Virus record (IMG/VR): IMGVR_UViG_3300037189_015808
Location: 1 to 35,464 of that record
Length of the DNA: 35,464 nt
Origin: a virus
Direction: 5' to 3' (one strand)
Shown here: piece after piece, positions 1 to 35,464 of the stretch
Numbering within the stretch: position 1 is the stretch's first letter
How the letters are laid out: each line of letters starts with the position of its first letter
Program-made: the position numbers and the translations under genes
The notes under the pieces: generated by a model
Database searches by the model: none
The model's input: only the letters and a program-made list of their open reading frames with translations
Told to the model about the DNA's origin: nothing

Positions 1-1
1 A

Positions 2-175
2 GACGTACACAGCCGCATGATGAGCGACCGCACCCTCGGCGGGCTTGCGCATGACGTGCAGCCCGATGGTTGGGCGCCGCAGTACGAGGCGGCCGATGCA
101 ACCGCCGGATGGATCGGGCAGCGCTTCCTGATCCGCTACCGGACACGTGACAACGCAATCAACGCCGCTCCATAG
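2..175 (+). CDS. C-terminal end of a probable tail terminator / head-tail completion protein (partial)
   Basis: Open from the left edge, so the start is outside the window; 57 codons remain, ending in TAG. The residues include a GWIGQRFLIRYRTRD stretch. Short proteins that cap the tail tube at the neck often end this way in siphoviruses, and in that group the terminator gene sits directly before the tail tube gene, as here. The assignment is therefore from position and general resemblance, not from a diagnostic motif. It could equally be another neck or completion protein. The stop lies inside a 16-bp element that recurs at two later tail-gene junctions. Confidence 0.45.
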   Translation, partial: DVHSRMMSDRTLGGLAHDVQPDGWAPQYEAADATAGWIGQRFLIRYRTRDNAINAAP

Positions 176-183
176 CCTGAGGG
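168..183 (+). repeat. Tail-gene junction element, copy 1
   Basis: The 16 bases CTCCATAGCCTGAGGG cover the end of the partial first gene (its TAG stop lies inside). They lie about 36 nt upstream of the next ATG (205). The identical 16-mer occurs at 12226-12241, and 12 of its bases occur at 2336-2347. Function unknown. Confidence 0.6.
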
Positions 184-204
184 TACGGAAGCTCACCCCT
201 AACT

Positions 205-348
205 ATGGCGGCCGATCAACATTATGAGCACCACGGCCTGTCTGGCGAGTTCGTGATGCTCCCCAGTGGCCAGATGGTGCCCGCTGCTGAGGCGCCCAAG
301 CCTGAGCCCGTCAAGCCCGCTCAACCCGCGCCGAAGGCCAAGGACTGA
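205..348 (+). CDS. Small Pro/Ala/Lys-tailed phage protein, unknown function
   Basis: A 47-residue ORF starting MAADQHYEHHGLSGEFVMLP and ending in a low-complexity tail rich in Pro, Ala and Lys (roughly residues 27-47). It starts about 24 nt after the repeated junction element, and its TGA overlaps the ATG of the tail tube gene by one base (348), so translation is probably coupled. Small proteins in this slot between tail terminator and tube are common in siphoviruses, but no family was recognised. Its disordered tail could be a virion decoration or an assembly peptide; that is a guess. Confidence 0.55.
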   Translation: MAADQHYEHHGLSGEFVMLPSGQMVPAAEAPKPEPVKPAQPAPKAKD

Positions 349-1541
349 TGACAGCTCTCCTGATTCGCAACAGCTTCGCGCTGGTGAAGGCCGAAACCAG
401 TTACGGCACCCTGGCCAGCTCGATCGCCAATACGGACGCGGTGAAGATCGTGTCGCTGGAGATCAACCCGATCACCGGTACCCGCGTGGAGCGGGCCCTG
501 ATTAAGGGTTTCCTCGGCGCCGACCGCCAGCCGCTGACCAATGAGCACGTGGCGGTAACAATCACGTTCGAGTGGGGCGGTTCTGGCGTTGCCGCCACTG
601 CACCCCGGTTTACACCCCTGCTGCAGGCGGCCGGTATGAACGTATCGGCAATGGCCGAACTGACCGGCACTGCCACCGCAGGCGGCGCCAACACCCTCAC
701 CCTGGCAGACCTGGGCGGCAGCAACCCCGCAACCGATGCCTACCTGGGCCTGCCAATCGAGATCACCAGCGGCGCCAATGCTGGCCATAAGGGCGTGATC
801 GTGGCGCACGACGGCGCCAGCCGGCAGGTGACGGTGGTTCCTTCAACGGCGACATTCACTGGTGGCGCAGTGGGCTACAAGATCCCCGCACTGTCCCTGC
901 TGCAGCCGATCAGCACTTTTGGCAACGGCAGCAGCTGCACCATCGTGGCGGTAAAAGACGGCACCAACGTTCACCGGATCGATGGATTCCGCGGCAGCCC
1001 GGCCCTCAACAGCACTCTGAACGGTTACGGCACGTTCACCATTACCGGCGTCGGCCGTTATACCACCCCCACTGCCAGGAGCGCTGAAGGATTCATCTAC
1101 AGCAATCAAGCCGAGCCGGTGCCTGTTACCCCGACCCACACCAAAGCGCTGAGGTTCCAGGGCTTCAATCCCTGCTCTGAAGGGTTCACGTTCGACTGGG
1201 GCCTGTCGACCGTGTTCCGCTCACTGATCGGCTGCGAGCCTCAATCCCGCATCACCGACCGCCCCAACCCGAACGGCACGATCACGATCGAAAACCCGTC
1301 TGTGTCGGCGAAGAACTTCTTCACCGCTGCGGCTGACAACAGCGGCGCGAGCGATGGCCCGTTCGTTGTGCAACAGGGCACGACGGCTACCGAAAGCTCC
1401 ATTTTCTTCTGCCCCAAAGTAGCGATCAGCGGCGACCTCTCGTTCTCTGATTCTGACGGGATCAGCATGTTGCAGACCCCGTTCACCGCGCTGCCCAAGT
1501 CCGCAGCTGGCAACGACGAAACTCGCCTCGTTTTCTTCTAA
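348..1541 (+). CDS. Major tail tube protein
   Basis: 397 residues. It probably polymerises into the hollow tail tube. The first 90 residues resemble siphovirus tube proteins: an N-terminal strand (LLIRNSFALVKAETSYGTLA), then alternating strands with a conserved arrangement around TGTRVERALIKGFLGA and VTITFEWGG. The size is at the upper end for tube proteins, consistent with an added Ig-like or decoration domain in the middle (about residues 100-200, rich in Gly/Ala/Thr). The position before the gpG/gpGT pair and the tape measure is the standard siphovirus order (tube, chaperones, tape measure), which is the main support. The ATG overlaps the preceding stop. Confidence 0.75.
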   Translation: MTALLIRNSFALVKAETSYGTLASSIANTDAVKIVSLEINPITGTRVERALIKGFLGADRQPLTNEHVAVTITFEWGGSGVAATAPRFTPLLQAAGMNVSAMAELTGTATAGGANTLTLADLGGSNPATDAYLGLPIEITSGANAGHKGVIVAHDGASRQVTVVPSTATFTGGAVGYKIPALSLLQPISTFGNGSSCTIVAVKDGTNVHRIDGFRGSPALNSTLNGYGTFTITGVGRYTTPTARSAEGFIYSNQAEPVPVTPTHTKALRFQGFNPCSEGFTFDWGLSTVFRSLIGCEPQSRITDRPNPNGTITIENPSVSAKNFFTAAADNSGASDGPFVVQQGTTATESSIFFCPKVAISGDLSFSDSDGISMLQTPFTALPKSAAGNDETRLVFF

Positions 1542-1547
1542 TTCGCC

Positions 1548-2009
1548 ATGTTTCACCTGTATCAGCCGGACCACACCGAGTGGCCGGTAAGTGTTGACCT
1601 GCCGTCTAAATCAGGCGTAAAGAAGGCCTACGCCTTCACTGCGCATTTTCGGATGCTCGACCAGGAAGAGTGCGATGAGCTGAACGAACAGCACAACGCG
1701 CTGGTGGTGGCCACAGTCAAGCGCTACGAGGCGCTGAAGAACTACCGGGGCAGCTCCGACCTGGAGCCCGTCACCGAGCCGCTCCCCTGCACCTACCAGG
1801 ATCTGGCGGCCGAGGTGCTCTGTGGCTGGGGTGATGAGGTGGTGGGTGAGGATGATGAGCCGCTGGAGTTCACGCCAGCCACCAAAGCCAGGATGCTGCA
1901 GATGCAAGGCGCCGCGTCGGCGATCTTCAACGCCTGGACCGAAAGCGTCGGCCGGCCTACTGAGAAGTCCGCAGCGAAGGCTGGAGGCTTCCGAGCAAAA
2001 AACTCATAG
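1548..2009 (+). CDS. Tail assembly chaperone, gpG-like (unshifted product)
   Basis: 153 residues, starting six bases after the tube gene. In siphoviruses the gene between tube and tape measure encodes a soluble chaperone (lambda gpG) that coats the tape measure protein during tail assembly and is absent from the virion. This ORF has the right place and size, is acidic in its middle (about residues 95-112), and ends at TAG 2007-2009 directly after an A AAA AAC heptamer in the correct phase. The longer frameshifted product is listed separately. No sequence motif identifies gpG proteins; the call rests on synteny and the slip site. Confidence 0.8.
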   Translation: MFHLYQPDHTEWPVSVDLPSKSGVKKAYAFTAHFRMLDQEECDELNEQHNALVVATVKRYEALKNYRGSSDLEPVTEPLPCTYQDLAAEVLCGWGDEVVGEDDEPLEFTPATKARMLQMQGAASAIFNAWTESVGRPTEKSAAKAGGFRAKNS

Positions 2010-2347
2010 ACGCGGCGCTGTTCCTCGCTGGCGCCGCGAAGGGTGATGCTGACGACGGCAAGGATGCGGCCGATGCTGCAGCCGTGTTCGGCCTGGAGGT
2101 GCCCGAGGTAGAGCAGCGGCCGAAGACGTTCGGGATCCTGCCGGAAAACTGCGAAGCGCTGGCGTGGTTCCTGAAGATGCAGACCCAGTGGCGGGTGGGC
2201 ATGGCTGGCCCCGTGGGCCTCGATTACGGGGTGTTCATCCAATGCGCCAGGGATGAGGGCGTGAAGCGCTCCGATCGGGTGTGGTTGCTGAAGGATCTGC
2301 GGCTGCTGGAGCGGGAGTATTTGGGTGCGGTGAGATCCATAGCCTGA
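1548..2347 (+). CDS. gpGT-like tail assembly chaperone produced by -1 frameshift
   Basis: Decoding 1548-2003 in the first frame, slipping one base back and continuing 2003-2344 gives about 266 residues: the gpG-like part plus a 114-residue T-like extension starting LIDAALFLAG. The extension contains QTQWRVGMAGPVGLDYGVF, the signature I associate with the phage DUF1799 family found in exactly this slot. The downstream frame has no ATG in its first 80 bases, so independent initiation would need the GTG at 2084 and would drop the first third. Fusion by frameshift is the better reading. In lambda the T domain links the chaperone-coated tape measure to tube subunits; the same role is inferred here. 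Its end lies in copy 2 of the junction element. Confidence 0.85.
1997..2003 (+). promoter_or_regulatory. -1 programmed ribosomal frameshift slippery site (A AAA AAC)
   Basis: The zero-frame codons are GCA-AAA-AAC, giving the canonical X XXY YYZ heptamer A AAA AAC, two codons before the zero-frame TAG. After a -1 slip, reading continues from 2003 without a stop to 2347. Simultaneous slippage at this type of heptamer is the established mechanism for making gpGT-type tail chaperones. Confidence 0.85.
2336..2347 (+). repeat. Tail-gene junction element, copy 2 (12-bp core)
   Basis: TCCATAGCCTGA, shared with 169-180 and 12227-12238. Here the reading frame differs: the stop is the TGA of the element, whereas copies 1 and 3 use the TAG. 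The tape measure ATG follows 38 nt after the start of the core. Confidence 0.6.
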
Positions 2348-2373
2348 CCCTAGGACTGGCGATCGGATAACAC

Positions 2374-5300
2374 ATGAGCCGCATGAGCCTGGACACCGCC
2401 ATTCGGCTGTCAGCCGAGGTGAAGGGCGGCGGGAATATCGATCGGGTGAAAAGGTGGCTGCAGGATCTGGGCAAGGCTGCGCAGGTAACCAAGCAGCAGA
2501 AAACAGCGCTGCGCACCGCAACGCTGCAGCTCGCCCGCGCAAATGACGGCACCATTGCCGGGATCAGAACCAGCGTTGCGGCATTGCGCGGGCTGCAGGA
2601 ACAGGCCCGGATCGGCGGCCGGGAGTTTCAGAAGTACGGGGCTGAGATTCAGCGGCTGGAGGGCAAGCTGCGGGGCTTGGATGGCACGGCGAAGGCTGCT
2701 GGCCGTGGCCTGTCCCTCCCTGCAACCCTCCTTGCTGGCGCTGCAGGTGGCGTTGGAGCCGCCGTAGCAATGCAGGCTGCCAACGCAGGCAGAAGCATGG
2801 TGGACGTTGGCTTAGATGCTGAATTGGCCGCAGTCAGGCTGCGCGCGCTTACGAGTGAGTTCGGAGAATACCAAAAAGCACAAGAGGCTACAGCAAGAAT
2901 TGCAAATACTTTAAGAATTAGCAATATTGAAGCCCAGGATAGCTTTGCAAGTCTGTATGCGTCGCTAAGGCCAACTGGCGTAACGCTGGATGAGATCGAA
3001 AAGGCTTTTATAGGCTTTTCCGCAGCAGTAAGGAATAGCGGCGCAACAGCGCAAGAATCAAGCGCTGCACTTATTCAGCTGAAGCAATCTCTAGCGTCTG
3101 GAGTGCTTCAAGGTGAAGAACTGCGGTCAATTCGAGAGCAGGCGCCACTGGTTGCGCAGGCGATTGCCGCTGAAATGGGAGTAACGATAGGATCGCTAAA
3201 GGACTTGGCAGCCGAAGGTAGGATTACAACTGATATTGTTCTAAGAGCACTAAATAAGCTAAATGATACCCAACTGGGCAAGCTAAACGAGCAATTTGAC
3301 ACAGGAAGGCAGGCAATAAAAGATTTTAACGTCGCAGCGCAGGAGCTGGGGATAACACTTGCAAAAGTGTTCGGCCCCACAGCGGTTAGCCTGCTTAGAG
3401 GTTTTACGGATGCAGTAAAAGAAATAAATGCAGCAGCAACTGCATTTAGGAGCCCAACTGCTTACACCGCGCAACAGGTCTTAACCGCCGGAGTGCGGCC
3501 CAAGACGGCAATGAGCCAAGCTGTATTCAATCAAGGTGCAAATGAGTTATTTAAAGGCACCAGTGGAGCGGGAGGCGTCGGAATAACTGGGCTAAGAAGG
3601 GAAGCCGAAGAGCTTGCAAAGATTCGCAGGCAGCCGGTTGACGATGTATTGTTTCAGTTAATGCAGAATCGCTTAAATAGAGTTTCAAGCCAAAATCAGC
3701 CAAGCACTTCTGTTGCTCAGCAGCAAGCCATAGACGCTGCTGCCGCTCAGCGTGCCGCTTCTGCTGCATCGCTTGGATCAGGTGATGCCGCCAAAGCCGC
3801 CGAAAAAGCCGCCAAAGCCGCCGAAGATGCCGGCCGCAAATACGAAGCCGAGCAAATTCGTATGCAGGCCCGCCTTGCAGAAAATCAGCTGCAGACAAAC
3901 GAAGGACTGCAGCGCAATGCAATCGAGCTGGATAATCAGCGATATGAAAACAGCAAAGACTTAGCATTAAAACAGTTTGAATTTACTCAAACTATCCAAT
4001 CAAGGGCGCTCAACCTCTGGAGTGAGGGTCTGATGGGCCCAGCTCGGGCAGCGGCCAAAATGCTCACTGAATTCATGATGGGATTCAGCGAGGGCACCTC
4101 ACGGGTGGCAGAAGCTCAGCGAACCGTGAACGATGCACGCCGCGCACTGCAGCAGGCCGAAACCGTCCACAAGCAAACCTTGGCGAACATGACCGAGCGC
4201 CAGCGGATTGACGTGCTGGACAACAGAGCGCAGGTGATGGGAAGCGCAGGGGGTGGTGCAACGGGCCGGCAAACCCTGATGGGCGTCCCCGGCATCATTG
4301 AATACCTGACTGGCGACAAAAGTTCACCGGGCTACAGGGCTGATCATGGCGGCGCCAATTATCACGAACACATTGCCTTTGCCAGCAGAGCAATCAGGGA
4401 CGACGTTGTCAAAATGCTTCGCCAAAACGGGATTCAGGTTGGCTCGCTGGACCGGCCGGGAGACCGCGGCTATCACGGCAGCGGACAGGCGCTTGACGTG
4501 CCGGCGTCCCAAGTACCAGTCGGCCAAGAAGATGCCCTCGCCAGGCGTGTTCGCGCTTTGGTGTCGGCCCATCTTGGCGGCGCAACCGGCGCCCCACTGC
4601 CAATGTCACAACGGCTACTCCCTGGCGCCGACATGCCAGCGTTTCAACCGCTGGCCCCCGGCGCCAACGCGGCCCTTGTGCGGGACGTGAAGGGAGAGGG
4701 CGACATTGCCCAGGCCCGCGAGCGATTGAAGCAGGCCGAAAAAGAGTTGGCATTGATCAAAGATCAAACTGGCGAACTGCGCAAATTTGATAGAATAGAA
4801 TTTACGCAGAAGCTAACTCAAGGGCTGATTGATCAGAACCAAGAACTGGAAAACAACGCAAAGGAGCTGCAGCTGCGCAACCGCCTAACCATGGAAGGCG
4901 TAAGCAGCAATGTTATTGAAGCCGAGCTACAAAAGGCCAAGATCTATCAAGATCAGGCACTTGTAATTGCTGGGCTGAAAGAAGGCATTGATGCAATCAA
5001 AGACTCCGAAGACAAGGCGGCGGCCCTTGCAGCCTTGGAGAAAATGAATGGCCTATATGCGAGACAAATTGAACTAATCGATCAAGCAGTTGCAGCACAA
5101 TTAGACCAGCCGGCGGCCATTGCATTGCAGATCGGCCAACTTAAAGCCGATCTGGCTGAAATGGTCAGCATTTCTACGCTGGCGGGCCGCATCGCCGATG
5201 GCATTGGCAGCGCGTTCGGCAATGCGTTCCAAGAGCTAATCACCGGCGCTGCCAGTGCGCGAGAGGTGCTGGCCGGATTCTTCCAAGACGTGGCCCAGAA

Positions 5301-5913
5301 CTTCGCGCAGATGGCTGCCGAGATCATCGCCGAACAGATGACGATGATCGTGCTGCAGACCATCCTTAAGGCGCTTGGGGCGGTGGCGGGTGCTGCGCCT
5401 AGCACACCTGGAGCCCCGTCCGCTGGCATCTTTGCCGTACCGGAGCTGGCCCCCCGCGCCCTAGGCGGCTCCACGGCCAGCGGCCGACCGTACAAAGTCG
5501 GCGAAAACGGCCCCGAACTGTTCGTCCCCTACCAAGCCGGCACCATCATCCCAGCTGAGGCCACCGAAGCGCTCCAGTCGATCAACAGCGCCAGCCTGCG
5601 CGGCCTGTCCGTGCCATTCCAGGCCAGTTCTTCCACCAGCGACCTTTCGGTGCCGTTCCAGCGCGGCATGGAGGGGCTGAGCGTGCCATTCCAGCGCGGC
5701 GGCATCGACGGCGGCATGGGCGCTGCTGGTATGGGTGGGGGCAGTGGTGATGGCCTTATCCGATTCGAGACCGTGCGGATCGGCGAGCTCGATTTCGTCA
5801 CCCAAGATGAGGCACAACGGATCGGCCGCGAGTCTGCCAAGCAAGGCGCTGCGCTGGCGCACAAACGGAATGTAAACAACGTCACCATCAGGCGCCAGGC
5901 GGGATTTAGCTAA
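2374..5913 (+). CDS. Tape measure protein with embedded M15-peptidase-like motif
   Basis: 1179 residues. It sets tail length and is ejected ahead of the DNA. Residues 1-110 are helical; 112-137 are hydrophobic; about 205-295 match the tape-measure N-terminal domain (QSLASGVLQGEELRSI, EQAPLVAQAIAAEMGV, LKDLAAEGRIT). Long Ala/Lys/Glu/Gln coiled coils follow. Around 690-710 lies GYHGSGQALDV, with H701 and D708 spaced as in the HxxGxAxD zinc motif of M15 (VanY/VanX-type) peptidases, preceded by a small globular region from about 635. This suggests a murein-cutting module for DNA entry. The C-terminus has GENGPELFVP (about 1043-1052), typical of tape measures, then three or four LSVPFQ repeats (about 1078-1110). 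At about 0.15 nm per residue the tail would be near 175 nm, if the whole chain spans the tube. Part of the gene (about 2860-4020) is visibly richer in A/T than its flanks. Its stop overlaps the next ATG. Confidence 0.93.
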   Translation: MSRMSLDTAIRLSAEVKGGGNIDRVKRWLQDLGKAAQVTKQQKTALRTATLQLARANDGTIAGIRTSVAALRGLQEQARIGGREFQKYGAEIQRLEGKLRGLDGTAKAAGRGLSLPATLLAGAAGGVGAAVAMQAANAGRSMVDVGLDAELAAVRLRALTSEFGEYQKAQEATARIANTLRISNIEAQDSFASLYASLRPTGVTLDEIEKAFIGFSAAVRNSGATAQESSAALIQLKQSLASGVLQGEELRSIREQAPLVAQAIAAEMGVTIGSLKDLAAEGRITTDIVLRALNKLNDTQLGKLNEQFDTGRQAIKDFNVAAQELGITLAKVFGPTAVSLLRGFTDAVKEINAAATAFRSPTAYTAQQVLTAGVRPKTAMSQAVFNQGANELFKGTSGAGGVGITGLRREAEELAKIRRQPVDDVLFQLMQNRLNRVSSQNQPSTSVAQQQAIDAAAAQRAASAASLGSGDAAKAAEKAAKAAEDAGRKYEAEQIRMQARLAENQLQTNEGLQRNAIELDNQRYENSKDLALKQFEFTQTIQSRALNLWSEGLMGPARAAAKMLTEFMMGFSEGTSRVAEAQRTVNDARRALQQAETVHKQTLANMTERQRIDVLDNRAQVMGSAGGGATGRQTLMGVPGIIEYLTGDKSSPGYRADHGGANYHEHIAFASRAIRDDVVKMLRQNGIQVGSLDRPGDRGYHGSGQALDVPASQVPVGQEDALARRVRALVSAHLGGATGAPLPMSQRLLPGADMPAFQPLAPGANAALVRDVKGEGDIAQARERLKQAEKELALIKDQTGELRKFDRIEFTQKLTQGLIDQNQELENNAKELQLRNRLTMEGVSSNVIEAELQKAKIYQDQALVIAGLKEGIDAIKDSEDKAAALAALEKMNGLYARQIELIDQAVAAQLDQPAAIALQIGQLKADLAEMVSISTLAGRIADGIGSAFGNAFQELITGAASAREVLAGFFQDVAQNFAQMAAEIIAEQMTMIVLQTILKALGAVAGAAPSTPGAPSAGIFAVPELAPRALGGSTASGRPYKVGENGPELFVPYQAGTIIPAEATEALQSINSASLRGLSVPFQASSSTSDLSVPFQRGMEGLSVPFQRGGIDGGMGAAGMGGGSGDGLIRFETVRIGELDFVTQDEAQRIGRESAKQGAALAHKRNVNNVTIRRQAGFS

Positions 5914-6380
5914 TGGAAATCTGCAACTTCCTACGGTTCAAGCGCCGCAATGGAACCTACACCGATTGGCTGGCCCAGAACTATTTCATCGGCCAGACCA
6001 TCACGCACAACGGGCAGAGCTACCCCTACCTTCCCGTTGCCGTGGCAACCAACTCATCGACCCGTGGCGGTGATCGATCCGAGGCTGTGATCGCGGCGGC
6101 AACATCAGCCCTGACCCTGAACGTGTTTGCCGAGGCCAGCCAGAGCGAATGGCTGCTGGAGGTGCGATCCGTCAAGGTGAATCGCGCTGATCAGTCTTTC
6201 GGCTCGCTGCTGACGGTCGAGTACTGGGCAACGCGGCAGGTGCAGGGCGACACCAATGAGCCCATTGTGAAGCTGCAGCTCGCCAGCCCGCTCGATGCCG
6301 TCAACTCACCAGGCGGCAGGATGCTCAGCCAGGTGTTGGTGGGAGCGCTGCCGACTTCTGGGAATCTGACGCTGCAATGA
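5913..6380 (+). CDS. Tail-tip protein in the gpM/gpL position
   Basis: 155 residues, starting on the last base of the tape measure stop. The end of the protein (VKLQLASPLDAV, then PGGRMLSQVLVGALP) resembles the part of gpL-type minor tail proteins where a strand rich in SPLDA precedes the C-terminal domain. The cysteine-rich iron-sulphur region of lambda gpL is not present. The middle has NVFAEASQSEWLLEVRSV, a plausible beta-rich tail-hub fold. By position between the tape measure and the host-specificity protein it should be part of the tail-tip baseplate that links tube and tip. It is coupled to the next gene by a 4-nt overlap (6377-6380). Family assignment is tentative. Confidence 0.6.
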   Translation: MEICNFLRFKRRNGTYTDWLAQNYFIGQTITHNGQSYPYLPVAVATNSSTRGGDRSEAVIAAATSALTLNVFAEASQSEWLLEVRSVKVNRADQSFGSLLTVEYWATRQVQGDTNEPIVKLQLASPLDAVNSPGGRMLSQVLVGALPTSGNLTLQ

Positions 6381-6778
6381 CCTGCAACTGGCCGGCATGG
6401 GTGAGCGCCAAGCTGCCGCACGTGATCGGCGCTGACCCTGACGACGGCGAGGGTATCTGCTGCTTGGTGATGTGCGCCAAGGTCCGCCGATCCGCTGGCT
6501 TGGCTATGCCTGATCTGGACCCGCAGTGGTTTGCCATGGCAGCCACCGGGCAGTGGGATCAGCTGCAGCGGGAGTGGAGGCGTTTAATGGTTCCCCACAG
6601 ACTGGAACCGTACGCGCTGGTGCTCCGCCGCCACCAGCTTGGCCTAGGCGTTTCCGTGGTGATTGATGACGGCCTGTTGATTGCGGATCACCGCCGCGGG
6701 GCGCAGTGGCTGCCGATGGATGTAGCCGCCCAGCTGATGCCCCTCGAATACTGGAGGCCCCGCGATGCTGCCATCTGA
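6377..6778 (+). CDS. Tail-tip protein in the gpK position, possible degenerate NlpC/P60-like
   Basis: 133 residues. In many siphoviruses and gene transfer agents a small NlpC/P60 cysteine peptidase stands directly before the tip attachment protein. This protein sits there and has GICCLVMCAKV (C28, C29, C33), which resembles the nucleophile region of that fold. The later LGVSVVIDDGLLIADHRRGAQWLP resembles the strand pair and C-terminal segment of the fold, but the usual catalytic His in a GHVGI-type strand is missing; H in ADHRRG might substitute. It may be an inactive structural relative. Start ATG overlaps the previous stop, and the end overlaps the next gene by 14 nt. No signal peptide. Confidence 0.5.
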   Translation: MTCNWPAWVSAKLPHVIGADPDDGEGICCLVMCAKVRRSAGLAMPDLDPQWFAMAATGQWDQLQREWRRLMVPHRLEPYALVLRRHQLGLGVSVVIDDGLLIADHRRGAQWLPMDVAAQLMPLEYWRPRDAAI

Positions 6779-9700
6779 TCGCTATCTGGCGAGCCTGCTG
6801 GGGCTGAGCGATGAGCAATATGAGTTCTGGCGCGATGAGCTCAGCAAGCGGGCAGCAGAGGCCCCCAGGCCCGCAGCGGTTGCTGGCGTTGAACTGACTG
6901 TCGTCCAGATTGTCTCGCTGGTCTTGGCCGCCGTGAGCATCGGCGTGCAGGTGATCAGCCTGCTGCTGGCACCCACCGCAGCGCGGCGCAGCGGATCCCT
7001 GTCGCAACGGGCGCTACTGGGCCAGGGGCAGACCAACCTGCAGGCGTTGTCCCCCCGCAGCGGGTTTGACGCGGTGCAGGAGGTGGCGAGCATCGGCGAG
7101 CCCATCCCGGTGATCTACGCCAACCGGGAGACCATTGGCGGCGTCACCTATGGCGGCGTAAGGGTGAACACCACGCTGCTGTGGTCACAGATCTGGAGCC
7201 TCGGTGGATCGCAGATGCTCCGGGCCGTGTTCATGGTTGGTGAAGGTCCGATGGCCAGTATCGACCCGCTGGGGTTTGCCATCGGGGACAACAGCATCGG
7301 CACGTACGACCTGGGCAGCAGCGGAGCGAACAACAGCAGCGCCAGGATCACGATCTACCATCGGCCAGATGGTGGCCGGATCACGGAGGCCGATCGCGTA
7401 GCAGGCCGCACCGGCGCCAACGATCCCGGCAGCGCTGGCAGCACTGACGTGTTCCAGGCCCGTGGCGTTGGCGGGACCTATGCCGCAGTGTTCAGCGCTG
7501 CCGGCAAGCCTTCAACCAGTACCACCTTCGGGCTGTATCAGTTGATAGGCAACAACCTGGGCATGAAGCTCAACCCGGTGCTCAGGCCACAGGTAACGGC
7601 TCGCCTCAAGCCACGCGGCAGCAGCGGAAACAATGACGTGGTGTGCGACGTGGACCAGACCGTAGTTGTGCAACGCCAAAAAGAGGCGGCGTTTTTTTCT
7701 AGCCGTTCTGGCGTTGTATCCGGGTCATTTGCGCTTGGCAATTCGTTTAAGTACCGACTAGACCGCAGCAGCGACTACGAGACGGTATTCCAGTCAGCAG
7801 CAGAGGGCGGCACTTGGGTTTCATCGTTCGCCTTGCAGTCAAGCCCCAAGATCTACGAAGCTGGCACTGAAACAAGGATTACAGGGTTTGATTTTCCGGC
7901 GCGGATGACCGTCAGCAGCGTCACGCTTGGCACTGATCAGGTCCAAGTTACAGCGACATTCGATTCAGCAACGGTACGGACCAAGCTGATTGCCGATAAT
8001 GCCGCCAATGGTCAGTATGCGATTTCGTATTGGATCAGAGTCGCCAATGATAACCAGACCATTGAAAGTAAGTTTGACATTACGATCACGATACAAGGCG
8101 GCCAGATCACATTCGAGGGTGACGTTGACGAAGACTCCGGCCCCGTCGAACTGCTGACCAGCCCGTTGCGCGTGCGGTCATTGATTGTGTTTCCCGTGGA
8201 GGAACTTGACGCGCACTCGGAAACTGCTGCCGATATTGCCTCAACTATCGCAGGCCGGCAGAAGGGGTGGGATGATGGCTTGGTTGTCGGCGACCTATAC
8301 AAATGCGGTTCTGCACTGGCAATATGTACGAATCGCGATCCTGACGACCAGATTTTTGTCAGCGACTCAGAGGATGGTGCTGGCGGAACCGGTATAACGA
8401 TCGACGCTGATTTTGAGGTTGTACGAGCTGGCACTGCTGCAACGGCGACCAGCATCGTCATCCGAACAAATGGCACCGTAGCAACCGCAAGGCAGACCGC
8501 AACATCTGGGCCGCACCTATTGCGGTGCGCACTGGGCCATGTTGCAACTACCAGCGAGTGCAGAATCGCTGAAGTCGGGCTACGGTCTACCCTCGGTGTT
8601 CGTGTTGGCGGGCTGTGCAATTTTCGCGATACGTTGACGCTAGAGGATATTGACGGCAGGGCGTGCCTATTCCGTGAAGGCGACAACGTAAAACGTGGCA
8701 AGCGGTTAAATGTTGACTCGTACCAATCTGCACCAGTATCAACTACTGAAGAACGCTATTCGTTCTTCAGGGTATCGTTTCGCGAGTTTGGCGATGGCGC
8801 TTTTACCCAGTTAGCGCCGTGTTTCGGCGTGCGTGGCAGCACCGACCGGCCGACGTTTAACTATTTGAGCCTGCAAATGCCATCGCTAAAGCGGTGGGAG
8901 TTCAGGTTCGAGCCATTGTCTGGCTGGGAGATCCGCAGCTCAACCGCAACTGGCGATCTGGTGATTCTCGACGCCAAGCTGTCATCCGTCGTTACCGGCA
9001 CCTCTAGCAGCGTTGTGTGGCGAGCCAATGGCGAGACAGTGACCCGCTCGCGCTCTACGTTCACGATCACGGCAGCGCGGCGTGATGACATTGGAATGCC
9101 GCAGGTGGATGACAATAGCTATCTAGATGCGTGGGGCAAGTTAGCAGAGGCATTTGTTTACGAAGAGGCCCAGTCATCGGCCAGCAACGGGCCAGAGCAT
9201 GAAATTGTCTACGTTAACGAGATCAGAGAAAACACAGTAACCCCGCAGTACACAGGCATCAGCCTGGTGGGCGCCAATGTCAAATCTGCTTTTGAGTTTC
9301 GGCAGTTCAGCCAGTTGTCGGTGTATGTGACGGGTGGCGTTAGAGTTCGCAGACTGCTGAATAGCTTAACCGAAGGCCCATCACATCTTGGGCCTGATCT
9401 TGCATTAGACAGGCTGACCAATGCAAAGTATGGACCCAATAGCGTCAGCGATGATCTGATCAAACTAAGCAATTTTCAGGCTGCAGCGCAGTGGTGCTAC
9501 GACCGCAAATACTTCTTCGATGGTGGTGTTGTCATCAGCGATGAGCCGCCCCGGCAGTGGATCGCAGACATGGCCGGCGCAATGCTGCTGGACTTCCGCG
9601 AGGTGAACGGGCAATACGACTTGGTGCCGTTCATCACATTTGGCGCGGTCACCCACAAGGCCCTGTTCACCGCCGGGAACATCGCTGAGGGCAGCTTTCA

Positions 9701-10391
9701 GTTTGAGTCAATCCCGCCAGAGGACAGGCCAGCAAAGCGCATTAGCGTGAAGTGGCGCCAAGAACGCAGCTCAACCAACCCCACCAACCCCGGCCTATTC
9801 CCCGAGGAACGGGAGGTACTGGTACGCGAGGCATCGCCACACGGGAGCGACGCGCTGCCAATCGAGTCGATCAATGTGGCGAACTTCTGCACCAACCGCA
9901 ACCACGCCATTGACGTGGCGAAGTTTACCCTGAGGATGCGGAGGTTCAGGGATCACACGATCAGATTCAAAACCACATACGACGGAATGGAAGGCATCAC
10001 TACCGGGGTGGGCCCTGGGGATCTGATCCGGGTCGCGATGGATGCAACGGTTTACGATCAGTTCAACAATGGCGTTGTGCTGGGCGACGGCACGGTGGTG
10101 AGCACCCAGCCCATGGCTAATGGGACCTATGACGTGGTGAGCTGGGGCGGCAGGGGCACGGTGAACGACGCCGGCACGCTGACGGTCACCAACGGGCAGG
10201 GATCGCCCGCCGGGATCGTGTTCACGGTGAAGCAGACCAGCACACAGGTTCGGACGTACCAGATCAGCCGAATCACGCCGACTGAGGACGGCGTTTATGA
10301 CATTGAGGCGGTTCACATGCCGATCAACAACGCAGGCATCCTGCTGGTGGCCGCAGACTGGGATACAGCAGGCGCCTGGGTAATCCAATGA
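6765..10391 (+). CDS. Tail tip attachment / host-specificity protein, gpJ-like
   Basis: 1208 residues. By synteny (tape measure, two small tip proteins, then a protein above 1000 residues) this is the central tip protein that carries receptor-binding and fibre attachment functions. About residues 43-69 form a strongly hydrophobic segment (VVQIVSLVLAAVSIGVQVIS), a feature also seen near the N-terminus of gpJ-type proteins. It is followed by a region with EPIPVIYANRETIGG and GEGPMASIDPLGFAIGD, typical of the tail-hub domain. The C-terminal third (after about residue 880) contains a hub/FNIII-like part ending VHMPINNAGILLVA. Between about 7680 and 9480 the DNA is less GC-rich and uses rarer codons than its flanks, suggesting exchange of the host-recognition portion. 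Start overlaps the previous gene by 14 nt. Confidence 0.8.
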   Translation: MLPSDRYLASLLGLSDEQYEFWRDELSKRAAEAPRPAAVAGVELTVVQIVSLVLAAVSIGVQVISLLLAPTAARRSGSLSQRALLGQGQTNLQALSPRSGFDAVQEVASIGEPIPVIYANRETIGGVTYGGVRVNTTLLWSQIWSLGGSQMLRAVFMVGEGPMASIDPLGFAIGDNSIGTYDLGSSGANNSSARITIYHRPDGGRITEADRVAGRTGANDPGSAGSTDVFQARGVGGTYAAVFSAAGKPSTSTTFGLYQLIGNNLGMKLNPVLRPQVTARLKPRGSSGNNDVVCDVDQTVVVQRQKEAAFFSSRSGVVSGSFALGNSFKYRLDRSSDYETVFQSAAEGGTWVSSFALQSSPKIYEAGTETRITGFDFPARMTVSSVTLGTDQVQVTATFDSATVRTKLIADNAANGQYAISYWIRVANDNQTIESKFDITITIQGGQITFEGDVDEDSGPVELLTSPLRVRSLIVFPVEELDAHSETAADIASTIAGRQKGWDDGLVVGDLYKCGSALAICTNRDPDDQIFVSDSEDGAGGTGITIDADFEVVRAGTAATATSIVIRTNGTVATARQTATSGPHLLRCALGHVATTSECRIAEVGLRSTLGVRVGGLCNFRDTLTLEDIDGRACLFREGDNVKRGKRLNVDSYQSAPVSTTEERYSFFRVSFREFGDGAFTQLAPCFGVRGSTDRPTFNYLSLQMPSLKRWEFRFEPLSGWEIRSSTATGDLVILDAKLSSVVTGTSSSVVWRANGETVTRSRSTFTITAARRDDIGMPQVDDNSYLDAWGKLAEAFVYEEAQSSASNGPEHEIVYVNEIRENTVTPQYTGISLVGANVKSAFEFRQFSQLSVYVTGGVRVRRLLNSLTEGPSHLGPDLALDRLTNAKYGPNSVSDDLIKLSNFQAAAQWCYDRKYFFDGGVVISDEPPRQWIADMAGAMLLDFREVNGQYDLVPFITFGAVTHKALFTAGNIAEGSFQFESIPPEDRPAKRISVKWRQERSSTNPTNPGLFPEEREVLVREASPHGSDALPIESINVANFCTNRNHAIDVAKFTLRMRRFRDHTIRFKTTYDGMEGITTGVGPGDLIRVAMDATVYDQFNNGVVLGDGTVVSTQPMANGTYDVVSWGGRGTVNDAGTLTVTNGQGSPAGIVFTVKQTSTQVRTYQISRITPTEDGVYDIEAVHMPINNAGILLVAADWDTAGAWVIQ

Positions 10392-10774
10392 CGGTTCAGT
10401 TTCCCGAGATCCAACCCACCGGCCACGAGTTCGGCGAACCAGACTGGCCCGTAACCGAGATGAGGTCTCAGAGCGGCGTGCGCAGCGTGCGGCAGTGGGG
10501 CAGCCGCGCCAGCGATGCACCGATGACACTGGAGTTCAGCAACATCACCCAGGCTGCCTATGCACTGATCAGGGCGGCACACACGGCAGCACGGGGCAAG
10601 GTGGACGATGTTGAGTTCCCCGAGATCGTCGGCAAGAACCTCGTGGACGTGGACTTGCTCAACCCTGGCCCTGGGCTGAAGTGGTACTGGTTTGCGCCAC
10701 CTGAGGGCAGCCGGGTGCGGGGGGGCAAGCGGATCAGTTGCCGATGCACATTCAGGGCGGAACTTAGACTCTGA
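10388..10774 (+). CDS. Minor tail protein, unknown family
   Basis: 128 residues; its ATGA start overlaps the previous stop. It begins with QFPEIQPTGHEFGEPDWPV, has an NITQAAYALIRAAHTAARG helix in the middle and ends with basic beta strands (GSRVRGGKRISCRCTFRAEL). This layout resembles a group of about 130-residue proteins encoded near tail fibres in cyanophages, so a small adaptor or tip role is likely. I cannot name the family. No catalytic motif or membrane segment is visible. Confidence 0.6.
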   Translation: MTVQFPEIQPTGHEFGEPDWPVTEMRSQSGVRSVRQWGSRASDAPMTLEFSNITQAAYALIRAAHTAARGKVDDVEFPEIVGKNLVDVDLLNPGPGLKWYWFAPPEGSRVRGGKRISCRCTFRAELRL

Positions 10775-10794
10775 GTAAAGGTCGAGGCCGCCTA

Positions 10795-11190
10795 ATGACT
10801 GTCGCCAACGGAATTCACGGTGAGCTCCGGTTTGGGGGCTCCAAGATCGCCAAGGTAACCAGCGTCAGCATGGAGACCCAGCGGCAGACCCTGGAGACAA
10901 CCGGCATCGGCGAACTAGACGACACCTTTAGCTACGGCAAGCGCACCACATCCGGCAGCGCCACCCTGCTCTACAAGACCGATAATCAGACCACGATCAA
11001 TCTGATGAATCGGATCTTTGATGATGACGAGACGCCTGATGATCTGGTGATGACGATCTTCAAAGGCGGCAGCAAGGAAGTGTCAGGCCCAGCGCTGATC
11101 AACAGCCAGGGCGTGGCCGTGAGCAAGGGCGACAACACCCAGGTGAGCATTTCATTCGTGATCAACGGCAAGCCTGGCCGTGCGTTCTGA
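10795..11190 (+). CDS. Second tail-tube-like protein
   Basis: 131 residues, beta-rich: GIHGELRFGGSKIAKVTSVSME at the start, a Gly/Thr loop, GSATLLYKTDNQ, a short acidic helix (RIFDDDETPDDLVM) and closing strands ending SISFVINGKPGRAF. This order of strands, long loop, small helix and C-terminal strand pair is what tail tube and distal-tail domains look like, and SGSATLLY resembles the strand that lines tubes. Placed after the tip protein rather than before the tape measure, it may be a distal or decoration ring made by duplication of a tube fold. That is inference from pattern only. Its stop overlaps the next ATG by one base. Confidence 0.55.
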   Translation: MTVANGIHGELRFGGSKIAKVTSVSMETQRQTLETTGIGELDDTFSYGKRTTSGSATLLYKTDNQTTINLMNRIFDDDETPDDLVMTIFKGGSKEVSGPALINSQGVAVSKGDNTQVSISFVINGKPGRAF

Positions 11191-12233
11191 TGGCTGTCGA
11201 GGGCCGCAAGGGGATTGTTCAACTCAGCCGCGAATGGCCAGCCCCCACGGCGCTGGCTGATCAGCGGCTGCAGCGCGGCACCTCGCCATCACTGGATCTG
11301 ACTGATCTGGCGTTTCAGTCGGGCGATGAAGTGCTGCTGGTGAGCCTGCGCGGTGTGCCACTGGGCATCGGCACAAGCGGATTCGCGCCATGCCCGGATG
11401 GCCATGCGTTCTGGACTGGCGGGCAGACCGCCGTGGGCCCTGCACTGGCAGCACGGACTACCGGCGGCACATTCTGGAGCGCCAATCCATCGGCAGCGTT
11501 CTGGGAATCAGCAGCAACGGTCGGGTTTCAGCAGACCGCCACGGGCTACATCCACCGCGATGAGATGGACGATGTGCGGTTTTACTCCACCGAGCTCGAC
11601 GCGATCAACGGAGGCAGCCAGGGCCTTATCCCGCTGCGCAACGTGAGCCCTGGCCCAATGCTGATTCTGCCGGCCTCTAGTCGCTCCGGCTACGTGGCCG
11701 CAACGCTGGCCCTGCTGCAGGCCATTGAGGACGCGGAGATCCCCGATGGTGAGCAACCGGCCCAGAACCTGGCGCCAGTGCCGCAGGCGCTGACCGACAC
11801 GGCAGCGGATGCGGAGGAACGCGGCTGGCTGATGCAGTGCGACCTGACCGGTTGGGTGTTTGAGATGGATGCCGCCCAGTTGGACCAAGAAGCAATCGGC
11901 CAGGCGTTCGGTGAGTACGCCAAAGGTGCCTTGCGCGGCGCTGGATCCTTCAACGGGGAGATGGACCACAGCCGCGTCGCAGGGGAGCAGAGCGGACTGG
12001 GAATGCTCCGGCTAATGATGCTCACCAGCCAAGGCAGCAAGGCCAAGGCGCGGTTCCAGCTGGTGGATCAGCGAACTAGCAACGTGGCCAGCCACGTGCG
12101 AGAGCGGATCTTCTACGAAACCGACATCCTGCTGGGCAAGACCGCGGTGAACACCAGCGCCACCGATGTGATTCTGATCTCAGCGCAGTTCGTGGCAACG
12201 GGCCGCATCAGGCTGGCAAAGCAGACTCCATAG
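11190..12233 (+). CDS. Virion-associated minor tail protein, unknown
   Basis: 347 residues, coupled to the previous gene by a TGATG overlap. The N-terminal third has SPSLDLTDLAFQSGDEVLLVSLRG and aromatic-rich loops (HAFWTGGQ, TFWSANPSAAFWES). The C-terminal half (about 210-347) repeats the tube-like style seen in the gene before it: LTGWVFEMDAAQLDQEAIG, GAGSFNGEMDH, and strands around KARFQLVDQR. It may be a two-domain hub or fibre-adaptor protein that packs on the small tube-like protein. No enzymatic motif was found. The gene ends in copy 3 of the junction element. Confidence 0.55.
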   Translation: MAVEGRKGIVQLSREWPAPTALADQRLQRGTSPSLDLTDLAFQSGDEVLLVSLRGVPLGIGTSGFAPCPDGHAFWTGGQTAVGPALAARTTGGTFWSANPSAAFWESAATVGFQQTATGYIHRDEMDDVRFYSTELDAINGGSQGLIPLRNVSPGPMLILPASSRSGYVAATLALLQAIEDAEIPDGEQPAQNLAPVPQALTDTAADAEERGWLMQCDLTGWVFEMDAAQLDQEAIGQAFGEYAKGALRGAGSFNGEMDHSRVAGEQSGLGMLRLMMLTSQGSKAKARFQLVDQRTSNVASHVRERIFYETDILLGKTAVNTSATDVILISAQFVATGRIRLAKQTP

Positions 12234-12241
12234 CCTGAGGG
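12226..12241 (+). repeat. Tail-gene junction element, copy 3
   Basis: Exact repeat of 168-183 (CTCCATAGCCTGAGGG). It contains the TAG stop of the upstream gene, and the fibre gene ATG follows 40 nt after its first base, similar to the spacing in the other two copies. Confidence 0.6.
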
Positions 12242-12265
12242 CAGGAATCGAGCCGGCAAGATCAC

Positions 12266-15200
12266 ATGAGCCAGCTGGTGCGGGCAGGCCAAAGCGGGGC
12301 CCTTGACGTGGCTGCCAGCCAGGCGGACGCAAAGGGGCAGGTCGCTGTTCTGATCGACATGCTTCGCCAGCTCGGCGGCAATGCTCGGGTGGTGGCGGGT
12401 GCGCTTGCGGTTGCTGACCCCCTGAATGCACCGTTCACCCTCTACGTCGATCCCTACATCGGCTCAGACCGATTCGTTGGCGGCGCCTACAACAGCCACG
12501 AAGCAGGCGCAACCGACGAAGAGGTAATCGCGCAGAAGCTCAGGCGAATCGAGCTGCAGCGACTGGAGTGCGGCTACACCTCGGCCCGGCCCTTTAAGAC
12601 AATCAACCGCGCTGCAATCGAAGCGGCGATCATCACCAGCAAGAACTGGTACACCTTCAGCGATCCACGGGCCCACGTGGACTGCGTAACGATCGTGCTC
12701 AGCGGTGGCGTCCACATCGCCCTGAACGATCCCGGCAGCGGATCTACCAGCCTGGCCAGCTGGGGCACGGCAAAGGACCCGACCCCGGCCGAGCTGATCG
12801 CATTCAATCCCTCGACTGGTGGCGTGCTGATGCCCCGTGGGTGCTCAATGCGCGGACTGGACCTGCGCAAGACCACCATCCGCCCGAGCTGGGTTCCCGC
12901 GTTTGCGGATGAGGCGGCGGACTACAGCAACCGGCGGGCCATTGTGAAGATTTCCGGCACGGGATTCTTCTTTGACTTCACCGTGATGGACAAGATTGGA
13001 CACACCGAATCTGTCCACCTTCTGGATCCCTCCCAGCCGGCCAGCAAGGCCGAGCTTGATACGTTCTACGCCAAGATCCAATCCACGGTCGGGGCCGGCG
13101 CCAATCTGGGCAGCGCCCTGCTGGCGGCCCGTGCCAGTGAGTATGAGATCGTCGGCCCGATTGATCAGACCCAGGCGCCCTCCAGCGCGTGGGATACCAC
13201 CAGAGGCGCCTCTCCGTACATCTTTAATGTGTCGGTACGCTCCGACTACGGCATGGGCGGCGCGTTCTGGGATGGCGCCAAGCTCAGCGGCCTGAAGTCC
13301 ATGGTTTGCGCCAACTTTACTGGCACCAACCAGCAGAAGGACTTGCGCTGTTGGCAGGTGTATCAAGGCGGAAACTGGGTAAACCTGGCCAACACCACGG
13401 AAGGTTATCAGGCATACATCGATGCCGACCCGGACAACTTGCGCCGCGATCCTGCACGCCAGACCCGGCACATTTCGGCAATTAACAACGCCTACATCCA
13501 AAAGGTTTCGATCTTCGGGATTGGCCAGTCTGAAGTCACGATGGTGGACTCCGGCGGGGAGATCACCGACAACGGCGGTAATTCCACGTTCGGCGGATGC
13601 TCTGCCCTCGCCAAGGGTTACAAGGGCTTTGCATTTGGCAAGGACAAGAACTGGGCGGTTAGCCGGGTGCGGGTGCCGCTGAACCTCAGCGAGAAAACAT
13701 CCAACATTCGCCGCATTGAACTGGGCGTGATAGCCGCCGTAAGCAGCTCGGCGATCACGCTAACCAACGGCCTGGCAATCGACCCGAGCAGCGCCAGCAA
13801 TCCGGCGGTGTTGCAATCGCTGGGCTATTCGCTGGCCTCAGGCACTCGGATCTGGATCGACAACCCCGCTGGCGCTGACTGGCGGGCAACGCTAAGCAGC
13901 AGCGCCTGGAGCAGTTCCAGCCCCGCGAGTATTGGCATCACCGCCGCCCCACTGCAGGCCGGCACCAATGAAGCGCCGGGTAATGACGTGGTGGGCCGCC
14001 GGGTCTACATCCGCCGCGTGGTGGACACCCGCACTGTGGCCGAGCGGCGCTGCAGCCTGATCCTCAACAACACGGCAAGCGCCAGGCTGCCGCAGCGCAA
14101 CCAAGCGCTTCAGACCGACCCGGCCCGCAGTGGCGGAGCGATCGGCCGCCTGCTGGCCGGCGGCGGAGAGGAAGTGCTGCTGGTGACCGCATCCGGCACC
14201 GGGCCACTGCCGGGTTCTGGCGTACTGCGAACCGGTGAGATCACCATCCGCCGTGGCGCCGCGTCGAAAACCTACGCCTCGGGCACGTACTACCGCCAAG
14301 GAACGGTGGTGAAACATGCCGGCAAACACTGGCAGGCCACGCGCACGTTCACTAGCTCCGGCTCATCGCCCGATCCGGCCTTCTGGGGCGAAACGTTCGT
14401 TCACATGCCGAGCGACTTCAACCCTGAGGATTCAATCAGCCAAGAGGCGCCGATCTTGGTGCTCGACACCGACACCAGCGACGTTGACGATTCGACCACC
14501 TTGGGCATCAACTGGGCCACAATCTGGACCAACGCCGGCCCCGTGCGCGACCAGTACCGCAGCGCCACGGACTACCTAGGCGCCTATGCCTTGCTGAGGG
14601 CGCTGGGGTTCACCGATGCTGCAGCCCATGCCGCGCTGGTGCCACGGACTGCCGCAACCCGTGACCGCGACCCCAGCAGCGCAACGGACTTCCCGACCGC
14701 GCCTTCTGGTGGTGCTGCAACGGGATTGGGGAATTGGGCGGTGGAGTTCCGCAGGCCCAGCACGATCCGGCTTTATAACCATCAATGGGAATGGGCGGGT
14801 TTTGGTAACTACTCCAGGGCCATGCCTGCAGTGCAGGGCGATATGTCGGAGTTCAACAGATTTACCTATTATTTCACCTCCGCAGCGGGCGGTCGAGTAA
14901 CACCTAAGGGCAGCAATGAAGACGGATTCGAGGTAACACCTAAGGGCCTCGAAGACATCGCCACGGGCGCCACGATCAGCCCTGAATCACTTGGCGGCCA
15001 GACGCTCGATGAGGCGCAGCGGACCGACTTCCCAAATGGCATTCAGGTAGGCGCTACTGCCCAGCTGCAGGACGTGGTGATCACTGGCACCGCCGAGTTC
15101 GGCAGCCAAGCGCAGGCCAAGACTACCAGGGCTGGCGCTACCAGGCTGGCCAGCATCGCGCAACTGACCGCCACTGGCAGCAATGCCATTGTTGCCAGTA

Positions 15201-17080
15201 CGGACGCGGCGCTGGAAGGTGCGCCTGAGGCGGTGACAATTGGCGGCCTCAACCGCTGGCGCCAAGCGCAACGCCTGATCTCGGCCGCTACCGGCACGAT
15301 CACGATCTATGTGCAGAGCACTGCGACGGATCGGAACCTTGATCAGATGTTCGACACCCCGCCAACTACTCCGGCAACTGCCATTCCGACCCTGGCGCGG
15401 GCCGCAGAGTACGCCAATGCCGTGATTGGCGCTGGCAACCAGACCGCTGAGATCAGGATTGCGCCGGGGCTTTACGATCCTGCTTCGGTGTGGGAGTGTA
15501 ATGTGCAGTTCCGCGCTAGTGACCCAACGCAAACCGATTGGCCACTAATTTTTGACTCAAATATCAATGACAATCATTTTGACGGCTCAGGTTATGGCGA
15601 TTTAACCACAAGGGTAAACTTTAAAACGTTTACGCTGCAACTACGCGACAATGCAGACGCTGGCAACACATTGCACATAAACGTTATTGCCCGTCAAATT
15701 CGCTGCCGCCGCGGCCTTGATTATTTGGGCGGCATTCACCATTTAGGGGTGCCGGAGCTCATCAAGCTGGTGGCTGAAGGCTCGCTTCCCGTTGCTAGCT
15801 TTCTATTCAGCAGTATTGCGCTTCCCAGCGGGGCATTCACTACTAACACTGCTACGAACGTTGATACGTTGCTTAATCAGCTACGAATTAGCAATAGTCG
15901 GATTTCTAATTATGACGCTTGGACCTCAAATGCAGCAATCCGGCTGGAGGGCAGCGCCACCGATGTAGTCAACCTGCGTCATACCCTATTTGGCCCAGCC
16001 CTGCCATCGCACAAGGAATCAATAGGCGCTCTACGCGATCCGTATATTGCCACCAATGGCCTAGTGACGCTACGGCTTAGCAATATCTACCTGCGCGGGA
16101 ATACGACCATCACCAGCGCTGGCATGGGGGTTACCAATGCCGTGCCGTTGTCTGGTGACGCTCATTATGGCTCGGCGCCGGTTGCGGCGCCGTGGACGTG
16201 GCGCCAGTTCCACCACACGTTCTTGGGATCAATCGGCAACGAGCCGGTGTCCATTGATCAAATGGGCGACCGGCAGTCATACAGTCAGACGACCGAAACG
16301 AGCACCCGTTCCTACTACAAAACCGTAGACGGAACTAGGTACTTGCCTAATCATATTCATCTACTGGATTCAAGTGGCGCCGAGCCATCTGATAATAACT
16401 CTGGGCCGTTTCTGGATCAATTTATTCACGCTAAGCGCAGCATAGTTGTCCGTGTTTCGTTTGAAACTCCATCCTCCGGGTCTTCGACTGGTCCCGTATC
16501 TCAGGGTTTCGTCGGGCGGTTTGGCTCTAACGGTTACAACGCCGCAAAAACGCGTGGGGTGTTGCTAGGCAACGATGGAATAATAGACCAGGAGCGTGGG
16601 ACGACGGTGTTTTTAGGATTCAGGTGTCGCCTTGCGACGCCTGCCGACAACACAGCGCTAAGCATCTTTAAGGTTGCTGGACTTAGTGCCGCGCAGACAA
16701 CTGAGATCCTGCCTAAATACGGGATTGACGTTAACTCTGCAGCGGCTGGTGTTACCTATCAAATCCTGTCGCTGGGGAGCACGACTCAGGCCAACTGGAA
16801 CACGCTGGCCGGAACATCGGGCCTTACCTATGCAGTCGGCAACAGGATCACGGCAGCGGTGAATGGCTCGACACTGGCCGATACAACCGGCCTAGTCGAG
16901 CCATCCTATGGAGAGCCTCACCCACTTGGCACATCCACCAAACGTTACAACCCCGTGATCACCACTGCCGCCCTGAACCAGGCCGATGGCACGTTCTTCC
17001 TGAATGTGGGCCTGCGCTCCTACGCCCGGGGCATCAGCCCTGAGCACGGGTTCAACATCAACCCTAACGTCGTGCTCTGA
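12266..17080 (+). CDS. Large tail fibre / receptor-binding protein
   Basis: 1604 residues. The N-terminal 300 residues (DPYIGSDRFVGG, ARPFKTINRAAIEAA, CVTIVLSGGVHIALND) look like the opening of a right-handed beta-helix of the pectin-lyase type, which I associate with long structural proteins of cyanophages. Further repetitive beta segments, Gly/Ser/Thr/Asn-rich, continue to the end with no helical enzyme domain. Around residues 878-895 the phrase VTPKG occurs twice (DNA repeat of about 15 bp near 14898 and 14932). From about 15540 to 16700 the DNA becomes clearly more A/T-rich, so the distal, probably host-binding part may have been exchanged. The role as fibre or spike is inferred from size, composition and position between tail tip and lysis genes. 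Possible glycan-cleaving activity cannot be judged from the sequence alone. Confidence 0.75.
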   Translation: MSQLVRAGQSGALDVAASQADAKGQVAVLIDMLRQLGGNARVVAGALAVADPLNAPFTLYVDPYIGSDRFVGGAYNSHEAGATDEEVIAQKLRRIELQRLECGYTSARPFKTINRAAIEAAIITSKNWYTFSDPRAHVDCVTIVLSGGVHIALNDPGSGSTSLASWGTAKDPTPAELIAFNPSTGGVLMPRGCSMRGLDLRKTTIRPSWVPAFADEAADYSNRRAIVKISGTGFFFDFTVMDKIGHTESVHLLDPSQPASKAELDTFYAKIQSTVGAGANLGSALLAARASEYEIVGPIDQTQAPSSAWDTTRGASPYIFNVSVRSDYGMGGAFWDGAKLSGLKSMVCANFTGTNQQKDLRCWQVYQGGNWVNLANTTEGYQAYIDADPDNLRRDPARQTRHISAINNAYIQKVSIFGIGQSEVTMVDSGGEITDNGGNSTFGGCSALAKGYKGFAFGKDKNWAVSRVRVPLNLSEKTSNIRRIELGVIAAVSSSAITLTNGLAIDPSSASNPAVLQSLGYSLASGTRIWIDNPAGADWRATLSSSAWSSSSPASIGITAAPLQAGTNEAPGNDVVGRRVYIRRVVDTRTVAERRCSLILNNTASARLPQRNQALQTDPARSGGAIGRLLAGGGEEVLLVTASGTGPLPGSGVLRTGEITIRRGAASKTYASGTYYRQGTVVKHAGKHWQATRTFTSSGSSPDPAFWGETFVHMPSDFNPEDSISQEAPILVLDTDTSDVDDSTTLGINWATIWTNAGPVRDQYRSATDYLGAYALLRALGFTDAAAHAALVPRTAATRDRDPSSATDFPTAPSGGAATGLGNWAVEFRRPSTIRLYNHQWEWAGFGNYSRAMPAVQGDMSEFNRFTYYFTSAAGGRVTPKGSNEDGFEVTPKGLEDIATGATISPESLGGQTLDEAQRTDFPNGIQVGATAQLQDVVITGTAEFGSQAQAKTTRAGATRLASIAQLTATGSNAIVASTDAALEGAPEAVTIGGLNRWRQAQRLISAATGTITIYVQSTATDRNLDQMFDTPPTTPATAIPTLARAAEYANAVIGAGNQTAEIRIAPGLYDPASVWECNVQFRASDPTQTDWPLIFDSNINDNHFDGSGYGDLTTRVNFKTFTLQLRDNADAGNTLHINVIARQIRCRRGLDYLGGIHHLGVPELIKLVAEGSLPVASFLFSSIALPSGAFTTNTATNVDTLLNQLRISNSRISNYDAWTSNAAIRLEGSATDVVNLRHTLFGPALPSHKESIGALRDPYIATNGLVTLRLSNIYLRGNTTITSAGMGVTNAVPLSGDAHYGSAPVAAPWTWRQFHHTFLGSIGNEPVSIDQMGDRQSYSQTTETSTRSYYKTVDGTRYLPNHIHLLDSSGAEPSDNNSGPFLDQFIHAKRSIVVRVSFETPSSGSSTGPVSQGFVGRFGSNGYNAAKTRGVLLGNDGIIDQERGTTVFLGFRCRLATPADNTALSIFKVAGLSAAQTTEILPKYGIDVNSAAAGVTYQILSLGSTTQANWNTLAGTSGLTYAVGNRITAAVNGSTLADTTGLVEPSYGEPHPLGTSTKRYNPVITTAALNQADGTFFLNVGLRSYARGISPEHGFNINPNVVL

Positions 17081-17082
17081 TC

Positions 17083-17241
17083 ATGCTTCCCTCCGATCCT
17101 GGCTACATCCCGGCCGCCGAAGATGAGCGGGTGTTGGCAATCCCGCTGTATCAGTGGCTGCTCGGCATGAACACAGACCCCTACGCCGCCCATTCGCGTG
17201 ACGAGGGCCTGATTCAGGCCATCGAGGAATCACTGCGCTGA
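17083..17241 (+). CDS. Small acidic protein, unknown
   Basis: 52 residues starting MLPSDPGYIPAAEDERVLAI two bases after the fibre stop. It is acidic with a central amphipathic stretch (LYQWLLGMNTDPYAAHSR). It could be a fibre chaperone or joining peptide, judged only by its place directly after a fibre gene. No signal or membrane segment. Confidence 0.5.
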   Translation: MLPSDPGYIPAAEDERVLAIPLYQWLLGMNTDPYAAHSRDEGLIQAIEESLR

Positions 17242-17291
17242 TCCGTCCGGCCAGGGCCCCTCATCAGACTGAGGCAGCAGTCGCCGCACCC

Positions 17292-17483
17292 GTGGGTCCA
17301 GAGATCGTTATCGCCGCTCTCGGCCTATGCGGCGCAGGGGTTACGGCCCTATGGAAAATCGCCAACGGACTGGGGCGATTCGAGGCCAGAACCACCACCA
17401 TCCTTGGAGGGATTCAGGAGATGCTGCGAGACCACGAGGAACGGCTGCGAGGTGTTGAGCGGCGGACGGAGCCAGATCGATGA
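17292..17483 (+). CDS. Small membrane protein with coiled-coil tail, lysis-cassette type
   Basis: 63 residues from GTG 17292; no in-frame ATG lies upstream before the previous gene. Residues about 3-24 (PEIVIAALGLCGAGVTALWKIA) form one membrane segment. The rest is charged and helical (IQEMLRDHEERLRGVERR), a design seen in haemolysin/XhlA-like and holin-accessory proteins. Its TGA overlaps the ATG of the next membrane protein (17480-17483) and the endolysin follows two genes later. A function in lysis is therefore likely, though which step cannot be told. Confidence 0.6.
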   Translation: MGPEIVIAALGLCGAGVTALWKIANGLGRFEARTTTILGGIQEMLRDHEERLRGVERRTEPDR

Positions 17484-17770
17484 AACCGGACGTGAACCGC
17501 CAAGCGCCTGCATGGCTCGGTGCTGCAGCGGCAGGGCTCGCAGTCGCCGGGGGGATCGGATTCATCGTGGACTGCCGCCGCGCTGGTGGTGATGTGGAGC
17601 GCTGTTGGATGACGGGGCAGACCATGATCAGCCGCGCATCAGACATGGCCCTAGGTGGTGCCGTGGGCGGTGTCGTTGGGTTCTGGACCAAGAACCCGGC
17701 ACTGCACCGCCGCGAGGACGGTAACACCTCTCCCAAGGCTCGCAGGGCACCCACTGACCCCGACGCATGA
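17480..17770 (+). CDS. Putative holin
   Basis: 96 residues with two predicted membrane segments: about 11-31 (AWLGAAAAGLAVAGGIGFIV) and about 52-68 (MALGGAVGGVVGFW). They are separated by a short loop with two cysteines, and a basic C-terminal tail follows (RREDGNTSPKARR). Size, topology and position just before the endolysin fit a class II holin, which would open the inner membrane. Glycine-rich helices are common in holins, but holin families are not defined by conserved residues, so this is a contextual call. Linked to both neighbours by ATGA overlaps. Confidence 0.55.
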   Translation: MKPDVNRQAPAWLGAAAAGLAVAGGIGFIVDCRRAGGDVERCWMTGQTMISRASDMALGGAVGGVVGFWTKNPALHRREDGNTSPKARRAPTDPDA

Positions 17771-17922
17771 ACCACCTCCACCTAAACGCTGATCTGCTGG
17801 CGGGGCTGGCGGTGTGGTTGTTCACCACCGGATTTTCTGAATTGGTGGTGAAGCCCCTCTGGCGCCGGCTCTACCGCCGCGCTGATCAGTCCCTCTCTGA
17901 CCGCCTGCCTGATCTCCGATGA
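17767..17922 (+). CDS. Small single-pass membrane protein of the lysis cassette
   Basis: 51 residues, ATG at 17767 overlapping the previous stop, and its own TGA overlapping the endolysin ATG (17919-17922). One hydrophobic segment (about residues 9-28, DLLAGLAVWLFTTGFSELVV) is followed by a strongly basic tail (KPLWRRLYRRADQ). It could be an antiholin, a second holin or a small spanin-like protein; no lipobox is present, which argues against an o-spanin. Confidence 0.55.
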   Translation: MNHLHLNADLLAGLAVWLFTTGFSELVVKPLWRRLYRRADQSLSDRLPDLR

Positions 17923-19244
17923 CATTCGCCACCTTCCGCGCCGCCGCTGAACACGTCGCCCGCGCTGGCACCATGACCCCGCACCAGCTGGCCGCCTGGG
18001 AGGCCGCATGGGAGCGGGCGACCACTGAGCAGCGGCAGGCGTTCACCGAGGGCTGGCGGGCCCAGGGGAGTCCTGCGGCGCCGGCGCCGGCTCCGGTGGG
18101 TGCAGGCGAGCTGGCCAACCTTCAGTCATGGCTGACATTCCTGACGGGGCCCGAGGTTTCGCGCCTCAGTCGAAACAAGATCAGTCCGCTGACCGTAGCT
18201 GAAGCGTGCGGCTTCATTGGCTGCATCATCGTCGAAACGGGCCGCCCCATGCTCGACAAGCTCGACGTGGTGGAAGCAGGCAGCGGCGCCGGCCGGGGCG
18301 CGATGCAATACACCGGAGTGCGGCGAACCGCCTACGACAAGGCGCGGTCTGCGGCCGTCGCTAAGGGTCTCGATCCGAACAGCAACAGCTGGCAGCAGCA
18401 GTATTTCGCGGAGGAGTACGCCGGCCTGCACGATCCATCGCAAGGTTCGCTGATCGGGTGGACGCGGGTGTTCGAGGATCGGCCGCTGAACATGACGCCG
18501 GCACAGGCTGCTGAATACTGGACCGGTTCAGCTGCCACCAGAACCGGGTACTTCCGCCCCGGTGTGCCGCACCTTGACCGGCGCCAGGCCGAGGCGCAGC
18601 GTGTTTGGGGGCTGGCGCAATCCGGGCGGCTGTTGGCCACACAGCAACGGCCGCCGCTGCAACAGCAGAGCGCCCCAGCCCCGACCCCAGCAGAGCGCCG
18701 GCAGTGGGTGACCCAGATCAAAGCGCTCAACCTCAGCCAGCCCGATGCCTCCACCTGTCAGGCCGCCTGCATCGGCATGGCCGTTGGTGATCGGGACGTG
18801 GCCGGGATCCGCCGCAGGTTGGTGGCCAGAGGAAGCGCCGGCAGTACAACGGTGATGGCATCGGTCATCCGGGAATACGGCCGGCCCTACGCCTTGGACC
18901 AGAACGCCTCGCTGGCCAAGTGCCGCGAGTGGCTGAAGGCTGGCGAGTTTCTCATCACCCATGGACATTTCACCGGCTCCGGCCACGTGATCTGCCTGGA
19001 TGGGCTCCAACTTGTAAGCAGCGCTTACAGGTTGGACGTGAAGGACCCCTGGAGCGAGTTCAACGCGGCGAGCTGGCGCTACGACCTGGGCGGCAAGTTC
19101 TTCGACGGGTTCTACAGCGAACTGCTGATCTACGCCACCTGCGTGGCCAGCACCAGCGTGGGAGCTGCGCAGTCGATCTACCGCCAGGGACGGGTGGATG
19201 CGAACCGCGGCGGGATGTGGGTTCACCGGTTCCTTACGAGCTGA
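17919..19244 (+). CDS. Two-domain endolysin: lysozyme-like domain plus C39-like papain-fold domain
   Basis: 441 residues. Domain 1 (about 65-235) resembles phage tail-lysozyme/transglycosylase folds: GFIGCIIVETGR with candidate catalytic Glu106, then GSGAGRGAMQYTGVRRTAYDKAR, the loop that in this fold contacts glycan. A proline/glutamine linker (about 243-265) joins it to domain 2 (about 270-410), which carries a papain-type triad: C280 in DASTCQAACIG, H356 in GSGHVICLDG and D376 in VKDPW, the arrangement of C39-like peptidases. The product could therefore cut both glycan and peptide bonds of murein. No signal peptide; export would rely on the holin. N-terminal 60 residues are helical and Ala/Pro-rich. 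Start overlaps the small membrane gene before it. Confidence 0.8.
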   Translation: MTFATFRAAAEHVARAGTMTPHQLAAWEAAWERATTEQRQAFTEGWRAQGSPAAPAPAPVGAGELANLQSWLTFLTGPEVSRLSRNKISPLTVAEACGFIGCIIVETGRPMLDKLDVVEAGSGAGRGAMQYTGVRRTAYDKARSAAVAKGLDPNSNSWQQQYFAEEYAGLHDPSQGSLIGWTRVFEDRPLNMTPAQAAEYWTGSAATRTGYFRPGVPHLDRRQAEAQRVWGLAQSGRLLATQQRPPLQQQSAPAPTPAERRQWVTQIKALNLSQPDASTCQAACIGMAVGDRDVAGIRRRLVARGSAGSTTVMASVIREYGRPYALDQNASLAKCREWLKAGEFLITHGHFTGSGHVICLDGLQLVSSAYRLDVKDPWSEFNAASWRYDLGGKFFDGFYSELLIYATCVASTSVGAAQSIYRQGRVDANRGGMWVHRFLTS

Positions 19245-19585
19245 TGCCCTTCGGTCACCTGATCGATCAGACCGAGCTCCAGTCCAAAAAAGTCACCAAG
19301 GCCCGATTTCGCAAGCGGATCTTCGCCGAGTGGGACCACCAGTGCGCCTACTGCACCGACCCAGCCGACACCCTGGACCACGTGCTGCCACGCTCCCGTG
19401 GCGGGCTGACCGTGGCCGAGAACTTGGTGCCGGCCTGCGGCAGGTGCAACGGGGCCAAGGGCTCTACCGACTGGCGGGAGTGGTTTGCCCAGCAACCCTG
19501 GCACTGCCCTGCGCGGGCGGCGCGGATTGATGGGTGGATCAATGGGACTCAACAGACTGAAGCATCTCCAAAGCCTCAGCCGTGA
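19244..19585 (+). CDS. HNH endonuclease
   Basis: 113 residues from the ATG at 19244, which overlaps the endolysin TGA (TGATG). Motifs are complete: C34-x2-C37, D45-H46 in LDHVLPRSRGG, N60, C65-x2-C68-N69. This is the zinc-bound beta-beta-alpha-metal HNH fold. Free-standing phage HNH proteins act either with terminase in packaging or as homing nucleases. This one lies in the late operon after lysis, so a packaging-related or mobile role are both open. A longer open frame extends upstream inside the endolysin, but the overlapping start gives the normal domain size. Confidence 0.85.
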   Translation: MPFGHLIDQTELQSKKVTKARFRKRIFAEWDHQCAYCTDPADTLDHVLPRSRGGLTVAENLVPACGRCNGAKGSTDWREWFAQQPWHCPARAARIDGWINGTQQTEASPKPQP

Positions 19586-19600
19586 CGGTCCTTTAAGGCG

Positions 19601-20749
19601 ATGACCGAACGCACCTACCAATGTCGCCGGTCGAGGCCCTGTAGAGCCTGGATCCCTGAATCGTCGATTGAGTGGGTTGAAGACTCGGGCCAGAAGCGGC
19701 CGATGTGCAAACCGGGATGCTGCCCAAACGGGAAACGCAACGACACAACCGATGAACTACTGGCCCTGCAGCTTGAGGCGCGGCGGTTGCGGGCAGAGAC
19801 GCGGGATGCCAAGGCCAGCGCCGAGAGGGCTCTAGCCAAGTTGGAAACGGTGCAGGATGCGCTGACGCTGGCGCTTGAAATCAAGGACATTTTCGACCAG
19901 GGCACCATCACCCCGCCAAAGGATCCGCAGAAGGATGAGGCGGTGCCAATCTTGCTGCTGTCTGATCTGCACTGCGGGCAGATCGTCAAGCCGTCATCCG
20001 TCAACGGGCTCAATGAGTTCAACCCAGAGATTTTTGACGACCGGCTAGATGCCGTGTTCCGCAATGCGCTGAAGGTGATCAACGGACAACGGAGCACGGC
20101 GACAATTCGGGAGGCCGTGATCTGGTTGGGCGGCGATCTAATCGAGGGGGAGCTCCACGGTGACGCGGTGCAGAATCAGACGCTGACCACAACGCAGCAG
20201 ATTGTCCGGTGTGAGCGGGCGATCGTGCGAGGCCTGGACTACCTGCTGCAGCACTCTGGCCTAGAGAGAATCCTCATCCCGTGCAACGTGGGCAACCACG
20301 GGCGAAACACCAAGAAGCAGCAGTCCAACGCCACGGAGAACAGCTACGAGCATCTGGCGTACTGCTCAATGCGCCGGCACTACCGGGACGAATCGCGGCT
20401 GGAGTGGTTCATTGCCGATGCTGATTGCCTCTACCTGGACGTGTACGGCAAGCGGTTGCGATTCTTCCATGGCGATTCGGTTCGATACAACGGCGGGGCG
20501 GCCGGGCCACTGTGGAACGTGGACAAGCACGCCAAGAACCTGGATCAGTCGGTGCCGGCTGATCACACGTTCCACGGCCATTTCCACACGCTGGGGTTCG
20601 GCTCTAGGGCCACCAGCAATGGCAGCCTCCCAGGATGCGCACCCTACGGCCTACAGAGCGGCTACCGGATCGAGCGACCACAGCAGGGGATGCGATTTCT
20701 GCACAGCCACAAGGGCTTTGCCGGATCGTTCCCCATCTTCACCGAGTAA
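19601..20749 (+). CDS. Calcineurin-like metallophosphoesterase with N-terminal Cys cluster
   Basis: 382 residues. The dimetal core is intact: D122-x-H124 (SDLHCGQ), GGD at 177-179 followed by GELHG, GNHGR at 231-235, HGD at 290-292 and HGHFH at 325-329. This fold hydrolyses phosphodiesters, from nucleic acids to small nucleotides; the exact substrate cannot be read from the motifs. Residues 8-41 hold C8, C14, C36, C40 and C41, suggesting a small zinc-binding or DNA-contacting module. Residues about 48-95 form a coiled coil. This looks like a phage version of DNA-processing phosphoesterases. It closes the rightward late operon, 15 bases after the HNH gene. Confidence 0.85.
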   Translation: MTERTYQCRRSRPCRAWIPESSIEWVEDSGQKRPMCKPGCCPNGKRNDTTDELLALQLEARRLRAETRDAKASAERALAKLETVQDALTLALEIKDIFDQGTITPPKDPQKDEAVPILLLSDLHCGQIVKPSSVNGLNEFNPEIFDDRLDAVFRNALKVINGQRSTATIREAVIWLGGDLIEGELHGDAVQNQTLTTTQQIVRCERAIVRGLDYLLQHSGLERILIPCNVGNHGRNTKKQQSNATENSYEHLAYCSMRRHYRDESRLEWFIADADCLYLDVYGKRLRFFHGDSVRYNGGAAGPLWNVDKHAKNLDQSVPADHTFHGHFHTLGFGSRATSNGSLPGCAPYGLQSGYRIERPQQGMRFLHSHKGFAGSFPIFTE

Positions 20750-20753
20750 CCGT

Positions 20754-20945
20754 CTAAGGCGTCGGGATCCCGCGAGAGGCGCACATCATCTCCAGCATCG
20801 CCACCGCCCGCTGACCGCAGTAGCAGCGCACCTCAGTGCCCAGGCCCACCACGACCCAGCAGGCACCACCACGGGCGTCACGCTCCACGGTGATGTAGGG
20901 CGGGGGCTCGCGCTGCACAGACTGAACCAACTGCGTTGCGGACAT
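20754..20945 (-). CDS. Small protein, unknown function
   Basis: 63 residues from ATG (20945-20943): MSATQLVQSV, then PPYITVERDARGGACWVVVG and RCYCGQRAVAMLEMM. The alternation of beta and alpha, two close cysteines and normal composition suggest a real protein. It is oppositely directed to the next gene, and the two start codons share bases at 20943-20946 (CATG), so the two cannot be separated by a promoter of their own. It ends four bases after the phosphoesterase stop (convergent). The frame could extend upstream, but that would bury the neighbour. One of this divergent pair may be non-coding. Confidence 0.5.
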   Translation of the reverse strand: MSATQLVQSVQREPPPYITVERDARGGACWVVVGLGTEVRCYCGQRAVAMLEMMCASRGIPTP

Positions 20946-21225
20946 GCTGGGCCTCGATCTCACCCTCAGCCTGTCGAGCTGTTTCGAGATGGAGCGCGAC
21001 CGCCGCGCCGCCGCGCACATGGGCCGGGACCAGCTGGCAGAGCGCTGCGATGAGCTGATTCAGGCCTGGTATCACCAGCAGCATTTGATCATTGAGCTGC
21101 AGCGCAAGGCGGCCAACCTGCAGGTGGAGCTGGCGCTGAAGGGTGCGCCGGTGCTGGGCGAGCCGACGGGTGAACATCATCAGTGGGCGCGGGAGCTGGG
21201 ACTGGGGCGCCGCTCAGCAGCCTGA
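20944..21225 (+). CDS. Small helical/coiled-coil protein, unknown
   Basis: 93 residues from ATG 20944. It is largely helical with a heptad-like stretch (DELIQAWYHQQHLIIELQRKAANLQVELALKG, about 36-66) and no cysteine cluster or membrane segment. This kind of short coiled coil could be a structural or regulatory accessory. It shares its start region with the opposite-strand gene. It converges on the sigma factor gene, leaving 32 bases between them. Confidence 0.5.
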   Translation: MLGLDLTLSLSSCFEMERDRRAAAHMGRDQLAERCDELIQAWYHQQHLIIELQRKAANLQVELALKGAPVLGEPTGEHHQWARELGLGRRSAA

Positions 21226-21243
21226 CCCCATCAACACCCGCCA

Positions 21244-21254
21244 GGTGGGCCACC
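21244..21254. other. Short dyad between convergent genes
   Basis: GGTGGGCCACC is a perfect inverted repeat with a one-base centre, in the 32-bp gap between the rightward gene ending at 21225 and the leftward sigma gene ending at 21258. No T-run follows on either strand, so this is at most a weak terminator or a chance dyad. Confidence 0.2.
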
Positions 21255-21257
21255 CCA

Positions 21258-22319
21258 TCACCAACTCCCGCCACTAACCACCAGCTGCAGCCGCTCCCGC
21301 AGCGCCAGCCAGTTTCGCAAATTGGATCCGCATCTGCGTAAGACAACAGGCTGGGGCTTGACCCTTTCGACTGGTACCAGCACCAGCTGGTCTGGCCGCT
21401 CTCGCTTTCGCCTGGGCCACTTCTTCAGCTCAACCTTTTCCCGCGCCACAGCCACCAGCACCAGCTGCACCGACTCAGCCGCCAGCGATGCCTGCAGCCG
21501 CTCTAGCCGTACCTCCAGAGCCCGTGTGCTCAGGCCCTCCTGCTGGGCCAGTTCTGCGCGGGGGATCTCCACACCGTCGAGGCCCCAGGCCATGCACAGC
21601 AACCGCTGATCCTGCGGCGGCAACCTGGCGATCAGGCCGCGCAGTTGCTCAGCCTGCCGCCAGCGTTCGCGCTCATCATCCTCATCCTCTAGCGACCGGT
21701 CCCACACCGCCACCGTGCTACCAAGCTCCAGCCCGTCATCGGTTACCACTTGGTCGAGCGACCCTATCCCCCGACCGTTTTCGCGCACTGCTGCCAGGAC
21801 CTTCAGGCTGACACCCAGCTCGGTGGCGATCTCGGCTTGCGTTGGCAGTCGACCTAACTCACGCTCTAGTCGTTGCGTGATCGGGCCCAGTTTCGCCAGG
21901 TGCTGGCAGTGGGAACCTGGAATGGCGATCGACCGGCCGTGCCTGTCAACCCATGAGTTGACGCCTTGGCGAATCCACCAGTACCCATAGGTGGAGAACC
22001 GGTAGCCACGGGTCGGGTCGAATCGCTCAGCGGCGGTGATCAGGGCCATGTTGCCCGCCTGGATCAGATCCTCGCGGTCAAACGCTTTGGCCAGCCGGTG
22101 GCAGCGCTTGGCCACGTAGTCGACCACCAGCCGGAGATTGGCGCTCACAAACCGGTCGCGGGCCCGTATGCCCCTGCGCCGAATGCCTGGCGGGCACGGG
22201 TCGGGATGCTGCTGCCATCGCTGGATCGCGGTGCCCAGCTCAATTTCCTCGGCCGGCGTGAGCAGGGGCACCCGGCCGATCGATTCGAGCCACCAGGACT
22301 GTGATGAGCTGGCAGGCAC
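21258..22319 (-). CDS. Phage-encoded RpoD-like (sigma-70 family) sigma factor with C-terminal extension
   Basis: 353 residues from GTG at 22319 (an in-frame stop closely upstream excludes a longer form). Region 1.2 is at about 8-36, with the cyanobacterial signature IGRVPLLTPAEEIELG. Region 2 is at about 54-126 (RFVSANLRLVVDYVAKR, DLIQAGNMALITAAERFD, RGYRFSTYGYWWIRQGV) and includes the -10-binding aromatic residues; HGRSIAIPGSH follows. Region 3 is at about 145-215. Region 4 (about 225-282) is strongly changed: where host sigmas have an SRERVRQIE recognition helix this has STRALEVRLERLQ. A basic 70-residue extension (283-353, KKWPRRKRERPDQ) follows, which I do not recognise. It probably redirects host RNA polymerase to phage promoters. 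Leftward, divergent from the small-gene operon with a perfect dyad between them. Confidence 0.9.
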   Translation of the reverse strand: MPASSSQSWWLESIGRVPLLTPAEEIELGTAIQRWQQHPDPCPPGIRRRGIRARDRFVSANLRLVVDYVAKRCHRLAKAFDREDLIQAGNMALITAAERFDPTRGYRFSTYGYWWIRQGVNSWVDRHGRSIAIPGSHCQHLAKLGPITQRLERELGRLPTQAEIATELGVSLKVLAAVRENGRGIGSLDQVVTDDGLELGSTVAVWDRSLEDEDDERERWRQAEQLRGLIARLPPQDQRLLCMAWGLDGVEIPRAELAQQEGLSTRALEVRLERLQASLAAESVQLVLVAVAREKVELKKWPRRKRERPDQLVLVPVERVKPQPVVLRRCGSNLRNWLALRERLQLVVSGGSW

Positions 22320-22360
22320 CGGGGCGAATGTGACGGATCTGCCTCATCATAGGTGCAAAT

Positions 22361-22375
22361 CCGGTTCCTAACCGG
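22361..22375. promoter_or_regulatory. Perfect dyad CCGGTT-CCT-AACCGG, candidate operator between divergent genes
   Basis: Six-base arms around a three-base centre, in the 85-bp gap between the leftward sigma factor gene (start 22319) and the rightward small-gene operon (start 22405). A further pair of inverted six-mers, GGTGCA at 22352-22357 and TGCACC at 22391-22396, brackets it. A -10-like TAGAGT at 22376-22381 abuts it on the right but without a good -35. AACCG half-sites recur at other control regions of this window. Binding protein unknown. Confidence 0.45.
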
Positions 22376-22404
22376 TAGAGTCCGCAGGTCTGCACCGCTC
22401 GCCT

Positions 22405-22539
22405 GTGACCCCAACCCTCTACACCCCCACCGACGACGACCAGTCCGACGACAACCCGCCCCAGGAGTATCCCGACTGGTACGACCACCCCAGCATGACC
22501 GCTGAAGAACGCAACCCTTCGCTAGGCAGAACGCGATGA
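22405..22539 (+). CDS. Small acidic protein, unknown
   Basis: 44 residues from GTG 22405, very rich in Asp/Pro (YTPTDDDQSDDNPPQEYPDW), so probably disordered and negatively charged. Its TGA overlaps the ATG of the following gene (22536-22539), which supports the reading frame. It is the first gene of the rightward operon that faces away from the sigma factor. Acidic peptides of this sort can mimic DNA or bind RNA polymerase or host factors, but nothing here shows which. Confidence 0.5.
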   Translation: MTPTLYTPTDDDQSDDNPPQEYPDWYDHPSMTAEERNPSLGRTR

Positions 22540-22853
22540 CTCCTATGCAGAACCCCACCCTCACCCCCTTGGAATGCGACGCCGCACTCTCCGACTTGAT
22601 CCTGCGGGCCGCCCGTGCCGCGATCCCTGCACACGTCGACTCCCTGATGACCCTGCCCGACTGCGGCGAGCGGAACAGGCCGCTGACGCCGCTGCTGGTG
22701 GGGGTGATCGATGCGGCAAAGGTCACTGCCAGCGCGATCAATGACAACGCCTGGGATTCAGGCCCAGCGCTGCCCGCGGACATGGCCGATGCCCTGCTTA
22801 TTGAGGTGGAGATCATCCGCGAACTCATCACCTCTGCCCGTGACGCCTCTTGA
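22536..22853 (+). CDS. Small helical protein, unknown
   Basis: 105 residues, coupled to the preceding gene by ATGA. Mostly helical (CDAALSDLILRAARAAIPAH, then LLVGVIDAAKVTASAI and ADALLIEVEIIRELI), without membrane segments strong enough to call or catalytic motifs. Composition and coupling indicate a real gene of the early accessory operon. Function not recognised. Confidence 0.55.
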   Translation: MTPMQNPTLTPLECDAALSDLILRAARAAIPAHVDSLMTLPDCGERNRPLTPLLVGVIDAAKVTASAINDNAWDSGPALPADMADALLIEVEIIRELITSARDAS

Positions 22854-22856
22854 ACC

Positions 22857-23033
22857 ATGTTCACCGGAATCACCCACAAAATCACTTATCGCCGTCCCAC
22901 CGATGACACAATCCACAAGCTCGAATGGACATGCCCCAAGGGGTGGAATCGTGCTGCCGTTCGAGAGGCGTTCCAGGTCCAATTCCCAGGCGCAGAGATT
23001 ATCAGCATCATCGAGGCCCCATGCTCCATCTGA
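22857..23033 (+). CDS. Small protein, unknown
   Basis: 58 residues from ATG 22857, three bases after the previous stop. Pattern: two strands (THKITYRR, HKLEWTCPKG), a helix (WNRAAVREAFQVQF) and a final strand (AEIISIIEAPC), i.e. a compact beta-beta-alpha-beta fold reminiscent of small nucleic-acid-binding or ferredoxin-like units. The next ORF starts inside its end. Confidence 0.5.
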   Translation: MFTGITHKITYRRPTDDTIHKLEWTCPKGWNRAAVREAFQVQFPGAEIISIIEAPCSI

Positions 23034-23119
23034 TCACCGCTTGGCTGCTGCGCTCCGGCAGGACCAGCAGCGACGTGCTGCAGCTGCTGCCCAGGCCGCT
23101 GCCCGTCGCCGAGCCGTGA
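23021..23119 (+). CDS. Mini-protein, uncertain
   Basis: 32 residues from ATG 23021, starting 13 bases before the end of the preceding gene: MLHLITAWLLRSGRTSSDVL. Short hydrophobic start, no signal cleavage site. Its stop overlaps a following GTG (GTGA at 23116-23119), the pattern shared by neighbours, which is the only support. Confidence 0.3.
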   Translation: MLHLITAWLLRSGRTSSDVLQLLPRPLPVAEP

Positions 23120-23214
23120 TCGCCCTTGTGCTGTGCCTGCTGGGCATGGTGGCTGGGGCTGCAGTGCTGGGGCGGGAGATTGAGATGCAGGGGGTGGAGG
23201 TGGGTCGTGGGTGA
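23116..23214 (+). CDS. Mini membrane protein, uncertain
   Basis: 32 residues from GTG 23116: IALVLCLLGMVAGAAVLG forms one clear membrane segment, followed by a short acidic tail. It overlaps the ORFs on both sides by a few bases, in keeping with the packing of this operon. Similar single-pass peptides occur in the leftward operon at 29646-29735 and 31166-31294. Confidence 0.4.
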   Translation: MIALVLCLLGMVAGAAVLGREIEMQGVEVGRG

Positions 23215-23563
23215 TCATCCTGTGAAAGTGCCGCCGGAGTTGTTCACGGAATGGCTTTCAGAAGATGTGTTGGATCACGGCAACAAGCCCGGAACTATTG
23301 CGTCACTGGTGGCCGACAAGGCTGCGCAATGGGGCGCAGATCAGGAGCTGGAGGCGTGTTGTGAGTGGTTACAGGCCGGAGGATATTCCCGCGTTACTGC
23401 TGACAGACTCCGCGCCGCCCGCCGCCGCAGGCCGCCCAAGCCGCCGTCGCTGGCGGAGCAGGGGATGGCGGCGCTGCGGTCAACGGCCTGCACCGAGCAG
23501 CGCCACTACGACGCGATGTTTGCCGCCCTTGACCGTCTCGCTGAGCTGGAGGCCCAGCAATGA
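23207..23563 (+). CDS. Small phage protein, unknown
   Basis: 118 residues from GTG 23207 (an alternative GTG at 23222 would remove five residues). N-terminal half: PPELFTEWLSEDVL, then ASLVADKAAQWGADQELEACCEWLQ. Middle: a basic turn (RLRAARRRRPPKPPS). The C-terminal helix, MFAALDRLAELEAQQ, could be a dimerisation helix. The order of acidic helical domain, basic proline-rich linker and helix suggests a nucleic-acid-associated accessory protein, but no family is recognised. Its end overlaps the next ATG. Confidence 0.6.
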   Translation: MGDHPVKVPPELFTEWLSEDVLDHGNKPGTIASLVADKAAQWGADQELEACCEWLQAGGYSRVTADRLRAARRRRPPKPPSLAEQGMAALRSTACTEQRHYDAMFAALDRLAELEAQQ

Positions 23564-23805
23564 CACTCCGACTCCCTCCCCCTGGTTACCGCGTAGTTCG
23601 GGATAACTACGGCGGCTACGAGGCGCAATACCGGCCCTGGTGGTGCCCGTTCTGGCTGCAATGCTCACACGAGCATGGTGGGCGGGGCATCAATACAAAC
23701 GTCTCACTGAGGCAGGCCCAGCAGCTGTGTGCTGCTCACAGACGGTGGCGTACTGGGCGGGTCTTGGCGCGGGTTTCTGTTAGGGGGTTGGGCAGTGATC
23801 GATGA
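23560..23805 (+). CDS. Small aromatic/basic protein, unknown
   Basis: 81 residues from ATG 23560 in the ATGA overlap. The first half is rich in Tyr/Trp/Gly (PGYRVVRDNYGGYEAQYRPWW) and has C and H residues (CPFWLQCSHEHGGRG) that could bind a metal. The second half is a basic helix (LRQAQQLCAAHRRWRTGR). Could be a small zinc-binding protein. Not recognised. Confidence 0.55.
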   Translation: MTLRLPPPGYRVVRDNYGGYEAQYRPWWCPFWLQCSHEHGGRGINTNVSLRQAQQLCAAHRRWRTGRVLARVSVRGLGSDR

Positions 23806-23842
23806 CTACTACTCGCAAACAAACACAACCAGAGCTTAAATC

Positions 23843-24079
23843 ATGAATAAAGTCCCGCCGTTTATTAGCTACGACTATCACCCTCTTTATGTAACCATTT
23901 TTGGCGAAAAAAGAATACTGCGTCATCCAAGTATTCGGGCGCTAGCAAAAGATGGAACGATCTGGGAAACAAACGAAAACGAAAACGGTCAATGGCAAGC
24001 CTGGATGAAGATCGGACGACCACAGCCGCCCTCAATGTTTACACACAACCACAACCCCAACCATGATCACCCCCACTAA
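23843..24079 (+). CDS. Small protein with His/Asn-rich tail, unknown
   Basis: 78 residues, MNKVPPFISYDYHPLYVTIF, with beta-rich start (VTIFGEKRILRHPS) and a tail of alternating His, Asn and Pro (residues about 68-78). The DNA from about 23815 to 24060 is noticeably more A/T-rich than its neighbours, suggesting a recent arrival. Its last 17 bases overlap the next gene. Confidence 0.55.
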   Translation: MNKVPPFISYDYHPLYVTIFGEKRILRHPSIRALAKDGTIWETNENENGQWQAWMKIGRPQPPSMFTHNHNPNHDHPH

Positions 24080-24308
24080 GTGCCGCCACTGGCAATTCAA
24101 CGTCGGCCAAACCGTTTACGCCCGCGGCTGGCCCAGTCAGGCCACCGCCAAGATCACCGCGCTTCGTGACATCAAAGCTGAGGACAAATGGGGCCGAACT
24201 GTTTTCGTTCCCGCCTACCTAGTGGTGGATGACACGGGCGATGAGTGGCTCCTGGCCCAGATGCTGCTCAGCTCCACCACGATCAGGCTGGGGGTGGTGG
24301 CGCAGTGA
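24063..24308 (+). CDS. Small beta-rich protein, unknown
   Basis: 81 residues: KCRHWQFNVGQTVYARGW, ATAKITALRDIKAEDKWGRTVFVPAYLVVDDTGDEWLL. The run of strands with VGQTVYARG and a later polar loop looks like an SH3-like or KOW-type barrel, which often binds nucleic acid or protein; this is a fold impression only. Its stop overlaps the next GTG (GTGA, 24305-24308). Confidence 0.55.
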   Translation: MITPTKCRHWQFNVGQTVYARGWPSQATAKITALRDIKAEDKWGRTVFVPAYLVVDDTGDEWLLAQMLLSSTTIRLGVVAQ

Positions 24309-24784
24309 GCCTTGAGTGTCCGAAGTGTGGGGGCACATGGAGAACCACCCATAACCGGCCGACTAAAACCGGATGGTACAGACGCTGGCTGTGTAGAAAC
24401 TGCGGCCACGCCAAATCAATCAGCAGCCCTGACGCGGCTGATTTAACCGCTGAGCAGATCGAAAAACGCAGGCCAACCCCTAAACGCCGAGTGTCAGATT
24501 CGGACGCCATAACGATCAGGGTATCCACTGACACCCGGCGAGAGCTGTCGGAACGGTATGGGATCAGCCCGGAGCTGGTCCGCCAGATCCAGCAGGGGAT
24601 TGCATACCGCGATCTGCTGCCCGAAAACTTCCGCCGGCCACCGGGGCCGAACGATCCCAGCTGCGAACGGTGCAGGGAATGGCGGGGCATGGAGTCCGCC
24701 GACCCGTGCGGGATGGGGTTTCCTGATCCGGTAATCGAGGGCGTTGGGTTTGCTCGGGACTGTTCTGTGTATGTGGTGGGGTGA
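24305..24784 (+). CDS. Zinc-ribbon / HTH-like putative regulator
   Basis: 159 residues from GTG 24305. Residues 5-33 are a zinc ribbon (CPKCGGTW then CRNCG). Residues about 80-105 carry a helix-turn-helix-like pattern (RRELSERYGISPELVRQIQQG), and the C-terminal 40 residues contain another cysteine set (CERCREW, DPCGMGFPDP, RDCSVY) that may bind a second metal. Two metal sites around an HTH suggest DNA binding, perhaps as a transcription factor or a small recombination accessory. The longer frame upstream is inside the previous gene. Its TGA overlaps the next ATG. Confidence 0.65.
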   Translation: MSLECPKCGGTWRTTHNRPTKTGWYRRWLCRNCGHAKSISSPDAADLTAEQIEKRRPTPKRRVSDSDAITIRVSTDTRRELSERYGISPELVRQIQQGIAYRDLLPENFRRPPGPNDPSCERCREWRGMESADPCGMGFPDPVIEGVGFARDCSVYVVG

Positions 24785-24945
24785 TGGCCAACCACAGCAC
24801 CCCGCTAACCCTGCGCGATGCACTGCAACAGCGCCTGATCAGCTACGCGGCTGAGGTGCGATCGGGTCACCACCAGGCCCCACCGTCACCGACCGCAGCA
24901 CCGCCGCAAACAGCACCCGTTGCTGTTCAGGTGTCGCGCCATTGA
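24784..24945 (+). CDS. Short ORF running into the recombinase gene, possibly truncated
   Basis: 53 residues beginning MANHSTPLTLRDALQQRLIS, coupled to the previous stop by TGATG. The first 25 residues look like a normal helical protein. The rest is Pro/Ala/Thr-rich and lies antisense to the 3' end of the recombinase gene (overlap 24839-24945), so the natural end of this gene may have been cut off when the recombinase cassette arrived. It could also simply be a short gene. Confidence 0.4.
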   Translation: MANHSTPLTLRDALQQRLISYAAEVRSGHHQAPPSPTAAPPQTAPVAVQVSRH

Positions 24946-26155
24946 AGAACCACGGATCCTGCAGCGCTTCATAGGCAGCAGGATCAATGGCCGGTTGCTC
25001 CACGCGCTGCGCCGTCTCGATTCGCTGCCGCTGCTCCGCCACTGCTGCCGCCATCGCCCGGTTGTCCGGGTTACGGGCCGCCATCCGCTCCATCAGCTCC
25101 AGCTCGCCGCGCATCGCTGCCAGTGCTGGATCTTCTGCTGCTGGTGCGCTCAGCACGGCCGCCAGCCGCCGCGCCTCAGCCACGCACGCCTCGACAACTA
25201 CCGGCAGGATCCGATCCTCCCTGGCACCGCCGCGGGCATCGCAGAGCCGGTGCCGGCACCGCCACCAAGCCACGCCGTTCGACGTGTTTCGCCGCAGCAG
25301 GTGGCCGCAGGATGCGCACCGCAGCAGTCCCGTCAGCCCGTGCCGGGTTTCGGTGGTGCCAGTCCCCTTGAACCGGTTGGTGGGACGCTGCAGCAGTGCT
25401 GCCAGCTCCCGCCAGTCCTGTTCGCTGATCAGTGCTGGGTGCTGGTCGTAGTGGACCTCACCCCACTGCCGGCTCCAGCCCTTGCCACTGGCCTTGTCGA
25501 GCTGGTGGCCGATGTGCCCGCGGATCACCGGATTCACGAACCACGCCTGCAGGTTGGTGGCGGCTGGCGTCCATGCGCACCACTGGGGCATTGAGCGGGC
25601 CACCGCCGCGAACGATCCAAGCCGGCGCAGTTCACGCAACACGCGCAACGCCTGCGGCCAGTGCTCAGGGTGCGGCTTCAGCCGATGGCCTGGCCCGTTC
25701 TGGTAGCCAAAGGGCTTACGTCGCCTGAGGTGCCGGCCCTCGGCGCGGTAGACGGTGAACTGGCGGCGTAGGCGCATCGAGAGCATGCGGGATTCCATCT
25801 CTGCCAGGCCCGTCTGCAGCCTGGCCATCAGGAACCCCTGCGGCGTTGCCGTTTCGATCGCTCCACCATCCAGCGCCCGCACCGTGACGCCTCGCGCCTC
25901 GCACTGGGCCAGTAGGGCGTCGGTGTAGGCCGCGTCACGCCCCAGCCGATCCACACGGGTCACCAGCAGCTCTGAGACCTCGCCGGCCTGCACCATTGCC
26001 ATCAGTTCCAGCAGGCCATCCCGATCCGTGCTGCGGCCTGTCTCGATGTCGGTGATCACACGGCTGCAGCCGGCGGCATGGAGGCGGCTCACCTGGGCAG
26101 GGAGGGCGTCGGCCTGATCGTCCTTGCTGACGCGGGCGTAGCCGATGGCAGCCAT
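24839..26155 (-). CDS. Large serine recombinase (integrase/excisionase type)
   Basis: 438 residues. Residues 1-130 are the resolvase/invertase catalytic domain: Ser10 in YARVSKDDQADAL, the arginines of VTRVDRLGRD (about 66-74), and the long helix ending near 135. Residues about 140-260 form the recombinase DNA-binding domain (RKPFGYQNGPG). A zinc ribbon follows with C280-x2-C283 and C300-x4-C305, and a coiled-coil segment (about 335-385) that in large serine integrases controls direction. Close relatives in cyanobacteria include the XisF type that excises elements. It probably integrates and excises this phage. A 46-bp inverted repeat lies just upstream of its start. It is flanked on both sides by phage genes rather than lying at a prophage end. 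Confidence 0.9.
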   Translation of the reverse strand: MAAIGYARVSKDDQADALPAQVSRLHAAGCSRVITDIETGRSTDRDGLLELMAMVQAGEVSELLVTRVDRLGRDAAYTDALLAQCEARGVTVRALDGGAIETATPQGFLMARLQTGLAEMESRMLSMRLRRQFTVYRAEGRHLRRRKPFGYQNGPGHRLKPHPEHWPQALRVLRELRRLGSFAAVARSMPQWCAWTPAATNLQAWFVNPVIRGHIGHQLDKASGKGWSRQWGEVHYDQHPALISEQDWRELAALLQRPTNRFKGTGTTETRHGLTGLLRCASCGHLLRRNTSNGVAWWRCRHRLCDARGGAREDRILPVVVEACVAEARRLAAVLSAPAAEDPALAAMRGELELMERMAARNPDNRAMAAAVAEQRQRIETAQRVEQPAIDPAAYEALQDPWFFNGATPEQQRVLFAAVLRSVTVGPGGDPIAPQPRS

Positions 26156-26187
26156 AGGATCGGCCCAGAACGGCCGCTCACACTACC

Positions 26188-26233
26188 CTGCGCTATGGAC
26201 ACTTTTTCTTTAGATAGCGGCAGCATAGCGCAG
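26188..26233. other. 46-bp imperfect palindrome next to the recombinase, candidate attachment site
   Basis: CTGCGCTATG at 26188-26197 and its exact complement CATAGCGCAG at 26224-26233, around a 26-bp A/T-richer centre. The symmetry axis falls on TT (26210-26211). Large serine recombinases use 40-50 bp att sites with inverted arms around a non-palindromic dinucleotide, and phage attP usually lies next to the integrase gene, here 33 bases from its start. An operator is the alternative. Confidence 0.45.
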
Positions 26234-26238
26234 TGCCG

Positions 26239-26589
26239 TCACGGATCGTTGTAAGGCCAAGGCTTGGCAGTCGGGTCCGGCGGCGGGAACGTAGGCATCG
26301 CAGTTTCAAACCACTGCGGACACATCTGCCGCGCCACGTATCGGGCCCTCTCCATTGCCCCCTTGCCGCCGACAAGAATCGTTGCAATCGAGCTGCTGAA
26401 CCCGCCACCGGCAGCCATCGCCATTGCTTCGGCTGCGGCGTTGTCTGCTTGATTTGCCGTCCGTCCCGCGTCACGTGCCGCGCAATACGCCGTAGCAGCA
26501 GCTGTGGCCGGGTCGTAGTTCCACTGGGCGGCGGCTGGTGTGCTGAGCAGGCAGGCGGCTAGCAGGGCGGTGGGGAGGGCTGGGGGCAT
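26239..26589 (-). CDS. Secreted small protein, unknown
   Basis: 116 residues with a signal peptide (about 1-21, PALPTALLAACLLSTPAAAQ; predicted cut after AAA-Q region). The mature part is Ala-rich with two cysteines (YCAARDAG and QMCPQWF), probably paired after export, a glycine-rich middle (MAAGGGFSSSIATILVGG) and a proline-rich end. It is the last gene of the leftward operon and closest to the candidate att site, the place where phages often carry cargo genes that alter the host surface. Such a role is not shown by the sequence. Confidence 0.6.
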   Translation of the reverse strand: MPPALPTALLAACLLSTPAAAQWNYDPATAAATAYCAARDAGRTANQADNAAAEAMAMAAGGGFSSSIATILVGGKGAMERARYVARQMCPQWFETAMPTFPPPDPTAKPWPYNDP

Positions 26590-26596
26590 GGTGGGG

Positions 26597-27421
26597 TTAG
26601 GGCACCGGCAGGGCGTTGTGGGGAAGGGAGTGGGTGTAGATGCGCGGGAACTTGGCTAACCATGCGGCAGGGGCGAGAATCCACGTGTGCAGATCGGGCC
26701 TCAATGACTGACTGAAGAAGCACCTGCCCTCCGCATCACACCAACCTTGGCGCTCCCAAGGTCGCTCGGCAACGGGTACGGGGTTCAGCGTGGCGGGGGC
26801 AGCAAAATCGGGAATCCTGTCAACACTGGGGCAGCTGGCCGTATTGGTGGCTGCCCGTTCGTGGTCGGAGGTGGCACCCTCGCTCGCAAGGCGTTCTACC
26901 AGGCGCTTCACGCCGGGCGCTTGGCGTAGCGGGGGGATGCCGGCCCGCTCCAGCATGAAGTGGAACGACTCAGGGCGCTTTTCCTGGCCCTCGGGTGTGG
27001 CGACTTCACTCCTAGGGGTTGCCTGACTGGTGAACTGATACGTCTCGCCGCCGTGCTCAAAGGTGCCTGTGACCACCACGGGGGAGCGCAGGATTTGCTC
27101 AGCGGCAGCCTTGGCGTCGCCGTAGGTCGTCTCGACATTGAGCGGTCTCCATGCTGCAGGGCTGGCAAGATCCTGGGCCACCTGCTCACGCTCGGCGTCG
27201 CTCAGGTGCGAGGTATCGACGTGGACGTGTTGGGTGGATTCCAGCGCTGCGATGCGTTGGTTCTGCTCTGTGTTGCATACAACCAGATCGTTTCGAGCTA
27301 TGCACAGAGCCTGGAGGGTGTGGCGTAGTTCAAGGATGCAGGAGTGGGTCGCGCAGCCATCGGCGGCTTCGGATGCAACCAATTCCCATTCTGAGGGATC
27401 GGCGCGGCGCTGGTGGGTCAT
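26597..27421 (-). CDS. Phage protein with LPHNALPVP end, unknown
   Basis: 274 residues. It has an N-terminal coiled coil (about 25-65), a beta segment (VVVTGTFEHGGETYQFTSQ), a helix (ESFHFMLERAGIP) and a C-terminal module (about 215-274) with RPWERQGWCDAEGRCFF and an end of LPHNALPVP. The last module, with W/C/G residues and a run of ALPVP at the terminus, resembles C-termini of other phage proteins of cyanobacteria. The 17-bp DNA at its end recurs in the gene at 29311-29649. It may be a swappable tag or an interaction module; function unknown. Its start overlaps the next gene's stop by ATGA. Confidence 0.6.
   Translation of the reverse strand: MTHQRRADPSEWELVASEAADGCATHSCILELRHTLQALCIARNDLVVCNTEQNQRIAALESTQHVHVDTSHLSDAEREQVAQDLASPAAWRPLNVETTYGDAKAAAEQILRSPVVVTGTFEHGGETYQFTSQATPRSEVATPEGQEKRPESFHFMLERAGIPPLRQAPGVKRLVERLASEGATSDHERAATNTASCPSVDRIPDFAAPATLNPVPVAERPWERQGWCDAEGRCFFSQSLRPDLHTWILAPAAWLAKFPRIYTHSLPHNALPVP
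26600..26616. repeat. 17-bp repeat at the end of two genes, copy 1
   Basis: GGGCACCGGCAGGGCGT, identical to 29329-29345. On the coding (minus) strand it encodes the ALPVP tail that ends this protein and lies near the end of the other. Confidence 0.6.
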
Positions 27422-27633
27422 GGCCGTGGCTCCGTGGTGGGATTAAGGAATGGAATGCCGGTAGTTCGGCGCTCGATGATGCGGGTTCTTCTGAGGTTAG
27501 GGCTTTCGATGTAGGCGCCGGGTGGAATGGTGATCGTTTCAGGCTCTGGGCTTGCTGGCGGCGCCATCAAGCCCGCTCTGATCAGAGCTTGGCTGATGGT
27601 TTCGCCGGGATGGAGGCGGATGGTGATGGTCAT
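27418..27633 (-). CDS. Small protein, unknown
   Basis: 71 residues: [21 protein letters not shown], then a proline/threonine-rich part and a basic segment (RRTRIIERRTTG). The N-terminal part with a beta strand followed by SQALIRAGLM resembles a short LysM- or SpoVT-like unit, but this is weak. It is coupled by 4-nt overlaps to the genes before and after it. Confidence 0.5.
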   Translation of the reverse strand: MTITIRLHPGETISQALIRAGLMAPPASPEPETITIPPGAYIESPNLRRTRIIERRTTGIPFLNPTTEPRP

Positions 27634-28271
27634 GGTGCCTCAATCACTGCTTCTGGATTTGCAAATCCAAATAGCGGCAGGAAGAAAAACGGCTGATTTC
27701 GTTCCCGCATAACAGCAGCACCTTGAATTTCATTGGAAGCCCAGGACGCTTCCCAGCCCGCTTCCCAGCCCGCTTCCCAGGCCGCTTCCCAGGCCGCTTC
27801 CCTGGCCGCTTCCCAGGCCGCTTCTTCCCTGGCCGCTGCCCTGGCCGCTGCCCTGGCCGCTTCCCTGGCCGCTTCTCTGGTCGCTTCCCTGGTCGCTTCC
27901 CTGGCCGCTGCCCTGGCCGCTGGTGTCATGCGATCAAGATGCCACCAAAAAGCAAGTACCACTTGCGCTTGATCTCCTAAAATTTGCTCAGGATTACGAA
28001 TGACACTAGAAGGCGCACCTTGTTGCTTGTCGTTGATAATGCGCAACAAGACCGAATGGGCGCGGCTGATGCCAAACAATTCAGCAACTTTCTTGTCAGC
28101 CGCAGCTTGATTGACACGGCGCAATTCTTCAACGGTTAACCCGCCAATAAAATGCAACGCTTGCCCTTGGGCGCACATGCAAGAGCCATCTTCACTTACA
28201 AGACTGCCCTTAAAGGGGATATTTCCAGGCCAGTAATCAAGAAGTTCTTCGACTGTGGTTGGCGTAGTCAT
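27630..28271 (-). CDS. Phage protein with (AREA/AWEA)n helical repeat, unknown function
   Basis: 213 residues. N-terminal domain (1-110) with [14 protein letters not shown] and [16 protein letters not shown]. Then residues 117-178 are about fifteen tetrapeptides of the [12 protein letters not shown] and GWEA type, predicting a long single helix with alternating Arg/Glu and Trp faces. The C-terminal hydrophobic piece ([10 protein letters not shown]) is also typical of this group of phage proteins. The repeat is a DNA tandem array (12-bp units) and so likely varies in copy number between strains. It could be a spacer or a membrane- or lipid-binding rod. No catalytic residues. Confidence 0.65.
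27738..27923. repeat. 12-bp tandem repeats encoding a charged/aromatic helix
   Basis: About fifteen imperfect 12-bp units of the type GCTTCCCTGGCC or GCTTCCCAGGCC (plus strand) inside the gene at 27630-28271. All units are multiples of three, so copy-number change keeps the frame. Opposite-strand open frames here are shadows of this repeat. Confidence 0.85.
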
Positions 28272-28330
28272 CGGAGAATGAAAATAAGTGGTGGGTGGTG
28301 CCGGGATGGGCTCTCGGCGGGGCGCTCAAC

Positions 28331-28513
28331 TCAAGCCGCCAGCGCCCTCCGAACCGTCGACCGGGAACACCCCAGTCGATCGGCGATGCGCTGCTGCGTC
28401 CATCCGTCGCGGCGCCAGCGTTGGGCGCGTTGCTGGCGGGACTCGGTGGCCCACAGCAGGAACAGAGCAGGCAGCAGCAGCAGTACCAGGATGGTGCAGG
28501 TGATAGTGGTCAT
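28331..28513 (-). CDS. Mini membrane-anchored helix-turn-helix protein
   Basis: 60 residues from ATG 28513. Residues about 5-22 (TCTILVLLLLPALFLLWA) are one membrane segment. Residues about 38-58 (WTQQRIADRLGCSRSTVRRAL) form a clear HTH of the Hin/resolvase or LuxR-like type with the ADRLGCS turn. A DNA-binding motif directly tied to a membrane anchor in so short a protein is unusual. It could bring DNA to the membrane, or control transcription from there. A longer open frame exists upstream, but its extra residues look like a different gene (28570-28743). Separate from neighbours by short gaps. Confidence 0.65.
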   Translation of the reverse strand: MTTITCTILVLLLLPALFLLWATESRQQRAQRWRRDGWTQQRIADRLGCSRSTVRRALAA

Positions 28514-28569
28514 GGCGGGAATGGTGGATGGGCAGCCAGCGCCGCGCACGGGCTGCTGACCCCCATACC

Positions 28570-28743
28570 CTACCGCATAGGTTCCGGTTTCGCACCTTTC
28601 CATGCCGATGATCTGGTCCACTGCTCACCAGGTCGGACCTCATCCCAGGGGATCAACATGCCGGGGAGCTGCGGACCCCAGCGCACCATGCCGAACGGGT
28701 CGGCGTCGGCTGGGGTTGGTGGGGTGGTGTGCCATTGGGTCAC
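28570..28743 (-). CDS. Small tryptophan-rich protein, unknown
   Basis: 57 residues from GTG 28743, coupled by a GTGA overlap to the gene upstream. Sequence FGMVRWGPQLPGMLIPWDEVRPGEQW, then SSAWKG and a basic end. The neighbour upstream has a similar RYIPWGNGTDW, so both may share a small fold. The frame and composition support a real gene; function unknown. Confidence 0.5.
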   Translation of the reverse strand: MTQWHTTPPTPADADPFGMVRWGPQLPGMLIPWDEVRPGEQWTRSSAWKGAKPEPMR

Positions 28744-29141
28744 AGCTCAGCCCTCCGCACCGCGTCCACGCCAGCCTGGGCAACCTCAAACGCGCTGCCG
28801 TGGCTCCAGTAGCTGGGCACTAGGCCACCCTCTACAGCCATGTCTCGCCGGAACTGATCGATTAGTCTCAGCTGCCTGTAGGTGTACGGCTGGACTTGCG
28901 GTTGTGCAATCGCACGTTCCTGCATCGCACGCTCCATTGCGTCCTGCGCAATCATCGCCGCCGCAACCCATCCCGCTGTATCCGGTGTCACGTTATGCCG
29001 CGTGCGGTAGTGGCCAGGTTCGGGGCAGTGAATTAGCCGAAAGCTGCCTGTCTTCATGGCGTCATGATCGGCGCTCCAGTCGGTGCCGTTGCCCCACGGG
29101 ATGTAACGCCTGCCGTGTTTGATGTAGAGCTGGTGGGTCAC
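28740..29141 (-). CDS. Phage protein, unknown
   Basis: 133 residues from GTG 29141 (a longer frame upstream lies within the next gene). N-terminal part: THQLYIKHGRRYIPWGNGTDW and RLIHCPEPGHYRTRHNV, His/Cys-containing. The C-terminal two thirds is a long helix (GWVAAAMIAQDAMERAMQERAIAQ, then YRQLRLIDQFRRDMAVEG). The start overlaps the stop of the upstream gene (GTGA), as does its own stop with the next start. Not recognised. Confidence 0.6.
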   Translation of the reverse strand: MTHQLYIKHGRRYIPWGNGTDWSADHDAMKTGSFRLIHCPEPGHYRTRHNVTPDTAGWVAAAMIAQDAMERAMQERAIAQPQVQPYTYRQLRLIDQFRRDMAVEGGLVPSYWSHGSAFEVAQAGVDAVRRAEL

Positions 29142-29311
29142 TCCCGCCCCTCCTGCCGCAGCTCGGCGGCGAGCACTGCACGGGCAAACTGGCACAGTTC
29201 GCGCTTCGCAGTAGCTCGTCGTTCGTAGTCACAGCCAGAAAGGTATTCAACCGCGTGAGGGATCTCTTGTTGAGCTAGCTCCCAGATTTGCCGATTGGTA
29301 AGCCTTGCCAT
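29138..29311 (-). CDS. Small helical protein, unknown
   Basis: 57 residues from ATG 29311: ARLTNRQIWELAQQEIPHAV, then YERRATAKRELCQFARAVLA. All-helical with a basic face, reminiscent of small DNA-associated or antirepressor-type peptides, but no HTH spacing is convincing. Coupled at both ends. Confidence 0.5.
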   Translation of the reverse strand: MARLTNRQIWELAQQEIPHAVEYLSGCDYERRATAKRELCQFARAVLAAELRQEGRE

Positions 29312-29649
29312 CACCCCACCTCCGCGCCGGGCACCGGCAGGGCGTAGCGGGTGAGGACGGCGCGGGCATATTCCAGCGCGACCGTGTTGAGAACTACTCT
29401 AAAAAGGCCCGGCTTGACATTGCCGCCGGTCGCCGTGGAGTACACATCGGAAACAGCCGCAAACTCATCCCTCATGGCCTTGGGCATCAGCCCCAGCAAC
29501 TCCTCATCACTCAACCCCACCACCTCAGGCTCGGGCTGGGATAGGTGCAGATAAGACAGCACAGTCGCCCATGCTTCGCCTACCGGAGTATCGGATTCGG
29601 TAAATCCTGAGCAGCTTTCAATGACGTCGATTGCCGTGGAAAGGTTCAT
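29311..29649 (-). CDS. Small phage protein ending ALPVP-GAEVG, unknown
   Basis: 112 residues from ATG 29649; upstream frame not used because the overlapping ATGA with the mini-gene at 29646-29735 fixes this start. Helical, with TAIDVIESCSGFTES, LHLSQPEPEVVGLSDEELLGL and LEYARAVLTRYALPVPG. The end is encoded by the 17-bp repeat shared with the gene at 26597-27421. It appears to be another protein carrying the ALPVP tag. Function unknown. Confidence 0.6.
   Translation of the reverse strand: MNLSTAIDVIESCSGFTESDTPVGEAWATVLSYLHLSQPEPEVVGLSDEELLGLMPKAMRDEFAAVSDVYSTATGGNVKPGLFRVVLNTVALEYARAVLTRYALPVPGAEVG
29329..29345. repeat. 17-bp repeat at the end of two genes, copy 2
   Basis: Identical to 26600-26616; encodes ALPVP on the minus strand. 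Confidence 0.6.
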
Positions 29650-29735
29650 CGTGAAGACCTCCGAAGATAAACCGCCACGATGATGACCATGGCGATGAGT
29701 GTAATAACGCTGTCGCTGTCGCTGTTGAGCATCAT
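29646..29735 (-). CDS. Mini membrane protein
   Basis: 29 residues (or 28 from the second ATG): three Asp-Ser pairs, then VITLIAMVIIVAVYL as a membrane segment and a basic end (RRSSR). Stop overlaps the next ATG (29646-29649), and its start overlaps the previous gene's TGA, which supports translation. Single-pass peptides this size could regulate membrane enzymes or superinfection; no data. Confidence 0.45.
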   Translation of the reverse strand: MMLNSDSDSVITLIAMVIIVAVYLRRSSR

Positions 29736-30007
29736 GACTGCAACCCATCCAACCAATCCGCCACCTGGCTAGAACCGCCGTGGCGTTCTCTGAGCACCTG
29801 GCCCAGCTCTAGGGCAACGGCGACGGCGAACCGGCGGCAGCCATGGCAGGGGGTGCGGCACCGCCACCTGTGCAAGGTCTGCATCGGGCAGGCAGCCTGG
29901 GCCAGGCGGTGGCTTAGCGGCGGTGGGCGCTTGCCCTGGTCGCTGGTGGCAGGGGCGGTGGCGACGCGGGCCATGGCCTGCTGGGTGGGGGTGGTGTAGG
30001 TGATCAT
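29732..30007 (-). CDS. Small Cys-rich protein, unknown
   Basis: 91 residues from ATG 30007, which overlaps the stop of the gene before. A Pro/Thr-rich start leads to LAQAACPMQTLHRWRCRTPCHGCRRFAV, with four cysteines (C-x13-C-x3-C-x2-C spacing) and histidines that could bind zinc. It ends in helix ALELGQVLRERHGG. A DNA- or RNA-binding metal module is plausible. Not recognised. Confidence 0.5.
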   Translation of the reverse strand: MITYTTPTQQAMARVATAPATSDQGKRPPPLSHRLAQAACPMQTLHRWRCRTPCHGCRRFAVAVALELGQVLRERHGGSSQVADWLDGLQS

Positions 30008-30147
30008 CGCGGGGTTGGGTTGTGGATGCGGTCGTGAATAATCCGGCGCAGGAGTTGATTCATCCCCTCGCCTGGCCGGAGCTGGCGGCGGAGAGCCTCG
30101 ACCTCGGGGAGGGGGAGGAGGAGGGTTAGGCGGCGGGTTTCGGTCAT
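30004..30147 (-). CDS. Small ribbon-helix-helix-like protein
   Basis: 47 residues: an N-terminal strand (RRLTLLLPLP), helix 1 (EVEALRRQL), turn (RPGEG) and helix 2 (NQLLRRIIHDRI). This is the strand-helix-turn-helix order of ribbon-helix-helix repressors and antitoxins. RHH dimers bind DNA through the N-terminal ribbon. No toxin neighbour is evident, so a phage transcription regulator is likelier. It is coupled to the methylase gene upstream by a 4-nt overlap. Confidence 0.55.
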   Translation of the reverse strand: MTETRRLTLLLPLPEVEALRRQLRPGEGMNQLLRRIIHDRIHNPTPR

Positions 30148-31169
30148 GAGGTGGCGAGGGAAAGCAGTGACGGCTGCTGCGTGCCGACGCAGGCCGGCGA
30201 CAGCCAGAGCCGCTCACGGCGCCCGTTGGCGGGGTTGACGCTGTAGCCGGCCCCCCTTCCTGCCTTGCCTTCGGTCACGGCCCAGCCATGGCCCAGCAGT
30301 GCGTCGTGTTCGTCGTCGTAGCCGCAGATGATGACGCGCAGCTCACGCGGTGCGGCCATGCACCACTCGCGCACGGCGATGGCAACATCACCGCCGGCAT
30401 GGGTATAGAGGTCGCCGCTGGTGGCATAGGGCGGGTCGAGGAAGATGGCGCGGCTGCCATCGCCGCCTGTGCCGCTGCGGGTGACGGACGTTTTTACCAC
30501 CCGCTCCCATGATCCGCAAGTGATCCGAACCCTGTGCAGCCGATCCGCAAGCGTCCTCATGTACGCCTGCAGTTGGCCTCGCCCAGCGTCACCCAGGTGC
30601 GGCAGTTCCCGGTTCACGCCTCGCCCAGCGTCACCCAGGTGCGGCAGTTCCCGGTTCACGCCTCGCCCAGCGTTACCCAGGTGCGGCAGTTCCCGGTTCA
30701 CGCCTCGCCCAGCGTTACCCTCTTTACGCAGGTGGCCATCGACCACGCGCCAGGGGCCGGGGCCGAAAGGATCGCCGATTCCGCAGGCCAGAACGTACAA
30801 CCACCATCCGGCGGCCTTGGCGTCGTAAACCTCGGGGTCGCCTTCTAGCCATGCCACTAGGTCAGGCGTGCGGCGTTGCTGCAGCCAGGCCAAGCGGGCG
30901 TGATAGTCGATCTCCGTCACTGGCCCCCATGCGTGCGCGGCGACCTGATCAGGGCTGAGCTGAATTGCCCGCCAAGCGTTGACCAGCCAGCCGTCTGCAT
31001 CATTGAGCGTTTCAACGCGCCGCCCTTTGAACGGCGGTCGTGCCAGCAAGACCGCCGCCGATCCTGCGAACGGCTCGACGTAGCCGGACGGGTCGCCCAG
31101 CGCCTGCCAGACTCGCGATGCAGCGCGGCGCTTGCCGCCAAAGTATGGGAATGGTGCGGCCAGGCTCAC
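30144..31169 (-). CDS. D12-class DNA N6-adenine methyltransferase with internal tandem repeat
   Basis: 341 residues from GTG 31169. Motifs: FPYFGGK at 7-13, EPFAGSAAV at 32-40 (SAM binding), DPPY at 245-248 (catalysis). This is the Dam/D12 fold that methylates adenine in a short DNA site. The insertion at residues 151-196 is three copies of a 14-residue unit (G-N/D-AGRGVNRELPHL) plus a partial fourth, coded by 42-bp repeats. Such repeats occur in some phage adenine methylases and may change target or allow slippage. No companion restriction enzyme is visible, so protection against host restriction or regulation of phage genes are both possible. It is part of the coupled leftward operon. Confidence 0.9.
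   Translation of the reverse strand: MSLAAPFPYFGGKRRAASRVWQALGDPSGYVEPFAGSAAVLLARPPFKGRRVETLNDADGWLVNAWRAIQLSPDQVAAHAWGPVTEIDYHARLAWLQQRRTPDLVAWLEGDPEVYDAKAAGWWLYVLACGIGDPFGPGPWRVVDGHLRKEGNAGRGVNRELPHLGNAGRGVNRELPHLGDAGRGVNRELPHLGDAGRGQLQAYMRTLADRLHRVRITCGSWERVVKTSVTRSGTGGDGSRAIFLDPPYATSGDLYTHAGGDVAIAVREWCMAAPRELRVIICGYDDEHDALLGHGWAVTEGKAGRGAGYSVNPANGRRERLWLSPACVGTQQPSLLSLATS
30576..30720. repeat. 42-bp tandem repeat within the methylase gene (about 3.4 copies)
   Basis: Units start at 30576, 30618 and 30660, with a partial fourth from 30702. The copies differ at one position (C or T), changing Asp to Asn in the encoded unit. Unit length is divisible by three, so loss or gain keeps the frame. 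Confidence 0.9.
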
Positions 31170-31294
31170 AGCTCCCCCTCCCCCACCAACCGCTCACACA
31201 GCGCCCACCAGAGCGATGTGGCGAGGACGGCGGTGCCGATGATGGCCAGCACGGCGATGATCTCGACCATGCCGGCGAGAATGCAGAGGGTCAT
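31166..31294 (-). CDS. Mini membrane protein
   Basis: 42 residues: [30 protein letters not shown] is one long hydrophobic segment, followed by [13 protein letters not shown] 31294 overlaps the stop of the pentapeptide-repeat gene, and its TGA overlaps the methylase GTG. Third single-pass mini-protein of the window; role unknown. Confidence 0.5.
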
Positions 31295-31794
31295 GGCTGG
31301 GCCTCCAGCACCACCCTAGTAGCCGGCGATGCGTCGATCAGCTGCAGCACTAACGCGCCATAGCGTGACCACCATTCCGTTGCATTGCTATCCATCGCAG
31401 CGATCCATCGTAGGTCGGCAGTACGCCACTTTTCAATGGCGTGTTGCTGGCAGCCGATAGCCAGCACATCGGCGGACCATGTAACCGCCCATGTATCAAA
31501 TTGCGCAGATTTAATCTCGCGCATGTTGCCAATGGCCCCGCGCAGGTCGGCCCCGCGCAGGTTGGCCCCGCGCAGGTCGACGTCGTGCAGGTTGGCCCCG
31601 CTCAGGTTGGCCCCGCGCAGGTCGACGTCGCGCAGGTTGGCCCCGCGCAGGTTGGCCCCGCTCAGGTTGGCCCCGCTCAGGTTGGCCCCGCGCAGGTTGG
31701 CCCCGCTCAGGTTGGCGTCGAGGAATTCAATCCGCTTGCCGCCATCGCCGCGGCACCATGATGCGTGCTGCTGGAGCTGTTCGGGTGTAATCAC
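31291..31794 (-). CDS. Pentapeptide-repeat protein
   Basis: 167 residues from GTG 31794. Residues 26-88 are about thirteen pentapeptides of the A-N/D-L-x-x type ([15 protein letters not shown]), giving a right-handed quadrilateral beta-helix. The remaining C-terminal 75 residues ([31 protein letters not shown]) form a distinct domain with aromatic residues that I do not recognise. Pentapeptide proteins are frequent in cyanobacteria. Some mimic DNA and protect gyrase, others are scaffolds. In an early phage operon with SSB and nucleases, DNA mimicry is a reasonable guess but unproven. Confidence 0.85.
31531..31719. repeat. 15-bp repeats coding the pentapeptide helix
   Basis: About thirteen 15-bp units of the type CGCAGGTTGGCCCCG (plus strand), in two interleaved variants (with GACGTCG instead of GGCCCCG). 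They encode the ANLRG/VDLRG units; not a CRISPR array. Confidence 0.85.
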
Positions 31795-32069
31795 GCCTCC
31801 ACCTCCGTCACCTTCCGGCGCAGGGTCTGGAGCGACGTGGCGTTCAGGCCGGCACCGTCGAGGGACTGCAACTGATCGGCGATCAGCAGCAGGATCCGTT
31901 CGCGTTCGCGCTCGGCGCCGATGCCAATGCCGATCTCCAGTACAGGCGGGCAGATTTCCTCTGCTGCCTGTGCCAGTTCTCGCTCTCTCTGATCCAGCTC
32001 AGCCAGCCGCAGCTCTGCCTGGATCTCCAGGCAGTCGACGGTCTGGCGCAGGGCGGTGAGGGTTCCCAT
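31791..32069 (-). CDS. Small coiled-coil protein, unknown
   Basis: 92 residues: long helix [20 protein letters not shown], then [25 protein letters not shown] and an end of [13 protein letters not shown]. Classic charged coiled coil that could dimerise. Start overlaps the SSB stop by one base (32069); stop overlaps the next GTG. Could be an SSB-associated or recombination accessory; not recognised. Confidence 0.6.
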
Positions 32070-32509
32070 CAGAACGGAACTCCCTCATCGCTAGCGGGGC
32101 CGTTGCCGAGCCAGTTCTGGGTTGGGGCGGGGGCTGGTGTGTTGGTGGGGGCAGCAGCAGGAGGCGAGGCCGGTGACTCACCGCCAAACCCTTGCTCGCT
32201 GTCCTTCTTGCTGCCCAGCAGCTGGAGGCGGTCGACGCGCACAACAGGCTTGGTGCGCTCCTGGCCAGTGGTGCGGTCGGTCCATTTCTCGATGTGACAC
32301 GAGCCGATCACGCCGATCTGCGAGCCCTTGCGCACGTAGTCAGCGGCTACCTGGGCCTGCTTGCCCCAGATTTCCAGGTTGAACCAGTCGGGGTCTTCGT
32401 CCTTTTTCCGATTCACCGCAAGGGTGAGATTGGCCACCATCGTTCCGCTCTCGAAGTAACGGACTTCGGGATCGCGACCGGCGCGGCCTACAAGTGTGAT
32501 GCAATTCAT
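32069..32509 (-). CDS. ssb: Single-stranded DNA-binding protein
   Basis: 146 residues. OB fold at about 1-105: NCITLVGRAGRDPEVRYFESG, ANLTLAVNRK, DWFNLEIWGKQAQVAADYVRKGSQIGVIG, ending KPVVRVDRLQLLGS. The strand order and GR-G-DPE turn are typical of bacterial SSB. A proline-rich linker leads to the acidic tip DEGVPF, the equivalent of the DDDIPF tip that recruits partner proteins. It would coat phage single strands during replication or recombination together with the exonuclease two genes upstream. A perfect AACCGGTT sits in the gap before its start. Confidence 0.93.
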   Translation of the reverse strand: MNCITLVGRAGRDPEVRYFESGTMVANLTLAVNRKKDEDPDWFNLEIWGKQAQVAADYVRKGSQIGVIGSCHIEKWTDRTTGQERTKPVVRVDRLQLLGSKKDSEQGFGGESPASPPAAAPTNTPAPAPTQNWLGNGPASDEGVPF

Positions 32510-32528
32510 GGTGCTGGGGGGGGTAAGA

Positions 32529-32536
32529 AACCGGTT
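32529..32536. promoter_or_regulatory. AACCGGTT palindrome upstream of ssb
   Basis: Eight-base perfect palindrome inside the 42-bp gap between the ssb start (32509) and the end of the preceding gene (32552). It shares AACCG half-sites with the dyads at 22361 and 34906. The 8-mer also occurs once in coding sequence (about 25370), so chance cannot be excluded. Confidence 0.3.
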
Positions 32537-32551
32537 ATGCAGCCCAACAGG

Positions 32552-33196
32552 TCACGGGGACCTGAAGGCGGCAGGCAGGTCGTCAGGGTCTTCGGTGGGC
32601 TCAGTCGTGGCGGCAGGATTGCACTTCGCCACGGTCTCGGCGCTGATGCCCTGCTGAATGATGCGGTCGAGGGTCTGGCGGGGCAGCTGGGCCAAGGCGC
32701 TGGCCTGGCCTTCGCTGACCATTTGGCAGAACGCGGTGATGCCCTCGAACGTCAGGCCAGCCGCTACGCACGCATCAGCGGCCTGCTTTACCGGGTCAAC
32801 CGGTGCGGCCAGCTGGATCGGCTGCACCTTGTAGGGCGAGCGTTTCTGCCGAGTAACGGTCAAGGCGATGGACAGCGGGCTATCGAGGTGCGAGAGGTGC
32901 GAGATGCGAATCCCGCCCACCTTGATACCGCCGTACGACACCTCGGGGTCACGGAATAGCGTTACGCCGCGGCCCACGTACTCGCGAGCATCGGCACCCC
33001 AGGCGGCCACCATGACACGGCGCATGGACTTGCACGGATACCACGGCTTGCCCTGGTCGCCCTCGTAGCTGATCGCTACGGGCTGCTCTGCTGTGCCTGC
33101 TGAGACGCTGGTGATTGTGATGGTCAGCGGGCCGGCAATCAGGTCGTCGGTTGTCAGCTGGTTGGACTTCGCCACCAGCGTTGGTGTCATGTCCAT
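32552..33196 (-). CDS. Exonuclease-associated phage protein, unknown function
   Basis: 214 residues from ATG 33196 (a second ATG two codons later would also do). N-terminal domain: DLIAGPLTITITSVSAG, then QPVAISYEGDQGKPWYPCKSMRRVMVAAWGADAREYVGRGVTLFRDPEV and SYGGIKVGGIRISHLSHL. This beta-rich layout recurs in phage proteins sitting between SSB and a lambda-type exonuclease. The C-terminal half is helical. Its place in the SSB/exonuclease module suggests a role in single-strand annealing or loading of the recombinase. No RecT or Erf signature is apparent, so a new or diverged annealing protein cannot be ruled out. Confidence 0.65.
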   Translation of the reverse strand: MDMTPTLVAKSNQLTTDDLIAGPLTITITSVSAGTAEQPVAISYEGDQGKPWYPCKSMRRVMVAAWGADAREYVGRGVTLFRDPEVSYGGIKVGGIRISHLSHLDSPLSIALTVTRQKRSPYKVQPIQLAAPVDPVKQAADACVAAGLTFEGITAFCQMVSEGQASALAQLPRQTLDRIIQQGISAETVAKCNPAATTEPTEDPDDLPAAFRSP

Positions 33197-33898
33197 TTAG
33201 ATCACAATCTCCTGCTCAGGTTGGATGGGCTCAGTAGCCGGGAACCGTTCGGCGGCTTCCTCGTACAGCAGCATCAGCCGTGCCAGCTGTTCCTCTGCAG
33301 CCTGTGCTGCAAGGACCAGCTGGGCGATCGTGATCTCATCACGCTGCACCCGCTTGATAAACAGCGGCAGCCCCGGCGCGTAGCTGATGAAGTCGGCCCA
33401 TGCGCGACCCGTCACTGCCAGGCCGGTCTGTACTTGCGGGACGTACTCCGGCGGCATTTCGTTGGCCAGCATCGCGGCGAGGTGTTTCTTCTGCCGTGGT
33501 GCTTTGATCTCAATTAGGCCGTCATCGCCCACTAGGCCGTCCGGCGAATATCCCAGCTGAATCCCGCTTATGTGGCGCGTTACAAACCCGCACTCGCGCA
33601 CTTCGCGGCCGGTGTGATCGGCGTACAGGTCGCGAGCGCCTGGTTCCAGTAGGTGGCCGCGTGCCATGTCGTCGTTGTAGAAGGACGGCTCCGACTCGCC
33701 GGTGATCCGCTCGGCCAGCAGTTTGTAGATCGCCGTGCGGCTGGTGTCGTTGTTCGCAGGCTTGCCGGTTGCAGTGGCGAACACCCCAATGGTTGAGGCG
33801 GTGATCACGCCCCTACGCAGCGCGTGCCATTTGTCGGTGCCCTGTTCGATCTCCCAGTGGTACCGGATCTCGGGCGGGGCCTTTGTGGCCTGGACCAT
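33197..33898 (-). CDS. YqaJ-type viral exonuclease (lambda-exo-like)
   Basis: 233 residues when started at ATG 33898; a TTG at 33922 could add eight residues. Hallmarks: QGTDKWHALRRGVITAS near the N-terminus, E85 in the GHLLEPGARDLY helix, D120 in GYSPDGLV and E130-x-K132 in LIEIKAP, the PD-(D/E)XK active site, followed by YVPQVQTGLAVTGRAWADFISYAPG. It degrades one DNA strand 5' to 3', producing a single strand for annealing and recombination. It is first in the leftward operon. Confidence 0.92.
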   Translation of the reverse strand: MVQATKAPPEIRYHWEIEQGTDKWHALRRGVITASTIGVFATATGKPANNDTSRTAIYKLLAERITGESEPSFYNDDMARGHLLEPGARDLYADHTGREVRECGFVTRHISGIQLGYSPDGLVGDDGLIEIKAPRQKKHLAAMLANEMPPEYVPQVQTGLAVTGRAWADFISYAPGLPLFIKRVQRDEITIAQLVLAAQAAEEQLARLMLLYEEAAERFPATEPIQPEQEIVI

Positions 33899-34032
33899 GG
33901 CGGTGATGCGTTGGTTCCGCAACTATAGCCCTAAGGTACCGCTTCTGCACCCCCTAGGCTGCAGAATGTTACCGGGCACACGCGCACACACGCACCCCCC
34001 CCCACTAAAACCGAACAACCGCCATAGACCCC
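33899..34032. other. Non-coding gap between divergent genes, probable early promoter region
   Basis: This stretch separates the leftward exonuclease gene from a rightward small gene. It contains CCCCTAGG-type palindromic fragments, alternating CA (33980-33995), a nine-base C run (33995-34003) and two direct AACCG half-sites (34009-34013, 34017-34021). The start of the largest leftward operon makes a promoter here likely, but no good -35/-10 pair was recognised. Confidence 0.4.
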
Positions 34033-34215
34033 ATGATTCAGGCCCACTGCGCCAATGCCGCCGACGCTGCCCAGCTCTGGCGGATGCTCTGCCACGCCTC
34101 AGATCTGGATTTCCAGCCGGTCGACGTGTACCTAGGGGGTGAGCTGGCCTACCGGATCATCAGGACCGCAGACGGCGATCAGTCAACAGTTCAGCCTGCA
34201 ACTGCGCCGGGGTGA
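34033..34215 (+). CDS. Small protein, unknown, rightward
   Basis: 60 residues: MIQAHCANAADAAQLWRMLC, SDLDFQPVDVYLGGELAYRI, then a short polar tail. Looks like a compact alpha/beta fold. Its last 56 bases overlap the 3' end of the leftward gene at 34160-34900, so it may be shorter in truth, or its end may have been replaced. Only rightward gene in this part. Function unknown. Confidence 0.45.
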   Translation: MIQAHCANAADAAQLWRMLCHASDLDFQPVDVYLGGELAYRIIRTADGDQSTVQPATAPG

Positions 34216-34900
34216 AGGTCTCCAGCCGGCGCACCTGGCGGACCATCTCCGCCAGGGCGGCCAGCTCGCTTTCCAACTCCTTATGGCTCAGCGGCTCGCC
34301 CATCAGCAGTTCCTTCAGCCGCGCCTGCCTCACGTTGCTGCTGGCGGGATAGGCCGCCAGGAACTCTCGCAGCGCCTCACGGGGCCCCCATCCCTGCTCT
34401 GCCGCTAGATCATCCAGCAGATCCACCAGTCGCTCATTGGCCCGTTTCGCCTGGGTCTGGGTGAGGTGGCCGCCGACGTAGGGGAGCTCCAGCCGGCCCA
34501 TCAGCAGGTTGGCGAAGTCGCCCAGGTCGAGGGGGCGTGCCGAATCGGAGGGCTTCGGTAGCCAGATCGTGTCGGCCACCCACTCGGGCCTGATGCCGTG
34601 CTCTGAGTACAGCCCAAACTCGCGGATGGCCTCCCGCTCGCTCTGGGTCTGCCATGTCCAGATGGCCCGGTTGGTTTGGGCCAGTGCATCGAGGTGGCGC
34701 AGGCCGGCGCCTCTGGATTGCTTGGCGTTCTTGATTCGGGAGAAACTGCCCCCGTCGAATCCGGTTGTTTCCCCATAAGCCCAATGAACAAGGCTGGCCA
34801 TCCGGTCCTGACTGAGCCCGTGCGCCAGCCAGTACGTGATGGCCGCGGCCAGCTGTTGCACGCCACGTTCCTGGCGCAGATCGGAGGTTTCTTGTTCCAT
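34160..34900 (-). CDS. Putative DNA-binding regulator
   Basis: 246 residues. Residues about 14-62 (QQLAAAITYWLAHGLSQDRMASLVHWAYGE, then GGSFSRIKNAKQSRGAGLRHLDALAQTNRAIW) can be read as a helix-turn-helix of XRE/Cro type followed by a linker. The rest (about 100-246) is helical, with ANLLMGRLELPYVGGHLTQTQAKRANERLVDLLDDL, a possible dimerisation part. Alone in this interval, directly preceded by two overlapping short dyads (34906-34923), it is the best candidate here for the phage repressor. The call is tentative: the HTH is not a clean match. Confidence 0.5.
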   Translation of the reverse strand: MEQETSDLRQERGVQQLAAAITYWLAHGLSQDRMASLVHWAYGETTGFDGGSFSRIKNAKQSRGAGLRHLDALAQTNRAIWTWQTQSEREAIREFGLYSEHGIRPEWVADTIWLPKPSDSARPLDLGDFANLLMGRLELPYVGGHLTQTQAKRANERLVDLLDDLAAEQGWGPREALREFLAAYPASSNVRQARLKELLMGEPLSHKELESELAALAEMVRQVRRLETFTPAQLQAELLTDRRLRS

Positions 34901-34905
34901 GTCAC

Positions 34906-34923
34906 AACCGTAGCGGTTCCGCT
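34906..34923. promoter_or_regulatory. Overlapping dyads AACCG-TAG-CGGTT and AGCGG-TT-CCGCT upstream of the putative regulator
   Basis: The first dyad is at 34906-34918, the second at 34912-34923, within 30 bases upstream of the ATG at 34900. Their half-site AACCG/CGGTT recurs inverted at 22361-22375. An operator for autoregulation of the downstream gene is the natural reading. Confidence 0.4.
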
Positions 34924-34926
34924 TTA

Positions 34927-35325
34927 CTACCTCCCACGGAGAACCGTATTTGCATCCTCAACGCTGCGGACCACTGCCGCACAACCGCCTGCGCTGGTGA
35001 TGTGGGCCAGGAAGCGGGCCTGCTCAGCGGTCGGCCTGCCCGTGGCTGACTTGACCTCCAGTGCCACGAACTGGGCCAGCCCGTTCACCTGGCGGTAGCC
35101 GATCAGGTCGGAGGATCCGACGCACAGGCCGGCGTGCAGGGGGCGGGCGTTGCGTACCACCACGTCGCCAGGGCGGAGGGTGTGGCCGATGGCCTGCAGG
35201 TTTCCGGCGGTGATCCGCGTTGCCTGGCCCGCCCAGCCGGTGCCCACGTTGTTACGCCACAGCCTGGTGTCGCCAGAGCCGTGGGCCAAAAGGATGCGCT
35301 GCTGGGTGTTGTGCTCGCTGGCCAT
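34927..35325 (-). CDS. VRR-NUC domain nuclease
   Basis: 132 residues. GSSDLIGY (D73), FVALEVKSATGRPTAEQARFL (E90, K92, Q102) and the AGGCAAVVRS ending form the PD-(D/E)XK core of the VRR-NUC family. These small phage nucleases act on branched or flapped DNA and often replace RuvC-like resolvases. Here it would serve replication, recombination or repair. ATG at 35325, preceded by the non-coding right end. The next gene downstream (putative regulator) starts 26 bases after its stop. Confidence 0.9.
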   Translation of the reverse strand: MASEHNTQQRILLAHGSGDTRLWRNNVGTGWAGQATRITAGNLQAIGHTLRPGDVVVRNARPLHAGLCVGSSDLIGYRQVNGLAQFVALEVKSATGRPTAEQARFLAHITSAGGCAAVVRSVEDANTVLRGR

Positions 35326-35464
35326 GGCTGACGGGTGGGGTTCCGGCAGTCAATGGAGGGGAATGTGACATTGCGTTAACTGGTCTGGTGTGGGGGTGGC
35401 ATGGCGTAACGGGTGTGTTAAAGTAAGTACATCGGAGCCGAGAGGTTCCACCGCCACTCGCCAG
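35326..35464. other. Non-coding right end of the window
   Basis: No convincing ORF. It has A/T-richer patches and similar short strings, GCGTTAACTGGT (near 35374), GCGTAACGGGT (near 35405) and GTGTTAAAGT (near 35416), that may be operator repeats. TAAAGT (35419-35424) resembles a rightward -10 without a fitting -35. A rightward gene probably begins beyond the edge. Confidence 0.35.

Follow-up and report, generated by a model that had tools for sequence, protein, structure and literature searches.

A cyanobacterial phage sigma factor without the canonical -35-contact residues may be tethered to the sliding clamp of its host

Introduction

How does a sigma factor direct transcription when none of its residues expected to read the -35 element are kept, and what is the purpose of a long tail attached behind its region 4? 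These questions are raised by a sigma-70 factor gene of a cyanobacterial virus, located within a stretch of 35,464 nucleotides (IMG/VR record IMGVR_UViG_3300037189_015808), here called the window, which is contained in a 44.7 kb contig (G001, offset 16) of the same phage. The initial annotation described a phage sigma factor with intact regions 1.2 and 2, a strongly changed recognition helix that would give a diverged -35 reading, and a novel basic tail that might contact a phage protein or the polymerase core. It also implied that a phage-borne sigma factor of this kind is unusual. That last point does not hold: such sigma factors had already been annotated in the phages S-LBS1, S-CBS1, S-CBS3 and KBS-S-2A. 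What is new is the content of the tail, namely two QLxL motifs of the type by which proteins bind the bacterial sliding clamp.

Results

The gene and its conserved regions

The open reading frame is a real sigma-70 factor gene (Table 1). Regions 1.2, 2 and 3 score above the curated cut-offs of Pfam, which bears out the annotated integrity of the first two and adds region 3, of which the initial annotation made no mention. Region 2 being intact, the protein should still be able to open -10 elements. A match to PHROG 351 (RNA polymerase sigma factor) spans residues 51-279. The best NCBIfam model is TIGR02997 (cyanobacterial RpoD/SigA), with a score of 162 bits that lies below the cut-off of 384.5; regions 1.2 to 3 are homologous to those of the cyanobacterial group-2 sigmas of this family, with about 38% identity. 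A conserved element that includes a -10-like TATGAT precedes the gene, which fits expression of the sigma factor by the host polymerase before the late genes.

Table 1. Features of the phage sigma factor gene and its upstream element (positions in the window)
Feature	Position	Strand	Basis or remark
Phage sigma-70 factor gene	21258..22319	-	GTG start, 353 aa, coordinates include the stop codon
Conserved element 5' of the gene, -10-like TATGAT at 22351-22346	22345..22378	-	Kept upstream of the sigma gene in most S-LBS1-like relatives
Region 1.2, residues 12-37	22209..22286	-	Pfam PF00140, E 4.6e-8
Region 2 (-10 recognition and core binding), residues 58-129	21933..22148	-	Pfam PF04542, E 3.5e-15
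Region 3, residues 141-203	21711..21899	-	Pfam PF04539, E 2.2e-8
Region 4 helix-turn-helix, residues 254-279	21483..21560	-	Alignment with host sigmas, residue count, AlphaFold2 helices 254-261 and 265-290
Recognition helix STRALEVRLERLQ, residues 264-276	21492-21530	-	Without canonical -35-contact residues
Tail motif 1 QLVLVAV, residues 285-291, candidate clamp-type	21447..21467	-	Conserved in the S-LBS1-like group; QLELF at the equivalent place in L068
Basic, weakly constrained linker, residues 292-310	21390..21446	-	pN/pS 0.74 across the S-LBS1-like group
Tail motif 2 QLVLVPV, residues 311-317, candidate clamp-type	21369..21389	-	No amino-acid change in the long-tail subgroup; QLSLW in L068, C-terminal QLSLF in L152
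Extra 36 residues, 318-353	21261..21368	-	In L006, L008, L010, L016 and L181; missing from short-tail relatives

Region 4

No Pfam model matched region 4, even when residues 230-279 were searched alone at E<=1, and it thus does not score as that of an ordinary host group-2 sigma. An AlphaFold2 model, with 57 relatives as alignment input, predicts domain 4 with good confidence (helices 235-245, 254-261 and 265-290), and Foldseek aligns the predicted structure with sigma-A chains over about 300 columns. In an ungapped alignment of the recognition helix, the window protein reads S264-T-R-A-L-E-V270 at the place of S-R-E-R-V-R-Q in the host. The residues of E. coli sigma70 that contact the -35 element, R584, E585, R588 and Q589, define four positions that can be scored; the window sigma retains none of them, whereas 32 of 33 cyanobacterial sigmas retain three or four. 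The recognition helix is indeed strongly changed, as had been annotated. With respect to the -35 reading the divergence stands, but the sequence suggests that the reading was lost and not that a new specificity was acquired.

The altered helix and the beginning of the tail are common to the whole S-LBS1-like group and are therefore neither a sequencing error nor peculiar to the window phage. Read most simply, domain 4 would keep its place on the beta flap and be blind to -35 DNA.

The tail

The tail of the window sigma comprises some 70 residues (283-353) and ends in GGSW. Searches with these residues returned no match in Pfam, PHROG or the PDB, and the reading of the tail as a known domain was rejected on this basis. 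Frameshift debris was rejected as well, the frame and the motifs being retained in many contigs with synonymous change. A function of the C-termini (..AA, ..VA) as degradation tag was set aside: it would leave the Q-specific motif unexplained, and the window protein ends in GGSW. A tail of this kind is not common in host sigmas, for all 33 cyanobacterial sigmas examined end 4-11 residues beyond region 4 and none has QLxL there. The description of the tail as novel and basic is thus correct as far as domain matches and host sigmas are concerned; it has to be amended in that two QLxL motifs flank a divergent basic linker and are followed by 36 extra residues. Throughout the S-LBS1-like group the tail starts with VQLVLVAV and continues with a basic linker of variable sequence, after which come QLxL and a short terminal stretch; the extra residues are an addition of the window sigma and its long-tail relatives.

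The published consensus for binding to the beta clamp (DnaN) is Q-L-x-L-F, found mostly at the C-terminus (PMC4549789), and Pol IV carries the variant QLVLGL (PMC3716654). Both motifs of the window sigma match it at Q1, L2 and L4, with V at position 5, and motif 2 ends 36 residues before the C-terminus. By sequence, they are candidate motifs of the bacterial clamp type. In the AlphaFold2 model residues 311-338, which include motif 2, are disordered, whereas the helix of region 4 runs on through motif 1; motif 1 may instead pack on the sigma factor or the polymerase.

Tail motifs in related phages

The nearest named homologue is SLBS1_A33, the sigma factor of Synechococcus phage S-LBS1, with 73% identity over residues 5-315. 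S-LBS1 is a freshwater siphophage with an integrase (PMC6157547). The annotated sigmas of S-CBS1, S-CBS3 and KBS-S-2A are more distant homologues. In all four phages the homologous gene occupies the same place at the late-gene junction, and the open-access papers on these phages offered no mechanism beyond homology. The S-LBS1 protein has SVQLVLVAV, then LQLVLVEAP at its end, and differs from the window sigma in missing the last 36 residues; the sigmas of S-CBS1 and S-CBS3 differ in having no QLxL tail.

Scans of IMG/VR yielded 226 loci with a homologous open reading frame, or 71 after clustering at 90% identity. Among these, the full QLxLF consensus is present in the tails of L152, L187 and L068. 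The sigmas of L152 and L177 terminate in TEQLSLFAA and that of L187 in TQLALFGPLE, while L068 is a contig of a Synechococcaceae metagenome-assembled genome (MAG); its sigma shares 59% identity with the S-LBS1 protein and carries QLELF in place of motif 1 and QLSLW in place of motif 2. Other termini are GQLALPLV (L186), GQLVLPLT (L183), GQLSLLVA (L156), DQLELL (L192), GQLRLL (L236) and LQLPLIP (KBS-S-2A). Together these sequences agree with the clamp-binding consensus and the Pol IV variant. In another phage group, the sigmas of L203 and L224 end in QLNLVAS directly after region 4, and L210 has QLNFVAS; L227 is grouped with these. Just upstream of position 3875 in L152, ahead of the QLSLF-tailed sigma, the sequence encodes the end of what may be another sigma, whose region 4 is ordinary (LGVSRERIRQRERRAL); this phage would therefore carry a tandem pair of sigma genes.

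QLxL is present in 34 of 68 phage sigma tails, where shuffled tails lead one to expect 1.9 (maximum 7 in 5000 shuffles). At 60% identity the count is 10 of 38 tails against 0.85 expected (maximum 6), and the motif persists among phage sigmas of about 40% identity. It lies within the last 16 residues of 27 of the 71 sigmas and of none of 252 other open reading frames from six related phage genomes; for the last 40 residues the numbers are 32 of 71 and 3 of 252. Since QLxL was noticed before it was counted, the shuffles control for composition and not for the choice of pattern. Better guards against the latter are the specificity for Q, the match to a consensus already in the literature and the fact that relatives carry canonical variants.

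The distribution of the motif was compared with a sigma tree from which region 4 and the tail were left out; the tree was computed quickly, and several of its branches are long. On it the motif characterises two groups, a large and deep clade and, apart from this, the clade of KBS-S-2A. In the latter it is combined with an ordinary region 4, and the two traits are thus not strictly linked. Motif and degenerate region 4 are correlated (p 0.0003 at 90% identity, 0.02 at 60%), an association that is suggestive and inseparable from ancestry because the tree holds only three independent pairs.

Candidate clamps

No DnaN domain or family A polymerase was detected in 17 related phage records and no PCNA domain in 14, several of the records being fragmentary; the positive controls were detected in these searches. 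A search for clamps of the gp45 type was uninformative, as its controls gave no match. In the S-LBS1 record, which was submitted as a full genome, the annotations include a primase-polymerase, helicases and a single-stranded DNA-binding protein (SSB) and no clamp. Because neither DnaN nor PCNA turned up in the phage records and S-LBS1 lists no clamp, the sliding clamp of the host (DnaN) is the likely partner of the tail. With clamp-type QLxL motifs in the tail, we judge it a likelier partner than the phage protein or polymerase core suggested initially. In the UmuC proteins of six picocyanobacterial host genomes, the place aligned with QLNLF of E. coli reads QHHLL; Q1 and L4 are kept, and the sequence offers no yardstick for the preference of the clamp at positions 2 and 5.

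Genome context

The window encodes a large serine recombinase (24839-26155, minus strand) with resolvase, recombinase and zinc-ribbon domains and a PHROG integrase match, and the phage is therefore probably temperate. Its single-stranded DNA-binding protein (32069-32509, minus strand) scores above the cut-off of NF005674 (PRK07459) and for that reason looks cellular. A gene for a small helical protein (20944-21225, plus strand) is convergent to the sigma gene in the window phage as in S-LBS1, S-CBS1 and KBS-S-2A; in L002, L003 and L004 it lies just 3' of the sigma gene. The protein was considered as NblA-like or gp33-like, and no family match was obtained in Pfam or PHROG.

An operator-like repeat, approximately TACCGC.TAGGTTCCGGTT.TGCACC, is found upstream of the sigma gene (22345-22378, minus strand) and at about 28557-28606 (plus strand). 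Copies elsewhere in the early region lie near 4517, 7201, 12545 and 19745 in contig G005 and near 4818, 10215 and 15282 in G006. They occur with or without a -10-like sequence behind them and may be bound by a repressor or another regulator of the phage.

A candidate iteron-type origin adjoins the start of the late genes, immediately upstream of them (43163-43850 in G001, 34236-34641 in S-LBS1 (L055) and 35030-35582 in G007). The long intergenic region at this place, flanked by the primase-polymerase gene and the terminase side, contains phage-specific short repeats that resemble the iterons of a replication origin (GGTTGGCAAG/TTGCTAACC; CTGCCTAACC; GTAACA/GTTACG), and part of it is repeated in the S-LBS1 record. 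Word counts in the late intergenic gaps gave coding-like words only and nothing convincing as late promoters.

Discussion

A possible link between late transcription and replication

The combination of an intact region 2, a domain 4 without -35-contact residues and a tail with clamp-type motifs recalls the late transcription of phage T4. There, gp55 consists of a domain homologous to sigma region 2 that a divergent linker connects with a clamp motif at the C-terminus (PMC2988020), whereas gp33 binds both the flap and the clamp, and the clamp activates promoter opening (PMC2988020, PMC7892883). Moreover, fusions of gp55 and gp33 function even when the clamp motif is internal (PMC2988020). The phage sigma would share with gp55 the layout of a sigma region 2 joined via a divergent linker to a clamp-binding motif, and the independence of -35 reading. 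With its region 2, a domain 4 that would bind the flap without reading -35 DNA, and candidate clamp motifs in the tail, it would resemble such a fusion. There are differences as well. T4 gp55 has no regions 3 and 4 and gp33 is a separate protein, whereas the phage sigma has a predicted domain 4 in one chain; the gp45 clamp is encoded by T4, whereas no DnaN or PCNA gene was found in the phage records searched; and the candidate clamp motifs of the phage sigma are of the bacterial beta type and not of the T4 type. The best explanation, by analogy, would be a sigma factor that works like gp55/gp33 while standing outside that family.

The use of the host clamp by way of a short motif is in itself known. 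Pol II, Pol IV, UmuC, Hda and the transposases of IS elements carry clamp motifs, and mobile elements reach the host clamp in this way (PMC4549789, PMC3716654). Like the tail motifs, these are short Q-L-x-L-hydrophobic sequences, mostly C-terminal and located on a flexible segment, but the proteins are polymerases, replication regulators and transposases and not sigma factors. Among the open-access titles and abstracts listed for sigma factors and clamp binding, the T4 system alone surfaced, and no sigma factor that works through the bacterial clamp was seen to be described; an earlier description elsewhere is possible.

We therefore propose, with moderate confidence, that the -35-blind phage sigma is tethered to the host sliding clamp and couples late transcription to replication. 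Regions 1.2 to 3 would place the protein on the host RNA polymerase and open -10 elements, and domain 4 would retain its fold and sit on the beta flap without reading -35 DNA. The QLxL motifs of the tail would occupy the hydrophobic cleft of the host DnaN, which replication would put on the DNA. In this way the holoenzyme would be kept on replicating phage DNA and the clamp would substitute for the missing -35 contact, so that the late genes would fire once the phage genome is being copied. The parts of this proposal differ in strength. That the tail binds a clamp is quite probable in view of the motifs; that the clamp activates late transcription via the phage sigma we put only a little above an even chance, the use of DnaN at late promoters being inferred from the analogy with T4.

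Alternative explanations

The tail might bind the host clamp for another purpose: it could bring polymerase to replication forks for general transcription of replicated DNA, keep transcription from colliding with replication, or displace host users of the clamp by competition and so slow down host replication. This explanation draws on the same motif evidence, and the KBS-S-2A clade, with its ordinary region 4, should have no need of a clamp to replace -35 contacts. However, it would be strange to build a clamp inhibitor into a sigma factor, and the -35 residues have been lost in most of the motif-bearing clade, which fits activation. On balance we regard such another purpose as fairly unlikely.

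Alternatively, the motifs could be hydrophobic peptides that do not bind a clamp at all and serve the host RNA polymerase, another phage protein or the sigma factor itself, for instance by replacing lost contacts of domain 4. The predicted continuation of the domain 4 helix into motif 1 agrees with this, as does the lack of F at position 5 in the window; in addition, VQLVLVAV is conserved along its full length and not only at Q, L and L. On the other hand, position 1 is specific for Q, which occupies it in 34 tails while no other residue exceeds 5, and relatives carry the canonical QLSLF, QLALF and QLELF. A tail without affinity for the clamp is thus unlikely.

Finally, the phage might simply have copied a group-2 sigma of its host, with a rebuilt -35 specificity and a functionless tail. 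In favour of this, the best NCBIfam matches are cyanobacterial RpoD/SigA models, and the altered helix might recognise a different sequence. It nevertheless seems highly improbable: the score remains far under the family cut-off, motif 2 shows synonymous differences (pS 0.31) and no change of amino acid among the long-tail sigmas, and the motif recurs among sigmas of about 40% identity.

Conclusions

Until now, replication-coupled late transcription through a sliding clamp has been known from phages of the T4 type, and these have a clamp of their own. We see about an even chance that small siphophages unrelated to T4 tether a -35-blind sigma to the host DnaN and so couple late transcription to replication, and they may have come to this arrangement repeatedly, since the tail motif marks two separate clades on the tree. 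The involvement of the host clamp can be tested with purified DnaN, the tail peptide and cyanobacterial RNA polymerase. If true, the coupling would be a wider phage strategy that extends, via the host DnaN, to small phages without a clamp gene; a part of the host replication machinery would double as a transcription activator, and the cyanophage sigma genes that were annotated by homology alone would gain a function.
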